From positions 310,001 to 374,000 of the forward strand of contig NZ_JABFTX010000002.1 in the NCBI RefSeq assembly GCF_021404305.1: a stretch of 64,000 bases of DNA, read 5' to 3'. The stretch is from Billgrantia ethanolica (lineage in GTDB: Bacteria; Pseudomonadota; Gammaproteobacteria; Pseudomonadales; Halomonadaceae). Position numbers and translations under genes: made by a program. The notes under the pieces were generated by a model. It ran no database searches. It was not told where the DNA came from and was given only the letters and a program-made list of their open reading frames with translations. Below are positions 1 to 64,000 of the stretch, piece by piece (within the stretch, counting starts at the first letter, position 1; each line of letters begins with the position of its first letter).

Positions 1-819
1 CAAGGCGAGCAGCTTGACCACGGTGGTGGTCTTGCCGGTGCCGGGGCCGCCGGTGATCACGGCGAAGCGCGAGCGGCTGGCCAGCGCACAGGCGGCCTGC
101 TGCCAGTCGAGTTCATGCCCTGGGGTGAAGAGCGCCGCCAGCGCCCGGGCCAGGGTGACGGTATCGGCTTCTGCGTCGGTGGTGGCAGTAAGTCGGCTGC
201 CGATCAGGTCGCGAATGTCCTGCTCGTACTGCCAGTAGCGGCGCAGATAGAGCCGCACGTTGCCGTCGCGTTCGCTGCGCACCAGTGGGGTGTTGCCCGG
301 GGGTGCGTTGCCGTCCGCCGCCAGGGCAGGGTGGTGCAGGGCGTCGCGCCAGGTGGCGAGATCCAGCTCGGCCAGCAGATCGCTGGGCAGCGGCGGCGGG
401 TCGCTGAGGTCGTCGCCTTCCGGCGGCAGCGAGAGCGCCAGGTCGGGAGCGGCGAGAGTCTGGGCGAGATCGAGGCACACGTGGCCGCGGCCAAGCTGAT
501 GGCTGGCCAGCGCCGTGGCGAGCAGCAGCAGGGGCGGGGCGTCGTTCACCTCGCGCTGGAAGAAGCTCGCCAGCGCCCGATCCAGCGCGCGCAGCCAGCC
601 GCGCTCCACCCAGCGGTCGAGCAAGGCGAACAGCGCCTGGGTGTCGTGAAGCGCGGCTTGGGCGTTGCCCTGCGTGGCTTGGTGCGGTTCCGGCTCGGCT
701 TGGGGCGGTTCAGGTTCGGCGCCCTCGTCGGCTGCTTGGTGGCTGCCTGCTGATTCCTCACCGAGATCGGCGAACAGGTCCGGGGTAGCGTCGTCGTGGT
801 GCTTGCTGCGCTTGCTCAT
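1..819 (-). CDS. recD: RecBCD subunit RecD, 3' end cut by window
   Basis: Alpha subunit of exonuclease V, the 5'-3' SF1 helicase that works with RecB and RecC in double-strand break repair and in degrading linear DNA. About the first 273 codons are present; the gene runs off the left edge. A Walker A motif, GGPGTGKTTTV, lies near residue 255, where the helicase core begins after the family's N-terminal domain. The first ~45 residues are rich in Glu, Pro, Gln and His and look disordered. The ATG at 819-817 overlaps the recB stop as ATGA, so translation is probably coupled. It is the last gene of the recC-recB-recD set here. Identification is firm from motif and context; the C-terminal helicase motifs cannot be checked. 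Confidence 0.95.
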   Translation of the reverse strand, partial: MSKRSKHHDDATPDLFADLGEESAGSHQAADEGAEPEPPQAEPEPHQATQGNAQAALHDTQALFALLDRWVERGWLRALDRALASFFQREVNDAPPLLLLATALASHQLGRGHVCLDLAQTLAAPDLALSLPPEGDDLSDPPPLPSDLLAELDLATWRDALHHPALAADGNAPPGNTPLVRSERDGNVRLYLRRYWQYEQDIRDLIGSRLTATTDAEADTVTLARALAALFTPGHELDWQQAACALASRSRFAVITGGPGTGKTTTVVKLLAL

Positions 820-3800
820 GCCGGCGCCTCCGTGGTGGTGCGGGTGCCTGCCGCTCGGGCGTCGCCTTGGAACAGTGCATCCAGCGCTTCGATCAGCTCC
901 CGCGGGGGGCGCTCGGCATGTACGCCGCGGCTCTCCGCATTGGCGCCCCTGAGAAAGACGGTGAGCGAGCCGCCGATATGCCGGTCGTAATCGTAGCCCG
1001 GCAGGCGCGCCTTGAGCAGCCGGTGCAGGGCCAGCAGGTAGAGCGCGTACTGCAGGTCGTAGCGTTTGGCGGCCACCGCCTGACGCATGGCCTCCTGGCT
1101 GTAGGCGCTGTCGTCCGGCCCCAGATGGTTCGATTTCCAGTCGACCACGTAGTAGCGCCCCTCATGCTCGAACACCAGATCGATAAAGCCCTTGAGCATG
1201 CCGTTGAGGGTGTCGGCGTCCAGCGCGGGGCGAGGCAAGCCGGCACCTGTGCTGCGATCTGCGCTTAGATCGGGGCTAGGAAGTGTGTAAGCACTTACGA
1301 GGGCGTCCAGCCGACGGGTGTCGACCTGGCGCGAGGCGAACCAGAACTCCATCTCCACCTGATAGCTCGTCAGCGCTTCGAGCCTGAGGCTGCCCGCGCC
1401 ATTGGGCAGCGGCAGCGGGGCGGCGAGCAGGGTGCCGAACCAGGCGTTCAGGGTGTTAAGCCACGGCTGCCAGCCGCGCACCTGACAACGCCGGGCGAGG
1501 GTGTCCTCGCGCAGGGCGGGGTCGCGGGCCACGCGGGCGAAGCCGTGCTCCCCGGCCCATTCGAGAATGCCGTGTAAGAAAGTACCGGGCCCGGGCCCCC
1601 TGGGAAATCGATGTAAGGAACGATCTGCGCTCGGCCATACGTCGTTACTCTCTCGTTCGAGATGCTCATTTACAGACACGTAAACTCCGCTCTCTCGCTC
1701 AAGAGTGCCTTGTCTGGCCGTCGCTCGATTGCGTTCATCGACGAGTGGTGACTTGTCGCGGGGCTCCTCCAATACTTCCAGTGCGGTGGCTTCCATGGCG
1801 GTGGCGGGTTCCGGCAGGATGCCGCTACGCTGCGCTTCGCTGTCATGGGGCTTAACAGGTGAGTCAGTCCTTACTGGGGCGCTGGCTGATTCTACTGTGA
1901 CGATCTCGCCGGAGAGGCGCAGCGCCGAGTAGCTGGCGATCCACCAGTGCTCCCGAGCGGGGCGTGCGGGGGTACGTGCTTCGCCCAGGGCATCGTCGCG
2001 CTCGGTTTGGCGGACGATCTCGGCGTGGGCCGGCGGCGCCAGGGCGATCTCGATGGCGGCGCAGTTGCCCTTGAGCCTGGTGAGCGCTTCGCTGAATCCA
2101 GTGGGGCCGAGCAGGTCGCCGTTGGCCAGCAGCTGACCGATGGCGCTGCCTTCGCCGCCCTTGAGCGGGGCCATGCCGAGCCAGGTGGCGTGGCGGGCGC
2201 GGGTCAGCGCCACGTAGAGCTTGCGTAGGTCTTCTCCCAGGCGTTCGCGATCGACGGTGGCCAGGGTCTCGTCGTCGGCTTCCAGGCTGATGCGCAGGCG
2301 GCCCTCGGCGTCGTGCCAGCGCAGCGGCGAGTCGTCCTTCTTGGTGGCGCGGTGGTTGCAGATGAAGGGCAGGAACACCAGCGGGTACTCCAGCCCCTTG
2401 GACTTGTGAATGGTGATGACCTGCACCAGGTCGGCGTCACTCTCCAGGCGCAGCTTGTGGGTGTCGCCGTGGCCTTCGGGGTTGGCGATGGCCTCGGCGA
2501 GAAAGCGGATCAGCGCGTGTTCGCCGTCGAGCTCCTGGCTGGCGTGTTGCAATAATTCCCCTAAGTGCAGCAGGTCGGTAAGTACTCTCTCACCGTCGCT
2601 GGCAGGCCCCCAGGCGAGCAGCCGCTGCGCCACGTCGAAGTCGTGGATGATCTTGCGCACTAGCGGCAGCACGCCCTGGCGCTGCCACAGCCGGTGGTAG
2701 TCGCGGAACTGCAGCACGCGGCCTTCCCAGGCCAGTTCATCCTCGTTCAACTTATCCAGCGTGGTGATATCGAGTCCCAGCACCGAGGTGGCCAGGGCGG
2801 TACGCAGCAGCCGGTCGTCATCGGGTGCCGCGCAGGCGCGCAGCCAGGCGTCGAGCTGCGGGGCGACCGGTGAGGCGAAGACCTTGTCCTTGTCGGAGAG
2901 GTAGACGCTCTTCACCCCGCGTCGGGCCAGCGCCTGACGGATCGAGCGCGCCTCGCCCAAGCCGTTGACCAGCACCGCCATGTCGGAAGGCTTGAGCGGC
3001 TTGAGCGTTCCCTCTTCTTGAAACCCGGTGCGGTCGTTTAGCCCCTCGTTGAGCAGCTCCACCATGGTGGAGGCGCAGCGCTCGGCCATCTCCTGCTGGT
3101 AGGCGGTCTTGGAGAGCGGTTCGTCGCATTCGAGCTGCCACAGGGTCATGGCCGGCAGCGGCTGGCCCTGACGGGTAAGTGAGTCCTTGCGTCCTTTCGC
3201 TCCCACGGGCAGGAAGGGAACGGGATTCCCCTCGGGCGAATTGAACAGAAAGGCGCCGGGCGGATGCGCCTCGGCGAATTCGAAGCAGCGGTTCACGGCT
3301 TCGACCATCTCGCTGCTGGAGCGGAAGTTGGTGCCCAGGGTGACATGGCGGCCTTGGGTATCGCGGCGGGCGCGCAGATAGGTATGAATGTCGGCGCCGC
3401 GGAAGGCGTAGATCGCCTGCTTGGGATCGCCGATCAGAAATACTCCGCACTCCGGCCGGTTCTCGCGGATGCGGTACACGCAGTCAAAGATGCGGTACTG
3501 CACCGGGTCGGTGTCCTGGAACTCGTCGACCAGGGCGACCGGGAACTGGCGGCGGATCTGTGCGCCCAGCGCCTCGCGGTTGGGGCCGGTGAGCGCCCTA
3601 TCGAGATGGGTGAGCAGCTCGTTGGGGCCCATCTCGGCGCGGCGCTCCTGCTCGCGGTCGAGCCGCGCCCGGCACCAGTGCACGGCGTGGGTGAGCAGGT
3701 CGGCGTAGGGATCGGGCAGGGCGTTGAGTTCGTCCTGCAAGGCTTCCAGCGCAGCCAGCGCCGGATGATCCGGCGGCTCGCCCTTGAGCCAAATATCGGC

Positions 3801-4718
3801 CATGCCTTGGGGCGTGAGGCGCTTCCAGGCGGCGTCGGTCAGGCCGGGCCAGGTGGCCTCCCCTTGGCACCATTCACGCAGGGCGCCGAGCCAGTTGGCG
3901 CGGCTCTTGGCGTTGAAGCTCTGGCCCTTGAAGGCTTTCTGCTGGGCGGCCTCTTCGAACAGCGCCTCGCACTCGTCCACCCACTTGGGCCAAGGCGCCT
4001 TGAGCTGGGCCAGGCGCTCGGCGGTTTCGCGGCTGGCGTTGGCGATGGTCTCGGCTGGGGGCGGGGCGTGCTTGTTCAGTGCCTCGGCTTCGGGCATCAG
4101 GCCGCGCACCGCCTGATGCAACTGCTCGGGCGTGCTCCAGTGGCGCACCACGGTGGCCAGCTCGTCGAGGTTGAGCGGGTAGTAGAAACTGCGCCAGTAG
4201 TCGCGCACCACCTCGAGTTCCAGCTCGGTCTGGTCGTTTTCCAGGTTGAGCGAGAACAGGCTGCCGCTGTCGAAGGCGTGCTCGCGCAGCATGCGATAGC
4301 ACCAGCTGTGGATGGTAGAGACGGCGGCCTCGTCCATCCATTCGGCGGCGAGCTGCAGGCGTCGGGCGCAGGCGGGCCAGGTGGAGGGATCGTATTGATC
4401 GCGTAATTGAAGAAGTAGGGCGTCGCCCTCGGCACCTTCCATCGGTTGCAGAAAAACACTCGCTGCCTCGACCAGCCTTGCGCGAATCCGCTCGCGCAGC
4501 TCCTGGGTGGCGGCGTTGGTGAAGGTGACGACGAGGATCTCGGGCGGCGTGAGCGGGCGCTCGAAGGCGGCGGTATCGTCGGCCGAGCGGGCGCCGAGTA
4601 CCAGGCGCACGTAGAGCAGGGCGATGGTGAAGGTCTTGCCCGTTCCCGCGCTGGCTTCGATCAGGCGGCTGCCGTGGAGCGGAAACGCCAAAGGATCTAA
4701 CTGAGTGACCTCGCTCAT
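816..4718 (-). CDS. recB: RecBCD subunit RecB (helicase-nuclease)
   Basis: Beta subunit of RecBCD, 1300 residues: a 3'-5' UvrD-type helicase with a C-terminal nuclease domain. Walker A EASAGTGKT is at residues 21-29 and the DEFQDTD box near residue 400. The nuclease signature (GMLKGFIDLVF, then YYVVDWKSN) is near residues 1170-1200, with the acidic residues and Lys of the catalytic site intact. The segment between YSALRLSGE and FPRGPGPGTFLHG is about 100 residues, much longer than I would expect from E. coli RecB, and is Ser/Glu/Thr-rich with less GC-biased codons than its surroundings (about 1600-1930). Start and stop overlap recC and recD by ATGA. The protein should be active; the long linker is the only oddity. 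Confidence 0.97.
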   Translation of the reverse strand: MSEVTQLDPLAFPLHGSRLIEASAGTGKTFTIALLYVRLVLGARSADDTAAFERPLTPPEILVVTFTNAATQELRERIRARLVEAASVFLQPMEGAEGDALLLQLRDQYDPSTWPACARRLQLAAEWMDEAAVSTIHSWCYRMLREHAFDSGSLFSLNLENDQTELELEVVRDYWRSFYYPLNLDELATVVRHWSTPEQLHQAVRGLMPEAEALNKHAPPPAETIANASRETAERLAQLKAPWPKWVDECEALFEEAAQQKAFKGQSFNAKSRANWLGALREWCQGEATWPGLTDAAWKRLTPQGMADIWLKGEPPDHPALAALEALQDELNALPDPYADLLTHAVHWCRARLDREQERRAEMGPNELLTHLDRALTGPNREALGAQIRRQFPVALVDEFQDTDPVQYRIFDCVYRIRENRPECGVFLIGDPKQAIYAFRGADIHTYLRARRDTQGRHVTLGTNFRSSSEMVEAVNRCFEFAEAHPPGAFLFNSPEGNPVPFLPVGAKGRKDSLTRQGQPLPAMTLWQLECDEPLSKTAYQQEMAERCASTMVELLNEGLNDRTGFQEEGTLKPLKPSDMAVLVNGLGEARSIRQALARRGVKSVYLSDKDKVFASPVAPQLDAWLRACAAPDDDRLLRTALATSVLGLDITTLDKLNEDELAWEGRVLQFRDYHRLWQRQGVLPLVRKIIHDFDVAQRLLAWGPASDGERVLTDLLHLGELLQHASQELDGEHALIRFLAEAIANPEGHGDTHKLRLESDADLVQVITIHKSKGLEYPLVFLPFICNHRATKKDDSPLRWHDAEGRLRISLEADDETLATVDRERLGEDLRKLYVALTRARHATWLGMAPLKGGEGSAIGQLLANGDLLGPTGFSEALTRLKGNCAAIEIALAPPAHAEIVRQTERDDALGEARTPARPAREHWWIASYSALRLSGEIVTVESASAPVRTDSPVKPHDSEAQRSGILPEPATAMEATALEVLEEPRDKSPLVDERNRATARQGTLERESGVYVSVNEHLERESNDVWPSADRSLHRFPRGPGPGTFLHGILEWAGEHGFARVARDPALREDTLARRCQVRGWQPWLNTLNAWFGTLLAAPLPLPNGAGSLRLEALTSYQVEMEFWFASRQVDTRRLDALVSAYTLPSPDLSADRSTGAGLPRPALDADTLNGMLKGFIDLVFEHEGRYYVVDWKSNHLGPDDSAYSQEAMRQAVAAKRYDLQYALYLLALHRLLKARLPGYDYDRHIGGSLTVFLRGANAESRGVHAERPPRELIEALDALFQGDARAAGTRTTTEAPA

Positions 4719-7700
4719 GCCTGGCTCCCCGTTGCCTTCTTCCCGCTCTGTTTCTTGTCACCCTCTTTCTTGTCGCCTTTCACCGCCAGATGCACCGGGG
4801 CGAGCAGCCGTTCGGTGAGTTCGGCGAAGCCGAGCCTGTCCTGGCGGGCTTCATATAGCGCGGTGAAGCTGGGCCAGCGGTGGGCGAGGTAGGCGTTGCG
4901 GCCCGCCTCGCCGGCGTTGAAGTCGTCGCCGTTGTAGGCGCTGGTGGCGGCGCGCCAGGCGTCGCTATCGCGCTCGGTATCGGGCGTTCCCAATTTGCTC
5001 AGCCACACGAAGGCGGTGTCGCAGGCCAGCGGCAGCGGCATCTGCATACCGGCCTGCCAGGTGCGAACGATCTCGCGCAGCTGCTGGCGGGCCGCTTCCG
5101 GGTCGAGGGGTGGCAGGGTGACGTGGCCGGCCTTGGAGAGCAGCAGGCTGGTCATGGGCCTGTCGTTCAAATGCCCGGCTAGGTGCGCGACCCAGTGGCG
5201 CAGGATGTGCGACCAGCGGTACTTGCCCTTTTTGACCAGGCTGCTGCTGGCGAGCACCAGCCGGCAGCGCTCGCCGGTGGCGCTCTCGCGCAGTTCGTCG
5301 AGCCAGTCTTCGATGGGCGGGGCGCCGGGCGCGTCGAGCTGCACCGGCTCGGGCTCCTCGATGGCGCGGGGCCAGGCTTCCAGCGCTTCCTCGTAGGCTT
5401 CGAACAGTGCGTCCATCGGTTCGCTGAGCTGTTCGCGCATGCGTTCGCCAAAGGCGCCCATGGCCAGTACGCCTTGGCCCTGCAAACGGTCGAGGGTGTC
5501 GAGCAGCACGGGCAGGCGCTCGCGGCCTTCGTCCACGGCACGGCGCTGCTCGCGGATCAGCAGGTCCTGTAGCTGCCAGTTGGCGAGACCGTCCAGGTCG
5601 AAGGGCTCATGATCGAGGCTGACGATGTCCTCGCGTTCCAGGAAGACCTTGAGGCGCGTGGTGAAGAAGGCGCGGGCCGGGTCTCTCAAAAAGCTCCCTA
5701 GCTGAGTGATAGTCAGCGGGGTGTCCTGCGTGTATGGCGTCAGCTCGAGGGGCGCTGTTGCCGGGGCCGCTTCACCATGCACCTCGCGCCACTCGTGGGC
5801 GAAGGTGAACAGCCGCCTGGCGGCGACGCTGCGCTCGGTCTGTTGTGCCGCGCTGGGGAAGTAGGTGCGGCTGAACGGCTGCAGCGGGTGCTCGGTGGTG
5901 AGGGCGGCGAGCAGGTCGCTGCCATCGCTTGTGCGCCAGCCGGCCTGTAGATGATCGCGCAGCTGGCCGACCAGCACCGAGGGTGGCTTTTCGCTGTTGT
6001 CGACGATGCTGCGACCCACCCAGCTCACGTAGAGCTGCTCCCGGGCGGAGAGCAGCGCTTCCAGGAACAGGTAGCGGTCGTCCTCGCGGCGCGAGCGGTC
6101 GCCGGGGCGGTAGTCGCCGTTCATCAGGTCGAAGTCCATCGGCGGGTGGCTGCGCGGATAGTCGCCGTCGTTCATGCCCAGCAGGCACACCCGCTTGAAG
6201 GGAATGGCGCGCATCGGCATCAGGGTGGCGAAATTGACCGCGCCGGCCAGGAAGCGCTGCGACAGGCTCGGCTCGTCGATCTGGGCCAGCCAGTGCTCGC
6301 GCACTACCGAGAGCGGCAGGTCGCGGGTCAGCCCAGCCTCTTCGGCGCTCTCCTGCCATTCCTGTAGCTTCTGTTCGAGCTGGGCCAGCATCAGGCTGTC
6401 TTCCGGCGCTTCCGCCAGAAAGCTCGCTTCCAGCAGGGTGCGCAGGCGCGCTACCCAGCCGGCCACGTCGGTGGGCTCGCGCAGGCGGCGCCACTGCTGT
6501 TCCAGGGTTTCCAGTAGCGCGGCCAATGGGCCGGCCAGCGCCGCTTCCAGCCCGCCGATGTCGTCGAAGGGTTCGATGCCCTGCCACGGGCCGCTGGCGG
6601 CTTCGCCCACGGCGTAGCCCAGCAGCAGCCGGCGCAGGCCGAAGGCCCAGGTGTTCTGCTCCATGCCCGCGGGCAGGTCGAGGCTGCCGCGCTGGCCGGC
6701 GTCCAGCCCCCAGCGGATGCCGGCGCCCTCGATCCAGCGGCGCAGGGCGGGCACGTCCTGCTCGTCGATGCCGAAGCGGGCGCGCAGGGCGGGCACGTCG
6801 AGCAGGTCGAGCAGGTCGCTCACCGAGAGGCGCAGCTCCGGCAGGCGCAGCAGCTTTTCCAGCGCGATCAGCAGCGGAAGGCGGTGGCGGCTGCCCTGGT
6901 CGGAGAGGGTGAAGGGGATGTAGCGCGGGTCGTCGCGCTCCAGCTGCCCAAAGACGGCTTGTACGTGGGGCGCGTAGTGGTCGATGTCCGGCACCATCAC
7001 GATCACGTCGCGGGGCTTGAGGTTCGGGTCGGCGCTGAAGGCGGCGAGCAGCTGGTCGTGGAGAATTTCCACTTCGCGCTGGGGGCTGTGTGCGGCGTGG
7101 AAAACGAGGGAGTCGTCGCGGCTCGGGTCCACCGCCGGCCAGGTCTCGCGGGTCTCGTGCAGCGGGCGCAGCTCGCGAATGTCGTCCTGCAACTGCTGCA
7201 GCAACCGGCCTTCGCTTTTGCGCACGAAGGGCTCGAACAGGTCGATGCGCAACGAGTCGGCCCGGAACAAGGCCTCGTACTGCTGGGCGTCGTCGTGCTC
7301 GTCGAGCAGGCGCAGGTAGTCGCGGCCCTGCTTGCCCCAGGCGGCCAGCAGCGGCTGGGCGTGCAGGTGCAAGGCGCTCTCGCCGTCTCCATCGCCGAGC
7401 ACATCGAGTCGCTCGGGCATGCCGGCCTTGCGCCGTTGGCGGTAGCGCTGGGCGCGGAGCAGGTCCTTGTGTTCGATGATGTCGGCCCAGTAGTGCTGGC
7501 AGGGGTTGTGCACGCACAGCACCACCTGGCAGCAGCGGGCGATGGCGGCCAGGGCTTCCAGCGCCTGCTGGGGCAGCGACGAGATGCCGAACACCATCAC
7601 CCGCCGCGGCAGGCCGGGGGGGCGGTTGTTGCAATCGAGCGAGCGCGCCGCCTCGAGGAAGCGCCGGTGCACCATGGCGCGGCTGGAGGCCACGCCGTCG

Positions 7701-8341
7701 TCGCCTACGTCCTCGGCAACGCTTTTCACCACGGCCCGCCACAGGGCCGGCTGCCAGCGCTGGGTGTCGTCGATAGGGCGGGCCTCGCCGCGGGCGGAGA
7801 TCAGCACGTCCTCGCCGCGAGCCCAGGCCTCGAGCCAGTCGGCGCGGTACACCTGGTACTGGTCGAGCAGGTCGGCCAGGCGCTCGGCGAGCTGGTGATG
7901 CTTGCGCAGGTCGCTGTCGCCTTCGAGGAAGCGGCGCAGCGGAGCGAACTCGTCGCGCGGCATCAGTTCCGGCAGCAGGCGCAGCAGCCGCCACAGCAGC
8001 CGTGACTTGTCGAAGGGCGAGGTGGCCGGCACCGCGTTGGGGTCGTCTTCCACGTGGTTGAGCACGGCGCGGTAGGCCTGCCACAGGAAGCGCGCCGGCA
8101 GGGTGACGTCGAGCGCGGCGGCGATGCCGCTGCCGCCGTCGGCCTCGTCGGCGGCCAGCGCCAGCTTCATCCATTGGCCGATGCCGTTGCTCTGCACCAG
8201 GATCGTCTCGTTCTCCAGCGGTGCCAGCGGGTGGCGCTTCATCCACTCCACCGCCACGCCGCGCAGATCCTCCAGGCGATTGCCGTGAACGACCATGAAG
8301 CCGGGGGGGAGCGTATTCTCCTGGGAAGCTGCGAACGGCAT
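4715..8341 (-). CDS. recC: RecBCD subunit RecC
   Basis: Gamma subunit of RecBCD, 1208 residues, which recognises Chi and holds the complex together; it has a helicase-like fold without working ATPase motifs. The N-terminal FMVVHGNRLEDLRGVAVEWM pattern and the helicase-like segment with RVMVFGISSLPQQALEAL fit the family. I chose the ATG at 8341 because AAGGA lies 9 bases upstream; an in-frame TTG at 8359 has no better signal. The stop overlaps the recB start. The C-terminus ends in a Lys/Gly-rich tail. The length is somewhat above that of E. coli RecC. Its promoter must lie in 8342-8511. Confidence 0.96.
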   Translation of the reverse strand: MPFAASQENTLPPGFMVVHGNRLEDLRGVAVEWMKRHPLAPLENETILVQSNGIGQWMKLALAADEADGGSGIAAALDVTLPARFLWQAYRAVLNHVEDDPNAVPATSPFDKSRLLWRLLRLLPELMPRDEFAPLRRFLEGDSDLRKHHQLAERLADLLDQYQVYRADWLEAWARGEDVLISARGEARPIDDTQRWQPALWRAVVKSVAEDVGDDGVASSRAMVHRRFLEAARSLDCNNRPPGLPRRVMVFGISSLPQQALEALAAIARCCQVVLCVHNPCQHYWADIIEHKDLLRAQRYRQRRKAGMPERLDVLGDGDGESALHLHAQPLLAAWGKQGRDYLRLLDEHDDAQQYEALFRADSLRIDLFEPFVRKSEGRLLQQLQDDIRELRPLHETRETWPAVDPSRDDSLVFHAAHSPQREVEILHDQLLAAFSADPNLKPRDVIVMVPDIDHYAPHVQAVFGQLERDDPRYIPFTLSDQGSRHRLPLLIALEKLLRLPELRLSVSDLLDLLDVPALRARFGIDEQDVPALRRWIEGAGIRWGLDAGQRGSLDLPAGMEQNTWAFGLRRLLLGYAVGEAASGPWQGIEPFDDIGGLEAALAGPLAALLETLEQQWRRLREPTDVAGWVARLRTLLEASFLAEAPEDSLMLAQLEQKLQEWQESAEEAGLTRDLPLSVVREHWLAQIDEPSLSQRFLAGAVNFATLMPMRAIPFKRVCLLGMNDGDYPRSHPPMDFDLMNGDYRPGDRSRREDDRYLFLEALLSAREQLYVSWVGRSIVDNSEKPPSVLVGQLRDHLQAGWRTSDGSDLLAALTTEHPLQPFSRTYFPSAAQQTERSVAARRLFTFAHEWREVHGEAAPATAPLELTPYTQDTPLTITQLGSFLRDPARAFFTTRLKVFLEREDIVSLDHEPFDLDGLANWQLQDLLIREQRRAVDEGRERLPVLLDTLDRLQGQGVLAMGAFGERMREQLSEPMDALFEAYEEALEAWPRAIEEPEPVQLDAPGAPPIEDWLDELRESATGERCRLVLASSSLVKKGKYRWSHILRHWVAHLAGHLNDRPMTSLLLSKAGHVTLPPLDPEAARQQLREIVRTWQAGMQMPLPLACDTAFVWLSKLGTPDTERDSDAWRAATSAYNGDDFNAGEAGRNAYLAHRWPSFTALYEARQDRLGFAELTERLLAPVHLAVKGDKKEGDKKQSGKKATGSQA

Positions 8342-8371
8342 GGCGGGTCCTTGCTGCAAACTTGAATACAG

Positions 8372-8403
8372 TTTTGCAGTTTTACAGGTTTACGCTTTTA
8401 CCG
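8372..8403. repeat. Degenerate 8-bp tandem repeat upstream of recC
   Basis: Four consecutive 8-base units, TTTTGCAG, TTTTACAG, GTTTACGC and TTTTACCG, lie between the divergent recC and 5'-nucleotidase genes. Read towards recC they are A-rich and sit where an upstream promoter element could be. The gap 8342-8511 holds no gene that I can see. Confidence 0.5.
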
Positions 8404-8511
8404 TCATGCGCTTCCAAGCCGAGACGCCTCTACGGATAGGCGCTTGTCTGGCAGGGAGCGCTGAGGCATGGTCTGGAGATCGTGCATTGCACTTCTTCAT
8501 CAGAGACGGCC

Positions 8512-9504
8512 ATGGCCTACGATCTCAGCGAACGCTTGGTAATCGGGCTGGCATCCAGCGCCTTGTTCGATCTCGAGGAATCCGATCGGGTCTTTCGCGA
8601 GCAGGGCGAGGCGTCCTATCGCATCTATCAGCGTGACAACGAGAACAAACCGTTAAGCACTGGCGTTGCCTTCCCGTTTATCAAGCGTCTGCTGTCGTTG
8701 AACGAGCTGAGCCCGGACAACCCGCCCATCGAGGTGGTGCTGCTCTCGCGCAACGATCCGGAAACCGGGCTGCGGGTCATGAAGTCGATCGAGCACCATG
8801 AGCTGGGCATCACACGGGCCATCTTCCTGCAAGGGCGTTACCCCCATCGCTTCATTCCGGCGTTGAACATCAGCCTCTTTCTGTCCGCCAATCGCCAGGA
8901 CGTCGACCAGGCGATCCTGGCCGGGCATCCGGCGGGGCAGGTGCTGTCGTCGGGCGACCTCGACCTGACCGACGAGGAGGAGCTGCGCATAGCCTTCGAC
9001 TTCGATGGCGTGCTGGTCACCGACGAGTCCGAAACCATCTACCAGCAGCAGGGGATCGATGCCTTTCACGCGTATGAGCGGGCCAATGCCCAGGTGCCGC
9101 CCGAGGCGGGCTTGCTGGCTGTTTTCCTGCGCAAGCTGGCACATATCCAGATGCTGGAGAAGCAGCGCGAAGAGGAAACGCAGGGAGCCTATCGACCCAA
9201 GGTCAGGGTCTCCATCGTCACCGCCCGCAACGCGCCGGCCCATGAGCGGGTCATCCATACCATGCGTAGCTGGGGCGTGACCGTCAACGAGGCCTATTTC
9301 CTCGGCGGCATCGCCAAGGAGCACGTTCTCGGCATCATCAAGCCGCATATCTTCTTCGACGACCAGGCATCCCATCTCTCGGCCACCAGCGATATTCTGC
9401 CGTCGGTACATGTGCCGTTCGGCCAGCTCAATCAAGGCTTGGGCGTGAGTGAGGCAGGTGCCGTTCGGTCAGGTCATCCATCGCCGGAAGGGGATCCTTC
9501 ATGA
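8512..9504 (+). CDS. 5'-nucleotidase (NT5C1-like, HAD-type)
   Basis: Predicted cytosolic 5'-nucleotidase of the family related to animal cN-I, removing phosphate from nucleoside monophosphates. About 330 residues from the ATG at 8512; a GTG at 8482 would add ten unconserved residues. The HAD-like motif FDFDGVL with following Glu/Asp residues lies mid-protein, and VSIVTARNAPAHERV and HIFFDDQ supply the later HAD motifs. No signal peptide. The 3' end overlaps the next gene as ATGA, so the two are probably co-translated. The last ~20 residues are a Gly/Ser/Pro-rich tail. The substrate (AMP or IMP) cannot be told from sequence. Confidence 0.85.
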   Translation: MAYDLSERLVIGLASSALFDLEESDRVFREQGEASYRIYQRDNENKPLSTGVAFPFIKRLLSLNELSPDNPPIEVVLLSRNDPETGLRVMKSIEHHELGITRAIFLQGRYPHRFIPALNISLFLSANRQDVDQAILAGHPAGQVLSSGDLDLTDEEELRIAFDFDGVLVTDESETIYQQQGIDAFHAYERANAQVPPEAGLLAVFLRKLAHIQMLEKQREEETQGAYRPKVRVSIVTARNAPAHERVIHTMRSWGVTVNEAYFLGGIAKEHVLGIIKPHIFFDDQASHLSATSDILPSVHVPFGQLNQGLGVSEAGAVRSGHPSPEGDPS

Positions 9505-10115
9505 GTGACTATCTGTTGGAAGAGTCACCGCTGAGCAGCGGGGCCATCTATCGTCTGCTCTGCGGTACCATCTGCCCGCGCCCCATCGCCTGGGTCTCGA
9601 CGCATGATCGCGACGGTAACACCAACCTGGCGCCGTTCTCCTTCTTCAACGTGGTGAGCGTGGCGCCGCCGGTGCTGGGCTTCTCGCCGCTGCTCAACGG
9701 CGAGGGTCAGCCCAAGGACACCATTCGCAACCTGGAGCAGGTGCCGGAGTGTGTGGTGCACATCAGTGGTGAGGCACTGGTCAACGAGATGAACGCCACC
9801 AGCGCCAGCTTGCCGGCAGGAGAGGATGAGTTCGCCCTGGCGGGGCTGGAGAAGGTGACCATGCCGGGACTCTCGGTGCCGCGAGTAGCGGCGGCGCCGG
9901 TGGCCTTCGGCTGTCGGCTGCGCGAGATCGTGCGCTTCGGCGACCAGCCCATGGCGGGCTGTCTGGTGCTGGCGGAGGTGGTGTCGATTCACATCGACGA
10001 TGCCATCTGGAACGGCCGTCACGTGAGCGTCGAGGCACTCAAGCCCATCGGGAGGATGGCGGGCAGCGACTATGCCCGTACGACCGACCTGTTCGGGCTG
10101 GAGCGGCCGACGTGA
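9501..10115 (+). CDS. Flavin reductase family FMN-binding protein
   Basis: A 204-residue split-barrel flavoprotein of the flavin-reductase/DIM6-NTAB family. The N-terminal segment with CPRPIAWVSTHDRDGNTNLAPFS followed by FFNVVSVAPPVLGFSP is the family's FMN-contact region. Members use NAD(P)H to reduce FMN or act as small oxidoreductases; the partner is unknown. The start ATG overlaps the stop of the 5'-nucleotidase, suggesting a two-gene operon, although no biochemical link is obvious. It converges on the AraC gene with a 41-base gap. Confidence 0.85.
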   Translation: MSDYLLEESPLSSGAIYRLLCGTICPRPIAWVSTHDRDGNTNLAPFSFFNVVSVAPPVLGFSPLLNGEGQPKDTIRNLEQVPECVVHISGEALVNEMNATSASLPAGEDEFALAGLEKVTMPGLSVPRVAAAPVAFGCRLREIVRFGDQPMAGCLVLAEVVSIHIDDAIWNGRHVSVEALKPIGRMAGSDYARTTDLFGLERPT

Positions 10116-10156
10116 GATGCCGGTTCCACGGCGACAGGATCTTGCCCATGCCCGCC

Positions 10157-10684
10157 TCAGTCGTCTGCGTGCAGTCGGCGCCAGCGCTGCGGGGTCATGC
10201 CCAGCCGTCGGTGAAAGTGGCGGGTGAAGTGCGACTGGTCGTAGAAGCCGCATTCGTGCGCGATGCTCGAAAGCGGCTCGGCACTGGAGCGCATCATCTC
10301 GCAGGCCTTCAGCAGGCGATGTCTCGTCACATAGGCCAGCGGCGACTCGCCAAAGGTGTGCGTGAAGGCGTGTGAGAAATGGCTGAGGCTGAGACGGGCC
10401 TCGCAGGCCATGTCGGTGACACGGATCGTCGAGCCCAGATGCTGTTCGACGAAGGCAACCACGCGCTTGACCTGCCAACTGACCAGGCCACCGTGCACGG
10501 GCGGCTTCGGCCCGGCTTCCGATGGGGGCTGGGTGAGCAGGTTCATGGCCAGCACCAGGCTGGCACGTGCTGCTTGCTGATTTCTTGGCAGGGCGGCTTC
10601 GGCATCATCCAGAAGCCTTATCAACTGATCCCGCAGATCTACCAAGGCGGTAGGTGGATCGGGCCTGCTCGTAAGCGGAATCAT
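10157..10684 (-). CDS. Short AraC-family transcriptional regulator
   Basis: A 175-residue protein made mostly of the double helix-turn-helix AraC DNA-binding domain (about residues 70-172). The pattern TDMACEARLSLSHFSHAF followed by IAHECGFYDQSHFTRHFHRRLGMTPQRWR is diagnostic. The preceding ~65 residues are too short for the usual cupin sensor domain and look helical. So it either responds through another protein or is a constitutive regulator of the SoxS/MarA size class. No target is evident; its neighbours are an EF-hand gene and a flavin reductase. Confidence 0.88.
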   Translation of the reverse strand: MIPLTSRPDPPTALVDLRDQLIRLLDDAEAALPRNQQAARASLVLAMNLLTQPPSEAGPKPPVHGGLVSWQVKRVVAFVEQHLGSTIRVTDMACEARLSLSHFSHAFTHTFGESPLAYVTRHRLLKACEMMRSSAEPLSSIAHECGFYDQSHFTRHFHRRLGMTPQRWRRLHADD

Positions 10685-10836
10685 CGTTTTGCTCCCGAGC
10701 GATTCGGAAGTCCCGGCGGCGACTGATGTGGATGCCGCTCGGCGGCTTGGCCTGGGTTAGAGTCCGATTAACAGTATAGGCCTGTGCCAGCGACCACCCG
10801 ACATCAATCTCCTCGCGTGAGGAAAGTGAAAGATCT

Positions 10837-10874
10837 CCTATCGACACGAATGCCGAAGCATTCGAGTCGATAGG
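10837..10874 (-). terminator. Long hairpin after the EF-hand gene
   Basis: CCTATCGAC and GTCGATAGG pair over nine bases, an A-A mismatch follows, then CGAATGC pairs with GCATTCG around a CGAA loop. The 16-bp hairpin lies 7 bases beyond the EF-hand stop and is followed on the minus strand by a T-rich but interrupted tract, so it is probably that gene's terminator. Confidence 0.6.
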
Positions 10875-10880
10875 GTTGGC

Positions 10881-11171
10881 TCAGTGATCCTTATAGTGAT
10901 CTTCATACTCCTCACGGGACAGCAATCCATCGAAGTTGCGGTCCAGGGAGCCGAAGCTGGCTGCCATGGCGGCTCGGGAGGCCTCGGCAACCGTGATATA
11001 TCCGTTATGGTCAGTATCGATTTCATCGAAACTGCTCACCACGTTAGGGCGCGCGCTGGTGCCGGCTTGTGCGGTCTGGAAGAGGTTGTCCTCCGGAGAG
11101 GGACGCTCCGCCAGCGCGGCGCCCGGCACCGCCGCCAAGGCAAGGCAAAGTGCAATAATGGACAGTCTCAT
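10881..11171 (-). CDS. Secreted EF-hand calcium-binding protein
   Basis: A 96-residue protein with a clear signal peptide (MRLSIIALCLALAAVPGAALA, cleavage near residue 21), so periplasmic or secreted. Two EF-hand loops follow: D-T-D-H-N-G-Y-I-T-V-A-E near residue 52 and D-R-N-F-D-G-L-L-S-R-E-E near residue 77, each with acidic residues at the calcium positions. Such small proteins may buffer or sense calcium; no partner is visible. The ORF stands alone, with a strong hairpin just downstream, so it is probably monocistronic. Confidence 0.85.
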   Translation of the reverse strand: MRLSIIALCLALAAVPGAALAERPSPEDNLFQTAQAGTSARPNVVSSFDEIDTDHNGYITVAEASRAAMAASFGSLDRNFDGLLSREEYEDHYKDH

Positions 11172-11278
11172 GACGACCTCCTGTCATGTTCGAAGCGGAT
11201 GATCGAACCGACGAGCTGAACTCGTCGCCTAGAGCATGGCGCCATGTGACCGCCCAGGCTTGCCCGGACTGGCTGCGT

Positions 11279-11301
11279 TTGGCACGTTTCTGCTGTGCCA
11301 A
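11279..11301 (-). terminator. Possible hairpin after the isomerase gene
   Basis: TTGGCAC and GTGCCAA form a 7-bp stem with a 9-base loop, 45 bases beyond the stop of the gene starting at 11946. No T-tract follows, so this is a weak terminator call. Confidence 0.3.
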
Positions 11302-11346
11302 GCGATGAACGTTGTCATGCCTGAGTGCCAGGCTTAGCCGCCGCGA

Positions 11347-11946
11347 TCAAAGCCCGCCGCTGAGCTTCTTCTCCACCAGCTCCAGGCGGTCCTGCCCCCA
11401 GAAAGGCTCGCCTTCCACGTCATACCATGGAACGCCGAAGCAGCCGGCGGCGATGGCTTGCTCGCAGGCCGCGTCGAGGCGCTGCTGCCCTTGACTCTCC
11501 GACTCATCCAATAGCGCCTGGCCATCCAGGCCGCAGGCATCGGCGATCTCACGCAGGGTGGCGAGGTCGGCAATATCGCGCTCCTCGGTCCAGCAGGCTC
11601 GCAGTATGGCAAGCGAGAGTTCGGCGATATCGTGCCCCCGAGCCTTGGCGGTCAGTGCCAGACGCGCTGCCGGTCGGTCGTCGGTGGGGAAGTGCTTGGG
11701 TTCCACATTGAGCGGTACGCCAAGCACTTGCTTCCAGCGCCTCAGTTCCACCAGACGGTAGGCCTGACGTTCAGGGGCGCGCTTGGCCAGCGGTAGACCA
11801 CCGGTATTGGGGAATACCTGGCTTAGCGTGATCGGCACGTAGTCGATGGTGGCGCCGTGGCGGGCGGCCATCTCGCCGAGCCGGGCATGACCGAGGTAAG
11901 TCCAAGGTGATACCAGGCTCAGGTAGTAGGTGATGTGCTTGGGCAT
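11347..11946 (-). CDS. 2-hydroxychromene-2-carboxylate isomerase family protein (DsbA fold)
   Basis: A 199-residue kappa-GST/DsbA-fold protein. The N-terminal ITYYLSLVSPWTYLGHARL carries the Ser of the S-P-W motif typical of HCCA isomerases rather than the C-x-x-C of disulfide oxidoreductases. The C-terminal FGVPWYDVEGEPFWGQDRLE is the family's cis-Pro loop region (GVP). Known members isomerise ring-opened aromatic intermediates in a glutathione-dependent step. The ATG at 11946 is preferred over 11961 because GAGG lies 11 bases upstream. It follows the TAXI binding-protein gene on the same strand, so it may be the distal gene of that cluster. The substrate is unknown. Confidence 0.8.
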   Translation of the reverse strand: MPKHITYYLSLVSPWTYLGHARLGEMAARHGATIDYVPITLSQVFPNTGGLPLAKRAPERQAYRLVELRRWKQVLGVPLNVEPKHFPTDDRPAARLALTAKARGHDIAELSLAILRACWTEERDIADLATLREIADACGLDGQALLDESESQGQQRLDAACEQAIAAGCFGVPWYDVEGEPFWGQDRLELVEKKLSGGL

Positions 11947-12027
11947 GGGGTGTTGCCTCATGGGTTGCTCAAGGGGTTCACGAAGACTAGACCAGCATGC
12001 CCCGGCGAGTGGGCGGACCGAGCGAAT

Positions 12028-12053
12028 GCCGCCGGTGGCTGTCCCCCGGCGGC
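12028..12053 (-). terminator. GC-rich hairpin after TAXI binding protein
   Basis: GCCGCCGG pairs with CCGGCGGC around a 10-base loop, 23 bases beyond the stop of the TAXI binding-protein gene. There is no T-tract, so it may limit rather than end transcription into the isomerase gene. Confidence 0.35.
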
Positions 12054-12075
12054 GCTTGCACGTGGGTGCATTCGC

Positions 12076-13059
12076 TTACTCCGCTTCCGGCGGCACCAGC
12101 TCCTCCGGCACTTCGATGCCGATCTCGCGGTAGTAGCGCAGCGCGCCCGCATGCAGCGGCGTGGCGGTGTTCTCCGCCGAGATTTCCGGCGTCATGCCCT
12201 GGGCCGGGGCGAAGGTCTGGCCCAGTCGCTCGATGTTTTCCCAATAGGCGCGGGTGAACTCGTAGGCGGCATCCTCGGAGAGGTCGCTGGTGGCGGCGAT
12301 GCCGATGTAGGTGCCCAGGGTGGTGGCCGCCGGCATGTCGCGGTAGGTGCCCTCGGGAATCTCGGTGGCGGAGAGGAACGGCAGCGCCTCGGTGGCGGTG
12401 GCGACCTGCTCGTCGGTCAGCGAGAGCACTCGCAGCGGACGCGAGGAGTGCACCTCGGTGAAGGCCGGAATCGGCGGAATGCCGTTGTAGCTGAAGCCGA
12501 CGATGCGCCCGTCGACCACGGCGTCGGCGGCGTCCGACATGCTCATGCGCTGGAAGTCCGGCGCGATGCCCAGGGCATCGAACACCAGCTCGGTGATGTA
12601 CTCGCCGCCGCCGCCGATGCTGCTGGGGTTGAAGCGCGCCCCGTCCAGATCCTCGAAGGTTTCGATGCCGCTGTCCTGGCGCACCGCCCAGTGCATGGTC
12701 GAAGGTGCCACCCACAGCACCATGCGCATCTGGTCGATGGCATCGTTCTCGTAGCGCCCAGTGCCGGTGTAGGCCTCATAGGCACCCGGTGCATCGATCA
12801 GACCCAGGTCGATCTCGCCGCGACCGAGGCGAATGGCGTTCTCCCGCGAACCGCCGGTCTCGCGCACCGAAATCTCGAGGGGCGAATCGGCGCTGACCAG
12901 CCGCGAGAGCTCCGAGAAACCGAAGTACCAACCGGAAGCCGCCGGGGCCACGCCGATGCTGACGGCCTCCTGGGCCGTTGCCGGCGCAGCCAGGCCGACG
13001 GCGAGCGCCGCCGCGGCAAGCGGCTTGAGGGCAGGCTGGAGTGAGCGGAACATTTTCAT
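12076..13059 (-). CDS. TAXI-family TRAP solute-binding protein 1
   Basis: Periplasmic binding protein of the TAXI group, delivering a carboxylated ligand to a fused TRAP permease. 327 residues, with a signal peptide ending near ATAQ-EAV. The core motifs SIGVAPAASGWYFGFSEL, RETGGSRENAIRLGRGEIDLG and NPSSIGGGGEYITELVFDALG are shared almost residue for residue with the protein at 16608-17591, so the two are recent paralogues. The start at 13059 has AAGGAGG 8 bases upstream. It lies downstream of the permease, dehydrogenase and CMD-like genes on the same strand. Whether it recognises a different ligand from its paralogue is not visible. Confidence 0.9.
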   Translation of the reverse strand: MKMFRSLQPALKPLAAAALAVGLAAPATAQEAVSIGVAPAASGWYFGFSELSRLVSADSPLEISVRETGGSRENAIRLGRGEIDLGLIDAPGAYEAYTGTGRYENDAIDQMRMVLWVAPSTMHWAVRQDSGIETFEDLDGARFNPSSIGGGGEYITELVFDALGIAPDFQRMSMSDAADAVVDGRIVGFSYNGIPPIPAFTEVHSSRPLRVLSLTDEQVATATEALPFLSATEIPEGTYRDMPAATTLGTYIGIAATSDLSEDAAYEFTRAYWENIERLGQTFAPAQGMTPEISAENTATPLHAGALRYYREIGIEVPEELVPPEAE

Positions 13060-13100
13060 GGCGTGTACCTCCTTGCTTGTCATTGTGTTGTGTTGTGATT

Positions 13101-13149
13101 GTGGTTATCGCTTGTCGTGGTGGTCATCGCTTTTCGGGGTAGTTATCGG
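13101..13149. repeat. 19-bp tandem repeat across the CMD stop codon
   Basis: Two 19-base units (13101-13119 and 13120-13138) differ at a few positions, and a partial third (13139-13149) runs into the last codons and stop of the CMD-like gene. It looks like replication-slippage duplication between CMD and the next start. Confidence 0.6.
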
Positions 13150-13577
13150 CCCTGCTCTTCGCGATAGGCGGCGATCACCTCGCGGGCCACGCGCAGACCG
13201 TCGATGGCGGCGGGAAAGCCGCAGTAGGGCACGCACTGCAGCAGCACCTCGCGGATCTCCTCCTCGCTGCAGCCGTTGTTGAGCGCCCCGCGCAGGTGCA
13301 CCTTGAGCTCATGAGGCCGGTTGAGCGCCACCAGCATGCCGATGTTGATCAGGCTGCGGGTGGGGCGGGCGAGCCCCGGGCGGTTCCAGATGTCGTTCCA
13401 GCAGTTGCGCGTGACCAGCTCCTGCATCGGCCAGCTGAAGTCATCCACCTGGGAGAGGGCGGCATCCACGTAGTCATTGCCCAGCACTTCGCGGCGAGTG
13501 GCGAGCCCTGCCTGATCGAGACTCTCTTGACGTGAGGTATTGGCCTGACGTGAGGGCTTGTCTTGGCGTGAGGTCAT
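13143..13577 (-). CDS. Carboxymuconolactone decarboxylase family protein
   Basis: A 144-residue AhpD-like/CMD-fold protein. The core QELVTRNCWNDIWNRPGL, then RSLINIGMLVALNRPHELKVHLRGALNNG and EVLLQCVPYCGFPAAIDGL match the 4-carboxymuconolactone decarboxylase group, including the conserved Glu/His region. The first ~24 residues contain S-R-Q three times and are not part of the domain. I took the ATG at 13577, which has AAGGAGA at good spacing; the frame stays open upstream but only as antisense of the dehydrogenase. It sits between the D-2-hydroxyacid dehydrogenase and TAXI protein 1. Family members decarboxylate lactones or act as peroxidases, so the reaction is uncertain. Confidence 0.85.
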   Translation of the reverse strand: MTSRQDKPSRQANTSRQESLDQAGLATRREVLGNDYVDAALSQVDDFSWPMQELVTRNCWNDIWNRPGLARPTRSLINIGMLVALNRPHELKVHLRGALNNGCSEEEIREVLLQCVPYCGFPAAIDGLRVAREVIAAYREEQGR

Positions 13578-13603
13578 GGGGTGTCTCTCCTTGCGTTGCC
13601 CGT

Positions 13604-14551
13604 TCACTCGACCAGGTTCTTCACCGGCCGGCCCGCGTCGAATGCCAGCAGGTTGTCGAAGGCGTCGCCGAAGTAGAGCTCGTAGCTGTCCTTCTCCACG
13701 TAGCCCAGGTGGGGCGTGGCGAGGAAGTTGGGCAGCGCGAGCAGCGGATGGCTGGTCACCGGCTCCTCGTCGAACACGTCCACCGCGGCACGGCCCGGGC
13801 GGCCTTCGCGCAGCGCGGCTTCCAGTGCACCTGCCTCGATCAGCGGCGCGCGGCTGGTGTTGACGAGCAGCGCCGTGGGCTTCATGCGGGCCAGATCCTC
13901 GGCGCTGACGATGCCGCGGGTGTCGTCGTTCAGGCGCAGGTGCAGGCTGAGCACGTCGCTGCGCTCGAACAGCTCGGCCTGGCTCGCTGCCACGTCGAGA
14001 CCGGCTTCGGCGGCGCGGGCACGGGTGCCCTCGCGGCCCCACACCAGCACGTTCATTTCGAAGGCCTGGCCATAGCGGGCGATCAGCTTGCCGATCTTGC
14101 CGTAGCCGAAGATGCCCAGGGTACGGCCCTTGAGCCCGGTGCCCAGGGTGCGCTGCCAGCGGCCGGCCTTGAGGTTCTCGAACTCCTCGGGAATGTGGCG
14201 CATGGCGGCCAGCACCAGGCCCCAGGTGAGCTCGGCGGCAGCGTAGGGCGAGCCGGTGCCGGCCATCACCGTGACGCCGTGGCGCTTGCAGGCGGCCATG
14301 TCGACGTGGGCCGCGCCGCCGCCGGTCTGACTGATGGCCTTGAGCCGGGGCAGCCGGGCCAGCAGCGACTCGGTGATCGGTGTGCGCTCGCGGATCAGCA
14401 CCAGGGCGTCGGCGTCCCGGAAGCGTTCCACCAGGGCGTCCTGGTCGGTCACGCTGTCGTCGTAGATGGTGACCTCATGCCCCTCGAGCTTGGCGAATGC
14501 ATCCAGGTGGCGCACGCAGTCCTGGTAGTCGTCGGGAATCACGATCTTCAT
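13604..14551 (-). CDS. D-2-hydroxyacid dehydrogenase family protein
   Basis: A 315-residue NAD(P)-dependent D-isomer 2-hydroxyacid dehydrogenase, interconverting 2-hydroxy and 2-keto acids. The Rossmann glycine motif is GIFGYGKIGKLIARYG (about residues 146-161). Catalytic Arg, Glu and His lie in NTSRAPLIEAGALEAALREG, VFDEEPV and TPHLGYVE. The ATG at 14551 overlaps the permease stop as ATGA and has AAGGAG upstream, so it is coupled to the transporter. That placement suggests the imported solute, or its first product, is a hydroxy or keto acid. Substrate unknown. Confidence 0.9.
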   Translation of the reverse strand: MKIVIPDDYQDCVRHLDAFAKLEGHEVTIYDDSVTDQDALVERFRDADALVLIRERTPITESLLARLPRLKAISQTGGGAAHVDMAACKRHGVTVMAGTGSPYAAAELTWGLVLAAMRHIPEEFENLKAGRWQRTLGTGLKGRTLGIFGYGKIGKLIARYGQAFEMNVLVWGREGTRARAAEAGLDVAASQAELFERSDVLSLHLRLNDDTRGIVSAEDLARMKPTALLVNTSRAPLIEAGALEAALREGRPGRAAVDVFDEEPVTSHPLLALPNFLATPHLGYVEKDSYELYFGDAFDNLLAFDAGRPVKNLVE

Positions 14552-16509
14552 GGGGCAGGCTCCTTGCTGGCCAGGGGAGTAGAAGAGGTTCCTAATGTGC
14601 TGCGGTTGAGGCGATATTGCCAGGCCCACACGCCGCCGATCAGAGCGATGCCCAGCGCATCGGTAACCAGTTGGCCGCTGATCAGCATCAGTGCCGCCGC
14701 CAGCAGCAGGCCGCGCTCCAGCCACGAGCAGGGGCGCAGGAAGTAGCCGATGGTGGAGGCCGCCAGCGCCGTGATGCCGAGCACGCCGCTGCCCACGGCC
14801 AGGGCGATCTGCAGCCCGGTGCCGTCGCCCAGCAGCGGCGGGTGGTAGATGAACATGAAGGGGATCAGGAAGCCGCCCAGCGAGATCTTGGTCGCGGTGA
14901 GGGCGGTGCGGAACCAGTGCGAGCCGGCGATGGCGCCGCCGATGTAGGCGGCCAGCGCCACCGGCGGGGTGACCCCGGAGAGAATGGCGAAGTAGAGAAT
15001 GAACAGGTGCGCCGAGAGGCTCGGCAGTCCGGCCTCGACGAAGGCCGCTGCCACCACCGAGGCGGCCAGCATGTAGGCGGCCACGGTGGGCAGGCCCATG
15101 CCGAGGATGATCGCCACCACCATGGCCAGCAGCAGGGTGATCAGCACGTCGCCGCCGCTGACGATGAGGATCACCGAGGAGACCTTGAGGCCAAGGCCGG
15201 TGAGGCTGATGACCGAGGCGATGATCGCCACGCTGCCGATGATCACCGCGATCATGGCAGCGGTCATGGCGCCGGCCTCCAGGGCGGCGGGCAGCGATTT
15301 CATGCGCTCGACGAAGGTGCCCGGGCTGCGCCAGGAGAACAGGTAGAGCGCCATGGCGGTGAAGTAGGCCGCCACGGCGGCGGTGGTCGGGGTGTAGCGC
15401 ATCACCAGCAGGGTGATCAGCACGATCAGCGGGATCACCAGGGTCTCGATGTTGTAGAGGCCCTGGCGCAGGGTGGGCCGCTCGGACTTGGGGATCGGGT
15501 TGAGGCCCAGACGCTTGGCCTCGAAGTGCACGCTCATCCATATGGCGAGATAGAACAGCAATGCCGGGATCAGCGCGGCGCTGATGATGTTGAGATAGCT
15601 GGTCGAGATGACGTCGGCCATGACGAAGGCGGCGGCGCCCATGATCGGCGGCAGGATCTGCCCGCCGGTGGAGGCCGAGGCCTCGGTGGCGGCGGCGAAG
15701 CGCGGGCTGTAGCCGTTCTTCTTCATCAGCGGGATGGTGAACACCCCGGTGGTGGCGACGTTGGCGGCGGTGCTGCCGCTGATGCTGCCGAACATGGCGC
15801 TGCACAGGGTGGCGGCCTTGGCCGGCCCCCCCGACATGCGCCCGGTGGCGGCGTTGGAGAGGCGCATGAAGCTGTCGCCGCCGCCGGTGGTGACCAGCAG
15901 GGCGCCGAACATGATGAAGATGACGATCACCGTGGAGGAGGTGCGCATCAAACTACCGTAGACCCCGGTCGGGCTCATGTAGAAGGTGGCCACCAGGTCA
16001 TCCCAGCGATAGCCGCCGTGCCCCCACACCCCGGGCAGATGGTTGCCGAAGGCGGCGTAGGCGAGGGCGATCAGCACCAGAATGGGAAAGGCCAGGCCGA
16101 TGGCGCGGCGGCACGCCTCCAGTAGCAGCAGGATGGCCGCCACGCCGAAGAAGAGGTCCAGGGTGGTGGGCATCAGATAGCCCAACTGATAGATGATGCG
16201 GTCGAAGTGCATCACGTAGTAGGCGCTGACCGCCACGCCCAGGGCGATCGGCACGATGTCGTACCAAGGCACGCGCTTGGCATCGCGCCCCCGGCAGCTG
16301 TAGGCCAGGAAGATCAACGGCAGAGCGAATAGCAGGTGCACGGCGTTCTGCGTGTTCACCGGACCGGTAACGGCCGTGTAGAGGTGAAACAGCGCCATGG
16401 AGGCGGCAGCGAGGCGCGTCACCATGAACCAGAAGCCGGCGAGCTGACGCTTGCCCGAGTCCTCCGAGTATTTCTCAACGACTTTGGAATTGGCTGGGGT
16501 GTCCATCAT
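14548..16509 (-). CDS. TRAP transporter fused permease (4TM/12TM, TAXI type)
   Basis: A 653-residue inner-membrane protein in which the small DctQ-like and large DctM-like subunits are fused, as is usual for TAXI systems. The N-terminal ~130 residues carry four hydrophobic segments; the rest has about twelve, with DctM-type motifs such as TGGGDSFMRLSNAATGRMSGG, GSISGSTAANVATTGVFTIPL and GGQILPPIMGAAAFVMA. It uses an ion gradient to import the solute bound by a TAXI protein. It is flanked by binding protein 2 upstream and, beyond two enzymes, binding protein 1 downstream, so one permease may serve two receptors. Start Met-Met at 16509 with GGAG upstream. Confidence 0.93.
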   Translation of the reverse strand: MMDTPANSKVVEKYSEDSGKRQLAGFWFMVTRLAAASMALFHLYTAVTGPVNTQNAVHLLFALPLIFLAYSCRGRDAKRVPWYDIVPIALGVAVSAYYVMHFDRIIYQLGYLMPTTLDLFFGVAAILLLLEACRRAIGLAFPILVLIALAYAAFGNHLPGVWGHGGYRWDDLVATFYMSPTGVYGSLMRTSSTVIVIFIMFGALLVTTGGGDSFMRLSNAATGRMSGGPAKAATLCSAMFGSISGSTAANVATTGVFTIPLMKKNGYSPRFAAATEASASTGGQILPPIMGAAAFVMADVISTSYLNIISAALIPALLFYLAIWMSVHFEAKRLGLNPIPKSERPTLRQGLYNIETLVIPLIVLITLLVMRYTPTTAAVAAYFTAMALYLFSWRSPGTFVERMKSLPAALEAGAMTAAMIAVIIGSVAIIASVISLTGLGLKVSSVILIVSGGDVLITLLLAMVVAIILGMGLPTVAAYMLAASVVAAAFVEAGLPSLSAHLFILYFAILSGVTPPVALAAYIGGAIAGSHWFRTALTATKISLGGFLIPFMFIYHPPLLGDGTGLQIALAVGSGVLGITALAASTIGYFLRPCSWLERGLLLAAALMLISGQLVTDALGIALIGGVWAWQYRLNRSTLGTSSTPLASKEPAP

Positions 16510-16575
16510 TCGGATGACTCCCGCACCGCGGCATCGAGCCAGGGCGGTGCGTCAGGAAAAGGACGACGAGAACCC

Positions 16576-16596
16576 CCGCGGGCACCAGGCCCGCGG
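16576..16596 (-). promoter_or_regulatory. Intercistronic hairpin between binding protein and permease
   Basis: CCGCGGGC pairs with GCCCGCGG around a 5-base loop, 12 bases after the binding-protein stop. With no T-tract, it probably stabilises the upstream message or partly attenuates, giving more binding protein than permease. Confidence 0.55.
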
Positions 16597-16607
16597 AGGC
16601 GCGTGGA

Positions 16608-17591
16608 TCACTGCGCTTCGGGGGGAATGACCTCCTCGGGAATGTCGAGGCCCAGTTCCTGGTAGTAGCGCAGGGCGCCGGCATGCAGCGGGAAGGTGGC
16701 GTTGTCGATCACGGTCTGCGGCGTCACGCCTTCGGCCGGCTTGAAGGAGTTGGCCACCTGCTCGTGGTTCTCCCAGTAGGCCTTGGTGATCTCGTAGACG
16801 GTGTCGTCACTGAGATCGGCATTGGCCGCCACGCCCATATAGATGCCCAGCGAGGTCGCTTCCTGCATGTCGCGATAGGTGCCTTCGGGAATCACGGTGC
16901 CGGCCAGGAAGGGCAGCTCTTCCGTTACCTGTTCGACCTGCTCGTCGGTCAGTGACAGCAGTCGCAGCGTGCGCGACGAGTGGACTTCGGTGAAGGCTGG
17001 AATCGGCGGCACGCCGTTGTAGCTGAAGCCCACCAGGCGTCCGTCGATCACGCCTTCGGCGGCGTCGTCGATGCGCATGCGCTGGAAGTCGGGGGCTACC
17101 CCGAGGATGTCGAACACCAGCTCGGTGATGTATTCACCGCCGCCGCCGATGCTGCTGGGATTGAAGCGCTGGCCGTTGAGCCCTTCGAAGTCCTCGATGC
17201 CGGAGTCCTCGCGTACCGCCCAGTGCATGGTGGAAGGGGCGATCCAGTAGATCAGGCGGGCATCAGGATTGGGGGTGTCTTCGAAGCGGCCGGTGCCGTT
17301 GTACATCTCGTAGCCCACCAGGGCCTCGGTGAAGGCCAGGTCGAGCTCGCCGCGGGTCAGGCGGATGGCGTTCTCGCGGGTGCCGCCGGTCTCGCGCACG
17401 GTGATTTCGTAATCGCTGTTGGCGCTGATCACGCGAGCACCCTCGGAAATGCCGAAGAACCAGCCGGTACCGGTGGGGACGGCACCGATGTTAAGGGAAG
17501 TATTGGCCTGGGCGCTGGTGGCGCCGAGGCTTCCGATGGCCAGGAGTGAGGCAGGGATCAGCAGGCGTGCCTTGCGGGTAAACGAAGTCAT
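16608..17591 (-). CDS. TAXI-family TRAP solute-binding protein 2
   Basis: A 327-residue periplasmic receptor with a signal peptide ending near AQA-NTS. Shared TAXI signatures are NIGAVPTGTGWFFGISEG, RETGGTRENAIRLTRGELDL, STMHWAVREDSGIEDFEGL and PPIPAFTEVHSSRTLRLLSL. It is strikingly similar to the protein at 12076-13059. It is the first gene of the minus-strand set (binding protein 2, permease, dehydrogenase, CMD, binding protein 1), so its promoter lies in 17592-17971. The ligand is unknown. Confidence 0.92.
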   Translation of the reverse strand: MTSFTRKARLLIPASLLAIGSLGATSAQANTSLNIGAVPTGTGWFFGISEGARVISANSDYEITVRETGGTRENAIRLTRGELDLAFTEALVGYEMYNGTGRFEDTPNPDARLIYWIAPSTMHWAVREDSGIEDFEGLNGQRFNPSSIGGGGEYITELVFDILGVAPDFQRMRIDDAAEGVIDGRLVGFSYNGVPPIPAFTEVHSSRTLRLLSLTDEQVEQVTEELPFLAGTVIPEGTYRDMQEATSLGIYMGVAANADLSDDTVYEITKAYWENHEQVANSFKPAEGVTPQTVIDNATFPLHAGALRYYQELGLDIPEEVIPPEAQ

Positions 17592-17971
17592 TGTTATGTC
17601 CTCTCGGTGTTTGGCTTGTTGTTCTTGTTAGGAGTGCTCTTCTGTAGTCGTGTTGTTCTGCGGTCGTGACGCAGACGTCATGTCGCGGGCCAGAATATGT
17701 CCTGGCGACATTGAATTCATAATGCTTGGGCGACGGTGTGTATATTGACGAATCATTAACCTGCCTTCGTAGCAGGCGAAACCAAACGTTTGATCTGCAT
17801 CGTGACGACCTGCTTGAGCAATCCCCCGGCTCGGTGATCAGCCCTTGTAATTTCGAGTTATCCGCTTGTTTTTTCAGACTCAAGTAGGAGCCAGGAAGAG
17901 GGAGGCTGGTGCCATTCATGGCAGGCAAGCTGGACTGGCCGTGGGTCTGATCAGACTGGTTTAAGTTTTGC
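17592..17971. promoter_or_regulatory. 380-base intergenic region, TAXI operon promoter region
   Basis: No gene is seen. It must hold the promoter of the minus-strand TAXI operon and the end of the LysR transcript. It contains a perfect 10-bp palindrome, CAAACGTTTG (17783-17792), and a small hairpin CCTGC-N7-GCAGG (17760-17776). The palindrome could be a regulator site, but no -35/-10 pair stands out. Confidence 0.45.
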
Positions 17972-18895
17972 TCAACTTTTGTCGAAGAAAGAGGCGCCGT
18001 GTGCCTGGCGAGGCTGCAGCAGGTGGTCGACGAGATGTCGGGCCACCACCGGCAGCGTCTCGTAGTGGCGCATCCCGATCACGATTTCTCGGCGCGCCCA
18101 GTCATCGGCCAGCGGAATCAGGCGCAGGCGCAGGTCGCGCAGGTCCTGATAGAGCGTGCGCTGGGGCAGCACGCCGATGCCCATGCCGTGGTGGATCATG
18201 CGGCAGATGGCATCGAAGCTGCGTACCTGGATACGCATGCGCAGGGTGCGACCGGCCTGGTTGGCCTGTTCGTGCAGCAGCGACTGCAGCGAGGTGTCCT
18301 GCTGCAGCCCGACGAAGTCGTACTCGGTGGCCTCGTGCAGGAACAGTCGCTCACGCTGAGAGAGCGGATGATCCTGGGGCGTCACCAGCACCAGTTGGTC
18401 GTGCCGGTAGGGACAAACCTCGAGGCCGTCGGCTGCCACGTGTCCGGCAAAGATACCCACATCGGCGATGCCGTCCTGCACGGCGCTGATCGCTTCGGCG
18501 CTGTTGCGCTCCTGCAGGTCGAGCTTGATCTGCGGGTATTCCCGCGAGAAGGCGCTCAGGTCCTGGGGTAGGAAGGCGATTATCGCCGAGGTATTGGAAT
18601 GGATGCGCACATGGCCCCGCACCCCTTCACCGTATTCGCTGAGCTCCGCCTCGAGGCGGGCGACGTCTTCGAGGATGCGGCGCGCGTGGTGCAGGAAGGC
18701 CTGGCCGGCGGGGGTGAGCTCGACGCCGCGGGAACGGCGATAGAGCAGCTCGCTGCCGACCATGGCTTCGAGATCGCTGACCCGCTTGCTCACGGCGGCG
18801 AGCGCCATGTGCTCGCGCTGCGCGGCTGCCGTCAACTGCCCCTCATCGGCGATGGCGACGAACAGACGAAGGGTGACGAAATCGAAGCGGCGCAT
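17972..18895 (-). CDS. LysR-family transcriptional regulator
   Basis: A 307-residue LysR regulator: winged helix-turn-helix at about residues 3-62 (TLRLFVAIADEGQLTAAAQ, then LAAVSKRVSDLEAMVGSELLYRRSRGVELT) and a C-terminal effector domain. It is divergent from the CoA-transferase gene, with an inverted repeat of LysR type between them. So it most likely controls the plus-strand CoA-transferase/lyase/aconitase set, and perhaps the adjacent TAXI operon. The inducer is probably the transported acid or a product; that is inference. Confidence 0.92.
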   Translation of the reverse strand: MRRFDFVTLRLFVAIADEGQLTAAAQREHMALAAVSKRVSDLEAMVGSELLYRRSRGVELTPAGQAFLHHARRILEDVARLEAELSEYGEGVRGHVRIHSNTSAIIAFLPQDLSAFSREYPQIKLDLQERNSAEAISAVQDGIADVGIFAGHVAADGLEVCPYRHDQLVLVTPQDHPLSQRERLFLHEATEYDFVGLQQDTSLQSLLHEQANQAGRTLRMRIQVRSFDAICRMIHHGMGIGVLPQRTLYQDLRDLRLRLIPLADDWARREIVIGMRHYETLPVVARHLVDHLLQPRQAHGASFFDKS

Positions 18896-18934
18896 GAGTC
18901 AGGCTCCCGGTGCAGTATCGATCATCCTACCCCC

Positions 18935-18955
18935 GGTTTCGTGTTAAGCGAAACC
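18935..18955. promoter_or_regulatory. LysR-type operator
   Basis: GGTTTCG-N7-CGAAACC is a perfect 7-bp inverted repeat with the T-N11-A layout of LysR sites. It is 39 bases upstream of the LysR start and 84 bases upstream of the CoA-transferase start, where autoregulation and divergent activation would be expected. Confidence 0.65.
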
Positions 18956-19039
18956 AGAGTTACCCATTCTCTAATTGTAGGAGCGGTTGCACTGGCACAT
19001 CCTCACTGGAATTCACAGGGTTCTGCCAGGAGGCACTTC

Positions 19040-20245
19040 ATGCCCAGCCCCGCGTCTCGCCAGCTCCCACTGGCCGGTCTCAAGGTTCTCGAACTCGGTC
19101 AGCTGATCGCCGGCCCCTTCGCCACCAAACTGCTGGGCGAGTTCGGCGCCGACGTGATCAAGATCGAGCCGCCGGGCACGGGTGACCCCCTTCGCAAGTG
19201 GCGAATCATCGAGGACGGTACCTCGCTGTGGTGGCATGTTCAGAGCCGCACCAAGCGCTCCATGACGCTGGACCTGCGCAGCCAGGAGGGCCAGGACATG
19301 GTGCGCCGGTTGGCCACCGAAGCCGACGTGGTGGTGGAAAATTTCCGCCCCGGCACGCTCGAGGGCTGGGGGCTCGGCTACGAGGCGCTGGCCGAGCACA
19401 ACCCCGGGCTGATCATGGTGCGCGTCTCCGGCTTCGGCCAGAGCGGCCCCTACCGCGACAAGCCCGGCTTCGGGGTGATCGGCGAGGCCATGGGCGGGCT
19501 GCGCTATCTCACCGGCCAGCCCGGTGAGCCCTCGGTTCGGGTCGGCGTGAGCATCGGCGATTCGCTGTCGGCGCTCTATGCGGTGATCGGCACCCTGCTG
19601 GCGCTGCAGGAGCGCGCCCGCAGCGGCCTCGGCCAGGAGATCGACGTAGCGCTGTACGAGTCCGTGTTCGCCATGATGGAGAGCCTGCTGCCCGAATACG
19701 ACGCTATCGGCGAGATACGCGAGCCCAGCGGCAGCGCCTTGCCGGGCATCACGCCCTCCAACGCCTACCGTACCCGCCACGGCGACTTCGTCTTGATTGC
19801 CGGCAACGGCGACAGCATCTTCAAGCGCCTGATGGGCGTGATCGGCCGCCGCGACCTGGCCGAGGACCCCGGGCTGGCCCACAACGACGGTCGGGCGCGG
19901 CGCGCCGAGGAGATCGATGCCGCCATCGAGGCCTGGACCTGCCAGCGCGACCGCGACGCCATCCTGGCCGCCCTGGACGACGCCCGGGTGCCTTGTGGCT
20001 ATCCCTATACCGCCGCCGATATCGCCAGCGACCCGCACTATCTGGCGCGGGAGATGCTTCAGACCATCACCCGGCCCAACGGCAAGCCGCTCAAGGTGCC
20101 CGGCGTGCTGCCGCGGCTCAGCGCCACCCCCGGGCGTCTGGGCAATGGCGGCCCGGCGCTGGGGCAGCACACCGAGGAGGTGCTCGACGAGCTGGGCATC
20201 GACAGCGAGACCCGCGCCAAACTGCGCGCTGCGGGCATCATCTGA
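19040..20245 (+). CDS. CaiB/BaiF-type (class III) CoA-transferase
   Basis: A 401-residue class III CoA-transferase, moving CoA from a donor such as succinyl-CoA to a carboxylic acid. LKVLELGQLIAGPFATKLLGEFGADVIKIE is the N-terminal family signature. The catalytic Asp is in the segment QEIDVALYESVFAMMESL, and RVSGFGQSGPYRDKPGFGVIGEAMGG follows the family pattern. The ATG at 19040 has AGGAGG 7 bases upstream; the frame is open further up only across the divergent LysR gene. It is 24 bases ahead of the lyase gene. The pairing implies an acid is activated to its CoA ester, then cleaved. Confidence 0.93.
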   Translation: MPSPASRQLPLAGLKVLELGQLIAGPFATKLLGEFGADVIKIEPPGTGDPLRKWRIIEDGTSLWWHVQSRTKRSMTLDLRSQEGQDMVRRLATEADVVVENFRPGTLEGWGLGYEALAEHNPGLIMVRVSGFGQSGPYRDKPGFGVIGEAMGGLRYLTGQPGEPSVRVGVSIGDSLSALYAVIGTLLALQERARSGLGQEIDVALYESVFAMMESLLPEYDAIGEIREPSGSALPGITPSNAYRTRHGDFVLIAGNGDSIFKRLMGVIGRRDLAEDPGLAHNDGRARRAEEIDAAIEAWTCQRDRDAILAALDDARVPCGYPYTAADIASDPHYLAREMLQTITRPNGKPLKVPGVLPRLSATPGRLGNGGPALGQHTEEVLDELGIDSETRAKLRAAGII

Positions 20246-20269
20246 CCCCCGACCGAAACCGGACCCATC

Positions 20270-21196
20270 ATGACCCAACTGCAGATCAATGAGGTGGCGC
20301 CAAGAGACGGCTTCCAGATCGAGGCCACCTTCGTGCCCACCGCGGACAAGATTCGTCTGATCGACGCGCTCTCCGCCACCGGGCTGGCGCGCATCGAGGC
20401 CACCTCCTTCGTCTCGCCCAAGGCGATCCCCAACCTGCGCGATGCGGCCGAGGTCGTGAGCGGCATCCAGCGCCGTGACGACGTGGGCATCACCGTACTG
20501 GTGCCCAACGTCAAAGGGCTGGAGCGGGCGCTGGAGTGCCGGGTGGATGAGGTCAACCTGGTGATGTCGGCGAGCGATTCCCATGGCCAGGCCAACCTGC
20601 GCATGACGCCGGAGCAGTCCCTCGAGCAGTTCGCCGCCATCGTCAAGGGGCTGCGTGGCGATTCCCGCGGCAGCAATGTCTTCGTCAACGCCTCGCTCTC
20701 GACCAGCTTCGGCTGCCCGTTCGAGGGCGAGGTGGCCGAGGCGCGTGTGCTCGAACTGGTGGAGCGCCAGCTGGCGCTGGGCGTGCAGGGGGTGACGCTG
20801 TGCGACACCACCGGCATGGCCAACCCGGCCCAGGTGGCGCGACTCTGCGAGGCGGCGCAGGCGCGCTTCCCCGACGTTCCCTTCACCCTGCACTTCCACA
20901 ATACCCGCGGCATGGGGCTGGCCAATGCCCTGGCCGCCTGGCAGGCGGGCATCGTGCGCTTCGATGCCTCGCTGGGCGGGCTGGGGGGCTGCCCCTACGC
21001 CCCCGGTGCCACCGGCAATGTTTGTACCGAAGATCTGGTGCACATGTTCGAGCAGATGGGCGTCTCGACCGGCGTCGATCTGGACGCGCTGCTGGCGGCC
21101 TCCGCCATGCTGCCGGGGCTGGTGGGTCACGATACCCCCGGGCAGGTGGTGAAGGCCGGCAAGTCGGATCGGCGCTATTCGATGCCGGCCCGCTGA
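20270..21196 (+). CDS. Hydroxymethylglutaryl-CoA lyase family protein
   Basis: A 308-residue TIM-barrel lyase of the DRE-TIM group, cleaving a 3-hydroxyacyl-CoA such as HMG-CoA to acetyl-CoA and a keto acid. Hallmarks are present: EVAPRDGFQIE (catalytic Arg-Asp), NASLSTSFGCPFEGEV, LCDTTGMANP, the metal-binding HFHNTRG, and GLGGCPYAPGATGN with the active-site Cys. With a CoA-transferase upstream and an aconitase-like isomerase downstream, the substrate may be a citramalyl- or alkyl-malyl-type CoA rather than HMG-CoA; this is inference. No leucine-catabolism genes are adjacent. The 3' end lies in a 25-bp tandem duplication that includes the stop. Confidence 0.88.
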   Translation: MTQLQINEVAPRDGFQIEATFVPTADKIRLIDALSATGLARIEATSFVSPKAIPNLRDAAEVVSGIQRRDDVGITVLVPNVKGLERALECRVDEVNLVMSASDSHGQANLRMTPEQSLEQFAAIVKGLRGDSRGSNVFVNASLSTSFGCPFEGEVAEARVLELVERQLALGVQGVTLCDTTGMANPAQVARLCEAAQARFPDVPFTLHFHNTRGMGLANALAAWQAGIVRFDASLGGLGGCPYAPGATGNVCTEDLVHMFEQMGVSTGVDLDALLAASAMLPGLVGHDTPGQVVKAGKSDRRYSMPAR

Positions 21197-21247
21197 CACC
21201 GGCGCAATGCCGGCCCGCTGATACCGGCGCCATGCCGGTCCGCCGAG
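21181..21247. repeat. 25-bp tandem repeat across the lyase stop codon
   Basis: Units 21181-21205 and 21206-21230 differ at 2 of 25 positions, and a diverged partial third unit runs to 21247. Each full unit carries the codons for the last residues and a TGA, so the stop has been copied. It fills the gap before the aconitase-like gene. Confidence 0.75.
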
Positions 21248-21287
21248 GCTGACGCCCCAGACTCACCGTGACAGGAGACCAACAACA

Positions 21288-23273
21288 ATGACGGCACCAT
21301 CCACGCCCCTCAACCTGGCCCAGCAGCTGATCCGCGACCATCTCGTCGACGGCGAGATGACGCCGGGCAGCGAGATCGCTCTGCGCATCGATCAGGCTCT
21401 GCTGCAAGACGTGCTCGGCACCCTGGTGATGCTCGAGCTCGAAGCCATGGGGCTCGACCGGGTGAAGACCCAGCCCAGCGTGCAGTACATCGACCATGGC
21501 CTGGTCCAGGCCGACAACCTCAACGCCGAAACCTACCTATTTCTCAAGAGTGCCTGCGAGCGCTTCGGCGTGTGGTACTCCGGGCCGGGCAACGGCATCA
21601 GCCATCCGGTGCACATGGAGCACTTCGGCATTCCCGGCCAGTCCATCGTCGGCTGCGACAGCCACACCACCGCGGCCGGCTCGCTGGGCATGCTGGCCAT
21701 CGGCGCCGGTGGCATCGAAGTCGCCATGGCCATGGCCGGGGAGCCGCTCTACCTGACCATGCCCGAGATCTGGGGCATTCGCTTGGAGGGCAGCCTGCCC
21801 GACTGGGTCTCGGCCAAGGATGCGGTTCTCGAACTGCTGCGGCGTCACGGCGTAGCTGGCGGCAAGAACACCATCATCGAATACTACGGTCCGGGCCTGG
21901 CGAACCTCTCCGCCATGGATCGCCACGTACTGGCCAACATGGGCACCGAGATGGGAGCCACCGCCACGGTTTTTCCCTGCGACGAGGAGACCCGGCGCTT
22001 CCTCGCGTCCCGCGGCCGCGAGGCGGACTGGAAGCCGCTGGCGGCCGAGTCCGGTTGCAGCTACGACCGTGAAGAGGTGCTCGACCTGTCGTCTCTCGAG
22101 CCGTTGATCGCGCTACCCTCCAGCCCCGACAAGGTGGTGCCGGTGCGCGAGGTGGTCGGTGAGCCGCTGCACCAGGCCTATATCGGCTCCTCGGGCAATC
22201 CCGGCTATCGCGACTTTGCGGTGGTGGCCGAGATGGTCCGCGGGCGCACCGTGGCCGATGGCGTCTCGCTGGATATCAATCCATCCTCGCGCCAGGTGCT
22301 GGCAACGCTGATCCGCGACGACTATCTCGCCGATCTGGTAGCCAGCGGGGCGCGATTGCACCAGACCGGCTGCAACGGCTGTATCGGCATGGGCCAGGCC
22401 CCGGCGGTGGGGCGCAACAGCCTGCGCACCGTGCCGCGCAACTTTCCGGGGCGCTCCGGCACCCGTGAGGACAGCGTGTTTTTGTGCAGCCCGGAGACCG
22501 CCACCGCCTCGGCGCTGGCCGGCACCATCGCCGACCCGCGCAGCCTCGACATGCCCTATCCGCGCATCGCCGAGCCCGCGCAGATGGTGGTCAACCGCGA
22601 TGTGTTCGTGGCGCCGCTGCCGTTGGCCGAGGCGCGCCTCAAGCCGCTGCAGAAGACCGACAACACCCCGGCCCTGCCGGAGCTCGCCGCGCTGCCCGAC
22701 ACCCTCGAGGTGCCGGTGCTGCTGGTAACCGGCGACAACATTTCCACCGACGACATCATGCCGGCCGGGCAGCGGGTCATGCCCTACTGGAGCAGCGTCT
22801 ACGCCTCGGCGCCGTTCACCTTCGAGGCGGTGGATGCCGACTACGCGCGCCGCGCCGAGAACACGCGCACGCTGGGCGGCCACGCCATCGTTGGGGGGCA
22901 CAACTACGGCCAGGGCTCGAGCCGCGAGAACGCTGCCCTGGTACCCCGGTACCTCGGCCTGCAGGCGGTACTGGCCAAGAGCTTCGCGCGTATTCACTGG
23001 CAGAACCTGATCTGCTTCGGCGCGCTGCCGCTGAGCTTCATCGATGCACAGGATTACGACCGCCTCGAGCAGGGCGACAGCCTGGTGATTCACGATCTGC
23101 ATGCCCAGCTTGCCGCCGGGGCCGAACTCACCGCCGAGGTGGTGGGCAAGGGCGCGTTTCGTCTGCACCATGGCCTGACTCCGCGTCAGCGTGAGCTGCT
23201 GGCCTGTGGCGGGGTCATCAACCATATTCGTCGTGCTAAAGGGGCCTCGGCGGGAGCGGCAGATGCATCGTGA
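21288..23273 (+). CDS. Aconitase-family hydratase (short, Aquifex-type)
   Basis: A 661-residue aconitase-superfamily protein with both large and swivelling domains in one chain: VGCDSHTTAAGSLG, TGCNGCIGMGQAPAVG and GGHNYGQGSSRENAALVPRYLG. It would isomerise a hydroxy di- or tricarboxylic acid through the unsaturated acid. The place where aconitases carry the first [4Fe-4S] cysteine (GSCTN) reads I-G-S-S-G-N, so only the later C-x-x-C ligands remain. I think this is shared by a subfamily, but cannot confirm it. Its place behind a CoA-transferase and an HMGL-type lyase argues for a dedicated catabolic step, not the Krebs cycle. Confidence 0.88.
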   Translation: MTAPSTPLNLAQQLIRDHLVDGEMTPGSEIALRIDQALLQDVLGTLVMLELEAMGLDRVKTQPSVQYIDHGLVQADNLNAETYLFLKSACERFGVWYSGPGNGISHPVHMEHFGIPGQSIVGCDSHTTAAGSLGMLAIGAGGIEVAMAMAGEPLYLTMPEIWGIRLEGSLPDWVSAKDAVLELLRRHGVAGGKNTIIEYYGPGLANLSAMDRHVLANMGTEMGATATVFPCDEETRRFLASRGREADWKPLAAESGCSYDREEVLDLSSLEPLIALPSSPDKVVPVREVVGEPLHQAYIGSSGNPGYRDFAVVAEMVRGRTVADGVSLDINPSSRQVLATLIRDDYLADLVASGARLHQTGCNGCIGMGQAPAVGRNSLRTVPRNFPGRSGTREDSVFLCSPETATASALAGTIADPRSLDMPYPRIAEPAQMVVNRDVFVAPLPLAEARLKPLQKTDNTPALPELAALPDTLEVPVLLVTGDNISTDDIMPAGQRVMPYWSSVYASAPFTFEAVDADYARRAENTRTLGGHAIVGGHNYGQGSSRENAALVPRYLGLQAVLAKSFARIHWQNLICFGALPLSFIDAQDYDRLEQGDSLVIHDLHAQLAAGAELTAEVVGKGAFRLHHGLTPRQRELLACGGVINHIRRAKGASAGAADAS

Positions 23274-23393
23274 TCGTAAGGTTGGTATACCGAAGGGTCG
23301 CGTTGGCCGGGGCCATTGATGCTTGTGGCCGGCCGCATTGCGCTGTCGCCAATACATCGATCATGGCGTAACGCAAGGGAATAGGATGATGTA

Positions 23394-23442
23394 GAATAAT
23401 CGATTATTCCCTGTTGACAGATTTTTACCGCTTGGCTAGGCT
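23394..23442 (+). promoter_or_regulatory. AT palindrome and promoter for the DUF2294-like gene
   Basis: A perfect 16-bp palindrome, GAATAATCGATTATTC (23394-23409), lies 4 bases upstream of TTGACA (23414-23419). TAGGCT follows after 17 bases. This is a good -35/-10 pair with an operator-like site abutting it. It stands out against the GC-rich surroundings. Confidence 0.6.
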
Positions 23443-23511
23443 GGACCTTGCATGAGAGTGGTATACCAGATGTCCTCTGGAAGCCAGCCGGATCGAGATG
23501 AGGTCGACCCC

Positions 23512-23925
23512 ATGAGCGCCTTGAGCAGCGACTTCTCGAGCATAGGTTCCACACATGCCGATACCTCGGGTATCGGTTCGCTGGGCCAGCTCAAGCAGGA
23601 ACTGATCAAGGACTACAACGAGGTCAACCATCGCATCTTCGGCATCGGCGTGGTGCGTCAGAAGGTGGACATCGCGGGCGACAGGATTCTCGTCATCGCC
23701 TTGCACAAACGGGTACCGGCGCTTGGTTACCTCAATGTGCTCAACAGCAACGTGAGCGAGCTGGCCGACCACTATCTCATCAAGGGATTCAAGCACGAGT
23801 TCAAGCAGCTTCTGGTGGCGAAGTATGGCTTCGAGGTCCTGTCCATCTTCAAGGACTACGACGCCGAAGCCGAGCTTTCCGCCACGGTGGTGGTACTGAA
23901 GAAGGATGTGCGCGACTACCTCTGA
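23512..23925 (+). CDS. DUF2294 (MpsC-like) domain protein, tentative
   Basis: A 137-residue soluble protein of unknown function. The pattern from residue ~25 (LKQELIKDYNEVNHRIFGIGVVRQKVDIAGDRILVIAL, then FKQLLVAKYGFEVLSIFKDYD and VVVLKKDV) resembles the DUF2294/MpsC-like family. It has the same order of helix, G-x-G turn, strands and helix, but I cannot run a profile. There is no signal peptide or membrane segment. The ATG at 23512 has GAGGT 8 bases upstream; ATGs at 23452 and 23470 would add an unstructured tail. It has its own promoter and is followed by the nif3-type leader. Confidence 0.6.
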   Translation: MSALSSDFSSIGSTHADTSGIGSLGQLKQELIKDYNEVNHRIFGIGVVRQKVDIAGDRILVIALHKRVPALGYLNVLNSNVSELADHYLIKGFKHEFKQLLVAKYGFEVLSIFKDYDAEAELSATVVVLKKDVRDYL

Positions 23926-24064
23926 CGCTCAGCGTCGGGCATGGTCCGCAACTCCGCAGGCAAGACTGACTGGTGATGTGAACTCGCCCTGAGAAGGCGA
24001 GTGCTCGAGACCGTCAGCGCAGTTTGAGGCATTACGCCTCTCGCTGTGCTGGCGGTCTTTTTTT
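23924..24064 (+). terminator. Structured leader ending in an intrinsic terminator before the NIF3-like gene
   Basis: Three hairpins follow the DUF2294-like gene: GACGC/GCGTC (23924-23936), CTCGCC-N7-GGCGAG (23983-24001), and a 10-bp stem GACCGTCAGC/GCTGGCGGTC (24009-24057) enclosing GAGGC/GCCTC and ending in seven T (24058-24064). Only 24 bases separate the T-tract from the next ATG, too few for a promoter. So the downstream operon is read through this terminator or controlled by it. I do not recognise a known riboswitch class. Confidence 0.65.
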
Positions 24065-24088
24065 ATGGCTGATGCGAGGAGAACAACG

Positions 24089-25111
24089 ATGGCCAAGGTA
24101 GCGGATATCGTCAATGCGATGAGCGTGATCACGGGCGGCAGGACGGTGTCGTCCATGGAGGAGGTGAAGAGCGGCAAGCACCCCTTCGTGATCATGAAAT
24201 CGTCGGGAATCTACGGCAAGGAGGTGCTGGAGATCCCGGGGCTGATCTACGGCGACCCCAACAAGGAAGTGAAGAAGGTCGCCGTGTGCATGACCATGAC
24301 GGAGCTGGTGATCGAGCTGGCCGGGGCCACCGGGGTGGATGCCGTGGTGGCGCATCACCCCATTGCCGATGCCGCCAGCTGCGGCGGGGTGACGCTGAAG
24401 AACTATCTCGATCTCTACGACGTGGCGGGGCTGGAGTGTCACGAGGCGTTTCACGGCCTGCACCCGGGCATCCCCTTCCTGCACGGGCACAAGGTGGAGA
24501 AGGGCAGCATCTCCTACGGTGGCGTTCACGGCAACATCATGTTCGTGGGGCGTGCGCTGCCGGGCGTAGCCACCCTGGGCGACATCCTCGACCGCCTGGA
24601 CGGCTACATGGCGCTGGATCAGGATCGCGCGCTGCTGGCGGAGGAGCGGCTGGTGCGCGGTATCGACGAGATCCGCGAAACCAGCGTGGAGACCCGCGGC
24701 TTCATCCATCTGGGCGAGCGTGACAGTCCGGTCGAGCACATCCTGCACATCTTTCCGCACACCGGCTTCTCGCCGGAGAACCTGCGTCAGGCGGTGGCCG
24801 AGAACCCCGGCGTGGATACCGTGCTGGCCTCGATCAGCCGCGTCTATGCCGGCCACGCGCTGATCGAGACGGCCCGGGAGCTGGGCCTCAACTTCCTGGT
24901 CGGCAACTGCCACGTGATGGAGATCCTCGAGAACGGCCTGCCCCTGGCCTACGCCCTCGACGAGCTGCTCGAAGGCGTGGAAGTGGTGCTGTTCCGCGAC
25001 CGGGTCACTTCGACGCCGGTGCGCCGGGTGGGCAACGAGGCGATGCAGGCCTACGCCCGGGAGATGTCGGCGAGTCACCTGCTGGGCAAGCATGCATTGA
25101 GCGAGACATGA
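24089..25111 (+). CDS. NIF3-like dinuclear metal centre protein
   Basis: A 340-residue protein of the NIF3/YbgI superfamily. The metal-binding HH of VDAVVAHHPIAD and a later His/Glu region are typical, but the order differs from the GTP cyclohydrolase-like YbgI, and this longer form is often found beside membrane gate proteins. The biochemical role is not established. The start at 24089 has AGGAG at 8-base spacing; an upstream ATG at 24065 lies in the terminator tail. It is followed after 75 bases by the gate-domain gene on the same strand, probably one operon. Confidence 0.8.
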   Translation: MAKVADIVNAMSVITGGRTVSSMEEVKSGKHPFVIMKSSGIYGKEVLEIPGLIYGDPNKEVKKVAVCMTMTELVIELAGATGVDAVVAHHPIADAASCGGVTLKNYLDLYDVAGLECHEAFHGLHPGIPFLHGHKVEKGSISYGGVHGNIMFVGRALPGVATLGDILDRLDGYMALDQDRALLAEERLVRGIDEIRETSVETRGFIHLGERDSPVEHILHIFPHTGFSPENLRQAVAENPGVDTVLASISRVYAGHALIETARELGLNFLVGNCHVMEILENGLPLAYALDELLEGVEVVLFRDRVTSTPVRRVGNEAMQAYAREMSASHLLGKHALSET

Positions 25112-25146
25112 CGGCGCCACTTGCCGTTATGCTCTCCCCAAGCGCC

Positions 25147-25174
25147 CATTCAATAACAGTCATTCAATAACAAT
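25147..25174. repeat. 14-bp tandem duplication before the gate-domain gene
   Basis: CATTCAATAACAGT (25147-25160) is followed directly by CATTCAATAACAAT (25161-25174), ending just upstream of the ribosome binding site at about 25175. Confidence 0.7.
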
Positions 25175-25186
25175 AGAGGCACTGTC

Positions 25187-26308
25187 ATGAAAACCACCGT
25201 GACTACCCCTGAAGACTCCAGCCCGGACAAGAAGGAACTCGGGCTACCGGCCAACAAGCGGGCGTGGAAACGCATCGAAGTGGTCGGCATCGTGCTGCTG
25301 TGCATCTGCCTGTTGATGCTGCTGCTCTCGCCCACCAGCCTCTCGGGGCTGTTCAACGCCATTCTCAACTCCGTGCGACCGGTGGTGGTAGACGTCTTCC
25401 TCACCGGCGTGGTCGGCACGGCCATCATCGTCAGTGTGATCATCGGCCGACTGCTGGAGCGACTGGGCTTCACCGATGCTCTGGTGCGCATCTTCGTGCC
25501 CGCCATGAAGCTGCTGGGCGTCAACCCGGCGGTGATCATCCCGAGCGTCTACAACATCTTCGGCGACATCAACGCGGCGGGTAAGATCTCCGGCCCGATC
25601 CTCAAGAGGGCGGGGGCCACCAAGGACGAGCAGAAGCTGGCCGTGGCCACCATGGTGCAGTCGCAGCAGTCGTTCTCCACCTTCATGCTGGGGCTGATGG
25701 CGCTGACCTTTGCCGGGGTCAACGTCTTTGCCGTGGTGCTGCTGGCGGTGTTCCTGCCGCTGGTGATCGTGCCGCTGATCCTGTCGAAAACGCTCTATCG
25801 TGACGTCAAGCGGGTCGAGATCGGTCATCTGCCGACCTTCACGCCCGAGCGCGACTTCATGCCCACGCTGTTCAGCGCCGCGCGGGAAGGCGTGGAGCTG
25901 CTGCTGCTGATCCTGATTCCCGCCGTGGCGCTGGTCTTCGCGGTGATCGGTGTGCTCGACTACATCGGCGTCTGGGCGCCGATCGAGACGGGCCTGGGCA
26001 AGGTCATGCTGCTGTTCAACATCCATCCGGAAACCGGCGTGCTGTCGGTGCTGGTGAGCCCGACGCTGGCCATGGGCCAGTTGCAGAGCATCGCTGCCGA
26101 TCTCGATCCCTCGCTGGTGGTAGGGTCGTTCGTGCTGGCTTCCTCTGGCCTGCCGCTCTCCGCCGTGTTCGGCCAGGTGCCGGTGGTATGGGCGGAGAGT
26201 TCCGACCTTTCCGAGCGTGAGGCCATGGGCGCTGCGGTGCTGGGCATCGTCATGCGCCTGGGTACCGCCTTCCTGATCGCTTTCTTCGTCACGCCGCTGG
26301 TGGTGTGA
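25187..26308 (+). CDS. Gate-domain (nucleoside recognition, CD0519-type) membrane protein
   Basis: A 373-residue inner-membrane protein with about nine or ten hydrophobic segments. The region VVVDVFLTGVVGTAIIVSVI to NPAVIIPSVYNIFGDINAAGKISGPIL resembles the Gate/nucleoside-recognition domain found in nucleoside transporters and spore-maturation proteins. It carries a charged 30-residue N-terminal cytosolic tail. It is next to the NIF3-like gene, a pairing I recall from other genomes, suggesting a transport or metal-linked function that is not established. GAGG 9 bases upstream of the ATG. Confidence 0.75.
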   Translation: MKTTVTTPEDSSPDKKELGLPANKRAWKRIEVVGIVLLCICLLMLLLSPTSLSGLFNAILNSVRPVVVDVFLTGVVGTAIIVSVIIGRLLERLGFTDALVRIFVPAMKLLGVNPAVIIPSVYNIFGDINAAGKISGPILKRAGATKDEQKLAVATMVQSQQSFSTFMLGLMALTFAGVNVFAVVLLAVFLPLVIVPLILSKTLYRDVKRVEIGHLPTFTPERDFMPTLFSAAREGVELLLLILIPAVALVFAVIGVLDYIGVWAPIETGLGKVMLLFNIHPETGVLSVLVSPTLAMGQLQSIAADLDPSLVVGSFVLASSGLPLSAVFGQVPVVWAESSDLSEREAMGAAVLGIVMRLGTAFLIAFFVTPLVV

Positions 26309-26320
26309 TTCGCTCATACG

Positions 26321-26349
26321 GGTGCCACTGCCAGCATGGTGGTGGCACC
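26321..26349 (+). terminator. Hairpin after the gate-domain gene
   Basis: GGTGCCAC pairs with GTGGCACC around 13 bases, 12 bases beyond the stop. The following bases are not T-rich, so it is less convincing than the hairpin at 26392. Confidence 0.4.
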
Positions 26350-26391
26350 GTTGTCTGCACATGTCAGCCTGATCGCGCAATGCGAATTTTT

Positions 26392-26413
26392 CCGAATCCT
26401 TCTTCGGTTTTTT
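26392..26413 (+). terminator. Intrinsic terminator
   Basis: CCGAA-N6-TTCGG followed by six T, 84 bases beyond the gate-domain stop. It separates that operon from the TctCAB genes. The stem is only 5 bp. The AT-richer 26414-26590 probably holds the tctC promoter. Confidence 0.55.
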
Positions 26414-26601
26414 GCGACTTTTAGGAAAAACATCTTTAGAGCGTTAAGGTTATTTGCGGGTTTTTCCGCGGAATCGACAATACAATCCTTGAAACGGACA
26501 AGTCCGATCGTCGCTTGTTGCATAGGGTTAAAGGGAGGACTGTCGCTCTGACTCATGAGCGGTGGTATTTCCATAAGCAACAATAACGATGGAGCTTCGA
26601 C

Positions 26602-27576
26602 ATGTCCTTCAAGATGACAAAAATGGCGGTCGCCGTCAGTGCGGCCATTCTCACGTTTTCAGCAGGAAATTCCCTGGCCGCGGAGCCCAGTCTGGGCGAC
26701 GATCCCATCCGTATCGTGATGCCCTATGGCGCCGGCGGCAGCACCGACATCACGGCTCGCATCATTGCGGCCAACGCCGCCGAGCACTGCGGCAGTCGGA
26801 TCGATGTGGTCAGCATGCCCGGGGCGGGAGGCATGGAAGGGCTGCAGTTCGTGGCCGATGCCAACCCCAACGGCCATACCATTCTCATGGCGGACTACTC
26901 CGCCACCATCACCCAGACACTCACCGAGGACACCCCCTGGGAGGTCGAGGACTGGGTGCCCATCGTGCACCTCACCGATTGGAAACCCACCGTCTACGCC
27001 AAGGCCGACCACGATATCCAGTCCATCGAGGATTGGATCGAGCTGGCCGAGGCCGAGCCCAATACCCTGGTATTCGGCCACGCGGATCCGCTCAGCCTGG
27101 TGCACCTGCCGCTGGTGCTGCTCGAGCAGGAAACCGGCATCCAGAACATACATCTACCGACCACCGGCGGCGGCGAGACCCGCACCATGATCCTGGGTGG
27201 CCATATCGACCTGGGGATGACGCTGCCGCCTTCCATCGTCTCCAACGTCAACGACGGTGAGGTCACCGCCATCGGGGTCTTTGCCGACGAGCGCTCGGAC
27301 GTGCTGCCGGACGTGCCTACCTTCAAGGAGGCCGGTTACGACGTGTCGTTCGAGGCGCCGCTGCTGGTCTACACCTTCTCGTCGGTACCGGAGTCGATTC
27401 AGCAACAGCTCTCCGAGTGCATCATGACTGGGCTCGAAAGCGATACCGCTCAGGCCATGGGACGTCAGGCCTCGGCAGGGCTGGAGAATGTCCAGGGACT
27501 CGAGAGCGCCCAGGCCGTCTATCGCGACACCACCGAACGCGTCAGGGAAGTGCTCGCCGCCATCGGCGAAGGCTGA
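26602..27576 (+). CDS. tctC: Tripartite tricarboxylate transporter substrate-binding protein
   Basis: A 324-residue periplasmic receptor of the TctC/Bug family, binding a di- or tricarboxylate for the TctAB permease. The signal peptide ends near SLA-AEP. The opening RIVMPYGAGGSTDITARIIA and GAGGMEGLQFVADANPNGHTIL follow the family's ligand-contact pattern. First gene of tctC-tctA-tctB. A GC-rich hairpin separates it from tctA, which fits higher expression of the receptor. The ligand cannot be read from sequence; the nearby malonyl-CoA synthetase gene makes malonate one candidate. Confidence 0.9.
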   Translation: MSFKMTKMAVAVSAAILTFSAGNSLAAEPSLGDDPIRIVMPYGAGGSTDITARIIAANAAEHCGSRIDVVSMPGAGGMEGLQFVADANPNGHTILMADYSATITQTLTEDTPWEVEDWVPIVHLTDWKPTVYAKADHDIQSIEDWIELAEAEPNTLVFGHADPLSLVHLPLVLLEQETGIQNIHLPTTGGGETRTMILGGHIDLGMTLPPSIVSNVNDGEVTAIGVFADERSDVLPDVPTFKEAGYDVSFEAPLLVYTFSSVPESIQQQLSECIMTGLESDTAQAMGRQASAGLENVQGLESAQAVYRDTTERVREVLAAIGEG

Positions 27577-27602
27577 ACCTCTCAGGTTGACGCTCCATGA
27601 GC

Positions 27603-27622
27603 GGGGCCGGCTCACCGGCCCC
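27603..27622 (+). promoter_or_regulatory. Intercistronic hairpin between tctC and tctA
   Basis: GGGGCCGG-CTCA-CCGGCCCC, an 8-bp perfect stem with a 4-base loop and no T-tract. It is likely an mRNA-stabilising or partial attenuation element after the receptor gene. Confidence 0.6.
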
Positions 27623-27664
27623 GTCGTGGCGTCGTGAACGTTCCAGCCTCGTGGGAGAGTGCGG

Positions 27665-29179
27665 ATGTTGGATATCGTCATCGAAGCCAGTGCGCTGGCC
27701 TTCCATCCCTATGTCATGATGTACGTTTTCCTCGGGGTTCTGCTTGGCATTACCCTGGGGGCAATACCCGGCTTGTCGGGGGACATGGCCATTGCCCTGC
27801 TGTTGCCCTTCGTGTTCTTTCTCGAACCCGCGCTGGCCATGGGCCTGCTGGTAGGCATCTACAAGGGCGGACTGTTCGGCGGTTCCATCTCTGCCATCTC
27901 CTTTGGCGTGCCGGGCACGCCCGGGGCCGCGGCGACCAGCATCGACGGCTACCAGGCCAAGCTCCAGGGCAAACCGAGCAAGGCCTTGCACACCGCCCTC
28001 TACTCCTCGGTCATCGGCGATACCACCAGCGATCTGGTGCTGATCTTCATCGCCGTACCGCTGGCGGCGGTGGCGTTGACCTTCGGGCCTATCGAGTTTT
28101 TTGCCCTCTATGCCTTCTCGCTGATTCTGATCGCTGCCTTGAGCCAGGGCATGGTGGCCAAGGGCCTGGCGGTGGCCGCCATTGGCGTGCTGCTGGCGAT
28201 GATCGGGCGTGATCCCATTACCGGGGCCTCTCGTCTCACCTTCGGCATGCCCGGTCTCTCCGGAGGGCTGAGTCTGATTCCGGTGCTGATCGGGATATTC
28301 GCGATTTCGGAGGTGGTGTTCCAGGGCGCCAAGCTGTGGCGGCGCAAGGTCGACAAGCTGATGGACGACGTGGCCGAGCAGGCCAGCCTGCTGCAGGGCT
28401 ACGACATCAGCAAGGACAAGCTGACCTGGGCCGAGTTCAAGTCGACCCTCAAGGCCACCTACATCGGGGCCGCGGTGGGTACCTTCATCGGCGCGCTGCC
28501 GGGGGCAGGGCAGTCGCTGGCGGCTTTCATGAGCTACGGCCTGGCCCAGCGTTTTTCACGCCGCTCCGAGGAGTTCGGCAAGGGCTCGCTGGAGGGCATC
28601 GCCAGCGCCGAGTCCGGCAACAGCGCGACCTGCGGCTCCACCTTCATCCCGCTGTTCGCCTTCGGCATTCCCGGCAGTGCCACCGCGGCACTGTTCGGTG
28701 CGGCGTTCATCCTGATGGGCATGACGCCGGGGCCGAGCCTGCTCACCGACCACACGGCAATCATCTATGCGCTGTTCTTCACGCTGATCTTCGCCAACCT
28801 GGTGAACCTGCTGCTGGGCAAGATCCTGCTGCCCTATTACTCCCGGATCGCCATGATCCAGCCCGGCTTCATGATCCCGGCGGTCTTCATTCTGGCGATC
28901 GTCGGTACCTATGCCGCGAACAATTCGGTGATGGACGTGTGGGTGCTGCTGTTCGCCGGCTTGCTCGGTGTGACGCTGCGGCTGATGGGCTTCCCGCTGG
29001 CGCCGCTGGTGCTTGGCTTCATCATCGGGCCCGGGGCCGAACGGGCGCTGCGTCAATCGATGATCATGGGCGGAGGCGACTGGTGGGTGCTGGTCAAGAG
29101 CCCCATCGCCATCGGCTTCTACATCGCCGCCTTTGCGCTGATCATGCTATTCACCTTCGCCCTGAGGGCCAGGAAATGA
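27665..29179 (+). CDS. tctA: Tripartite tricarboxylate transporter large permease
   Basis: A 504-residue inner-membrane permease of the TctA family, with about ten to twelve hydrophobic segments. Signatures are LGAIPGLSGDMAIALLLPFVF, GVPGTPGAAATSIDGY, and the repeat-like IGALPGAGQSLAAFMSYGLAQ followed by GSLEGIASAESGNSATCGSTFIPLFAFGIPGSATAALFG. The ATG at 27665 is favoured over a GTG at 27659 because GGAGAG sits 6 bases upstream. The stop overlaps tctB's ATG. Confidence 0.93.
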   Translation: MLDIVIEASALAFHPYVMMYVFLGVLLGITLGAIPGLSGDMAIALLLPFVFFLEPALAMGLLVGIYKGGLFGGSISAISFGVPGTPGAAATSIDGYQAKLQGKPSKALHTALYSSVIGDTTSDLVLIFIAVPLAAVALTFGPIEFFALYAFSLILIAALSQGMVAKGLAVAAIGVLLAMIGRDPITGASRLTFGMPGLSGGLSLIPVLIGIFAISEVVFQGAKLWRRKVDKLMDDVAEQASLLQGYDISKDKLTWAEFKSTLKATYIGAAVGTFIGALPGAGQSLAAFMSYGLAQRFSRRSEEFGKGSLEGIASAESGNSATCGSTFIPLFAFGIPGSATAALFGAAFILMGMTPGPSLLTDHTAIIYALFFTLIFANLVNLLLGKILLPYYSRIAMIQPGFMIPAVFILAIVGTYAANNSVMDVWVLLFAGLLGVTLRLMGFPLAPLVLGFIIGPGAERALRQSMIMGGGDWWVLVKSPIAIGFYIAAFALIMLFTFALRARK

Positions 29180-29199
29180 ACGAGGGCCGGGAAATGAAC
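29164..29199. repeat. 18-bp tandem duplication of the tctB start region
   Basis: GAGGGCCAGGAAATGAAC (29164-29181) is followed by a copy with one change (29182-29199). Each copy has a purine-rich ribosome-binding stretch and an in-frame ATG, so tctB has two equivalent starts six codons apart. Confidence 0.8.
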
Positions 29200-29682
29200 C
29201 GCACGATGGTGAAAGAGCTGCTTTCGGCAGCCCTGATGCTGACGTTGGGCATCGCTGGCTTGTTACATATCCAGTACGGTGCCTGGCGACCCGCACCGCT
29301 GGTGCCTTCCTACATCATGCCGCAGACGGCGTACTACTTCCTGCTCGCCGCCGGCGTCTGGGTGCTGGCCGCCCTGGGCTTGTTCGCCCTGAAGGGCCGG
29401 CTCAGCGCGCTGGAGCGGTCCGGCGCCGAGAGTCAGGATCTGGTCGGTGTCGGGGTCGCCGTGGCCTTGATGCTCGGTGGCGCCGTGGTCTACTTCTGGC
29501 TGGTGCTCAACGTGGGGCTGGTGGTTGCCACCGTGGCGTTCAATGGCGTGCTGGTGGCCATGCTGGCGCCCAACGCCACCTACAAGAGCCTGCTGATCGT
29601 CCCGCTGCTGGTGGGGGCGGCGGTATGGCTGCTGTTCGTCAGGATGATCGGCGTTACCCTACCGACGCCTCTGCTGTTCTGA
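29176..29682 (+). CDS. tctB: Tripartite tricarboxylate transporter small subunit
   Basis: A 168-residue small membrane subunit with four hydrophobic segments, the TctB partner of the large permease. The first ATG (29176) overlaps the tctA stop as ATGA; a second ATG at 29194 has the same upstream sequence because of an 18-bp duplication. Either could be used. A long GC-rich hairpin ends the operon. Confidence 0.85.
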   Translation: MNEGREMNRTMVKELLSAALMLTLGIAGLLHIQYGAWRPAPLVPSYIMPQTAYYFLLAAGVWVLAALGLFALKGRLSALERSGAESQDLVGVGVAVALMLGGAVVYFWLVLNVGLVVATVAFNGVLVAMLAPNATYKSLLIVPLLVGAAVWLLFVRMIGVTLPTPLLF

Positions 29683-29714
29683 TTGGCTGCTTGCAGCTTA
29701 CCAGGCAACCGAAC

Positions 29715-29746
29715 CGTGGCCGGCCGGTATCCACCGGCCGGCCACG
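29715..29746. terminator. Bidirectional hairpin between tctB and matB
   Basis: CGTGGCCGGCCGG and CCGGCCGGCCACG form a perfect 13-bp stem with a TATCCA loop, midway between the convergent tctB and malonyl-CoA synthetase genes. There is no T-tract, but position and stability suggest it ends both transcripts. Confidence 0.65.
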
Positions 29747-29759
29747 CCTGGTGCGGCTA

Positions 29760-31277
29760 TCAGCGGTAGGTGTCCTGATACTGCTTGCGCAGCTCGTTCT
29801 TCTGCACCTTGCCCATGGTGTTGCGCGGCAGGGTATCGACGAAGAACACCCGCTTGGGCTGTTTGTATTTCGCCAGTCGTCCTTCGAGATGGTCGAGCAC
29901 CTGGCGTTCCCCCAGCGTGACGCCCGGCTGCGGCACCACCACGGCGGTGACCCCCTCGCCGAAGTCCGGGTGGGGCAGGCCGATCACCGCCGATTCCACC
30001 ACGCCTTCCAGCTCGTCGATCACCTGCTCGACCTCCTTGGGATAGACGTTGTAGCCGCCCGAGATCACCAGGTCCTTGTCGCGGCCGACGATGTGCACAT
30101 AGCCCTGTTCGTCGGCCATGGCCAGGTCGCCGGTGATGAAGAATCCGTCCTCCAGCAGCTCCTCGCGGGTCTTCTCGGGCATGCGCCAGTAGCCGATGAA
30201 GACGTTGGGGCCGCGAATCTCGAGCATACCGATCTCGCCCTGGGGCACCGGCGCATGGGTCTCGCGGTCGGTGATGCGGTACTCCACCCCCGGCAGCGGC
30301 ATGCCCACGGTGCCGGCGCGGCGCTCTCCGTCGTAGGGGTTGGAGATGTTCATGTTGGTCTCGGTCATGCCGTAACGTTCGAGGATGGCGTGTCCCGTCT
30401 TGGCCTCGAAAGCCTGGTGGGTTTCGGCGGTGAGCGGTGCCGAGCCGGAGACGAACAGGCGCATGTTGGCGGTCGCTTCGGGGGTGAGGCGCTCATCGGC
30501 TACCAGCCGGGTGTAGAAGGTGGGCACGCCCATCATGACGCTGCCGTGGGGCAGCTCCTCGAAGATCACGTCAGCATCGAACTTGGGCAGGAACAGCATG
30601 CTCGAGCCCGCCATCAGGGTCACGTTGCAGCCGACGAACAGGCCATGGGTGTGGAAGATGGGCAGGGCATGGATCAGCCGGTCCGCGGCGGTGAAGCGCC
30701 AGGCTTCCACCAGGGTGGCGGCGTTGGAGCCGAGGTTGCGGTGGGTCAGCATGGCGCCCTTGGAGCGGCCGGTGGTGCCCGAGGTGTAGAGGATGGCGGC
30801 GAGGTCGTCGTGCTCGCGCGGCTCGATGCCGGTGTACGCTTCGGCCCGCTCGGCCAGCGTCAGCAGGCTGCCGTCGGCATCGGTACCGAGGGTCTCCACC
30901 GCGGGGCAGCCGGTCTCGCTGACCACCGTGCGCGCCTCGGTGAGGGCGGCGGGGCGGCAGACGAACAGCGCCGGTTCGGCGTCGTCGAGGAAGTAGCGGA
31001 TCTCATCGGCGGTATAGCCGGTGTTGAGCGGCAGATAAACGCCGCCCATGCGCAGGCAGGCGAGGTAGAGCAGGATCGCCTCTGGGCTCTTGTCGACCTG
31101 CACCGCAACGCGGTCGCCGGGGGCCACGCCCAGCGCTTTCAACGCACCGGCCAGGCGGGCGCTGGCGTCCAGAGCATCGCGGTAGGAGTAGCGCCGACCT
31201 TCACGGGTGGTGATGAAGTCGGCGTCGCTACGGTCGTGCATGCGGGCGGCGAAAGTTTCGAAGAGGTTGTGACTCAT
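29760..31277 (-). CDS. matB: Malonyl-CoA synthetase (acyl-CoA synthetase family)
   Basis: A 505-residue ANL-superfamily ligase, most like malonyl-CoA synthetase: malonate + CoA + ATP to malonyl-CoA. Motifs are ILYTSGTTGRSKGAMLTHRN (P-loop), YGMTETNMN, DLVISGGYNVYPKEVE and the C-terminal PRNTMGKVQKNELR with the catalytic Lys. The start at 31277 has AGGAGAG 8 bases upstream. Upstream on the same strand lies the decayed end of a malonyl-CoA decarboxylase gene, which supports the malonate assignment and shows the ancestral order matA-matB. Without that enzyme nearby, the product may feed fatty-acid synthesis instead. Confidence 0.88.
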   Translation of the reverse strand: MSHNLFETFAARMHDRSDADFITTREGRRYSYRDALDASARLAGALKALGVAPGDRVAVQVDKSPEAILLYLACLRMGGVYLPLNTGYTADEIRYFLDDAEPALFVCRPAALTEARTVVSETGCPAVETLGTDADGSLLTLAERAEAYTGIEPREHDDLAAILYTSGTTGRSKGAMLTHRNLGSNAATLVEAWRFTAADRLIHALPIFHTHGLFVGCNVTLMAGSSMLFLPKFDADVIFEELPHGSVMMGVPTFYTRLVADERLTPEATANMRLFVSGSAPLTAETHQAFEAKTGHAILERYGMTETNMNISNPYDGERRAGTVGMPLPGVEYRITDRETHAPVPQGEIGMLEIRGPNVFIGYWRMPEKTREELLEDGFFITGDLAMADEQGYVHIVGRDKDLVISGGYNVYPKEVEQVIDELEGVVESAVIGLPHPDFGEGVTAVVVPQPGVTLGERQVLDHLEGRLAKYKQPKRVFFVDTLPRNTMGKVQKNELRKQYQDTYR

Positions 31278-31302
31278 TTGGCAGGCTCTCCTTTGGCCAT
31301 CT

Positions 31303-31473
31303 TTATGGCACGGCGATTGAGATCGCGAACTGCATTGGAACATACACCGTGGCGTTGGCGGTGTAGTTTTCGTGGTTGCGCTCGATGTCGTCGAGTACGT
31401 AGAGGTAGTTGACCATGAGCCCGGCGGCCTGCTTCAAGCCCTTGGGCGAGATGTCGCCGAGCCAGTTGATGCG
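31303..31473 (-). pseudogene. matA: Remnant of malonyl-CoA decarboxylase C-terminus
   Basis: The 56 codons before the TAA at 31305-31303 read R-I-N-W-L-G-D-I-S-P-K-G-L-K-Q-A-A-G-L-M and then VNYLYVLDD, close to the C-terminal end of malonyl-CoA decarboxylase (RINW...GLM.NY.Y). An in-frame TAG immediately precedes the first Arg codon, and no ATG or upstream domain exists, so this is a truncated leftover. The last ten codons no longer look like the family. It ends 25 bases before matB, where matA normally lies. A 14-bp tandem repeat sits 10 bases beyond the break. Confidence 0.75.
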
Positions 31474-31482
31474 CTACCGGCT

Positions 31483-31510
31483 AGTCGCTTGTCACGAGTC
31501 GCTTGTGACC
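31483..31510. repeat. 14-bp tandem repeat at the matA breakpoint
   Basis: AGTCGCTTGTCACG (31483-31496) and AGTCGCTTGTGACC (31497-31510) are adjacent, just outside the point where matA homology stops; the deletion joint may have been repaired here. Confidence 0.65.
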
Positions 31511-31595
31511 AGCCCCTTGTAAGGGGGTGCAAAGGCGCTCGATTTTCGCCACCCTCACGCCTACAGTGAGCGGCAGGAAGACTGCTGGAGTTGCC

Positions 31596-33074
31596 ATGTT
31601 TCCCCCGTTCACTCTGCGTTATGCCCGCCTGCCGGAACGCTTCTACGCCCACTTCGAGCCGGTGCCCGTGCGTGAGCCGCACCTGGTGGCCTTCAATCGG
31701 CCGCTGGCTGAGGCGCTGGGCTTCGACCTTGCCGCCTTCGATGCCGAAGAGGCGGCGGTGTGGTTCTCCGGCAATGTGGTGCCCCACGGCGCCGAGCCGC
31801 TGGCCCAGGCCTATGCCGGGCATCAGTTCGGCGGCTTCGTGCCGCAGTTGGGCGATGGCCGTGCGGTGCTGCTGGGCGAGGTGACCGACCGCGACGGCCG
31901 ACTGCGCGACATCCAGCTCAAGGGGGCGGGGCGCACGCCGTTCTCCCGCGGCGGTGACGGCCGCTCACCCCTGGGGCCGGTGCTGCGCGAGTATCTGGTC
32001 AGCGAGGCGATGCACGCCATGGGCATCCCTTCTACCCGGGCGCTGGCCGCGGTGACCACCGGCGAGCGGGTCATGCGCGGTATTCCCGAGCCCGGGGCCA
32101 TTCTCACCCGGGTCGCCGCCAGCCATATCCGCGTCGGCACCTTCCAATACTTTGCCGCCCGCGGCGATATCGACGGTGTACGTGAGCTGGCCGGGCACGT
32201 CATCGAGCGTCACTATCCGGCGCTTGAGTCACGCCAGGACGGCGAGCGCTATCTGGGCCTGCTGGAAGCGGTACAGGCGCGCCAGGCGGCGCTGATCGCC
32301 AAGTGGATGGGCGTGGGCTTCATCCATGGCGTGATGAACACCGACAACACCTCGATTTCCGGCGAGACCATCGACTTCGGCCCCTGCGCCTTCATGGAGC
32401 AGTACGATCCGAAGATGGTGTTCAGCTCCATCGACGAAGGCGGGCGCTACGCCTACTCCAACCAGCCGTGGATTGCCCAGTGGAATCTGGCGCGGCTGGC
32501 CGAGACCCTGCTGCCGCTGATTGATGACGACAGCGACCGCGCGGTGGAGCGGGCCACCGAGCTGTTGCAGCGCTTCCCGGAGCAGTACGAGCAGGAGTGG
32601 CTTGCGGTCATGCGCGCCAAGCTCGGCCTGGCCAGCGAGAAGCCCGGCGACAAGGCGCTGGTCGAGACACTGTTGGCGGCCATGCACCGTGGCCGCGCCG
32701 ACTTCACCCTGACCTTCCGCCGGCTGGCGGATGTTGCCGAGAGCGCCGCGGCGGAAGCGTCGCTGGTCGAGCTGTTCGAACGCCCCGAGGAGATTGCCGG
32801 CTGGCTGGAGGAGTGGCGCGAGCGCCTTGCTCAGGAAGAGCCGGGCGAGAGCGAACGGGTGCAGCGCATGCGGTTGGCCAACCCGGCCTTCATCCCGCGC
32901 AACCACCGCGTGCAGCAGGCATTGACCGCGGCCATGGACGAAAACGACTACGGCCCCTTCGAGACCCTGCTCGATATCATCACCCACCCGTTCGACGACC
33001 AGCCCGGGCGCGAGGAGTACATGCGGCCGGCCGAGCCCACCGAGCGGGTGTTCCGCACCTTCTGCGGGACCTGA
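31596..33074 (+). CDS. selO: Protein adenylyltransferase SelO (YdiU)
   Basis: A 492-residue pseudokinase that AMPylates proteins on Ser, Thr or Tyr, linked to redox stress. Signatures are QLGDGRAVLLGE, QLKGAGRTPFSRGGDGRSPLG, REYLVSEAMHAMGIPSTRAL and GFIHGVMNTDNTSISGETIDFGPCAFM, the inverted-ATP-binding pseudoactive site. The C-terminus ends T-F-C-G-T, keeping the Cys at the place of the C-terminal redox motif. The start at 31596 (MFPPFTLRY) has GGAG upstream. It has its own gap on both sides and no functional link to the kyn genes downstream. Confidence 0.95.
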   Translation: MFPPFTLRYARLPERFYAHFEPVPVREPHLVAFNRPLAEALGFDLAAFDAEEAAVWFSGNVVPHGAEPLAQAYAGHQFGGFVPQLGDGRAVLLGEVTDRDGRLRDIQLKGAGRTPFSRGGDGRSPLGPVLREYLVSEAMHAMGIPSTRALAAVTTGERVMRGIPEPGAILTRVAASHIRVGTFQYFAARGDIDGVRELAGHVIERHYPALESRQDGERYLGLLEAVQARQAALIAKWMGVGFIHGVMNTDNTSISGETIDFGPCAFMEQYDPKMVFSSIDEGGRYAYSNQPWIAQWNLARLAETLLPLIDDDSDRAVERATELLQRFPEQYEQEWLAVMRAKLGLASEKPGDKALVETLLAAMHRGRADFTLTFRRLADVAESAAAEASLVELFERPEEIAGWLEEWRERLAQEEPGESERVQRMRLANPAFIPRNHRVQQALTAAMDENDYGPFETLLDIITHPFDDQPGREEYMRPAEPTERVFRTFCGT

Positions 33075-33125
33075 GGCGGTGCCTTACTCGCACTCTCGGC
33101 GACCTGTAATGACGGCCTGCAGCGT

Positions 33126-33173
33126 ATGCGCCAGGGCCCCTGCCGCCGAGCCCTCGGCTTCGCCCTGGCGCAT
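33126..33173 (+). terminator. Large two-stage hairpin between selO and kynA
   Basis: ATGCGCCAGGGC pairs perfectly with GCCCTGGCGCAT (12 bp), enclosing a second small hairpin, CCGAG/CTCGG. No T-run follows. It may terminate selO or act in the kynA leader; kynA begins 92 bases further on. Confidence 0.5.
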
Positions 33174-33264
33174 GACCCGATACCAGTTCAGGGAGCCCCT
33201 GTTTGGTCAGTGGCTGTGGTTGTAACTTCGTAAACTGACGGAAAGACGAAGAGGGAGGGCGACC

Positions 33265-34137
33265 ATGGCCAAGCGGAAGGAAGGGCGCGCACGCAGCGCC
33301 AGCGTGGACCTCTCGCAGGAGGGGGTGCACTGGGACCAGCCGATGAGCTATGGCGACTACCTGCAGCTGGCGCCGCTGCTGTCGGCCCAGCGACCGGGTA
33401 CCGCGGAGCATGACGAGATGCTGTTCATCGTCATCCATCAGGTCTCGGAGCTGTGGCTCAAGCAGTGCCTGCACGAGGCCCACGCCGCCGCGGCGCACAT
33501 CGCAGCGGACAAATTGCGCCCGGCGTTCAAGATGCTCACCCGGGTGGCGCGAATCCAGGCGCAGATGATCAATGCCTGGGAGGTGCTGGTGACCATGACT
33601 CCCGCCGACTACGCGCGCTTTCGTGACAGCCTCGGCCAGAGTTCGGGCTTCCAGTCGTTCCAGTATCGCGAGCTGGAGTTCCTGCTCGGCAACAAGAATG
33701 CGGCGATGATCGAGGTTCACCGTCGCCATCCCGAGCGCTACCGGCGCCTCAGCGAGGTGCTCCACGCCCCGAGCCTGTACGACATCAGCCTGCAGCTGCT
33801 GGCGCGGCGCGGCTTCGCACTGCCCGATTCGGTCGTCGCGCGGGACTGGTCCGAGCCCTATCGGCCCTGCGACGAGGTGGAGCAGGCCTGGGCGGACATC
33901 TACCGCGATACCGGCCGCTACTGGGAGCTCTACGAGCTGGCCGAAAAGCTCGTCGATACCGAGTACCACTTCCACCAGTGGCGCTTCAGCCACCTCAAGA
34001 CGGTGGAGCGCATCATCGGACAGAAGCCCGGCACCGGTGGCACCGGCGGGGCTTCGTATCTCGCCAAGGCGCTGGATCTGCAGTTCTTCCCCGAGCTGTG
34101 GTCGGTGCGTACCACGCTGGAGGAGGGCGCCTCATGA
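33265..34137 (+). CDS. kynA: Tryptophan 2,3-dioxygenase
   Basis: A 290-residue haem dioxygenase opening the tryptophan indole ring to N-formylkynurenine, the first step of the kynurenine pathway. MSYGDYLQLAPLLSAQRP, EMLFIVIHQVSELWLKQ, SGFQSFQYRELEFLLGNKN and the C-terminal GTGGTGGASYLAKALD loop, which closes on the substrate, are all present. GAGGGAGG lies upstream of the ATG. The stop overlaps kynB by ATGA. About 20 extra charged residues precede the core. Confidence 0.96.
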   Translation: MAKRKEGRARSASVDLSQEGVHWDQPMSYGDYLQLAPLLSAQRPGTAEHDEMLFIVIHQVSELWLKQCLHEAHAAAAHIAADKLRPAFKMLTRVARIQAQMINAWEVLVTMTPADYARFRDSLGQSSGFQSFQYRELEFLLGNKNAAMIEVHRRHPERYRRLSEVLHAPSLYDISLQLLARRGFALPDSVVARDWSEPYRPCDEVEQAWADIYRDTGRYWELYELAEKLVDTEYHFHQWRFSHLKTVERIIGQKPGTGGTGGASYLAKALDLQFFPELWSVRTTLEEGAS

Positions 34138-34766
34138 GCCGGCTCCATGACATTTCCCAGCCGCTGCGCGCCGACATGCCGGTGTGGCCCGGCGATACCC
34201 CGTTTGCCCATGAGCCGACCTGGGTGCTCGACGGGCAGTGCCCGGTCAACGTCTCGCGCCTCACGCTCTCCACCCACACCGGCACCCATGCCGATGCGCC
34301 GAGCCACTACGCGGCCGATGGCCAAGCCATCGACGAGGTGGAACTCACCCCCTATTTGGGCCCCTGCGTGGTGCTGGACATGCGCCATGCCGGGCCGAGG
34401 GTCGAGCCCGAACATCTGTTGCCCGTGCTGCCGTCGCACGTCGAGCGGGTGCTGCTGCGCACCTGGGAGCACTTTCCCCATGAGCGCTGGCGCAGCGACT
34501 TCACCACCATCGCGCCGGAGAGCATCGACCTGCTGGCCGAGCGCGGCGCGCGGCTGATCGGCGTGGACACTCCTTCGCTCGATCCCGAGGTGGATAGCCG
34601 TCTGCTGGCACACCATCGGGTGCGGCATCACGGCATGGCGATTCTCGAAGGGCTGGTGCTGGACGCGGTGCCGCCGGGCCACTACGAGCTGATTGCCCTG
34701 CCGCTGAAGCTGGCTGGGGCCGACGCCTCGCCGGTGCGGGCCCTGCTTCGCGAGTTGGCTGGATAG
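34134..34766 (+). CDS. kynB: Kynurenine formamidase
   Basis: A 210-residue metal-dependent hydrolase of the cyclase family, converting N-formylkynurenine to kynurenine and formate. The zinc signature H-T-G-T-H-A-D-A-P-S-H is at about residues 47-57, and HHGMAILEGL is the C-terminal substrate loop. It overlaps kynA by ATGA. The last codons and the stop form the first unit of a 21-bp tandem repeat, so the stop has been copied twice downstream. Confidence 0.95.
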   Translation: MSRLHDISQPLRADMPVWPGDTPFAHEPTWVLDGQCPVNVSRLTLSTHTGTHADAPSHYAADGQAIDEVELTPYLGPCVVLDMRHAGPRVEPEHLLPVLPSHVERVLLRTWEHFPHERWRSDFTTIAPESIDLLAERGARLIGVDTPSLDPEVDSRLLAHHRVRHHGMAILEGLVLDAVPPGHYELIALPLKLAGADASPVRALLRELAG

Positions 34767-34808
34767 CTGCGCGAACTGGCCCGCTGACGGCGCGAGCTGA
34801 CCCGATCC
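34746..34808. repeat. 21-bp tandem repeat across the kynB stop
   Basis: Three 21-base units (34746-34766, 34767-34787 and 34788-34808) code, in the kynB frame, for L-R-E-L-A-G-stop, L-R-E-L-A-R-stop and R-R-E-L-T-R-S. Units two and three lie beyond the stop and are drifting. They occupy much of the 81-base gap before kynU. Confidence 0.8.
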
Positions 34809-34847
34809 CGACTCATCCCTACCACCATCTCCTTGCCGGAGCCGAGC

Positions 34848-36116
34848 ATGCCCCTGACTCTCGATGACGTCCGTGAGCTGGACCGCCAGGACCCGCTGGC
34901 CACCTTCAGAAACCGCTTCGCGCTGCCGGAAGGCACGATCTACCTCGACGGCAACTCCTTGGGGGCTCAGTCCCGCGCTGCCGTGGCTTCCGTCGACGGC
35001 CTGATGAGCCAGTGGCGCGACTCGCTGATCCAGGGCTGGAACCAGGGCTGGTTCGATGCGCCGGAGCGGCTCGGCGACCGGCTGGCGCCGCTGCTGGGAG
35101 CCGAGCCGGGAGAGGTGCTGGTAACCGATACCATCACCCACAATATCTTCAAGCTGCTGGGCTATATCACCGAAGGGCAAAAGGGCACCGAAGGGCAAAA
35201 GGGCACTGAATGGCAGGGCCGGGCGCGGCCGGTGATCCTCAGCGAAGGCGGCAACTTTCCCACCGACGGCTACATCGCCCAGGGCTTCTGCCGCTTCGGT
35301 GGCTTCGAGCATCGGGTGGTGCCGGAGGGCGAGGCGCTGGATGCCTATCTCGACGAGCGGGTGGCGGCGGTGGTGCTCAGCCATGTGCACTACCGCACCG
35401 GGCGCCTGCGCGACATGGCGGCGATCACCCGCCAGGTGCATGCCAGCGGCGCCGAGGTGGTCTGGGACCTGGCCCACTCGGCCGGCGCGCTGCTCGTCGA
35501 CCTCGCCGCCTGTGGCGTGCGTTACGCGGTGGGCTGCACCTACAAGTACCTCAACGGCGGCCCCGGGGCGCCGGCCTTTCTCTACGTGCGGCGCGACTGC
35601 CAGGCGCAGGCATGGCAGCCGCTGTCGGGCTGGCTGGGCCACGCGGCGCCGTTTGCCTTCGAGGCCGATTATGCCCCCGCGCCGGGAATCTCGCGCTTTC
35701 GTACCGGCACCCACTCGCCGCTGGCCTTTGCGGCGCTGGAGGCATCCCTGGCGCTGTGGCAGGAGGTGGACCTCGCCCAACTGCGGCGCAAGAGCCAGCG
35801 CTTGATCGAGCTGTTTCGCGAGTCGTTGAGCGACTGTCTGGAGGAGTACGGCATCCGTGACATCACCCCGGACGAGGCACAGCGCGGCAGCCAGGTGGGG
35901 TTGGTGGAAAGAGAGCACGGCTACGCCATCGTCCAGGCGCTGATCGAGCGCGGTGTGATCGGCGACTACCGCGAACCGGGGCTGATGCGCTTCGGCTTCG
36001 CGCCGCTCTATCTGAGCCATGAGGACGTCTGGCAAGCGGCGCAGCATCTGCGTGAGGTGCTGGGCGCAGGCGAGCATCTCGCCCCGCGCTTTCAGCAGCG
36101 CGGGGCGGTGACTTGA
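34848..36116 (+). CDS. kynU: Kynureninase
   Basis: A 422-residue PLP enzyme cleaving kynurenine to anthranilate and alanine, the third step of the pathway. The PLP lysine is in C-T-Y-K-Y-L-N-G-G-P-G; VWDLAHSAGALLVDL supplies the cofactor Asp, and RFRTGTHSPLAFAALEASL is conserved. The ATG at 34848 has GGAG at 7 bases; the TTG at 34833 is less likely. An in-frame 18-bp duplication gives E-G-Q-K-G-T twice (about residues 109-120) in a surface loop. It converges on dctM with a 7-base gap. Confidence 0.95.
   Translation: MPLTLDDVRELDRQDPLATFRNRFALPEGTIYLDGNSLGAQSRAAVASVDGLMSQWRDSLIQGWNQGWFDAPERLGDRLAPLLGAEPGEVLVTDTITHNIFKLLGYITEGQKGTEGQKGTEWQGRARPVILSEGGNFPTDGYIAQGFCRFGGFEHRVVPEGEALDAYLDERVAAVVLSHVHYRTGRLRDMAAITRQVHASGAEVVWDLAHSAGALLVDLAACGVRYAVGCTYKYLNGGPGAPAFLYVRRDCQAQAWQPLSGWLGHAAPFAFEADYAPAPGISRFRTGTHSPLAFAALEASLALWQEVDLAQLRRKSQRLIELFRESLSDCLEEYGIRDITPDEAQRGSQVGLVEREHGYAIVQALIERGVIGDYREPGLMRFGFAPLYLSHEDVWQAAQHLREVLGAGEHLAPRFQQRGAVT
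35172..35207. repeat. In-frame 18-bp tandem duplication inside kynU
   Basis: GAAGGGCAAAAGGGCACC (35172-35189) is repeated at 35190-35207 with one change at the last base. A degenerate third start, GAATGGCAGGG, follows. It adds six residues without shifting the frame. Confidence 0.85.
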
Positions 36117-36123
36117 GAAGGGC

Positions 36124-37437
36124 TCAGTTGATCATCCCGGGCAACCAGGTGGCGATGCCGGGGAACACGATCAGCAGCGCGACCAATAGCATTGAGCAGA
36201 GAATGTAAGGGATCGCCGCGGAGTAGATCTCGCGCATGGTGGTGCCCTTGGGCGCCACGCCCTTCATCACGAACAGCAGCAGTCCCAGCGGCGGCGTGGA
36301 GAAGCTGATCTCCAGCGCCAGCAGCATGATGATGCCGAACCAGATGGGGTCGAAGCCGAGCACCTGGGCCAGCGGGAAGAAGAATGGCACCGTGAGCATC
36401 ATGATCGAGATCTGCTCCATGAAGGTGCCGAGCACCAGTAGCACGGCGAACATCGCCAGCAGCATCAGGATCGGCGCCAGGTCGAAGCTGGTGGCCCACT
36501 GGATCAGCCCGCTGGAGGCGCCGGAGAACGCCAGCAGCTGGCTGAAGGTGGCCGAGCCGAATACGATCAGGTAGGCCATCAGGGTGACCTTGAGCGCGCC
36601 GATGACCGAGAGCTTGAACGCCTCCCAGGTCATGCAGCGGAAGATCAGCGCCAGCACGATGGCGCCCAGGGCGCCGAAGGCCGCCGCCTCGGAGGGGGTG
36701 GCGAAGCCCAGCAGCATCAGCGCGACAATGAAGATCATCACGCTGATCATCGGCAGGATGTCGGTGATCACCAGCTTGAGCTTTTGCCCCAGCGGCACCG
36801 GCTCCAGCTCGTAGTTGGGGGCTGCGCTCGGGTCGAGCCGGGTCTGGATCCAGATGGTACCGATATAGAATCCTGCTAGCACCAGGCCGGGCAGGATGCC
36901 GGCGATCAGCAGCGCGCCGATGTCGACCTTGGCCAGGGTGGCCAGCAGCACGGCCAGCGCCGAGGGCGGAATGATGATGGCCAGCCCCCCGGTGCCCAGG
37001 ATCGGGCCGATGGCCATGCGCTTCTGGTAGCCGCGGCGCTCCATCTCCGGCACCAGCAGCGAGCCCATCAGCGCGGTGGAGCCCATCGATGAGCCGCTCA
37101 AGGTCGAGAAGCCGGTGCCGCCCACCACGGTGACGTAGGAGAGCCGGCCGGGCACTTTGCCCATCAGCTGGTCGATGGCGTTGAACATGCGCATGCCCAG
37201 GCCGGTGCGGAAGAACAGCTCACCCATCAGCAGGAACAGTGGAATGGGCACCAGGTTGAAGCTGGAGAGGGCGCCGAAGCCGTTGTTGAGCAGCTGGATG
37301 AGGCCGTTCTGGCCGCCCATGAAGTGCCAGGCGCCGATGACGTTGGCGGCGAGGAAGGCCAGGGCGATCGGCGTGCCGATGGCCATGAAGCCGAGAATCA
37401 GCGTCAGCAGAAAGGCCAGGGCCAGATACCATTCCAT
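36124..37437 (-). CDS. dctM: TRAP transporter large permease subunit (DctM)
   Basis: A 437-residue inner-membrane permease with about twelve hydrophobic segments; DctM signatures are GGTGFSTLSGSSMGSTALMGSLLVPEM, ILGTGGLAIIIPPSALAVLLATLA and ISFSTPPLGLLLFVMKGVAP. Its start at 37437 overlaps the dctQ stop by one base (TAATG). It is the last gene of leuC-leuD-dctP-dctQ-dctM on the minus strand. Sharing an operon with a LeuCD-type hydratase implies the imported solute is a hydroxy or unsaturated di-acid, or something converted to one. Confidence 0.94.
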   Translation of the reverse strand: MEWYLALAFLLTLILGFMAIGTPIALAFLAANVIGAWHFMGGQNGLIQLLNNGFGALSSFNLVPIPLFLLMGELFFRTGLGMRMFNAIDQLMGKVPGRLSYVTVVGGTGFSTLSGSSMGSTALMGSLLVPEMERRGYQKRMAIGPILGTGGLAIIIPPSALAVLLATLAKVDIGALLIAGILPGLVLAGFYIGTIWIQTRLDPSAAPNYELEPVPLGQKLKLVITDILPMISVMIFIVALMLLGFATPSEAAAFGALGAIVLALIFRCMTWEAFKLSVIGALKVTLMAYLIVFGSATFSQLLAFSGASSGLIQWATSFDLAPILMLLAMFAVLLVLGTFMEQISIMMLTVPFFFPLAQVLGFDPIWFGIIMLLALEISFSTPPLGLLLFVMKGVAPKGTTMREIYSAAIPYILCSMLLVALLIVFPGIATWLPGMIN

Positions 37438-37943
37438 TATTCCTTGATCCCCGCTTCGCCGCTGTGAAGGATGTCCCGCCCGACCACGAAGCGGGCGAAT
37501 TCGATGGCCATCATGGTGAAGCACACCGGGTAGGCCACGGTGAGGATCCATTTCGGCACGAAGAAGGCGCGCACGTCATAGTCGTTGCGCGCAATGTTCA
37601 TCGACACCAGGTCGTAGCCCTTCCACGCCAGCACCACGCATACCGCCACGCACAGCAGAGCCACCAGGCGACTCAGCATCTGCAGCGCCAGCGGCGGCAG
37701 GATCGAGGTGAGCAGCTCGATATGCACGTGGCCCTTGTGGCGCACCAGCCAGGGCGCGCCCAGCAGGGTCAGGTAGAACATGGCGTATTCGGTGGAGAGG
37801 AAGAACCACGCCGAGGGCTGCAGCCCCAGGTTGCGGATCACCACCGAGAGCACGATGGCGACCATCAGCCATACCAGCATGATGGCGGCAGCGAGGGCCA
37901 TGCCGTTGAGCAGCAGCAGGTAAGCACGACTGGCGTAACGCAT
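37437..37943 (-). CDS. dctQ: TRAP transporter small permease subunit (DctQ)
   Basis: A 168-residue membrane protein with four hydrophobic segments. The EYAMFYLTLLGAPWLVRHKGHVHIELL stretch between segments two and three is typical of DctQ. It bridges the receptor DctP and the permease DctM. Start ATG at 37943 after an intercistronic hairpin. Confidence 0.9.
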   Translation of the reverse strand: MRYASRAYLLLLNGMALAAAIMLVWLMVAIVLSVVIRNLGLQPSAWFFLSTEYAMFYLTLLGAPWLVRHKGHVHIELLTSILPPLALQMLSRLVALLCVAVCVVLAWKGYDLVSMNIARNDYDVRAFFVPKWILTVAYPVCFTMMAIEFARFVVGRDILHSGEAGIKE

Positions 37944-37997
37944 AAGCCTCTCCGGGCGCGATGAAAAGGGCCGAACGAACCGACGACGAGCAGCAGT

Positions 37998-38021
37998 GGG
38001 CCGGCCGCTGGCGACCGGCCC
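37998..38021 (-). promoter_or_regulatory. Intercistronic hairpin between dctP and dctQ
   Basis: GGGCCGG-N10-CCGGCCC, 7 bp, 6 bases beyond the dctP stop and without a T-tract. This is the third case in the window of a GC hairpin placed between receptor and permease genes. Confidence 0.55.
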
Positions 38022-38027
38022 CCGCGC

Positions 38028-39029
38028 TTACAGGTCGTTGAACTTCTCGATCAGCTCGTCGTAGTGCTCGAGCCCCATGGGGTGACGCTCCATCTGGCGG
38101 CGCATACGCTCCCAGGTGGCTTCGCGGGCGGCCTGGGAGAAGCGCTCGCCAGCCTCGCCTTCCAGACGGAAGACCTGCATGCCGTCGGCCTCCAGCTCGG
38201 CCTGCTGCTCCTCGGCCAGCACCTCGAAGCGTTCGGCACTGGCACGCTCGTGCTCGATGGCCACTTCCTGCAGGATCTCGCGGGCTTCCTCGCTCAGGCC
38301 GTTCCAGCTATCCAGGTTGACGATCACGCCCATGTCGGTGGAGAAGAAATCGGGATCGATGCGGTAGTTGAGGAAACGGTCCCAGTTGAGGTCCTTGAGG
38401 CCGATCTGGGTCCAGCCGGTGGCGTTGACCACGTTGCGCTCCAGCGCCGAGTAGACGTCGGTGGTGGGCAGGCTGATCGGCTGGGCGCCCAGGTAGTCCT
38501 GGAAGAAGGCGTCGTACACCGGGTTGCTGCGCAGGGTCATGCCGGAGACGCTGAGGTTGCCCTCGCTGTCCAGGCGTGGCTCGTTGATGGTGTAGAGGTT
38601 GTAGCTCACCCCGCTGTCGAACCAGCCCAGATAGTAGACCCCCATCTTCTCCTGGTGGATCTGGTTGAGCAGGTCGATGCCGCCGTTCTCACGGGCATAG
38701 ATGGCGTTGGTGTTGGAGGCCACCATGGCGTCGCGCTCGGGCACGGTGCCGGCATAGAAGCTGGCCGCGGTGTAGGCCATGTCGACCACCCCGTTGCGTA
38801 CCGCGTCGGGCTGCTCGGAGAGACCGATCACCTCGGGGCCACCGCGTACAGTGATCTGCACCACGCCTTCGCCGCGCTCGTTCACCTTGTCGACGAACTC
38901 GAGGAAGCTCTGGGTGTAGATCAGCGACGGCGGAAAAGCGTGGACGGCGGTGATGCGCTCCACGGCCAGGGCCTGGCCGGAAGCGATCAGGGCGGCGAGG
39001 CCCAGGGAGGCGATGAGAGGCTTGTTCAT
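38028..39029 (-). CDS. dctP: TRAP transporter solute-binding protein (DctP family)
   Basis: A 333-residue periplasmic receptor with a signal peptide ending near ALA-VER. DctP features include VVQITVRGGPEVIGLSEQPDAVRNGVVDM and GMTLRSNPVYDAFFQDYLGAQPISLPTTDVYSALERNVVN, where the conserved Arg (L-R-S-N) contacts the ligand carboxylate. AAAGGAG is 7 bases upstream. It follows leuD by 68 bases, which hold only a small hairpin. Confidence 0.93.
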   Translation of the reverse strand: MNKPLIASLGLAALIASGQALAVERITAVHAFPPSLIYTQSFLEFVDKVNERGEGVVQITVRGGPEVIGLSEQPDAVRNGVVDMAYTAASFYAGTVPERDAMVASNTNAIYARENGGIDLLNQIHQEKMGVYYLGWFDSGVSYNLYTINEPRLDSEGNLSVSGMTLRSNPVYDAFFQDYLGAQPISLPTTDVYSALERNVVNATGWTQIGLKDLNWDRFLNYRIDPDFFSTDMGVIVNLDSWNGLSEEAREILQEVAIEHERASAERFEVLAEEQQAELEADGMQVFRLEGEAGERFSQAAREATWERMRRQMERHPMGLEHYDELIEKFNDL

Positions 39030-39097
39030 AGTTGTTCTCCTTTGATCATCTGCAGCGTTGGTGGTCTTGTCATTGGCCCTTGGGCCGGTATTCAGCG

Positions 39098-39733
39098 TCA
39101 GCCCCGTGTGATCAGCGGTGGCGGTCCGGCATCGAGCCAGGGCCGTTGGCTGGCATAGCGAGTGGCGAAGCGGGCGATGGTTGCGGCGTGCTGACGAGTC
39201 ATGTCGATGTCGTCCCAGCCGTTGAGCAGCTTGGTGCGCCAGGTCGGTGCGATGGTAAAGGCGACGCTCAGCTCGCCGATGACGATGCGCTGAGCCTCCA
39301 GGTCGACGCGCAGTGGGGCGGGTGACTCGCCGAGTGCGGCGAGCAGTGCCTCGGCGTCTGCCTCGCTGACCGTGGCCGGCAGCAGCCCGTTGTTGACCGC
39401 ATTGGAGGCGAAGATGTCGCCGAAGCTGGGCGCGATCACGCAGCGAAAGCCGAAGTCCACCAGCGCGTAGACGGCGGCCTCCCGCGACGAGCCGGCACCG
39501 AAATTGCGCCGTGCCACCAGGGTCTTCGCCTCATCCGCCTGCGGGTGGTTGAGGATGAAACCCGCCACCGGCCGGCCGTTTTCGTCGTGGCGCAGGTCAT
39601 GCAGCAGGAAGAGTCCGTAGCCGACGCTGCGCGGCTCCTTCATGAAGCGCGCCGGAATCAGCTGGTCGGTGTCCACGTTGGCCAGCGGCAGCGGGCAGGC
39701 CGGGGCGTCGATGATCTTGATCGGTTCCATCAT
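39098..39733 (-). CDS. LeuD-like hydratase small subunit, probably catabolic
   Basis: A 211-residue swivelling-domain subunit of the isopropylmalate dehydratase/dimethylmaleate hydratase group. Motifs are NVDTDQLIPARFMK and RRNFGAGSSREAAVYALVDFGF. It pairs with the large subunit 10 bases upstream. No leuA or leuB is adjacent. The operon is shared with DctPQM and sits opposite an ICL/PEP-mutase-family lyase under a GntR regulator. I therefore read it as a degradative hydratase of a substituted maleate or malate, not the leucine enzyme; that remains inference. Confidence 0.85.
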   Translation of the reverse strand: MMEPIKIIDAPACPLPLANVDTDQLIPARFMKEPRSVGYGLFLLHDLRHDENGRPVAGFILNHPQADEAKTLVARRNFGAGSSREAAVYALVDFGFRCVIAPSFGDIFASNAVNNGLLPATVSEADAEALLAALGESPAPLRVDLEAQRIVIGELSVAFTIAPTWRTKLLNGWDDIDMTRQHAATIARFATRYASQRPWLDAGPPPLITRG

Positions 39734-39743
39734 TCGGCTCCTG

Positions 39744-41141
39744 TCACAGCTCGCGCACGTCGGCCAGGCGGCCGGCTACGGCCGCCGCGGCGACCATGGC
39801 CGGGGACATCAGGTGGGTTCTGGCTCCCGGCCCCTGGCGGCCCTTGAAGTTGCGGTTGGTGGTAGAGGCGCAGCGCTCGCCGGGCGGCACCAGATCGCCG
39901 TTCATGCCCACGCACATGGAGCAGCCGGACTCGCGCCACTCCAGTCCCGCCTCACGGAACACAGTATCCAGGCCTTCGGCCTCGGCCTGGCGCTTCACCT
40001 GGGTGGAGCCGGGCGAGACGATGCCCGGTACCTTGCTGCGCCGCCCACGCAATACCGAGGCCGCGGCGCGCAGATCCTCCATGCGTGCGTTGGTGCAGGA
40101 GCCGATGAAGACGCGGTCGATGACGATGTCGGTCAGCTTCTGGCCGGCTGCGAGGCCCATGTAGTAGAGGCTGTCGCGCAGCTGACGCGCCTTGCCGGCA
40201 TCGCGCTGGTCGGCTGGGTCGGGTACGCGGGCGTCGATGGGTAGTGCTTCTTCCGGCGAGACGCCCCAGGTCACGGTGGGGGCGATATCGGCGGCGGCGA
40301 GTCTCTCTTCGCGGTCGAAGTGGGCGCCGTCGTCGCTCTTCAGCATCTGCCAGTAGGCCAAAGCCTGCTCCCATCGCGCTCCCCGGGGGGCGAAGGGACG
40401 CCCGCGCAGGTAGTCGAAGGTGGTCGCGTCGGGGGCGATCATGCCGCAGCGGGCGCCGCCTTCGATGGAGAGGTTGCACAGCGTCAGGCGCGCTTCCATC
40501 GACAGGCTGCGGATGGCGCTGCCGGCGTATTCGATGGCGTAGCCCCGGGCGCCGTCGGCGCCCAGGCGGGCGATCCAGGTCAGGGCGATGTCCTTGGCGC
40601 TGATGCCCGGCGGCAGTTCGCCCTCGACGGTGAGGCGCATCTTCTTGGGGCGGCTCTGCCACAGGGTCTGGGTCGCCAGCACGTGGGCCACCTCTGAGGC
40701 GCCGATACCGAAGGCGATGCTGCCGAAGGCGCCGTGAGTGGAGGTGTGGCTGTCGCCGCACACCATCAGCAGTCCCGGCTGGGTCAGGCCCTGCTCGGGG
40801 CCCAGCACGTGCACGATGCCCTGGCGCGGGTCGTCGAGACCGAACAGGGTGATGCCATGGCGGCGGGTATTGTCGGTCAGCTGCTCGATCATGCCGCGCA
40901 CCTTGGCGTCGCCGATGGCATCGAGCCGGCGGGTCAGGGTCGGCACGTAGTGGTCGGCGATACCGAAGGTGAGGTCGGGGCGCGCCACCGACAGCTCGCG
41001 TTCGTGCAGCTTGTTGAAGGCATGGAAGGAGCCCTCGTGCACGAAATGGCGGTCGATCCACAGCAGGCTCTGGCCGCTTTCGCCGCGCAGAATCTCGTGG
41101 GCGTCCCACACCTTGTCGAACAGGGTCGTTGGCATTGTCAT
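39744..41141 (-). CDS. LeuC-like hydratase large subunit, probably catabolic
   Basis: A 465-residue [4Fe-4S] hydratase large subunit of LeuC type. CGDSHTSTHGAFGSIAFG, the cluster ligands in IGSCTNARMEDL and ESGCSMCVGMN, and TTNRNFKGRQGPGARTHL are intact, so an active cluster is expected. It would add or remove water on a branched C4-C7 dicarboxylate. First gene of the minus-strand leuC-leuD-dctPQM operon. The promoter lies in 41142-41271 together with three copies of a 9-bp box that is also found before the divergent operon. Confidence 0.9.
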   Translation of the reverse strand: MTMPTTLFDKVWDAHEILRGESGQSLLWIDRHFVHEGSFHAFNKLHERELSVARPDLTFGIADHYVPTLTRRLDAIGDAKVRGMIEQLTDNTRRHGITLFGLDDPRQGIVHVLGPEQGLTQPGLLMVCGDSHTSTHGAFGSIAFGIGASEVAHVLATQTLWQSRPKKMRLTVEGELPPGISAKDIALTWIARLGADGARGYAIEYAGSAIRSLSMEARLTLCNLSIEGGARCGMIAPDATTFDYLRGRPFAPRGARWEQALAYWQMLKSDDGAHFDREERLAAADIAPTVTWGVSPEEALPIDARVPDPADQRDAGKARQLRDSLYYMGLAAGQKLTDIVIDRVFIGSCTNARMEDLRAAASVLRGRRSKVPGIVSPGSTQVKRQAEAEGLDTVFREAGLEWRESGCSMCVGMNGDLVPPGERCASTTNRNFKGRQGPGARTHLMSPAMVAAAAVAGRLADVREL

Positions 41142-41177
41142 GTCGGTCGCTTCAACGGTGTTGTGTCATTCTCGTCC

Positions 41178-41242
41178 AAATACATCTATCCCAGACCGAT
41201 ATCACAGGTCAAATGTATTTTTTGTTGTGATGTAAATGTATT
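41178..41242. promoter_or_regulatory. Candidate GntR operator boxes upstream of leuC-like gene
   Basis: Three copies of AAATGTATT or its complement: AAATACAT at 41178-41185 (reverse), AAATGTATT at 41211-41219 and again at 41234-41242. They lie in an AT-rich gap between the leuC-like start and the end of the GntR gene. The same box recurs at 42153 upstream of the divergent operon. Confidence 0.6.
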
Positions 41243-41271
41243 AAAAATGGCACATTTGGTTTGCGTTACGC

Positions 41272-42084
41272 TCATGCCTGCTGCTCCGCTTCCGCCTGCC
41301 GGGGTTCCGGCGCCATCGGTTCCCAGTAGCGTGCCGCTTCGTCACCGGTGCGGTTGAGATCGATCTGAATGCGGTAGCGGTCGGGGCGGTAGAGCGCGTC
41401 GAGATGCTCCACGCCGCGGCCCTCTTCGTCGTACACCACCCGGGTCAGCGAGATCAGCGGCGAGCCCACCGAGACCTCCAGCGCCTCGGCCACCTCGTGG
41501 GTGGCCAGGGTGGCCGAGATGGTCTGGGCGGCGTGGTCGACCTTCACGCCGCCGCGCTCGAGCAGTGCGAACAGCGGTGTCTGCGACAGGTCGGCTTCGT
41601 TGTAGTGCAGGGCGATGTACTCCGGCACGTGGGTCACCAGGTAGGAGAACGGCTTGCCATCCGCCATGCGCACGCGAATCGAGCGCTGCACCTTGTCGCC
41701 CTCACGCAGCCCCAGGCTCTCGCGTACCGGCTCCGGCGGCTTGGCGTAGCAGAACTCCAGCAGTCGTACCCGTGAGGCCTTGCTCATCTTGACCATGTTG
41801 GGTAGCAGGTTGGCGACGCTGGCAGTCATCACCGTGGCATCCAGCGGCTGCTCCAGCACCACGGTGCCGAGTCCGGGCTTGCGTGCCACCAGTCCCGCTT
41901 CGTTGAGCGCCTGCATGGCGCGCCTGACCGTGACCCGCGACACACCGTACTGCTCGGCCAGTTTCAGCTCGCCGGGCAGCTTGCGCCCCGGCGCCAGCCG
42001 GCCGCTGAGAATGGCGTCCTTGAGCAGCAGATAGATGCGATGGGACTTGGTGCCCCCAACGGAATTCGCATGCGTATCGTTCAT
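41272..42084 (-). CDS. GntR/HutC-family regulator with UTRA domain
   Basis: A 270-residue regulator: N-terminal winged helix (residues ~12-80; KLAEQYGVSRVTVRRAMQALNEAGLVARKPGLGTVV) and a C-terminal UTRA ligand-binding domain (~100-250; SIRVRMADGKPFSYLVTHVPEYIA). The ATG at 42084 is chosen because AAGGA is 8 bases upstream; the frame remains open to 42150. It lies between the leuC operon and the divergent lyase operon, each preceded by AAATGTATT boxes, so it is the likely controller of both. The ligand is probably a pathway acid. Confidence 0.9.
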   Translation of the reverse strand: MNDTHANSVGGTKSHRIYLLLKDAILSGRLAPGRKLPGELKLAEQYGVSRVTVRRAMQALNEAGLVARKPGLGTVVLEQPLDATVMTASVANLLPNMVKMSKASRVRLLEFCYAKPPEPVRESLGLREGDKVQRSIRVRMADGKPFSYLVTHVPEYIALHYNEADLSQTPLFALLERGGVKVDHAAQTISATLATHEVAEALEVSVGSPLISLTRVVYDEEGRGVEHLDALYRPDRYRIQIDLNRTGDEAARYWEPMAPEPRQAEAEQQA

Positions 42085-42152
42085 GGTTCGATCCTTGTGC
42101 ATAGTTGTCGGTTGCGATGAAGCGCTTGACGGAAGGGTCGGGGTGGACATAG

Positions 42153-42161
42153 AAATGTATT
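42153..42161 (+). promoter_or_regulatory. Candidate GntR operator box before the lyase operon
   Basis: AAATGTATT, the same 9-bp box seen three times near 41178-41242, here 82 bases upstream of the NTF2-like gene start and 69 bases upstream of the GntR start. ATGCAT follows directly. Confidence 0.55.
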
Positions 42162-42242
42162 ATGCATAGGACAGCTTTGTGTGCCATGCAATTCGAAGAA
42201 TAGCGCCAAACAACGACAAAGGCTTCTTCCCAGGAGACCCCT

Positions 42243-42629
42243 ATGCCTGCCAACAAGCCTGCTGCTGCCCCCGAAGAGGTCGTGCGCGACTTCCTGGCGG
42301 CAATGGAGGCGCGCGAGCTCGAGCGTGCCGGTGCCCTGCTCGACGAGGAGTTCAGCATGGTCTTTCCGGGCAGTGGCGAGATGCATCGCCTCGAAGAGCT
42401 GGTGGCCTGGGCCGCCGACCGCTACCGCTTCGTGCGCAAGCGCATCGCCGCGGTGGAAGCCTGTGATGGCAATGGCGTCACAGCGGTGTTCTGCCATGGC
42501 GAGCTCGACGGCGAGTGGCCCGACGGCACCCCCTTTGCCGGGGTGCGTTTCATCGACCGCTTCGAGCTGCGCCACGGCCGGATAGTGCGACAGCAGGTCT
42601 GGAACGACCTGGCGCTGGCACGTCCCTGA
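42243..42629 (+). CDS. SnoaL/NTF2-like domain protein
   Basis: A 128-residue single-domain protein of the NTF2-like superfamily. EEVVRDFLAAMEARELERAGALLDEEFSMVFPG and the closing FIDRFELRHGRIVRQQVWNDLA give the helix-then-sheet cone. Members act as small hydrolases, isomerases or decarboxylases on hydrophobic substrates, or only bind ligands. First gene of the six-gene plus-strand operon (AGGAG 8 bases upstream), so a role in the same pathway is likely, but no catalytic residues can be named. Confidence 0.75.
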   Translation: MPANKPAAAPEEVVRDFLAAMEARELERAGALLDEEFSMVFPGSGEMHRLEELVAWAADRYRFVRKRIAAVEACDGNGVTAVFCHGELDGEWPDGTPFAGVRFIDRFELRHGRIVRQQVWNDLALARP

Positions 42630-42682
42630 ACAGGGGCGACGTACCACTTACCGACTTTCCGAACATGAGGAATTCACCCGTC

Positions 42683-43558
42683 ATGACTGTTGATGCTAGC
42701 GACCTCAAGGCCAGGCTGCACGCTCCCGACATCGTCGTAGCACCTGGCGTTTATGACGCCCTGAGCGCTTCGCTCGCCGCCGAGGCGGGCTTCGATACCG
42801 TCTACCTCTCGGGGGCCAGCATCGCCTACACCCAGCTCGGCCGCCCCGACATCGGCCTGGTCAGCGTCAGCGAGGTCAATGATGTGATGGCGCACATCCG
42901 CGAGCGCACCGAGCTCTCCGTGGTGGTGGATTGCGACACCGGCTTCGGCAACGCCATGAACGTCATGCGCAGCGTGCGCATGCTGGAGCGCGCCGGGGCC
43001 AACGCCATCCAACTCGAGGATCAGACCTACCCCAAGCGCTGCGGCCACCTGCGCGGCAAGACCCTGGTGTCCCAAGGCGAGATGGTGGGCAAGCTCAAGG
43101 CCGCACTGGACGCTCGCGCGAGCGATGCGACCCTGATCATCGGGCGCACCGATGCAGTAGCGGTGGAGGGTACGGCCCGGGCCATCGAGCGTGCCCATGC
43201 CTACCGCGAGGCCGGGGTCGACGTGCTGTTCATCGAAGGCATTCGCAGCGACGACGACATCGCCAGCATCATGGCCGAGTTCCGCGGCAAGATCCCGATC
43301 ATGGCCAACATGGTGGAGGGGGGCGATACGCCGCTGCAGAATGCCCAGGCGCTGCAGGCGCTGGGTTTCTCGCTGGTGATCTTCCCCGGTGCTCTGGTGC
43401 GCGCCTTCACCCATATGGCGAGCCAGTTCTTCGGCACCCTGCGCCGCGACGGCACCACCGACGCCTTCCGTGAGCGTATGCTCGACTTCAGTCAGCTCAA
43501 CGAGGTGCTCGGCACCCGCAAGATGCTCGAGCTGGGCGAGAAGTACGACGCCCACTGA
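42683..43558 (+). CDS. Isocitrate lyase/PEP mutase family lyase (dimethylmalate/methylisocitrate lyase-like) 1
   Basis: A 291-residue Mg-dependent TIM-barrel lyase. VDCDTGFGNAMNV binds Mg and EDQTYPKRCGH is the K/R-x-C-G-H catalytic loop of carbon-carbon lyases in the family (PrpB, dimethylmalate lyase, oxaloacetate hydrolase). IIGRTDA follows. It would cleave a 2-hydroxy (alkyl-malate or methylisocitrate-like) acid to a keto acid plus a carboxylic acid. With a LeuCD-type hydratase under the same regulator, dimethylmalate lyase-like chemistry is the closest analogy, as in anaerobic nicotinate breakdown. The ATG at 42683 is preferred for its GAGGA; 42665 has no signal. Confidence 0.88.
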   Translation: MTVDASDLKARLHAPDIVVAPGVYDALSASLAAEAGFDTVYLSGASIAYTQLGRPDIGLVSVSEVNDVMAHIRERTELSVVVDCDTGFGNAMNVMRSVRMLERAGANAIQLEDQTYPKRCGHLRGKTLVSQGEMVGKLKAALDARASDATLIIGRTDAVAVEGTARAIERAHAYREAGVDVLFIEGIRSDDDIASIMAEFRGKIPIMANMVEGGDTPLQNAQALQALGFSLVIFPGALVRAFTHMASQFFGTLRRDGTTDAFRERMLDFSQLNEVLGTRKMLELGEKYDAH

Positions 43559-43589
43559 CCACAAGGACAAAGACACAGGAGTAGAGCGC

Positions 43590-44264
43590 ATGATCACGAC
43601 CGACAAGACCGCCAAGGAGATCTTCTTCGAGGTAATGGCCAATCCACAGCGCGTGCCGTTCGGCTTCGGCAACAAGGCGGTGCTGATCAACGTCGACCCG
43701 CAGAAGGCCTACACCCGCACCGATCTCTACAACACCGCCTACGAGACCGACCCCAATCAGCTCGACTACGTGAACCAACTGGCACGCGGCTTCCGTAAGC
43801 TCGGCTGGCCGGTGGTGTGGACCCATGTCGCCTTTCTCGACTCCGCCGAGGATGCCGGCGTATGGGGCACGCGTACCGACACCCCGGATTCGTTGCAGAA
43901 CATCAAGTACGGCTCCGACCGCGCCGCCTTCGACGAGCGGGTCGAGATCGAGCAGGGCGATGTGGTCTATACCAAGCGTATGCCCTCGGCCTTCTTCGAG
44001 ACCCCGCTGCAGTCGCTGCTGGTGTGGCACCAGGTCGACACCGTGATCGTCACCGGCGGTTCCACCTCGGGCTGCATTCGCGCCACCGGGGTGGACAGCC
44101 TGTCGCGGGGCTATCGCACCATCGTGCCGATGGAGTGCGTGGCCGACAAGCACGAGAGCTACCACTACGCCAACCTCACCGACCTGCACCTGAAGTACGC
44201 CGACGTGATGAACGTGGCCGACGTGCTGGCCTGGCTCGAGGCGCGCGCGAGCGACAAGGCCTGA
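43590..44264 (+). CDS. Isochorismatase-fold amidase 1
   Basis: A 224-residue cysteine hydrolase of the isochorismatase superfamily, nearest in pattern to N-carbamoylsarcosine/maleamate-type amidases. The triad is present: Asp in VLINVDPQKAY, Lys in VVYTKRMPSAFFET, and Cys in VTGGSTSGCIRATGVDSLSRGY. It probably hydrolyses a terminal amide or carbamoyl group to ammonia and acid. AGGAG lies 9 bases upstream. It stands between the lyase and two deacetylase-fold hydrolases in one tight operon. Confidence 0.88.
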   Translation: MITTDKTAKEIFFEVMANPQRVPFGFGNKAVLINVDPQKAYTRTDLYNTAYETDPNQLDYVNQLARGFRKLGWPVVWTHVAFLDSAEDAGVWGTRTDTPDSLQNIKYGSDRAAFDERVEIEQGDVVYTKRMPSAFFETPLQSLLVWHQVDTVIVTGGSTSGCIRATGVDSLSRGYRTIVPMECVADKHESYHYANLTDLHLKYADVMNVADVLAWLEARASDKA

Positions 44265-44281
44265 GCGGCGAGGAGGCGGTG

Positions 44282-45232
44282 ATGAAAGAGACGCTGGATG
44301 CCTACGACTACTGGCCCTACGAGAACCGGCCCAAGATCGCCTGGCCGAACGGGGCGCGGGTGGCCTTCTGGGTGGCGCCCAACATCGAGTACTACGAGCT
44401 CGACCCGCCGGCCAACCCGCAGCGCAAGCCGTGGCCCACGCCGCACCCTTCGGTGCCGGGCTTCAGCATTCGCGACTACGGCAACCGGGTGGGACACGAG
44501 CGCCAGATGGCGCTGCTCGACAAGTACGGCATTCGTGGTTCGGTATCGCTGTCGGTGGCGCTGTGCGAGCACCATCCCGAGATCATCGAGATGTGCCGCG
44601 AGCGCGACTGGGAGTTCTTCAGCCACGGCATCTACAACACCCGCTACACCTACGGCCTGAGCGAGGAGCAGGAGCGGGAGATGATCCGCGACGGCATCGA
44701 GACGATCCATCGCCACACCGGGCAGAAATGCGCCGGCTACCTGGCGCCGGCACTGTCCCACTCGGAGCATACCCTCGACCTGTTCGCCGAGGTGGGCCAG
44801 GGGCTGTTCGGCGAGGAGGGCGGCATCTACACCTGCGATCTGTTCCACGACGACCAGCCCACGCCGATTCGGCTGCGCTCGGGGCGGCGCTTCATCTCCA
44901 TGCCCTACTCCCTGGAGATGAACGACACCATCGTCTACGCGGTGAACAAGGTGGAGCCGCGCCACTACCTGACCATGCTCAAGCGCCACTTCGACCGGCT
45001 CTACGCCGAGGGCGCCGAGTCGGGCACGGTGATGTGCATCCCCACCCACAACTACCAGATCAGCTGTCCGCACCGCATCAAGGCCTTCGAGGAGGCGCTG
45101 GAGTACATCACCGGCCACAGCGACGTGTGGGTCGCCACCGGCCGTGAGATCGCCCGGCACTATCTCGCCCACCACTACGACGACGCCCTGCGCGACATCG
45201 ATGCCAAGGCCGCCACGGCCGGGAGGAGCTGA
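44282..45232 (+). CDS. PuuE-like polysaccharide-deacetylase-fold hydrolase 1
   Basis: A 316-residue NodB-fold protein of the allantoinase-like (PuuE) branch, not a polysaccharide enzyme by context. VAFWVAPNIEYYELD replaces the D-D metal motif with N-x-E, and FFSHGIYNTRY keeps a single His instead of H-x3-H, so the usual zinc triad is incomplete, as in PuuE allantoinases that work without metal. Conserved RDYGNRVGHERQMALLDKYGIRGSVSL matches that branch. Likely an amide, ureide or imide ring hydrolase. GAGGAGG upstream, 17 bases after the amidase. Confidence 0.82.
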   Translation: MKETLDAYDYWPYENRPKIAWPNGARVAFWVAPNIEYYELDPPANPQRKPWPTPHPSVPGFSIRDYGNRVGHERQMALLDKYGIRGSVSLSVALCEHHPEIIEMCRERDWEFFSHGIYNTRYTYGLSEEQEREMIRDGIETIHRHTGQKCAGYLAPALSHSEHTLDLFAEVGQGLFGEEGGIYTCDLFHDDQPTPIRLRSGRRFISMPYSLEMNDTIVYAVNKVEPRHYLTMLKRHFDRLYAEGAESGTVMCIPTHNYQISCPHRIKAFEEALEYITGHSDVWVATGREIARHYLAHHYDDALRDIDAKAATAGRS

Positions 45233-45235
45233 GAG

Positions 45236-46171
45236 ATGTCTCTTGAACCGGAATACCTGCGCTACCCCTGGCGGCGCCACGGCTACGATCATGAGCGCTA
45301 CGCCTGGTCGATGCTGGGCGAGCGCCCGCCGCTCCAGTGGCCGGGTGGCAAGCCGCTGGCGGTGTGGATCAACGTCTCGCTGCAGTTCTACCCGCTCGAT
45401 CAGCGCGGCGTGCCGTTCAAGGTGCCCAACGGCATGACCATGCCCTATCCGGACCTGCGCCACTACTCGCTGCGCGACTACGGCAATCGGGTGGGTATCT
45501 ACCGCATCCTCGCCGCCTTCGAGCAGCGCGGCATTCGCCCCACCTGGGCGATCAACGCCCAGCTCGCCGAGCAGCAGCCCTACCTGTTGAATCGCTTGAA
45601 AGCCTACGGCGGCGAGTTCCTGTGCCACGGCTGGAACATGGATCACCTGCACTACGGTGGCCAGGAGCGCGACGAGGAGGCTGAGATCGTGCGCCGCTCG
45701 GTGACGACGCTGCGCGAGCTGACCGGGCAACCCGTTCGCGGCTGGTTGAGTCCGGCCAAGCACCAGAGCTGGAACACCCCGGAGCTGCTGGCCGAGAACG
45801 GCATCGAGTACTGCGCCGACTGGGTCAACGACGATCTGCCCTACGCCTTCGCCACCGAGCGGGGCGAGCTGACCATGCTGCCGCTCTCCACCGAGATCGA
45901 GGACCAGTTCGTGATGTGCCAGAACCTGCACTCGGAGGACAGCTGGGCGACCCAGGTGACGGACGCCTTCGACTTCCTGCTGCAGGAGGGGCGGGAGCAG
46001 GGCGGACGGCTGCTGGCACTCAACCTTCACCCCTGGCTCGTCGGCCAGCCGCATCGCATCGGCTGCCTGGAGGCGGTGCTTGACCATATCGCCGGCCATG
46101 CCGAGGTGTGGCAGGCACCGGCGGGCAAGATTCTCGATGCCTACCGGGCCCAGGCCGGCGGCAACCACTGA
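45236..46171 (+). CDS. PuuE-like polysaccharide-deacetylase-fold hydrolase 2
   Basis: A 311-residue paralogue of the preceding protein, 3 bases downstream. It shares SLRDYGNRVGIYRILAAFEQRGIRPTWAINAQLAEQ and has FLCHGWNMDHLHY, close to the C-H-G-W/Y motif of PuuE, while the metal D-D and H-x3-H patterns are lacking. The two may form a hetero-oligomer or act on successive intermediates; identity between them is modest. No signal peptide, so cytoplasmic. Confidence 0.82.
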   Translation: MSLEPEYLRYPWRRHGYDHERYAWSMLGERPPLQWPGGKPLAVWINVSLQFYPLDQRGVPFKVPNGMTMPYPDLRHYSLRDYGNRVGIYRILAAFEQRGIRPTWAINAQLAEQQPYLLNRLKAYGGEFLCHGWNMDHLHYGGQERDEEAEIVRRSVTTLRELTGQPVRGWLSPAKHQSWNTPELLAENGIEYCADWVNDDLPYAFATERGELTMLPLSTEIEDQFVMCQNLHSEDSWATQVTDAFDFLLQEGREQGGRLLALNLHPWLVGQPHRIGCLEAVLDHIAGHAEVWQAPAGKILDAYRAQAGGNH

Positions 46172-46182
46172 GGAGAAACGTC

Positions 46183-47595
46183 ATGCCTATCGTCGCCTTT
46201 GGCAGCGGAGAAGCGTTCGAGGCGCACGTGCCGCTGGTGATCGTCGGGGCGGGCGCCTGCGGGCTGGTGGCGGCGCTGGCCGCCAAGGAGTACGGCATGG
46301 ATTCGGTGGTGCTGGAGCGCGATGCCTTGCCGCGGGGCAGCACCTCCATGTCCCAGGGGTTCATCCCGGCGGCGGGCACGCGCTTTCAGGAGCGGCGCGG
46401 GGTGACGGACACCCCGGCGCTGATGGCCGAGGACATCCAGCGCAAGAACGGCCACCAGGCGGATCCGGCCATCGTGCGTGCGCTGACCGAGGCCTCGGCC
46501 GGGGTGGTCGAGTGGCTGGCCGACGCCCATGGCGTACCCTTCGACCTAGTGGAGGGCTTCCTCTATCCCGGGCATAGCCGAATGCGCATGCACGCCACCC
46601 CACGGCGCACCGGGGAGGAGCTGATGGGCAGCCTGCTCAACGCCGTGGAGGTGGCGGGCATCGACCTGCTCACCGAGGCCCGCGTGGTCGACCTGCATGT
46701 GGACGATGGCGGCCGGGTGCAGGGCGTGACCCTCGAACGCCCCGACGGCAGCCGCGAAGCCATCGGTTGCGATGCCTTGATCCTTGCCTGCAACGGCTAT
46801 GGCGGCAATCCCGAACTGGTGGCGCGCCATCTGCCAGCACTGAAGGATGCGCTCTACTTCGGCCACGAGGGCAATCAGGGCGACGCCCTGCTGTGGGGTG
46901 AGGCGATGGGCGCGAGCCTCAAGGACCTTGGCGCCTGCCAGGGCCACGGTTCGCTGGCGATGCCGCATCAGACCCTGATCACCTGGGCGGTGATGATGCG
47001 CGGCGGGGTGCAGCTCAACCGCGAGGGTCGGCGCTTCTCCAACGAGCACGGCGGCTACTCGGAGCAGGCGGCCAAGGTGCTGGCCCAGCCGGGCGGCATG
47101 GCCTGGAACCTGTTCGACCGGCGTATCCATCAGGCGGCGCTGGAGTTCGAGGACTACCGCAACGCCCATATCGCCGGGGCGGTACGCACCTTCGATAGCC
47201 TGGAGGCCATGGCGGCGGGGCTGGAGCTGCCGCTTGAGGCGCTGCGCGAGACCTTCGCCGAGATGCAAGCCCTGGCCGAAAGCGGCAGAGCCGATGCCTT
47301 CGGCCGCACCTTCAGCAGCGAGGATCTGCTGACGGCGCCCTATCACGCGATCAAGGTCACCGGTGCGCTGTTCCACACCCAGGGCGGGCTCGAGGTGAAC
47401 ACCCAGGCGCGGGTGATGCGCCAGGATGGCGGCGCCTTCGTCAATCTGTTCGCCGCCGGTGGTGCGGCGCGCGGGGTGTCCGGCTCGGGCGACAGCGGTT
47501 ATCTCTCCGGCAACGGCCTGCTCAGCGCCGTGGTGCTGGGCGCCATCGCCGGGCGCGAGGCCGCCCGTCAGCTCAGCTGCGACTCGGCCGCGTAA
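46183..47595 (+). CDS. FAD-dependent oxidoreductase of the fumarate reductase/ketosteroid dehydrogenase type
   Basis: A 470-residue flavoprotein. V-G-A-G-A-C-G-L (residues 21-28) with the VVLERD acidic end is the FAD-binding fold; TSMSQGFIPAAGTRFQ, FHTQGGLEVNTQARVM and RGVSGSGDSGYLSGNGLLSAVVLGAIAG are hallmarks of flavocytochrome-c-type fumarate reductases and relatives. It would reduce or form a C=C double bond next to a carboxylate or carbonyl. The ATG at 46183 has GAGGAG 8 bases upstream. Last gene of the plus-strand operon. No signal peptide or haem site, so it is a soluble cytoplasmic enzyme needing an external electron partner. Confidence 0.88.
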   Translation: MPIVAFGSGEAFEAHVPLVIVGAGACGLVAALAAKEYGMDSVVLERDALPRGSTSMSQGFIPAAGTRFQERRGVTDTPALMAEDIQRKNGHQADPAIVRALTEASAGVVEWLADAHGVPFDLVEGFLYPGHSRMRMHATPRRTGEELMGSLLNAVEVAGIDLLTEARVVDLHVDDGGRVQGVTLERPDGSREAIGCDALILACNGYGGNPELVARHLPALKDALYFGHEGNQGDALLWGEAMGASLKDLGACQGHGSLAMPHQTLITWAVMMRGGVQLNREGRRFSNEHGGYSEQAAKVLAQPGGMAWNLFDRRIHQAALEFEDYRNAHIAGAVRTFDSLEAMAAGLELPLEALRETFAEMQALAESGRADAFGRTFSSEDLLTAPYHAIKVTGALFHTQGGLEVNTQARVMRQDGGAFVNLFAAGGAARGVSGSGDSGYLSGNGLLSAVVLGAIAGREAARQLSCDSAA

Positions 47596-47607
47596 ACCTC
47601 GCCTGTG

Positions 47608-47670
47608 TTACTGCGAGGCGTCGGGCAGCGTCAGCTCCCGCGCCTCTTCCCTCAGCAGCACATAGTTTAG
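47608..47670 (-). pseudogene. C-terminal remnant of a LysR-family gene
   Basis: Reading down to the TAA at 47610-47608, the last codons give N-Y-V-L-L-R-E-E-A-R-E-L-T-L-P-D-A-S-Q. The intact LysR protein at 59571-60503 ends N-R-A-L-L-M-G-E-A-R-E-L-T-L-P. No start, HTH or sensor domain remains; homology stops just before the dioxygenase stop codon. It marks the left edge of a ~12-kb block whose right edge is the intact LysR gene. Confidence 0.65.
47624..47646. repeat. 23-bp direct repeat, left copy
   Basis: GGCAGCGTCAGCTCCCGCGC plus CTC, identical to 59575-59597 and in the same orientation. Both copies are LysR 3'-end coding sequence (…EARELTLP on the minus strand). Together they bracket the accessory block 47647-59574. 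Confidence 0.75.
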
Positions 47671-47678
47671 TGCGCCCT

Positions 47679-48767
47679 TCAGCCACTGAAGACGTTGTGC
47701 ATCTCGTGGTAGCGCGCCTGGCGACGTTCGTAGGCGAGGAAGTCGTCGGTGATATGCTTGCCTCGGTTGCCGCCTCGAACGGCACCGGCGCGAATGTCCT
47801 TGAAGGCCGCTTTCCAACTCTCTGGAAGCGGCTGAGAGCCAGGTATGCTCATCCACAGGCGCAGCAGGTGACGTTTGCGTGCTTCGTCCTCGTGGTCCTC
47901 GAAGTCGGTGCGTGAGTGCACCACAGTGAAGTTGTTAAGCAACTGAATATCGCCTTTCTCGATATTCATGGAAAAGCAGTACCTGGGGTCCTTGAGCTTC
48001 TCATCCAGCCAGTCGAGGGCCTCGATCTGGTCCTGGTCCAGGCGTGGCACATCGTCGAAATATTCCTGCGCTGCGGTGATGTTCTTGCGGTTGGTACGAA
48101 ATGCCGGGTAACCCTGGGCTTCACCAAACAGCGGACAGGGATAGACGTTGGGCTCGTCATCCGACCCAGCGCCCTGCAGGCTGAAATAAAACGGCTTGCG
48201 CAAGGCGGCCTCCAGATCTGGTCGTGTTCTCTTGAGCTCCTCGTGGATCGCCAGCGAGCTGGTGATCAAGCTGGTACCGCCGGCCTTGGCGGGATGAATG
48301 CACAGCAGTGACACCACGTCGCAGAAGTCGACATGAAAATCCAGGCCTGCATTGGTGTTGTAGCCGCGCCCGCCGTTGACCTTGTATTGGCCTCCAGTGT
48401 CCTTGACCGAAGTCATGATGTCGCTGTGCTTATTCTGTGTCCTGGCCACGCCGACATGCAAGCCAAGACCCCAGTAAAGGGTCTTTATCTCTTCGACGCT
48501 GTATCGTTCGACGGGAAGGCCCTTGATCAGGCAAAATCCCCAATCTTTCTGAGTGCTGGCGTAGGCAGAGGTCATTTCTTCGAGTGCAGTATTGCCAAGC
48601 GGAAAGTCGTCGGGAGTTAGTGCGATCAGGGATTTCCTCGTGGCGATGGCATAGCGAAGGGCGCAGTCGATATCGTCGATGGCCGCTTGTGAAAGATGGC
48701 GAATCCAGCTGGTATCGCTTTCGACATTCTGGCTGAGCCAAGGGCGGAACTTTGTAAGATTGCTCAC
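47679..48767 (-). CDS. TauD/TfdA-family Fe(II)/2-oxoglutarate dioxygenase
   Basis: A 362-residue non-haem iron dioxygenase. The facial triad is visible as H-V-D in LDFHVDFCDVVSLLCIH and the distal His in FTVVHSRTDFED, with the 2-oxoglutarate Arg in RHLLRLWM. It would hydroxylate or cleave an unactivated C-H bond of a small carboxylated or sulfonated substrate. GTG start at 48767 with GAGAA upstream. Base composition is visibly less GC-rich than the enzymes to its left, in keeping with a transferred block. It stands alone between a terminator upstream and a LysR remnant downstream. Confidence 0.88.
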   Translation of the reverse strand: MSNLTKFRPWLSQNVESDTSWIRHLSQAAIDDIDCALRYAIATRKSLIALTPDDFPLGNTALEEMTSAYASTQKDWGFCLIKGLPVERYSVEEIKTLYWGLGLHVGVARTQNKHSDIMTSVKDTGGQYKVNGGRGYNTNAGLDFHVDFCDVVSLLCIHPAKAGGTSLITSSLAIHEELKRTRPDLEAALRKPFYFSLQGAGSDDEPNVYPCPLFGEAQGYPAFRTNRKNITAAQEYFDDVPRLDQDQIEALDWLDEKLKDPRYCFSMNIEKGDIQLLNNFTVVHSRTDFEDHEDEARKRHLLRLWMSIPGSQPLPESWKAAFKDIRAGAVRGGNRGKHITDDFLAYERRQARYHEMHNVFSG

Positions 48768-48871
48768 GGTATATTCTCACTTTTTGTCTTCGGTGGCTTC
48801 CAGATTATCAACGTGAATAACTTGATGGAAACGATATATATGAAAGGTTGGCTAAAGAAAAAATGGTGAAA

Positions 48872-48896
48872 AAGCCAGTGGTTATCCTACTGGCTT
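48872..48896 (-). terminator. Terminator of the lyase/TAXI/amidase operon
   Basis: On the minus strand AAGCCAGT-N9-ACTGGCTT is followed at once by TTTC and then a run of six T. It lies 20 bases beyond the isochorismatase-fold gene and insulates the dioxygenase gene, whose promoter must fall in 48768-48870. Confidence 0.7.
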
Positions 48897-48916
48897 AATG
48901 CAGAAAGGAGATGGGT

Positions 48917-49573
48917 TCAGTGCCGGTTATTCTTCAGGGTATCGAGAATTCGTCTTGAGGAAGCGACAAGAAAGCGCTCTTTCATCAGGGCCAGCGAAGC
49001 ATCATGAAACTGCACATTGCTGCTGGCCACGGCGTCTTCGGCCACGACAGTGTAATAGTCGTGATGCGCGCTGCTGCGCACGGTGGATTCTACACACCCT
49101 TCGGTATTGGCGCCGACCACCACGGTGGTGTCGATACCATTTGCCTTGAGCAGCATGTCGAGGCTGGTGCCCAGGAAGGCGTCTGGTCGCAGTTTTTCGA
49201 CGATGGGATCCTGCTCGCGAGGCGTGATGCCATCGCAGAAGTCGGCACCCCATGAGCCTTTCAGGGTATAGCTCGGACTCTTGCCGTCACGCACCTTGAG
49301 CCGCAGCCAGGCAGGGCTATCGCCGCGGCCGTCGGGAAGCGTGATCTGGCGCACGAAAATCGTGAACAGGTCCAAGGCCTGCCACTCGGCTATCAGCTGG
49401 CGCATGTTGGGAAGGTGCGCCTGAGCCAGGGCCATGTCTCGACCAGCGCCGGCGAAGACGCCTTCCTCGTCGAAGAAGTCGTTCTGTATATCGATGACCA
49501 GCAGCGCCGTCGATGCGGGAAGGAGTATCTCCTCCAGGCTCTGGCGTACGGTCTTCCCGTGCAGCGTGATCAT
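48917..49573 (-). CDS. Isochorismatase-fold amidase 2
   Basis: A 218-residue cysteine hydrolase. The triad is intact: Asp in LLVIDIQNDFF, Lys in IVEKLRPDAFLGTSL and Cys in VVVGANTEGCVESTVRSSAHHDY. It likely cleaves an amide or carbamoyl bond. Its ATG overlaps the TRAP permease stop as ATGA, so it is coupled to the transporter and its substrate is probably the imported compound or a close derivative. Last gene before the terminator at 48872. Confidence 0.88.
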   Translation of the reverse strand: MITLHGKTVRQSLEEILLPASTALLVIDIQNDFFDEEGVFAGAGRDMALAQAHLPNMRQLIAEWQALDLFTIFVRQITLPDGRGDSPAWLRLKVRDGKSPSYTLKGSWGADFCDGITPREQDPIVEKLRPDAFLGTSLDMLLKANGIDTTVVVGANTEGCVESTVRSSAHHDYYTVVAEDAVASSNVQFHDASLALMKERFLVASSRRILDTLKNNRH

Positions 49574-51510
49574 GAGGTCTCCTCGCCAAGGGGGTAGGCG
49601 GCCTTGCCGCGCAACAAGTGAAGGGTCAGCCCTAGCAGCAACAGGGTCCCGCCGGCCAGCGGCAGGGCTAGCCCGGGTGCGATGAGGCCGAACGCGGCCA
49701 GCGAGAACAGCAGACGTTCCCAGTACGCCAGCGGATAGAACAGATAGCCCGACATGGCCGCACCGACCAACGTCACCCCGATCAGCCCGGTGATCGCATA
49801 GGCGGCGATGGTCAGGCCGTCACCGATCATCAATATCTCGGGGTGAAAGACGAACACGAACGGAATGATGAACGCCACCAACGAGAGTCGGATGGCGGTG
49901 ATGCTGGTGGGCAGCCAGTTGGCCTTCGCCATACTGGCGCTGATGAAAACCGTGGCGCACAGCGGGGGGGTTAGGCCGGCAATGATGCTGAAGTAGAAAA
50001 TGAACATGTGGGCGGCTATGGGTTCGACACCGAGCCGCACCAGTGCCGGAGCCACAACGGCGGCGGCCAGCATGTAGGCGGCGGCGGTGGGTAGCCCGGT
50101 GCCCAGCAGCATGGCGACGATCATGGCCAGCAGCAGCGAGATGAACAGGTGATTCTCGCCCAGGCCGATTATGGCGGAGGTGAAGGTCACCCCCATGCCG
50201 GTGGTCGAGATCATGGCCAGCAGGATCTGTGCGCCGGCAATCAGCACGGCGATGGCGACCAGGCCGATGCCGGCATCAATACATCCTTCACGCAGGCTGT
50301 TCAGGCGTGCCTTGAGGTCCGGCCAACTGCGCGTGCCGAGCAGGAACAGCGCGACGAGAATGGCGGTGGCGGTGAAGGCCGCCATGGCCGGAGAGTAGCC
50401 GCGCACGAGTAGGGTGATGAGGGTCCCCAGCGAGAGAAACACCGGCCCGGCTCGGCGCAGGGTGAGTACCTCCCTGGCGCGCGGTAGCTGGTCACGGGTC
50501 ATCGGCTTGTAGCCGAGGCGCTTGGATTCGAAATGGATGCCGGCCAGGCAGCCAACGAAGTAGAGCACCGCCGGGATGATGGCGGCAATCATGATGGTGA
50601 TGTACGAGATGCCGATCAGCTCGGCCATGATGAAGGCCCCTGCCCCCATGATAGGCGGCATGATCTGCCCACCGGTCGAGGCAACCGACTCGACGGCACC
50701 GGCAAAAGTGGGCCGGTAGCCGAGCTTCTTCATCAGCGGGATAGTGAAGGCGCCGGTCGTGGCCACGTTGGCGGCAGCAGAGCCAGAGACGCTGCCGAAC
50801 ATGGCGCTGGAAATTGTCGCTACCTTGGCACCGCCGCCGGTGGTTCGGCCGCCGATCACCATGGCGAGGTCCATGAAGGTCTGGCCGCCGCCGGTACGCA
50901 GCAGGACCGCGCCAAAGATCACGAACATGGCGATGACCGTGGCCGAGATGCCGGTCACCATGCCAAACAGCCCACGAGTAGAGAGATACAGCACCTCAGC
51001 GGCGAAGCGCGCATCGAGGCCACCATGGGCCAGGGGGCCGGGCAGGTTGGGGCCCGCCAGAGCATAGGTCAGACCGGCGACACCCAGTGCGGGAATGGTC
51101 CAGCCGATCACCCGCCGACATCCCTCGAGTACCAGCAGGGTGGCGACGATCGCAAAGATGAAGTCCAGTTGGCTCATCCTGAAGGTGAAACCCATGATGC
51201 GGTCGTAGCTCAGGATCAAGTGCCCGATGACGGTCACGGTGCCAAGAATGAAGGCGATGTCGATGAGGCCCAGAGGGCTGTCGCGAGCATTGCCGCGTCG
51301 CATGTCATAGAGGCAGAACGCCAGAATCAGGGTGCCGCCGACGTGCAGCGAGCGCTGTATCAAGTCGGGAAAGGAGCCGAAGGCACCGGTATAGAGATGA
51401 AACAGCACCATGGTGGTGCTGAGTACTGCAATCAGGTGTCCGCGGAACCGCGTCATGGGCGAGCGTACGGCGCCCTCCTCGGGCGCCGACACGGTGGGTT
51501 GTGTGGCCAC
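49570..51510 (-). CDS. TRAP transporter fused permease (4TM/12TM, TAXI type) 2
   Basis: A 646-residue DctQ-DctM fusion in the inner membrane, homologous to the permease at 14548-16509: RTGGGQTFMDLAMVIGGRTTGGGAKVATI, GSVSGSAAANVATTGAFTIPLMKKLGY and GGQIMPPIMGAGAFIMAEL. I place the start at the GTG 51510, 7 bases after AGGAGG; a TTG at 51516 overlaps the receptor stop but sits too close to that signal. It works with the TAXI receptor encoded just upstream. Confidence 0.92.
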   Translation of the reverse strand: MATQPTVSAPEEGAVRSPMTRFRGHLIAVLSTTMVLFHLYTGAFGSFPDLIQRSLHVGGTLILAFCLYDMRRGNARDSPLGLIDIAFILGTVTVIGHLILSYDRIMGFTFRMSQLDFIFAIVATLLVLEGCRRVIGWTIPALGVAGLTYALAGPNLPGPLAHGGLDARFAAEVLYLSTRGLFGMVTGISATVIAMFVIFGAVLLRTGGGQTFMDLAMVIGGRTTGGGAKVATISSAMFGSVSGSAAANVATTGAFTIPLMKKLGYRPTFAGAVESVASTGGQIMPPIMGAGAFIMAELIGISYITIMIAAIIPAVLYFVGCLAGIHFESKRLGYKPMTRDQLPRAREVLTLRRAGPVFLSLGTLITLLVRGYSPAMAAFTATAILVALFLLGTRSWPDLKARLNSLREGCIDAGIGLVAIAVLIAGAQILLAMISTTGMGVTFTSAIIGLGENHLFISLLLAMIVAMLLGTGLPTAAAYMLAAAVVAPALVRLGVEPIAAHMFIFYFSIIAGLTPPLCATVFISASMAKANWLPTSITAIRLSLVAFIIPFVFVFHPEILMIGDGLTIAAYAITGLIGVTLVGAAMSGYLFYPLAYWERLLFSLAAFGLIAPGLALPLAGGTLLLLGLTLHLLRGKAAYPLGEETS

Positions 51511-51512
51511 GT

Positions 51513-52520
51513 TCAACCCTCCTCAAGCTCGTCTGGCATCAGGTGCTCGGGGATCTCGTAGCCCTGTTCGAGGATGTAGCGGGCCACGCCGGCATGCAGC
51601 GGGGTCTGTCCACGCTCGAGCGTCTGCTCGATTATGTCGAGCCCCTGGATGGCCGAATAGGATTCGGCGACGGTATCGACGTTCTCGACCACGGTCTTGA
51701 AGATATCGTAGGCGGTATCCTCGGGCAGGTCGGTAGTGGTGCCGACGGTGATGAAGACCACGCGCAGATTCATCGGGCCGGTGTCATAGGGCGTGTCATC
51801 CACGTGCATGAAATCGAAGTGCGGGTACTCGGCTTGAACCTGTTCGATTTCCTCGTCCGACCAGCCCAGGATACGGATATCGCGGGTGGTCTCGGCGTCC
51901 ATGATGGCGCTATCGGGGGCGTTGGGTGGCCCGGCCTTGGTAAAGCCGACTACGCGACGGTCCTGGAAAGCAGTAATGGCGTCACTCATGCCGGTGCGGA
52001 ACCAGTTGGGCTCGACACCCATTGCCTCCATGGCCTCGAAGGTAGCGCGCTCGGTGCCGGATCCGCGGCCGCCACCGTTGAATGCCACGCCGTCGAGATC
52101 GGAGTAGGAGGTCACATCGGAGTTGGCGTCGACCACGGTCAGATAGGCCAGCGGCGTGGTGACCCAGAAGGTGCGGAAGTTGGGGCTGGGGTCGCCTTCA
52201 AAGGGCCCAAGCCCCTTGTAGTATTCGAAGAGGTCAGGCTCGGCCATCATCGCCCAGTCGACTTGTCCGTCACGTAGCCGGCGCGAGTTGTCGAGTCCAC
52301 CGCCGGTTTCGAGCACCGAGTGGTTGACGTCGTCGAGCTCTGAATTGAGCAGCTGGGAGACGGCGACGAAATACGCATACAGCGACGATGCCTGGCTGGT
52401 TGTGCCCACCGATAGCTGGGTCTGTGCCTGCGCCCCGAGGGGAAGCGAGAGCAGCAGAGCGGCACCAATACCGGCTGCCAGGGGTGTCTTGCGTGAAAGA
52501 TGAGTTGCAGGGGTTGTCAT
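51513..52520 (-). CDS. TAXI-family TRAP solute-binding protein 3
   Basis: A 335-residue periplasmic receptor with a signal peptide ending near AQA-QTQ. It has the TAXI layout (SVGTTSQASSLYAYFVAVSQLL, ETGGGLDNSRRLRDGQVDWAMM, GTTTDLPEDTAYDIFKTVVENVD) but is clearly divergent from the paired receptors at 12076 and 16608, so it probably binds a different ligand. Second gene of the operon lyase 2 - receptor - permease - amidase 2. Confidence 0.9.
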   Translation of the reverse strand: MTTPATHLSRKTPLAAGIGAALLLSLPLGAQAQTQLSVGTTSQASSLYAYFVAVSQLLNSELDDVNHSVLETGGGLDNSRRLRDGQVDWAMMAEPDLFEYYKGLGPFEGDPSPNFRTFWVTTPLAYLTVVDANSDVTSYSDLDGVAFNGGGRGSGTERATFEAMEAMGVEPNWFRTGMSDAITAFQDRRVVGFTKAGPPNAPDSAIMDAETTRDIRILGWSDEEIEQVQAEYPHFDFMHVDDTPYDTGPMNLRVVFITVGTTTDLPEDTAYDIFKTVVENVDTVAESYSAIQGLDIIEQTLERGQTPLHAGVARYILEQGYEIPEHLMPDELEEG

Positions 52521-52593
52521 GGGATTGCCTCTTGTTGTTATCGCTCATGGGCGATGGAGCGCTGTTGTCGTGTTGACGCCTGTTGCCGGCATG

Positions 52594-53517
52594 CTAGCCG
52601 CGGTCGGTAAAGTGCGATTCGAGCGTGGTCCATTCGGGATAGTCAAAGAGTGACCAGAGGCCTTGGTGATCGAGCATCTGCTCGTGCATCGGAGCCGTAC
52701 TGCCATGCTGTGCCAGGCTTTCGAGCATGCGCGCCCCTTGGAACCCGAACAGCCGCGTCAGTGAGTTGGGATAGATGGCCAGGCGATAGCCAAGGTGGGC
52801 GAGAGTATCGGCGTCGAGGAAAGGGGTACGACCGCCTTCCACCATGTTGGCCAACGTGGGACAAGAGAGCCGCTGATTGATCTGCCGCATCTCCTCCTCG
52901 CTTTCGGGAGACTCGACGAAAATGATGTCGGCGCCCGCCTCTCGATAGGCCATGGCGCGGTCCAGTGCCTCTGCCAGGCCGTGGCCGGTACGGGCATCGG
53001 TGCGGGCAATGATGATGACGTCGTCGTCATCGCGGGCGTCCACGGCGGCTTTGATGCGGCCTTGCATTTCGTTGATGTCGACTAGCTTGCGCCCGAGTTC
53101 ATGTCCGCATTTTTTGGGCCAGGCCTGGTCTTCGATCTGCATGGCACTGACGCCGGCACGTTCAAGTTCTCGAACGGTTCTCACCACGTTGAGCGGGCCG
53201 CCATAGCCGGTGTCGACATCGCAGATGACGGGAATGTCGACAACGTCGGCGATGCGCCTTGCTCGTTCGGCGATCTCGGCGAAGGAGATCACGCCGATAT
53301 CCGGCGCCCCCAGGGCGCTCATCGAGACACCGGAACCGGTGATGTAGGCGGCCGGGAAGCCAGCTTTTGCGACCAGCCGCGCGCTGAGGCAGTCAAAGCA
53401 GCCCGGTGCCATGGTCAGTACGTCGCGTTCGATCAGTGTTCTGAGTCGCGCATTTCGGCCCTGGGCCGGAGCGAGCCCAAGCGGATAGCCTGGACGCCGC
53501 GTAACGGTGGAAGTCAT
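52594..53517 (-). CDS. Isocitrate lyase/PEP mutase family lyase 2
   Basis: A 307-residue TIM-barrel lyase. VICDVDTGYGGPLNVVRTV carries the Mg-binding Asp residues, EDQAWPKKCGH is the catalytic K-K-C-G-H loop, and IIARTDARTGHG follows. It is the same family as the enzyme at 42683 but a separate branch (K-K instead of K-R, longer N-terminus). Candidates are methylisocitrate-, dimethylmalate- or oxaloacetate-cleaving activity. First gene of an operon with a TAXI transporter and an amidase, AGGAGA upstream of the ATG. Confidence 0.87.
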   Translation of the reverse strand: MTSTVTRRPGYPLGLAPAQGRNARLRTLIERDVLTMAPGCFDCLSARLVAKAGFPAAYITGSGVSMSALGAPDIGVISFAEIAERARRIADVVDIPVICDVDTGYGGPLNVVRTVRELERAGVSAMQIEDQAWPKKCGHELGRKLVDINEMQGRIKAAVDARDDDDVIIIARTDARTGHGLAEALDRAMAYREAGADIIFVESPESEEEMRQINQRLSCPTLANMVEGGRTPFLDADTLAHLGYRLAIYPNSLTRLFGFQGARMLESLAQHGSTAPMHEQMLDHQGLWSLFDYPEWTTLESHFTDRG

Positions 53518-53869
53518 TTAGGATCTCCTGGTCATGCTTGCCGGGAAAGTACGGCTTCGCTAGCGAAGCAAGCTGTGCAGCATGAAATGGATTAGGTCAG
53601 GTGTGATGCTTTTAAGGCAGTGGGCGCCAAAAAGATGCAGCGCTATTTATTCTTCATGTAATAGGAGAAAAGGGAGAAGAAAAAAGCTGGGAAAGTCTGA
53701 GGTGGTTTGATTTTTTTCATGATGTTTGTCTTTGTTGTCAGGGTGGATTTGTCTTTGTATTGTTTTTATTTTTCTTTGCCTTTCTACAAGGCTACCAAAA
53801 GCCAAGATGATGGCTAGTGATATTTTCTTGATTTAAAGGTGAGGATTATTGATGATTTTGGTCTCAGTT
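53518..53869. other. AT-rich 352-base intergenic region
   Basis: No gene is seen. The right half (about 53640-53860) is strongly T-rich with runs such as GATTTTTTTC and TTGTTTTTATTTTTC, unlike the rest of the window. It holds the promoter of the lyase operon and the end of the LysR transcript. No clear inverted repeat was found. The composition supports horizontal origin or a silenced (H-NS-like-bound) promoter. Confidence 0.6.
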
Positions 53870-54739
53870 TTAATCGCTGTCGTAATGGCGTTTCAATATG
53901 TTTCTGATGATTTTTATTGGCCTGTCGTTGTGCTCAATCTTTCTACTTACAAGCGAAAAGCGAAGGGTAGGTGCATCATCACCAAGTGAAGTGATGTCGA
54001 TGTCATAGTGCTTCAGGCGGGGGTCGGGAAGGATGACAACAGCTGCTCCATACCCGGAAGCAACCATCGAGATCACGCCCTCGAGGGACTGCAGCTCCAG
54101 TGCAGGCGGCCTGGCTCCGAAGATCGACAGCGACAAGCAGCGTGAGATCTTTCCAAGTGAGGTGGACCTGTCGTAAGCGATCCAGGGAAATGCACCTAGT
54201 CCATCTTCATCGCTTCCCGGTGGCATTTGCTTGGGTGTGATCAAGCGGAACGGCACCTCCTGCAGGAGCTGCCAGTCGAGCTGCCGACGGCTGGCGGTGG
54301 CGGGCTCTGCTACTATCGCGGCATCCAGCTCACCCAGCTTCACGGCTTCGATGAGATCCTGGGAGCGTCCCGGAGTGCAGCTCACCTCCAGCTGTGGAGC
54401 CAGCTCCTTGAGTCTATTAAATAGTGGGGGCAGCACGACCGGCTGCATGATGCTGATGGTTCCCAGCTGGAGACGGCCAGTGACCGACGCCTGGTGACCA
54501 CCGCGCAGCCGTTCGATTTCCTCGAGTAGTGGGCCGACTCTAGCGCTTAGCTCGTGGGCAAAGGGCGTTGGCGTGACCGACTGTCCGGCTCGATTGAACA
54601 TGGCCTTTTCAAAGTACTGTTCGACGGTCTTCACCTGCATGCTGACGGCGCTTGGCGTAATGTTCATGGCCTTCGCCGCCAGGGCAAAGCTGCCTTTCTC
54701 GACGATTGTCTTCACCGTGATGAGAAAGTCGAGTCGCAT
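53870..54739 (-). CDS. LysR-family transcriptional regulator 2
   Basis: A 289-residue LysR regulator: HTH at residues ~3-60 (DFLITVKTIVEKGSFALAAKAMNITPSAVSMQVKTVEQYF) and an effector domain. It lies between the Tct/amidase genes upstream and the lyase/TAXI operon downstream, all on the minus strand, so it could be co-transcribed with the former and regulate the latter. GGAGGG is 6 bases upstream of its ATG. Its codons are less GC-biased towards the 3' end, continuing into the AT-rich gap. Confidence 0.9.
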   Translation of the reverse strand: MRLDFLITVKTIVEKGSFALAAKAMNITPSAVSMQVKTVEQYFEKAMFNRAGQSVTPTPFAHELSARVGPLLEEIERLRGGHQASVTGRLQLGTISIMQPVVLPPLFNRLKELAPQLEVSCTPGRSQDLIEAVKLGELDAAIVAEPATASRRQLDWQLLQEVPFRLITPKQMPPGSDEDGLGAFPWIAYDRSTSLGKISRCLSLSIFGARPPALELQSLEGVISMVASGYGAAVVILPDPRLKHYDIDITSLGDDAPTLRFSLVSRKIEHNDRPIKIIRNILKRHYDSD

Positions 54740-54765
54740 GGTATGCCCTCCGCGGCAAAGGGCGG

Positions 54766-55380
54766 TCAGCTGCCCAGCTGTTCCAGCAGTGACTGACAGT
54801 CGGTGATAGTGGCGATGCTGGCCATGTCGGCAATAGCAGTGTCGTGAGTGGTGCGCTTGAACGCGGCGCAGCCGTCCTCGATGACCAAGGTGTGGTAGTC
54901 GCGCATATGGGCATCGCGCACGGTGCTGGCAACGCCACCGTTAGTGACGATTCCGCACACCGCGACTGTGGTGATGCCGGCTTTCTTGAGAACCCAGTCG
55001 AGTTGGGTATTGAAAAATCCGGAATAGGCGACCTTATTCACCGACACGTCGACGAAGTGACGGATCACCTCGACATTGGCCTGTCCGTGACTGTCCGGCG
55101 CGAAGTCGCCACGCCTCAGGAATGGCCTTAGTGATTTGAGATGTGGCGAGATCATGGGCTCGCCCTGGGCATCCGGCCACAAGGTGAAACGGGTAGCCGC
55201 CACCAAGCCACCGGTCTGTTTCAAGTACCGGGCGAGTGGTGCGATTCGCTCGGGCAAAGCGACAGCCTCGGGGTTGTTGGCGCCACCTCGGGCGTAGGCG
55301 CCTTCGGGGTGCAGAAAGTCGTTTTGCAGGTCGACGATGATCAACGCAGTGCGTTGAGGCGTAAGGGTGTCAGTTTGCAT
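54766..55380 (-). CDS. Isochorismatase-fold protein lacking the catalytic cysteine
   Basis: A 204-residue isochorismatase-superfamily protein. Asp (ALIIVDLQNDFL) and Lys (VNKVAYSGFFNTQL) of the triad are there, but the nucleophile position, normally T-N-x-C-V-x-S-T, reads T-N-G-G-V-A-S-T. The only nearby Cys is six residues earlier (V-A-V-C-G). So it may work like cysteine-less isochorismatases that protonate a vinyl ether, or be a binding protein. The start overlaps the tctA stop by 11 bases, coupling it to that transporter. Confidence 0.85.
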   Translation of the reverse strand: MQTDTLTPQRTALIIVDLQNDFLHPEGAYARGGANNPEAVALPERIAPLARYLKQTGGLVAATRFTLWPDAQGEPMISPHLKSLRPFLRRGDFAPDSHGQANVEVIRHFVDVSVNKVAYSGFFNTQLDWVLKKAGITTVAVCGIVTNGGVASTVRDAHMRDYHTLVIEDGCAAFKRTTHDTAIADMASIATITDCQSLLEQLGS

Positions 55381-56887
55381 GGGATGCCTTGTCTGTTTTG
55401 TTGGCCTTGAGCCGTCTGCGCACGCTGCTGGTCATGATGAAGCCGATGGCCAATGCCGTGATTATGAGGATGCTGAAGCTGATCGGACGGTCGATGAAGG
55501 TGCCGAGGTTGCCGCGGGAGAGCAGCATGGCACGCCGGAAGTGCTCTTCCATCAGCGGCCCGAGAATGAAGCCGAGCAGCAGCGGTGCCGGGTCGAAGCG
55601 CAGCGTGCTGAGCAGGTAGCCGAGAACGCCGATGGCGACCACGGTATAGATGTCGAAGGTGCTGTTGCTGACGCTGAACACGCCCACACTGATGAAGACC
55701 AGGATGGTGGGGTAGAGCAATCGGTAGGGGATCTTGAGCATGCTGACCCACAGTCCGATCATCGGAATGTTGAACACCACCAGCAGGATGTTGCCGATGA
55801 TGAAACTGACGATCAGGCCCCAGAACAGCTCAGGCTGTGCGGTGATCAGCTGTGGCCCTGGGGTGATGCCGTGGATGATCAGAGCGCCCAGGATCAGGGC
55901 CATGGTGATGTCACCGGGAATGCCGAGCGTCAGAGTGGGCACGAAGGCCGTCTGGGCGGAGGCGTTGTTGGCGGCCTCGGGGGCGGCTACCCCTTCAATG
56001 GCGCCATGGCCGAAGCGCTCGGGGTGCCTGGAGAGTTTTTTCTCGGTGGCATAGGACATGAACGAGGAGATCGAGGCGCCTGTGCCGGGCAGGGTGCCAA
56101 AAAAGCTGCCGATTGCCGAGCCTCGCGCCATGGAGGGAAGCGACCGTCGCCACTCCTCGCGATTGGGCAACATCGAGCGCAGTGTGAAGCGCTGGCTTAG
56201 TTGGGAGGTGTCGATGGTGTTGATGTTGCGGATGATATCGGCGACCCCGAAGATGCCCATTGCCAGTGCGACCAGGCTCAGGCCGCTGGAAAGCTCGGAG
56301 AAGCCGAAGGTATAGCGGATCACGCCGGTATTGACGTCCGTGCCGACCATGCTCAGCAGTAACCCCAGCACCACCATGGCCCCACCTTTCAGTGGCGAGT
56401 CGGAAAAGGTGCAGGCGGCCACCAGCCCGAGGAGCATCAATGCGAAGTACTCGGCGGAGCCAAACTTGAGTCCCAGCTTGGCGATATAGGGCGAAAAGAA
56501 GATCAGGATGATCAGACCGGTTATGGCGCCGGCGAACGAGGCGATGGTGGTGATGAACAGCGCCACCCCGGCGCGCCCATTACGGGCCATGGGATTGCCA
56601 TCGAGACAGGCCACGGCGGAGGAGGCCGTGCCCGGCAGTCTGAGCAATATGGCAGCGGTCGAGCCGCCATACTGGGCGCCATAATAGACCCCTGCCAGCA
56701 TCACGATGGCGACGTCGGCACCGATGTAATAAGTGATCGGGAGCAGCAGGGAGATGGCGGCCAGCGGGCCGATGCCCGGTAGCACCCCGATGAAGGTGCC
56801 AAGCAGTACCCCGATAAAGCAGTACCACAGCATCGTCGGGGTCAGAGCGGCTTGGAGCCCGATCCCCAGGTTGGCAATTACGTCCAT
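55370..56887 (-). CDS. tctA: Tripartite tricarboxylate transporter large permease 2
   Basis: A 505-residue TctA-family permease with about ten to twelve hydrophobic segments. Signatures are GVLPGIGPLAAISLLLPITYYIGAD, LLRLPGTASSAVACLDGNPMA, FGTLPGTGASISSFMSYATEKKLS and EGVAAPEAANNASAQTAFVPTLTLGIPGDITMALILG. It is part of tctC-tctB-tctA-isochorismatase on the minus strand. It is more divergent from the tctA at 27665 than orthologues would be, so a different substrate is likely. Confidence 0.92.
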   Translation of the reverse strand: MDVIANLGIGLQAALTPTMLWYCFIGVLLGTFIGVLPGIGPLAAISLLLPITYYIGADVAIVMLAGVYYGAQYGGSTAAILLRLPGTASSAVACLDGNPMARNGRAGVALFITTIASFAGAITGLIILIFFSPYIAKLGLKFGSAEYFALMLLGLVAACTFSDSPLKGGAMVVLGLLLSMVGTDVNTGVIRYTFGFSELSSGLSLVALAMGIFGVADIIRNINTIDTSQLSQRFTLRSMLPNREEWRRSLPSMARGSAIGSFFGTLPGTGASISSFMSYATEKKLSRHPERFGHGAIEGVAAPEAANNASAQTAFVPTLTLGIPGDITMALILGALIIHGITPGPQLITAQPELFWGLIVSFIIGNILLVVFNIPMIGLWVSMLKIPYRLLYPTILVFISVGVFSVSNSTFDIYTVVAIGVLGYLLSTLRFDPAPLLLGFILGPLMEEHFRRAMLLSRGNLGTFIDRPISFSILIITALAIGFIMTSSVRRRLKANKTDKASHAN

Positions 56888-56906
56888 GCGAGTGTCTCCA
56901 CGGCAG

Positions 56907-57356
56907 TTATCCCCACCACAGCGGCATGGTCATACCGAGCCCGAAAATGAAGATCAGCGAAGCCAGGCCGGCAACGACGCCGGCCAGCAAAAGTCTGCCT
57001 GGCCAGGTGATCTGACGGTCGGCCCAGGAAGAGACCAGTACGCTGACAAAAGTGGCGGTCAGCAATCCCGCGGGCCTTAGCAACAGGGCGAATAGCGACA
57101 GGCTGGCAGCCACGATCAGAAGCTGGCCGAGCTGAATCTGCACCCGGCTGCTCGGCCTCCACTGTGAGGACACGGCGAGAGTCGCGCCCATCACACACAG
57201 CATGGCCGAGAGCAGGGTGGGCAAGAAGCCGGGCCCCATCCGGGCCAGGCTGCCGAGAGCATACTGCTGGCCGTGGTAGAAAGCGTAAGCGCCTATTCCT
57301 ACGAGCAGCAGCCCACCGAAGAGGTCGTGATTGACCTTGAGCGTCAACTTAGTCAT
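56907..57356 (-). CDS. tctB: Tripartite tricarboxylate transporter small subunit 2
   Basis: A 149-residue protein with four hydrophobic segments, the TctB partner of the downstream TctA. The N-terminal FGGLLLVGIGAYAFYHGQQYALGSLARMGPGFLPTLLSAMLC is the typical TctB opening with its Gly-Pro-Gly-Phe turn. It is 19 bases from tctA and 12 from tctC. Confidence 0.88.
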   Translation of the reverse strand: MTKLTLKVNHDLFGGLLLVGIGAYAFYHGQQYALGSLARMGPGFLPTLLSAMLCVMGATLAVSSQWRPSSRVQIQLGQLLIVAASLSLFALLLRPAGLLTATFVSVLVSSWADRQITWPGRLLLAGVVAGLASLIFIFGLGMTMPLWWG

Positions 57357-57368
57357 TGGGTGCGGCGA

Positions 57369-58346
57369 TCACTGCTTCTCGATGCTGCCGGCCTCGGCAA
57401 TGGCCTGCCAGCGCTCGATGTCTTCGATGATGAAGGCGGCAAACTCCTCGGCGGAGATGTCGATCGGCTCTGCGCCCTCGCGCTCAAGCAGATTGGCCCC
57501 TGACTCTCCCTGCATGATCTCGGTCACGTCGGCATTGAGCCGCTCGACGATGCTGGAATCCATGCCAGCCGGGCCGAGCAGGCCGAACCAGCCATAGGTG
57601 GTGGGGTAGTCACCCAGGGTCTCATTGATGGAGGGGATATCGTCGAGGTTGGGCATCCGCTCCGGCGAGGTGACGGCAATCGCATTGGCATCGCCCGACT
57701 CGACCAGTGGCATGGCAGCGGCGAAAGGGGCAAACATTACGTCGACATGGCTACCGATGAGATCGGCCATGGCCGGGGCGGTGCCGTTGTAGGGGATTTC
57801 GTAGCCAAGCACGTCGGACTCCTGCATGAACTTCAGGGTCTCCATGTGCAGTGAGGAACCCAGTCCACCGACCCCGAAGGTGATGCCGTCGGGCTGTTCG
57901 GTGGCGTAGTCGAGCAGGCCCTGCAGGCTGTCGACCTCGAGGTCTGGGCGCGACAGCAGGATGCTGGAAACCTCGCCGAGCAGAGAGATCGGCGAGAAGT
58001 CTTCGACCGGATCGTAGGGCAACTGGTGGAACAGAGATGCGTTCAACGTATGGCTGGTATAGGCCACCAGCAGCGTATAGCCGTCCGGGGCGGCGTTGGC
58101 AACCGCCTCTGCGGCGATGTTGGCTCCGGCGCCCGGGCGGTTGTCAACCACGGTGGGTACGTCGTACTTCTGGGCCAGGCCCTCGGCCACTTCGCGCGCC
58201 AGGGCATCGGTGGTGCCGCCGGCAGAGGCGCCGACGATGAAGGTGATCGGCTTACTGGGATAGTCATCGGCGACGGCCATGCTGCCCAGCATCAGGCTTA
58301 GGGGGGCGGCTGCGACAAGCAGTAGGCAAGGGCTGTTCAAGCGCAT
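57369..58346 (-). CDS. tctC: Tripartite tricarboxylate transporter substrate-binding protein 2
   Basis: A 325-residue Bug-family periplasmic receptor with a signal peptide ending near AVA-DDY. KPITFIVGASAGGTTDALAREVAEGLAQ and VVDNRPGAGANIAAEAVANAAPDGYTLL are the standard ligand-binding motifs. First gene of its operon and divergent from a GntR regulator, with a palindrome 109 bases upstream. The ligand is an unidentified carboxylate. Confidence 0.92.
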   Translation of the reverse strand: MRLNSPCLLLVAAAPLSLMLGSMAVADDYPSKPITFIVGASAGGTTDALAREVAEGLAQKYDVPTVVDNRPGAGANIAAEAVANAAPDGYTLLVAYTSHTLNASLFHQLPYDPVEDFSPISLLGEVSSILLSRPDLEVDSLQGLLDYATEQPDGITFGVGGLGSSLHMETLKFMQESDVLGYEIPYNGTAPAMADLIGSHVDVMFAPFAAAMPLVESGDANAIAVTSPERMPNLDDIPSINETLGDYPTTYGWFGLLGPAGMDSSIVERLNADVTEIMQGESGANLLEREGAEPIDISAEEFAAFIIEDIERWQAIAEAGSIEKQ

Positions 58347-58724
58347 CGGAAACTCCTTCTTGTTGATTTAGGTGAAGCCGTGACGAGCGCGGGTGTGGTC
58401 ATCAATAGGCTTGGGTACGTCGTGACAATCACTCTAGGTATGGTTTTATTGTAATGTCAATAGGACAATTGAGGGCGGTCACCCCCCGGGCCAGGGGCAA
58501 GGGGGAGCCGTTGGACATTGCCCCGAAGGGCGCAGAGGCATCCGAGCAGCACTGTCATGCTGACGGTGCTGGTGAACTAACCGGTGCCGGAGCCGCTACT
58601 GGCGCAAGAGCGAATCCGTTGGCGTGTGACGTGGAGGCATGGTACGTTTTGTTATGTCAACAAGACATGGAATAAAAAAGCAACCAAAGCCAGAAGCTCC
58701 CATGCTTCAGGCACAGGAGGCGCA
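58347..58724. promoter_or_regulatory. 378-base divergent promoter region with paired operators
   Basis: No gene is seen. Two sites share TGTC-N5-GACA: 58455-58467 (TGTCAATAGGACA, nearer tctC) and 58654-58668 (ATGTCAACAAGACAT, nearer the GntR gene), exactly 200 bases apart. One site per promoter, at that distance, suggests binding by the adjacent GntR protein, perhaps with looping. Confidence 0.65.
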
Positions 58725-59510
58725 GTGACAGACCTCTCGAAACGCCAGCCCAACCGGAATGCCGGTGATCCGTGGCCGAAACACCATCGTGTTTATCTGG
58801 TTCTGCGTCAGGCAATCCTAGAGGGTCACTACACGCCAGATAAACCCTTACCCAACGAGATAGCCTTGACCGAGCAGTTCCAAGTGTCGCGAATTACCAT
58901 CCGCAAGGCGATGGAGCGTCTGGATCGGGAAGGGTTGATTGTTCGCTACCGTGGCAAGGGGACCTTTCCAATCGCTTCCAACGAGTCGTCACCGGTACAG
59001 GCGAGCATCTCCGGGGTAATTGAGAACCTCATTGAAATGGGGCTCAAAACGGACGTGAAAGTTATTGATTTCAGCTATGTAGCGGCCTCGGCGGAGGTGT
59101 CCAAGGCACTTGAAGTCGAGCCTGGCGCGCTGGTACAGAAGGCGACACGCATTCGTAGCCACCGTGGCTCCCCCTTCTCTCTGCTGATCACATACGTACC
59201 GGAATCGATTGGGCGTACCTTTACCGTGGCGGATTTGGCGTGTCAGCCGCTATTGCTGCTGCTGGAGCGTGCTGGCGCCAAAGTGACCAGTGCAGAGCAG
59301 GCCATTACCGCTAAGCTGGCCACGCCTAGCCAAGCCGAGCTACTCAATGTCGAGCCGGGGGACGCTCTGCTTTGCATTCGGCGCAAGGTGTTTGCTGAAG
59401 ACGACCGCCCCGTTGAATACATCGAAGGGTTTTATCGTCCCGATACCTATGAACACCAGATGTCACTGGGTCGTAAGACGCATCACGATAAGCGATTATG
59501 GGAGGCGTAA
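58725..59510 (+). CDS. GntR/HutC-family regulator with UTRA domain 2
   Basis: A 261-residue regulator with winged helix (KHHRVYLVLRQAILEGHYTPDKPLPNEIALTEQFQVSRITIRKAME) and UTRA ligand domain (RIRSHRGSPFSLLITYVPESIG and onward). I use the GTG at 58725, which has AGGAGG 5-6 bases upstream; the frame extends further up without a signal. Divergent from tctC, with matching TGTC-N5-GACA sites in between, so it likely controls the Tct/isochorismatase operon. Codon use is noticeably less GC-rich than in the flanking core genes. Confidence 0.88.
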   Translation: MTDLSKRQPNRNAGDPWPKHHRVYLVLRQAILEGHYTPDKPLPNEIALTEQFQVSRITIRKAMERLDREGLIVRYRGKGTFPIASNESSPVQASISGVIENLIEMGLKTDVKVIDFSYVAASAEVSKALEVEPGALVQKATRIRSHRGSPFSLLITYVPESIGRTFTVADLACQPLLLLLERAGAKVTSAEQAITAKLATPSQAELLNVEPGDALLCIRRKVFAEDDRPVEYIEGFYRPDTYEHQMSLGRKTHHDKRLWEA

Positions 59511-59570
59511 AACTACTAGTTTGGCTTCTCCCTGACTCAGCCGCTCGAATTGCCTGCGTTCTGGCGAGGG

Positions 59571-60503
59571 CTACGGCAGCGTCAGCTCCCGCGCCTCGCC
59601 CATCAGCAGCGCCCGGTTGGCTTCGAGCGCCTCGCGCAGGAAGTCCCACAGCAGCCTCACCCGCGCCAGGCGGCGCTGCTCCTGGCGCGCGGTGATCCAG
59701 AACTGGCGCACGATCTCCACCTCATCATTAAGCACGCTCTCGAGCCTGTCGCCGGTTTCGGCCATGAAGCAGGGCAGCACGGCGAGCCCCGCCCCCTGCA
59801 GGGCGGCGGCGTGCTGGGTGGTCACGCTGGTGCTGCGGATCGAGAAGTGCGGCGCCGTTCCGACCACCGCGGGGTCGAGCAGGGGGTCGAGGTAGCTGAG
59901 CTGCTCGCTGAAGATCAGGTCGTCGACGTAGCCGATCAGGCGGTGCCCGCCCAGATCGGCAATCCGCGCCGGGCGGCCGTGGCGCTGGAAGTAGGCCTGG
60001 CTGGCGTAGAGCCGCAGCCGGTAGTCGCACAGCCGAGAGATCACCAGACCCTGGCTTGCCGGGCGCTCGACGGTGATCGCCAGGTCCGCCTCGTGGCGGC
60101 TCAGGTTGACCACCCGCGGCAGGGCCAGCAGGTCCAGGGTGATGCCCGGATGGCGCTCGCAGAAGGCCGAGAGCAGCGGGGCGATCACCCAGGTGCCGAA
60201 GCCTTCGGTCACACCCAGGCGAATCTGACCGCCGAGCTGGCGGTTCTTGTCGGCCAGGCTCTCGCCTGCCTCGAAGGCATGGCGGGCCATCTCCTCGGCG
60301 TGGGCCAGCAGCTGCTGGCCGGCCTCGGTCAGGTGGTAGCCATGAGTGCTACGCTCAAAGAGTTGGGTATTGAGTTTCTGCTCGAAGCGTCGGGTGCGCC
60401 GCGACAGCGTGGAGTGGTCCAGGCCCAAGCGCCGGGCGGCATCGGTGAGCCGCTGGCTGCGCGCCACTTCGAGAAAGATCTGGATGTCTTGCCAGTCGAG
60501 CAT
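59571..60503 (-). CDS. LysR-family transcriptional regulator 3
   Basis: A 310-residue LysR regulator with HTH DIQIFLEVARSQRLTDAARRLGLDHSTLSRRTRRFEQ and an effector domain. It is divergent from mmsA, so probably regulates it. The ATG at 60503 has GAGG 9 bases upstream; a GTG at 60512 is possible. Its last codons (…EARELTLP, TAG at 59573-59571) lie in a 23-bp sequence repeated at 47624, where a truncated LysR tail remains. Confidence 0.92.
   Translation of the reverse strand: MLDWQDIQIFLEVARSQRLTDAARRLGLDHSTLSRRTRRFEQKLNTQLFERSTHGYHLTEAGQQLLAHAEEMARHAFEAGESLADKNRQLGGQIRLGVTEGFGTWVIAPLLSAFCERHPGITLDLLALPRVVNLSRHEADLAITVERPASQGLVISRLCDYRLRLYASQAYFQRHGRPARIADLGGHRLIGYVDDLIFSEQLSYLDPLLDPAVVGTAPHFSIRSTSVTTQHAAALQGAGLAVLPCFMAETGDRLESVLNDEVEIVRQFWITARQEQRRLARVRLLWDFLREALEANRALLMGEARELTLP
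59575..59597. repeat. 23-bp direct repeat, right copy
   Basis: Identical to 47624-47646. This copy is the intact 3' end of the LysR gene at 59571-60503. No integrase, transposase or tRNA is next to either copy. Confidence 0.75.
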
Positions 60504-60526
60504 GGCTCGCACCTCATGGAGTTCGT

Positions 60527-60627
60527 TTGTGCATTATTGCACAAGGCATGTGAAGAAGTGCCCGTTGTCACGCCGGCTCGTGGGTATATAGACTCGAATT
60601 CATCACGCTTCGTGTGTTTCTACACAC
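60527..60627. promoter_or_regulatory. Two palindromes between LysR 3 and mmsA
   Basis: TTGTGCA-TTAT-TGCACAA (60527-60544) is a 7-bp inverted repeat with LysR-type spacing, 24 bases from the LysR start. GTGTG-TTTCTA-CACAC (60612-60627) lies 58 bases before mmsA. Both share GTG...CAC arms and may be the recognition and activation sites of the adjacent LysR protein. Confidence 0.55.
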
Positions 60628-60684
60628 AAAGTCTACATCACGGCTTCAGCCGTGCGACGACTACAAGCACAACAGGAGTTCGCC

Positions 60685-62184
60685 ATGTCCATTCGTGAAA
60701 TTCCCATGTATATCGACGGCCAAGCCGTCCCGTCCCAGAGCCAGGAGTGGCGCGACGTGATCAACCCCGCCACTCAGGAAGTGGTGGCGCGTGTACCGTT
60801 CTGCACCGCCGAGGAGGTCGACCGCGCCGTGGCCAGCGCCAAGGAGGCATTCAAGACCTGGCGTAAGACACCGCTGGCCAAGCGCATGCGCATCATGCTT
60901 ACGCTTCAGGCGCTGATCCGCGAGCATACCGAGGAGCTCGCCGCGCTGATCACCGAGGAGCACGGCAAGACACTGCCCGACGCCGCCGGCGAGGTGGGCC
61001 GTGGCCTGGAGGTGGTGGAGCATGCCTGTTCCATCACCTCGCTGCAGCTTGGCGAGCTGGCCGAGAACGCGGCCAACGAGGTCGACGTCTATACCCTCAA
61101 TCAGCCGCTGGGGGTGGGCGCGGGCATCACCGCCTTCAACTTCCCGATCATGCTGCCGTGCTTCATGTTCCCGCTGGCTATCGCCACCGGTAACACCTTC
61201 GTGCTCAAGCCCTCCGAGCAGGACCCCAGCTCCACCATGCGTCTGGTCGAGCTGGCCCATGAGGCGGGCGTGCCGGCCGGCGTGCTCAACGTGGTGCACG
61301 GCGGCCCCGACGTGGCCAACCAGATCTGCGACCACCCGGACATCAAGGCGCTCTCCTTCATCGGCTCCACCAACGTGGGCACCCACATCTACCGCCGCGC
61401 TTCCGAGGCGGGCAAGCGGGTGCAGTCGATGATGGGCGCCAAGAACCACTGTGTCGTGATGCCAGATGCCAACCGCAGCCAGGCCATCAACAACCTGCTG
61501 GGCTCCGCCTTCGGTGCCGCCGGGCAACGCTGCATGGCCAACTCGGTAGTGGTGCTGGTGGGCGAAGCCAACCAGTGGCTCGACGACATCGTCGAGGGTG
61601 CGCGCAGCATGAAGGTGGGGCCGGGTACCCAGCGCGATGCCGATCTCGGTCCGTTGGTTTCCCCGGCGGCCAAGGAGCGCGTGGAGCGTCTGATCGCGGC
61701 CGGCGAGAAAGAGGGTGCCAGGCTGCTGGTCGATGGTCGCGGCTATCAGGTGGAAGGCTATCCTAACGGCAACTTCGTTGGCGCCACCGTCTTCGCCGAC
61801 GTCAAACCCGAGATGTCCATCTACCGTGAGGAGATCTTCGGACCGGTGTTGTGCGTGGTCAGCGTCGATACGCTGGACGAGGCGATCGCCTTCATCAATG
61901 CCAACCCCAACGGCAACGGTACCTCGATCTTCACCAACTCCGGCTGGGTGGCACGCCGCTTCGAGACCGACATCGACGTCGGCCAGGTGGGCATCAACGT
62001 GCCGATCCCGGTGCCGGTAGCCTACTTCAGCTTCACCGGCTCGCGAGCCTCTAAGCTCGGCGACCTAGGCCCCAACGGCAAGCAGGCGATCCAGTTCTGG
62101 ACCCAGACCAAGACCGTTACCGCACGCTGGTTCGAGCCCGAGAATGTCTCCAGCGGCATCAACAGCACCATTTCGCTCAGCTGA
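60685..62184 (+). CDS. mmsA: Methylmalonate-semialdehyde dehydrogenase (acylating)
   Basis: A 499-residue CoA-acylating aldehyde dehydrogenase. It converts methylmalonate semialdehyde to propionyl-CoA or malonate semialdehyde to acetyl-CoA, in valine, inositol or beta-alanine breakdown. Catalytic Cys is in FGAAGQRCMANSVVV, with GAGITAFNFPIMLPCFMFPLA and PVPVAYFSFTGSRASKLGDLG typical of MmsA. AGGAG is 7 bases upstream of the ATG at 60685. No mmsB is adjacent; the gene ends in a strong terminator, so it is monocistronic and probably under the divergent LysR. Confidence 0.94.
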   Translation: MSIREIPMYIDGQAVPSQSQEWRDVINPATQEVVARVPFCTAEEVDRAVASAKEAFKTWRKTPLAKRMRIMLTLQALIREHTEELAALITEEHGKTLPDAAGEVGRGLEVVEHACSITSLQLGELAENAANEVDVYTLNQPLGVGAGITAFNFPIMLPCFMFPLAIATGNTFVLKPSEQDPSSTMRLVELAHEAGVPAGVLNVVHGGPDVANQICDHPDIKALSFIGSTNVGTHIYRRASEAGKRVQSMMGAKNHCVVMPDANRSQAINNLLGSAFGAAGQRCMANSVVVLVGEANQWLDDIVEGARSMKVGPGTQRDADLGPLVSPAAKERVERLIAAGEKEGARLLVDGRGYQVEGYPNGNFVGATVFADVKPEMSIYREEIFGPVLCVVSVDTLDEAIAFINANPNGNGTSIFTNSGWVARRFETDIDVGQVGINVPIPVPVAYFSFTGSRASKLGDLGPNGKQAIQFWTQTKTVTARWFEPENVSSGINSTISLS

Positions 62185-62206
62185 CCCAACCCCGGCTCAG
62201 TATCCG

Positions 62207-62236
62207 GTCCCGCCCTAATGGGCGGGACTTTTTATT
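62207..62236 (+). terminator. Intrinsic terminator of mmsA
   Basis: GTCCCGCCC-TAAT-GGGCGGGAC, a perfect 9-bp stem, followed by TTTTTATT. Textbook rho-independent signal 22 bases beyond the stop. Confidence 0.9.
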
Positions 62237-62309
62237 AGAAGTATCTCAACGAAACAAACCTGCTAGAGTTGAAGAATCGTAAGGACACGATATGGAGGCA
62301 GTTTGCCGA

Positions 62310-64000
62310 TGCGCTGCGCGCTTGCCGGTGGTTCTGCCGGCTTGGCCAAATGGACGGCCGCTCTTCTCTTGCCCCTTTTGTGGCTGCTCTCATGGCAGGC
62401 CCAGGCCGTCGTCGATATCAGCTCTTCACCGCTCGCCATCAACCCGGCACCTCAAGTCGCGGTGCTGGAAGACGAAACTGCTCAGCTTGCCATCGAGCAG
62501 ATCCTGGAGCCGGCCGAGCCACTGCCTTGGCAGCAGTTGCAGCAGGAAGTACCCAACTTCGGTTTCACTCATTCAGCCTGGTGGCTGAGGCTGGAGCTCG
62601 CGAACGACTCCGCTGCTCCCTTGCGGCGCTTGCTCGAGCTGGCCTCGCCGCTGCCCGATTTCATCGATGCCTATGCGGTCGACGCCGAGGGCAGGGTGGT
62701 GCAACAGTGGAGCACCGGTAGCCGACGCCCATTCGCCACCCGCCCAGTGCGGCATCACGCCTTCGTGCTGCCGGTACTCGTGGGGGCGAATGAAACGCGG
62801 CAGGTATACGTGCGGATGGCGAGCCACGACGGCTTGGTGCCCGCCACGCCCCTGCGGCTGATGGACGACGTCAGATTCCTAGAGCGTACGCAAAGCGAGC
62901 TGATGTCCTACAGCGTGCTGTATGGCGGGCTGTTGGCGCTGCTGCTTTACAATCTGCTGACCTTTCTGGCCACCCGCGAGAAAGCCTTTCTGCATTCCGT
63001 GTTCTATCTGGGCGCTTTCCTGCTGTTCAACCTCTCGCTGCGAGGGTTCGGCTACCAGTTCCTGTGGCCGGAGTGGCCGCGCTTCAACCAGCAGATTCTG
63101 TTGCTCAGCGCGGGGCTGCTTTACGTCGCGCTCACCCTGTTCAGCCTCGACTATCTGACGCTCAAGCGGCAGGCCCCGCGGCTGGCCAAGGGGCTCGTGG
63201 TGCTTACGGGGCTGCTGGTGCTCAGCATACTGCCGAGCCTGGCCGATCGCTTCGCCTGGACACTGCGCGCGCTGGTACCGCTCAGCATAGGGTATGCGCT
63301 GCTCCTGCTCGGCACTGCTGCTTGGCTCAGTTTCCAGGGCGATCGGCTGGCGAGAATCTTCCTGTTGGGTTGGGGTGGCCTACTGGCGGGGGGCGCACTC
63401 TATGCACTGCGCCTGGGGGGCTTCGTGCCCTATGGGCTGGCCACTGAGTATGCGCTGGAGGCGGGGGCGGGCTTCGGCTTCCTGCTGATGGCCTTCGGTC
63501 TGGCCTGCAAGATCAATCGCCTCAAGCGTGCCAAGCTCGACGCAGAGCGCGAGACCTATGAGCTGCAGCGTACTCTCAATCACCAGCTCGAGACCCAGGT
63601 GCTGCAGCGTACCCAGGAGCTGGAGCAGGCTAATCGCAAGCTGGCGGCCATGGTGCGCACCGATCCACTGACAGGATTGCTCAATCGACGTCAGTTCGAA
63701 ACCCTGATCAACGAGGAGATCCAGCGCCGACATCGTGACGGCAAGCCGCTGCTGTTCGCCATGATGGATGTCGATGACTTCAAGCTCTTCAACGACACCT
63801 ACGGACACCAGGCAGGCGACGAAGTGCTCGTGGAGGTGGCCGCTCTCCTGAAGGCCCACTTCCGCCGCGCCGGCGATAGGCTGTTCCGGCTGGGCGGCGA
63901 GGAGTTCGGCATCCTGCTCGAGGCCGATTCGTTCGAGGCAGGCCGCTTCGCGCTGGAGCGCTTTCGCCACTCCTTGCAGCAGTTGCAGATCCCCCACCAA
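62310..64000 (+). CDS. 7TM-DISM sensor diguanylate cyclase, 3' end cut by window
   Basis: At least 563 residues. A signal segment (LLLPLLWLLSWQAQA) is followed by a periplasmic DISM-type beta domain (about 35-190). Seven hydrophobic segments follow (about 200-400), then a short coiled coil (ETYELQRTLNHQLETQVLQR) and a GGDEF domain with DPLTGLLNRRQFE, MMDVDDFKLFNDTYGHQAGDEVL and G-G-E-E-F near residue 530. The active motif predicts synthesis of cyclic di-GMP in response to an extracellular ligand, perhaps a carbohydrate or carboxylate. GGAGG lies about 10 bases before the ATG. Only the last part of GGDEF is missing. Confidence 0.93.

Follow-up and report, generated by a model that had tools for sequence, protein, structure and literature searches.

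A candidate riboswitch-type element ahead of a NIF3/DUF34-like gene in Billgrantia ethanolica, other Proteobacteria, and some Bacilli

The window analyzed here is a stretch of 64,000 nt from Billgrantia ethanolica (contig NZ_JABFTX010000002.1, positions 310,001-374,000, forward strand). Homologous loci are designated by L-numbers (L010, L064 and so on), and R1, R2, and R3 are RNA models built from their leaders: R1 from 16 leaders, R2 from 24, and R3 from those of Proteobacteria only. The locus comprises a DUF2294/MpsC-like gene, a NIF3/DUF34-like gene, and a gene for a Gate-domain membrane protein, with a terminator-bearing RNA element between the first 2 (Table 1).

Table 1. Coordinates of the features at the locus, numbered from the first base of the window
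Feature	Position	Strand	Remark
Palindrome AATAATCGATTATT	23395-23408	.	Directly upstream of the -35 box
Proposed operon promoter	23414-23442	+	TTGACA (23414-23419), 17 nt, TAGGCT (23437-23442); no experiment
Operator-like palindrome TGGTATACCA	23459-23468	.	Downstream of the proposed promoter
DUF2294/MpsC-like gene	23512-23925	+	Frame with KDYD motif, ending at the RNA
P1 5' strand (antiterminator strand)	23965-23974	+	Bulged U at 23971
Internal loop, 5' side, GAUGUGAA	23975-23982	+	Column counts over leaders
P2 hairpin	23983-24001	+	CUC/GAG base conserved, upper part variable
Internal loop, 3' side, UGCUCGAG	24002-24009	+	Column counts over leaders
Shared strand ACCGTCAGC	24010-24018	+	P1 3' strand and terminator 5' arm
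Intrinsic terminator	24007-24064	+	22 bp with internal loop; seven T at 24058-24064
Probable ribosome-binding site of the NIF3-like gene, AGGAG	24077-24081	+	Read in the sequence
NIF3/DUF34-like gene, thought to be controlled	24089-25111	+	Pfam PF01784, E 1.5e-8; AlphaFold model
Gate-domain membrane protein gene, thought to be controlled	25187-26308	+	Pfam PF07670

The gene downstream of the RNA belongs to the NIF3/DUF34 family, since both the Pfam cut-off (35 bits against 23.4 for PF01784, the best stretch being 50-92 only) and the NIF3 fold are met. The AlphaFold model of its product has a mean pLDDT of 83.1 and matched 20 structures at E <= 0.001, with E-values down to 5.4e-10; many of these structures are of named NIF3 proteins. 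The protein does not reach the TIGR00486 equivalog cut-off (33.1 versus 130.55 bits). The DUF34 review describes the family as ubiquitous and widely annotated from one study (PMC8469502). The Gate-domain protein lies just above its family threshold (E 6.7e-7, 30.2 bits, cut-off 29.6). The window's DUF2294-like protein scores 13.1 bits against Pfam MpsC (PF10057), below the cut-off of 23, while its relatives in L072 and L087 reach 23.3 and 28.7 bits and those in L023 and L033 gave no match to this family. These proteins have invariant charged residues. A small alpha/beta fold is predicted for the window's protein (mean pLDDT 86.7); its matches are weak, and some of them are to ribosomal proteins. 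Neither structure nor PDB-sequence searches gave anything significant, with no PDB match at E <= 0.001 and a best one, to a designed protein, at 0.008.

The terminator ahead of the NIF3-like gene is predicted to fold into 17 bp, an internal loop, and 5 bp at -41.8 kcal/mol, which none of 200 dinucleotide shuffles equaled (shuffled mean -18.3, z -8.04), and the leader up to 24064 has a predicted fold with z -5.87. The original prediction had placed here a 10-bp stem with seven T; the T tract is where it was claimed to be, but the stem is considerably longer. As that prediction also held, the tract ends 24 bases before the NIF3-like ATG, as read in the sequence, and the predicted fold has 2 hairpins ahead of the terminator, at 23924-23936 and 23982-24002. 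By eye, the first of these is not common to leaders beyond the Billgrantia type, while the second makes up the inner stem of the conserved element described below. Only 23964-24064 belongs to the element, so that the regulatory region takes up part, but not all, of the leader for which it had been proposed.

A simple sigma-70 scan of positions 20000-29000 found a single site, at 26597, where 1.2 were expected, and none between the terminator and the NIF3-like ATG, where the original prediction had seen no room for a promoter. A promoter-like stretch is instead conserved ahead of the DUF2294-like gene. In an alignment of 10 loci, from which L018 and L019 were dropped, the -35 box reads TTGACA in 9 and TTGATA in L022, and a TTGGCTAG-like stretch surrounds the -10 position. 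The proposed promoter at 23414 falls below the threshold of the simple scan, and its -10 box is weak. The operon is nevertheless most likely transcribed from this putative site, and because the conserved stretch precedes the DUF2294-like gene, the RNA element is probably intercistronic, lying between operon genes one and two, rather than a 5' leader. The reading of the region as an attenuator or riboswitch platform is largely upheld, while its placement as a 5' leader probably has to be given up.

Two palindromes flank this putative promoter. TGGTATACCA is identical in all 10 aligned loci, Marinobacter included; the window holds 2 sites at no more than 1 mismatch against 0.32 expected, and at least 2 occurred in 4 of 100 shuffles. 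The one-mismatch copy lies further upstream, at 23283-23292. A GntR-FCD regulator is a possible candidate for binding TGGTATACCA as an operator; GntR-FCD genes are next to the operon in L022 and L048 and lie at a distance of about 3 kb from it in L072, and L087 has a GntR gene. AATAATCGATTATT is found in the 8 Billgrantia-type loci of the alignment (one base off in L011) and is absent from L021 and L022.

The main feature of the region, which the original prediction missed, is that in the aligned leaders the 5' arm of the terminator doubles as the 3' strand of an alternative, conserved helix. Pairing of this arm (24010-24018) with an upstream strand (23965-23974) closes a compact stem-loop, 23964-24019, in which P1 joins GUUGAC[U]GGU (ACUGAC[U]GGU in the window) to ACCGUCAGC. 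The core GACUGGY..UGAACUC..GAGnGC..RCCGUCAG is common to Billgrantia, Marinobacter, Alcaligenaceae, and Aneurinibacillus. Within the internal loop, U23979, G23980, and A23981 are conserved in 21, 22, and 22 of the 24 leaders, respectively, and G24003 and C24004 in all 24. Four loci, L023-L026, have a recognizable core with a long insert in P2 and an A x C mismatch at one P1 pair. A match at E 0.0013 on the opposite strand of the window reflects the self-complementarity of the element.

P1 and the terminator are mutually exclusive, since both use 24010-24018. Across 24 leaders, 206 of the 216 positions of this nine-base strand are paired in P1 and 206 of 216 in the terminator; for the window the figures are 8 of 9 and 9 of 9. 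Partition functions computed for the growing transcript predict that P1 forms first and the terminator later in every one of these leaders. P1 of the window has a predicted probability of 0.97 when transcription has reached 24019 and of 0.73-0.99 up to 24046, falling to 0 by 24052, which places the hand-over at 24049-24052. When the upstream 60 nt were shuffled, an equally good P1 partner arose in 18% of cases for the window and in 0.3-46% for other leaders. Dual use in a single leader is therefore not decisive, and its weight comes from recurrence. In the predicted folds, the expression platform and the aptamer helix exclude each other, as expected of a riboswitch.

These observations bear on another account of the hairpin, namely that it is the ordinary terminator of the DUF2294-like gene, with NIF3 expressed by leaky read-through or from its own promoter and the conservation incidental. 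The position directly 3' of that gene and the textbook appearance of the terminator are what this account would predict. It has no need, however, of the upstream strand, the bulged U, or the UGA..GC internal loop that Proteobacteria and Bacilli have in common, nor of one strand kept complementary to 2 partners, and the simple scan found no sigma-70-like site after the hairpin. The conserved internal-loop bases of the aligned leaders are more than a plain terminator would need. We consider this account very improbable, and we rejected a plain terminator as the sole explanation because of the conserved alternative helix and internal loop.

Homologous leaders without conserved structure would have refuted the original prediction. 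In a MAFFT alignment of 16 leaders, P1 instead pairs in 97.2% of cells, and in 7 of the 15 pairs of P1 and P2 both partners change. The numbers of paired cells, doubly changed pairs, and doubly changed cells and the covariation were each reached in 0 of 500 shuffles, and the number of pair types in 2 of 500. Sliding one partner by 1-3 columns lowered pairing from 92.4% to 22-52%. Two-sided changes include A-U to G-C in P1 of L027, L030, and L036 and U-A to C-G at the top of P1 in 5 Bacilli. The alignment of 24 leaders was fitted to the RNA model and so leans towards it; here covariation was 0.252 versus 0.158 +/- 0.013 in shuffles, the number of doubly changed pairs was reached in 7 of 500, and 2 P1 pairs were broken in 5 and 4 of the 24 leaders. 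With Proteobacteria alone, paired cells, doubly changed cells, and covariation exceeded all shuffles, while the numbers of doubly changed pairs (5) and pair types (14) were each reached in 39 of 500. The riboswitch criterion of a conserved, covarying structured RNA before genes is met on this comparative evidence, more weakly so when only Proteobacteria are considered.

A scan of genome contigs with the NIF3 protein yielded 28 loci, and the order DUF2294-like gene, RNA, NIF3 gene recurs in Halomonadaceae, Marinobacter, Alcaligenaceae, and some Bacilli. In all 34 leaders examined (24 from Proteobacteria and 10 from Bacilli), the RNA follows directly on a frame with the KDYD motif of the DUF2294-like proteins. 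At E < 1e-7, R1 recognizes the window together with 20 of the 28 loci, of which 15 had been used to train it and the remaining 5 are close relatives. Neither R1 nor R2 scores L023-L026 as matches, and L032-L035 have no match to an RNA model. In 201 genomes of the window's family, R1 gave 15 matches at E <= 0.01, of which 13 are NIF3 leaders (the window and 12 loci of the protein scan) and 2 were taken as chance. The 9 genomes behind the distant loci gave 5 leaders at E <= 1.3e-7 and 3 weak matches at E 0.12-0.69, also taken as chance. R1 further matched 5 of 15 genomes in the order of Aneurinibacillus, each time before NIF3, and 6 of 398 in the class Bacilli, 5 before NIF3 and one taken as chance. 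Eight of the Bacilli leaders (L060-L067; 4 from the order scan and 4 from the class scan) were new to R1, all of them before NIF3. The large scans evaluate only a few candidates in each genome and let true copies escape; the class-wide one is insensitive, having missed G252, which the order scan found. Scans with R2 matched 3 of 39, 3 of 250, and 1 of 42 genomes, all at known NIF3 leaders. At E 1e-20, this NIF3 protein occurs in 1 of 369 gammaproteobacterial genomes, the window's own. In the class of the L032 genome, 1 of 214 has it, namely the L032 genome, and plasmids gave no relative of it.

This NIF3 subfamily is present in 12 of the 398 Bacilli genomes. R2 detects the RNA in 10 of them; nine of those leaders had served to train it, and L083 (E 1.1e-5) had not. 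R3 was run on the 10 Bacilli leaders and found 9 of them at E <= 0.8. Three stand above the best chance match, 3 more lie at E <= 0.0022 and 3 at E 0.5-0.8, and L083 is unmatched. The best chance match is L068, which was included because R1 had picked it, and R3 also gave a match in L088 far from the leader (E 0.0061). Since R3 separates few Bacilli leaders, the link between Proteobacteria and Bacilli rests jointly on the core, the structure, and the gene position.

Candidates for other gene contexts were rejected. L050, L051, L057, L058, L059, and L068 are weak R1 matches within predicted open frames or overlapping their ends and were put down to chance. L050 (E 5.5e-5) outscores 2 true leaders, L063 (E 1.6e-4) and L067 (E 1.9e-4), so that scores of about 30 bits cannot be trusted without context. 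Over 954 genome scans, many of them at low sensitivity, model matches at E < 1e-6 all lie before this NIF3 gene.

The Bacilli leaders also bear on whether the ribosome, as part of a leader-peptide mechanism or on leaving the DUF2294-like gene, could govern termination by translational attenuation. The stop codon of the DUF2294-like gene falls inside the element in 7 of the 10 (L031, L069-L071, L073, L074, and L076), where a terminating ribosome could thus disturb P1, and in the window a short frame that begins with ATG ends at P1. Among the proteobacterial leaders (24), however, this stop codon precedes the element by 14-125 nt. Nor is the short frame a common feature: judged by eye, the window and L010 differ in its frame and its end, so that the conserved short ORF expected of a leader-peptide attenuator is missing. 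We find this explanation hardly tenable.

The 2 Bacilli loci without an R2 match, L087 and L088, have a DUF2294-like gene, a more distant NIF3 gene, and a gene for an NMT1-type substrate-binding protein, which is followed by an ABC ATPase-like frame (the Pfam test was made on L087 only). Their leader, AGC[A]GGUGAUAAAGAYCUC..RCCGCU followed by a terminator, folds to the same outline of bulged P1, internal loop, and P2, with the same predicted hand-over. As there are only 2 such sequences, this leader is a lead rather than an established variant class. The NIF3 genes of Micromonospora (L033 5690-6000, L034 5690-6000, and L035 1345-1655) are preceded by a different leader, which is about 250 nt long. 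It has a mean column identity of 91% over 3 species and a TTGACA..TATATA promoter-like stretch ahead of it, the L033 copy has no Rfam match, and it is possibly another leader RNA.

Rfam 15 gave no match at gathering score in the window, and at the same thresholds 14 loci gave only 2 tRNAs, both in L030. Permissive Rfam searches of the L010 and L064 leaders reached best E-values of 0.052 and 0.19, below gathering scores. Among transcriptional ON riboswitches, the pbuE adenine, crcB fluoride, and ZTP types have a P1 that overlaps the terminator. The element resembles these in its compact, aptamer-like fold, in the P1 3' strand that serves as the terminator 5' arm, and in its predicted ON logic, but it has no Rfam match and no known ligand and probably lies between operon genes, an arrangement that is less common than a riboswitch in a 5' leader. 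Like the orphan riboswitch candidates that have come from comparative genomics, it is a covarying RNA before enzyme and transporter genes of unknown role; unlike them, it is seen in one gene context only. We did not find the element in print, as far as open-access literature goes, and a term search of the main text of the DUF34 review gave no mention of riboswitch, DUF2294, or Gate (PMC8469502).

We consider it likely that the element is an orphan riboswitch-type RNA, an aptamer-like structure fused to a terminator that acts as a genetic ON switch inside an operon. Comparison of the leaders supports 2 alternative helices, a conserved internal loop, conservation in 2 phyla, and a constant gene position, while direct binding of a ligand, the ON direction, and the identity of the ligand are inferred. 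Transcription would start before the DUF2294-like gene, and once 23964-24019 had been transcribed, P1 and P2 would form around the conserved internal loop. Without a signal, the longer terminator hairpin would capture the 3' strand of P1 and RNA polymerase would stop at the seven T. A signal bound to the internal loop would hold P1 in place and block the terminator, so that NIF3 and Gate would be transcribed. We infer that the most likely signal is a small molecule or an ion connected with the substrate on which NIF3 and the transporter act.

The compact fold and the conserved internal loop favor a small-molecule ligand over a protein. A protein effector is not excluded, since the DUF2294-like gene stands directly upstream in each of the 34 leaders examined. 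Attenuators of the PyrR, LicT, and ANTAR types depend on a protein and set an alternative helix against a terminator, as this element would, and a protein, perhaps the DUF2294-like product with its invariant charged residues and weak structural matches to, among others, ribosomal proteins, might bind the P1/P2 RNA and control termination. By eye, however, we noticed neither the paired hexaloop hairpins nor the binding-site sequences known from those systems, and the element, with a conserved internal loop and a variable apical loop, looks like a small aptamer. The absence of a significant PDB match likewise gives the DUF2294-like protein no support as the binder. In L033, moreover, a DUF2294-like gene (40% identical to that of the window) lies divergently beside the NIF3 gene without an RNA model match, so that the link between the 2 genes is independent of the RNA. 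Control by a protein is thus unlikely, though it remains an alternative.

For the riboswitch-type reading, the ligand is not named by the neighborhood. All confident matches lie in one operon type, so no second gene context hints at the ligand, and the neighboring genes name none because they differ between genomes. Guesses from creatininase, aspartate dehydrogenase, ferredoxin reductase, HbpS, and aldehyde dehydrogenase were considered and none was decided. In one Bacilli locus (L072 8144-15295), the NIF3 operon is accompanied by creatininase, aspartate dehydrogenase, ferredoxin, and GntR genes and by chromate-transporter-like, HbpS, and aldehyde dehydrogenase genes. Some of these genes are again found close to the operon in L022, L023, and L027, and the set is a possible catabolic cluster.

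A more specific proposal is that the RNA represents a new riboswitch class sensing a compound handled by NIF3/DUF34, with a second variant, distinct in sequence, in which an NMT1-type ABC importer replaces the Gate permease and the type of RNA follows the type of transporter; we regard this as evenly poised between right and wrong. A switch inside the operon would separate a first gene that is always made from later genes that are made conditionally. With an RNA sensor on a NIF3-transporter operon in 2 phyla, the ligand may point to what the operon handles, and if a new riboswitch class is indeed present, finding its ligand would show which substrate this NIF3 subfamily has.
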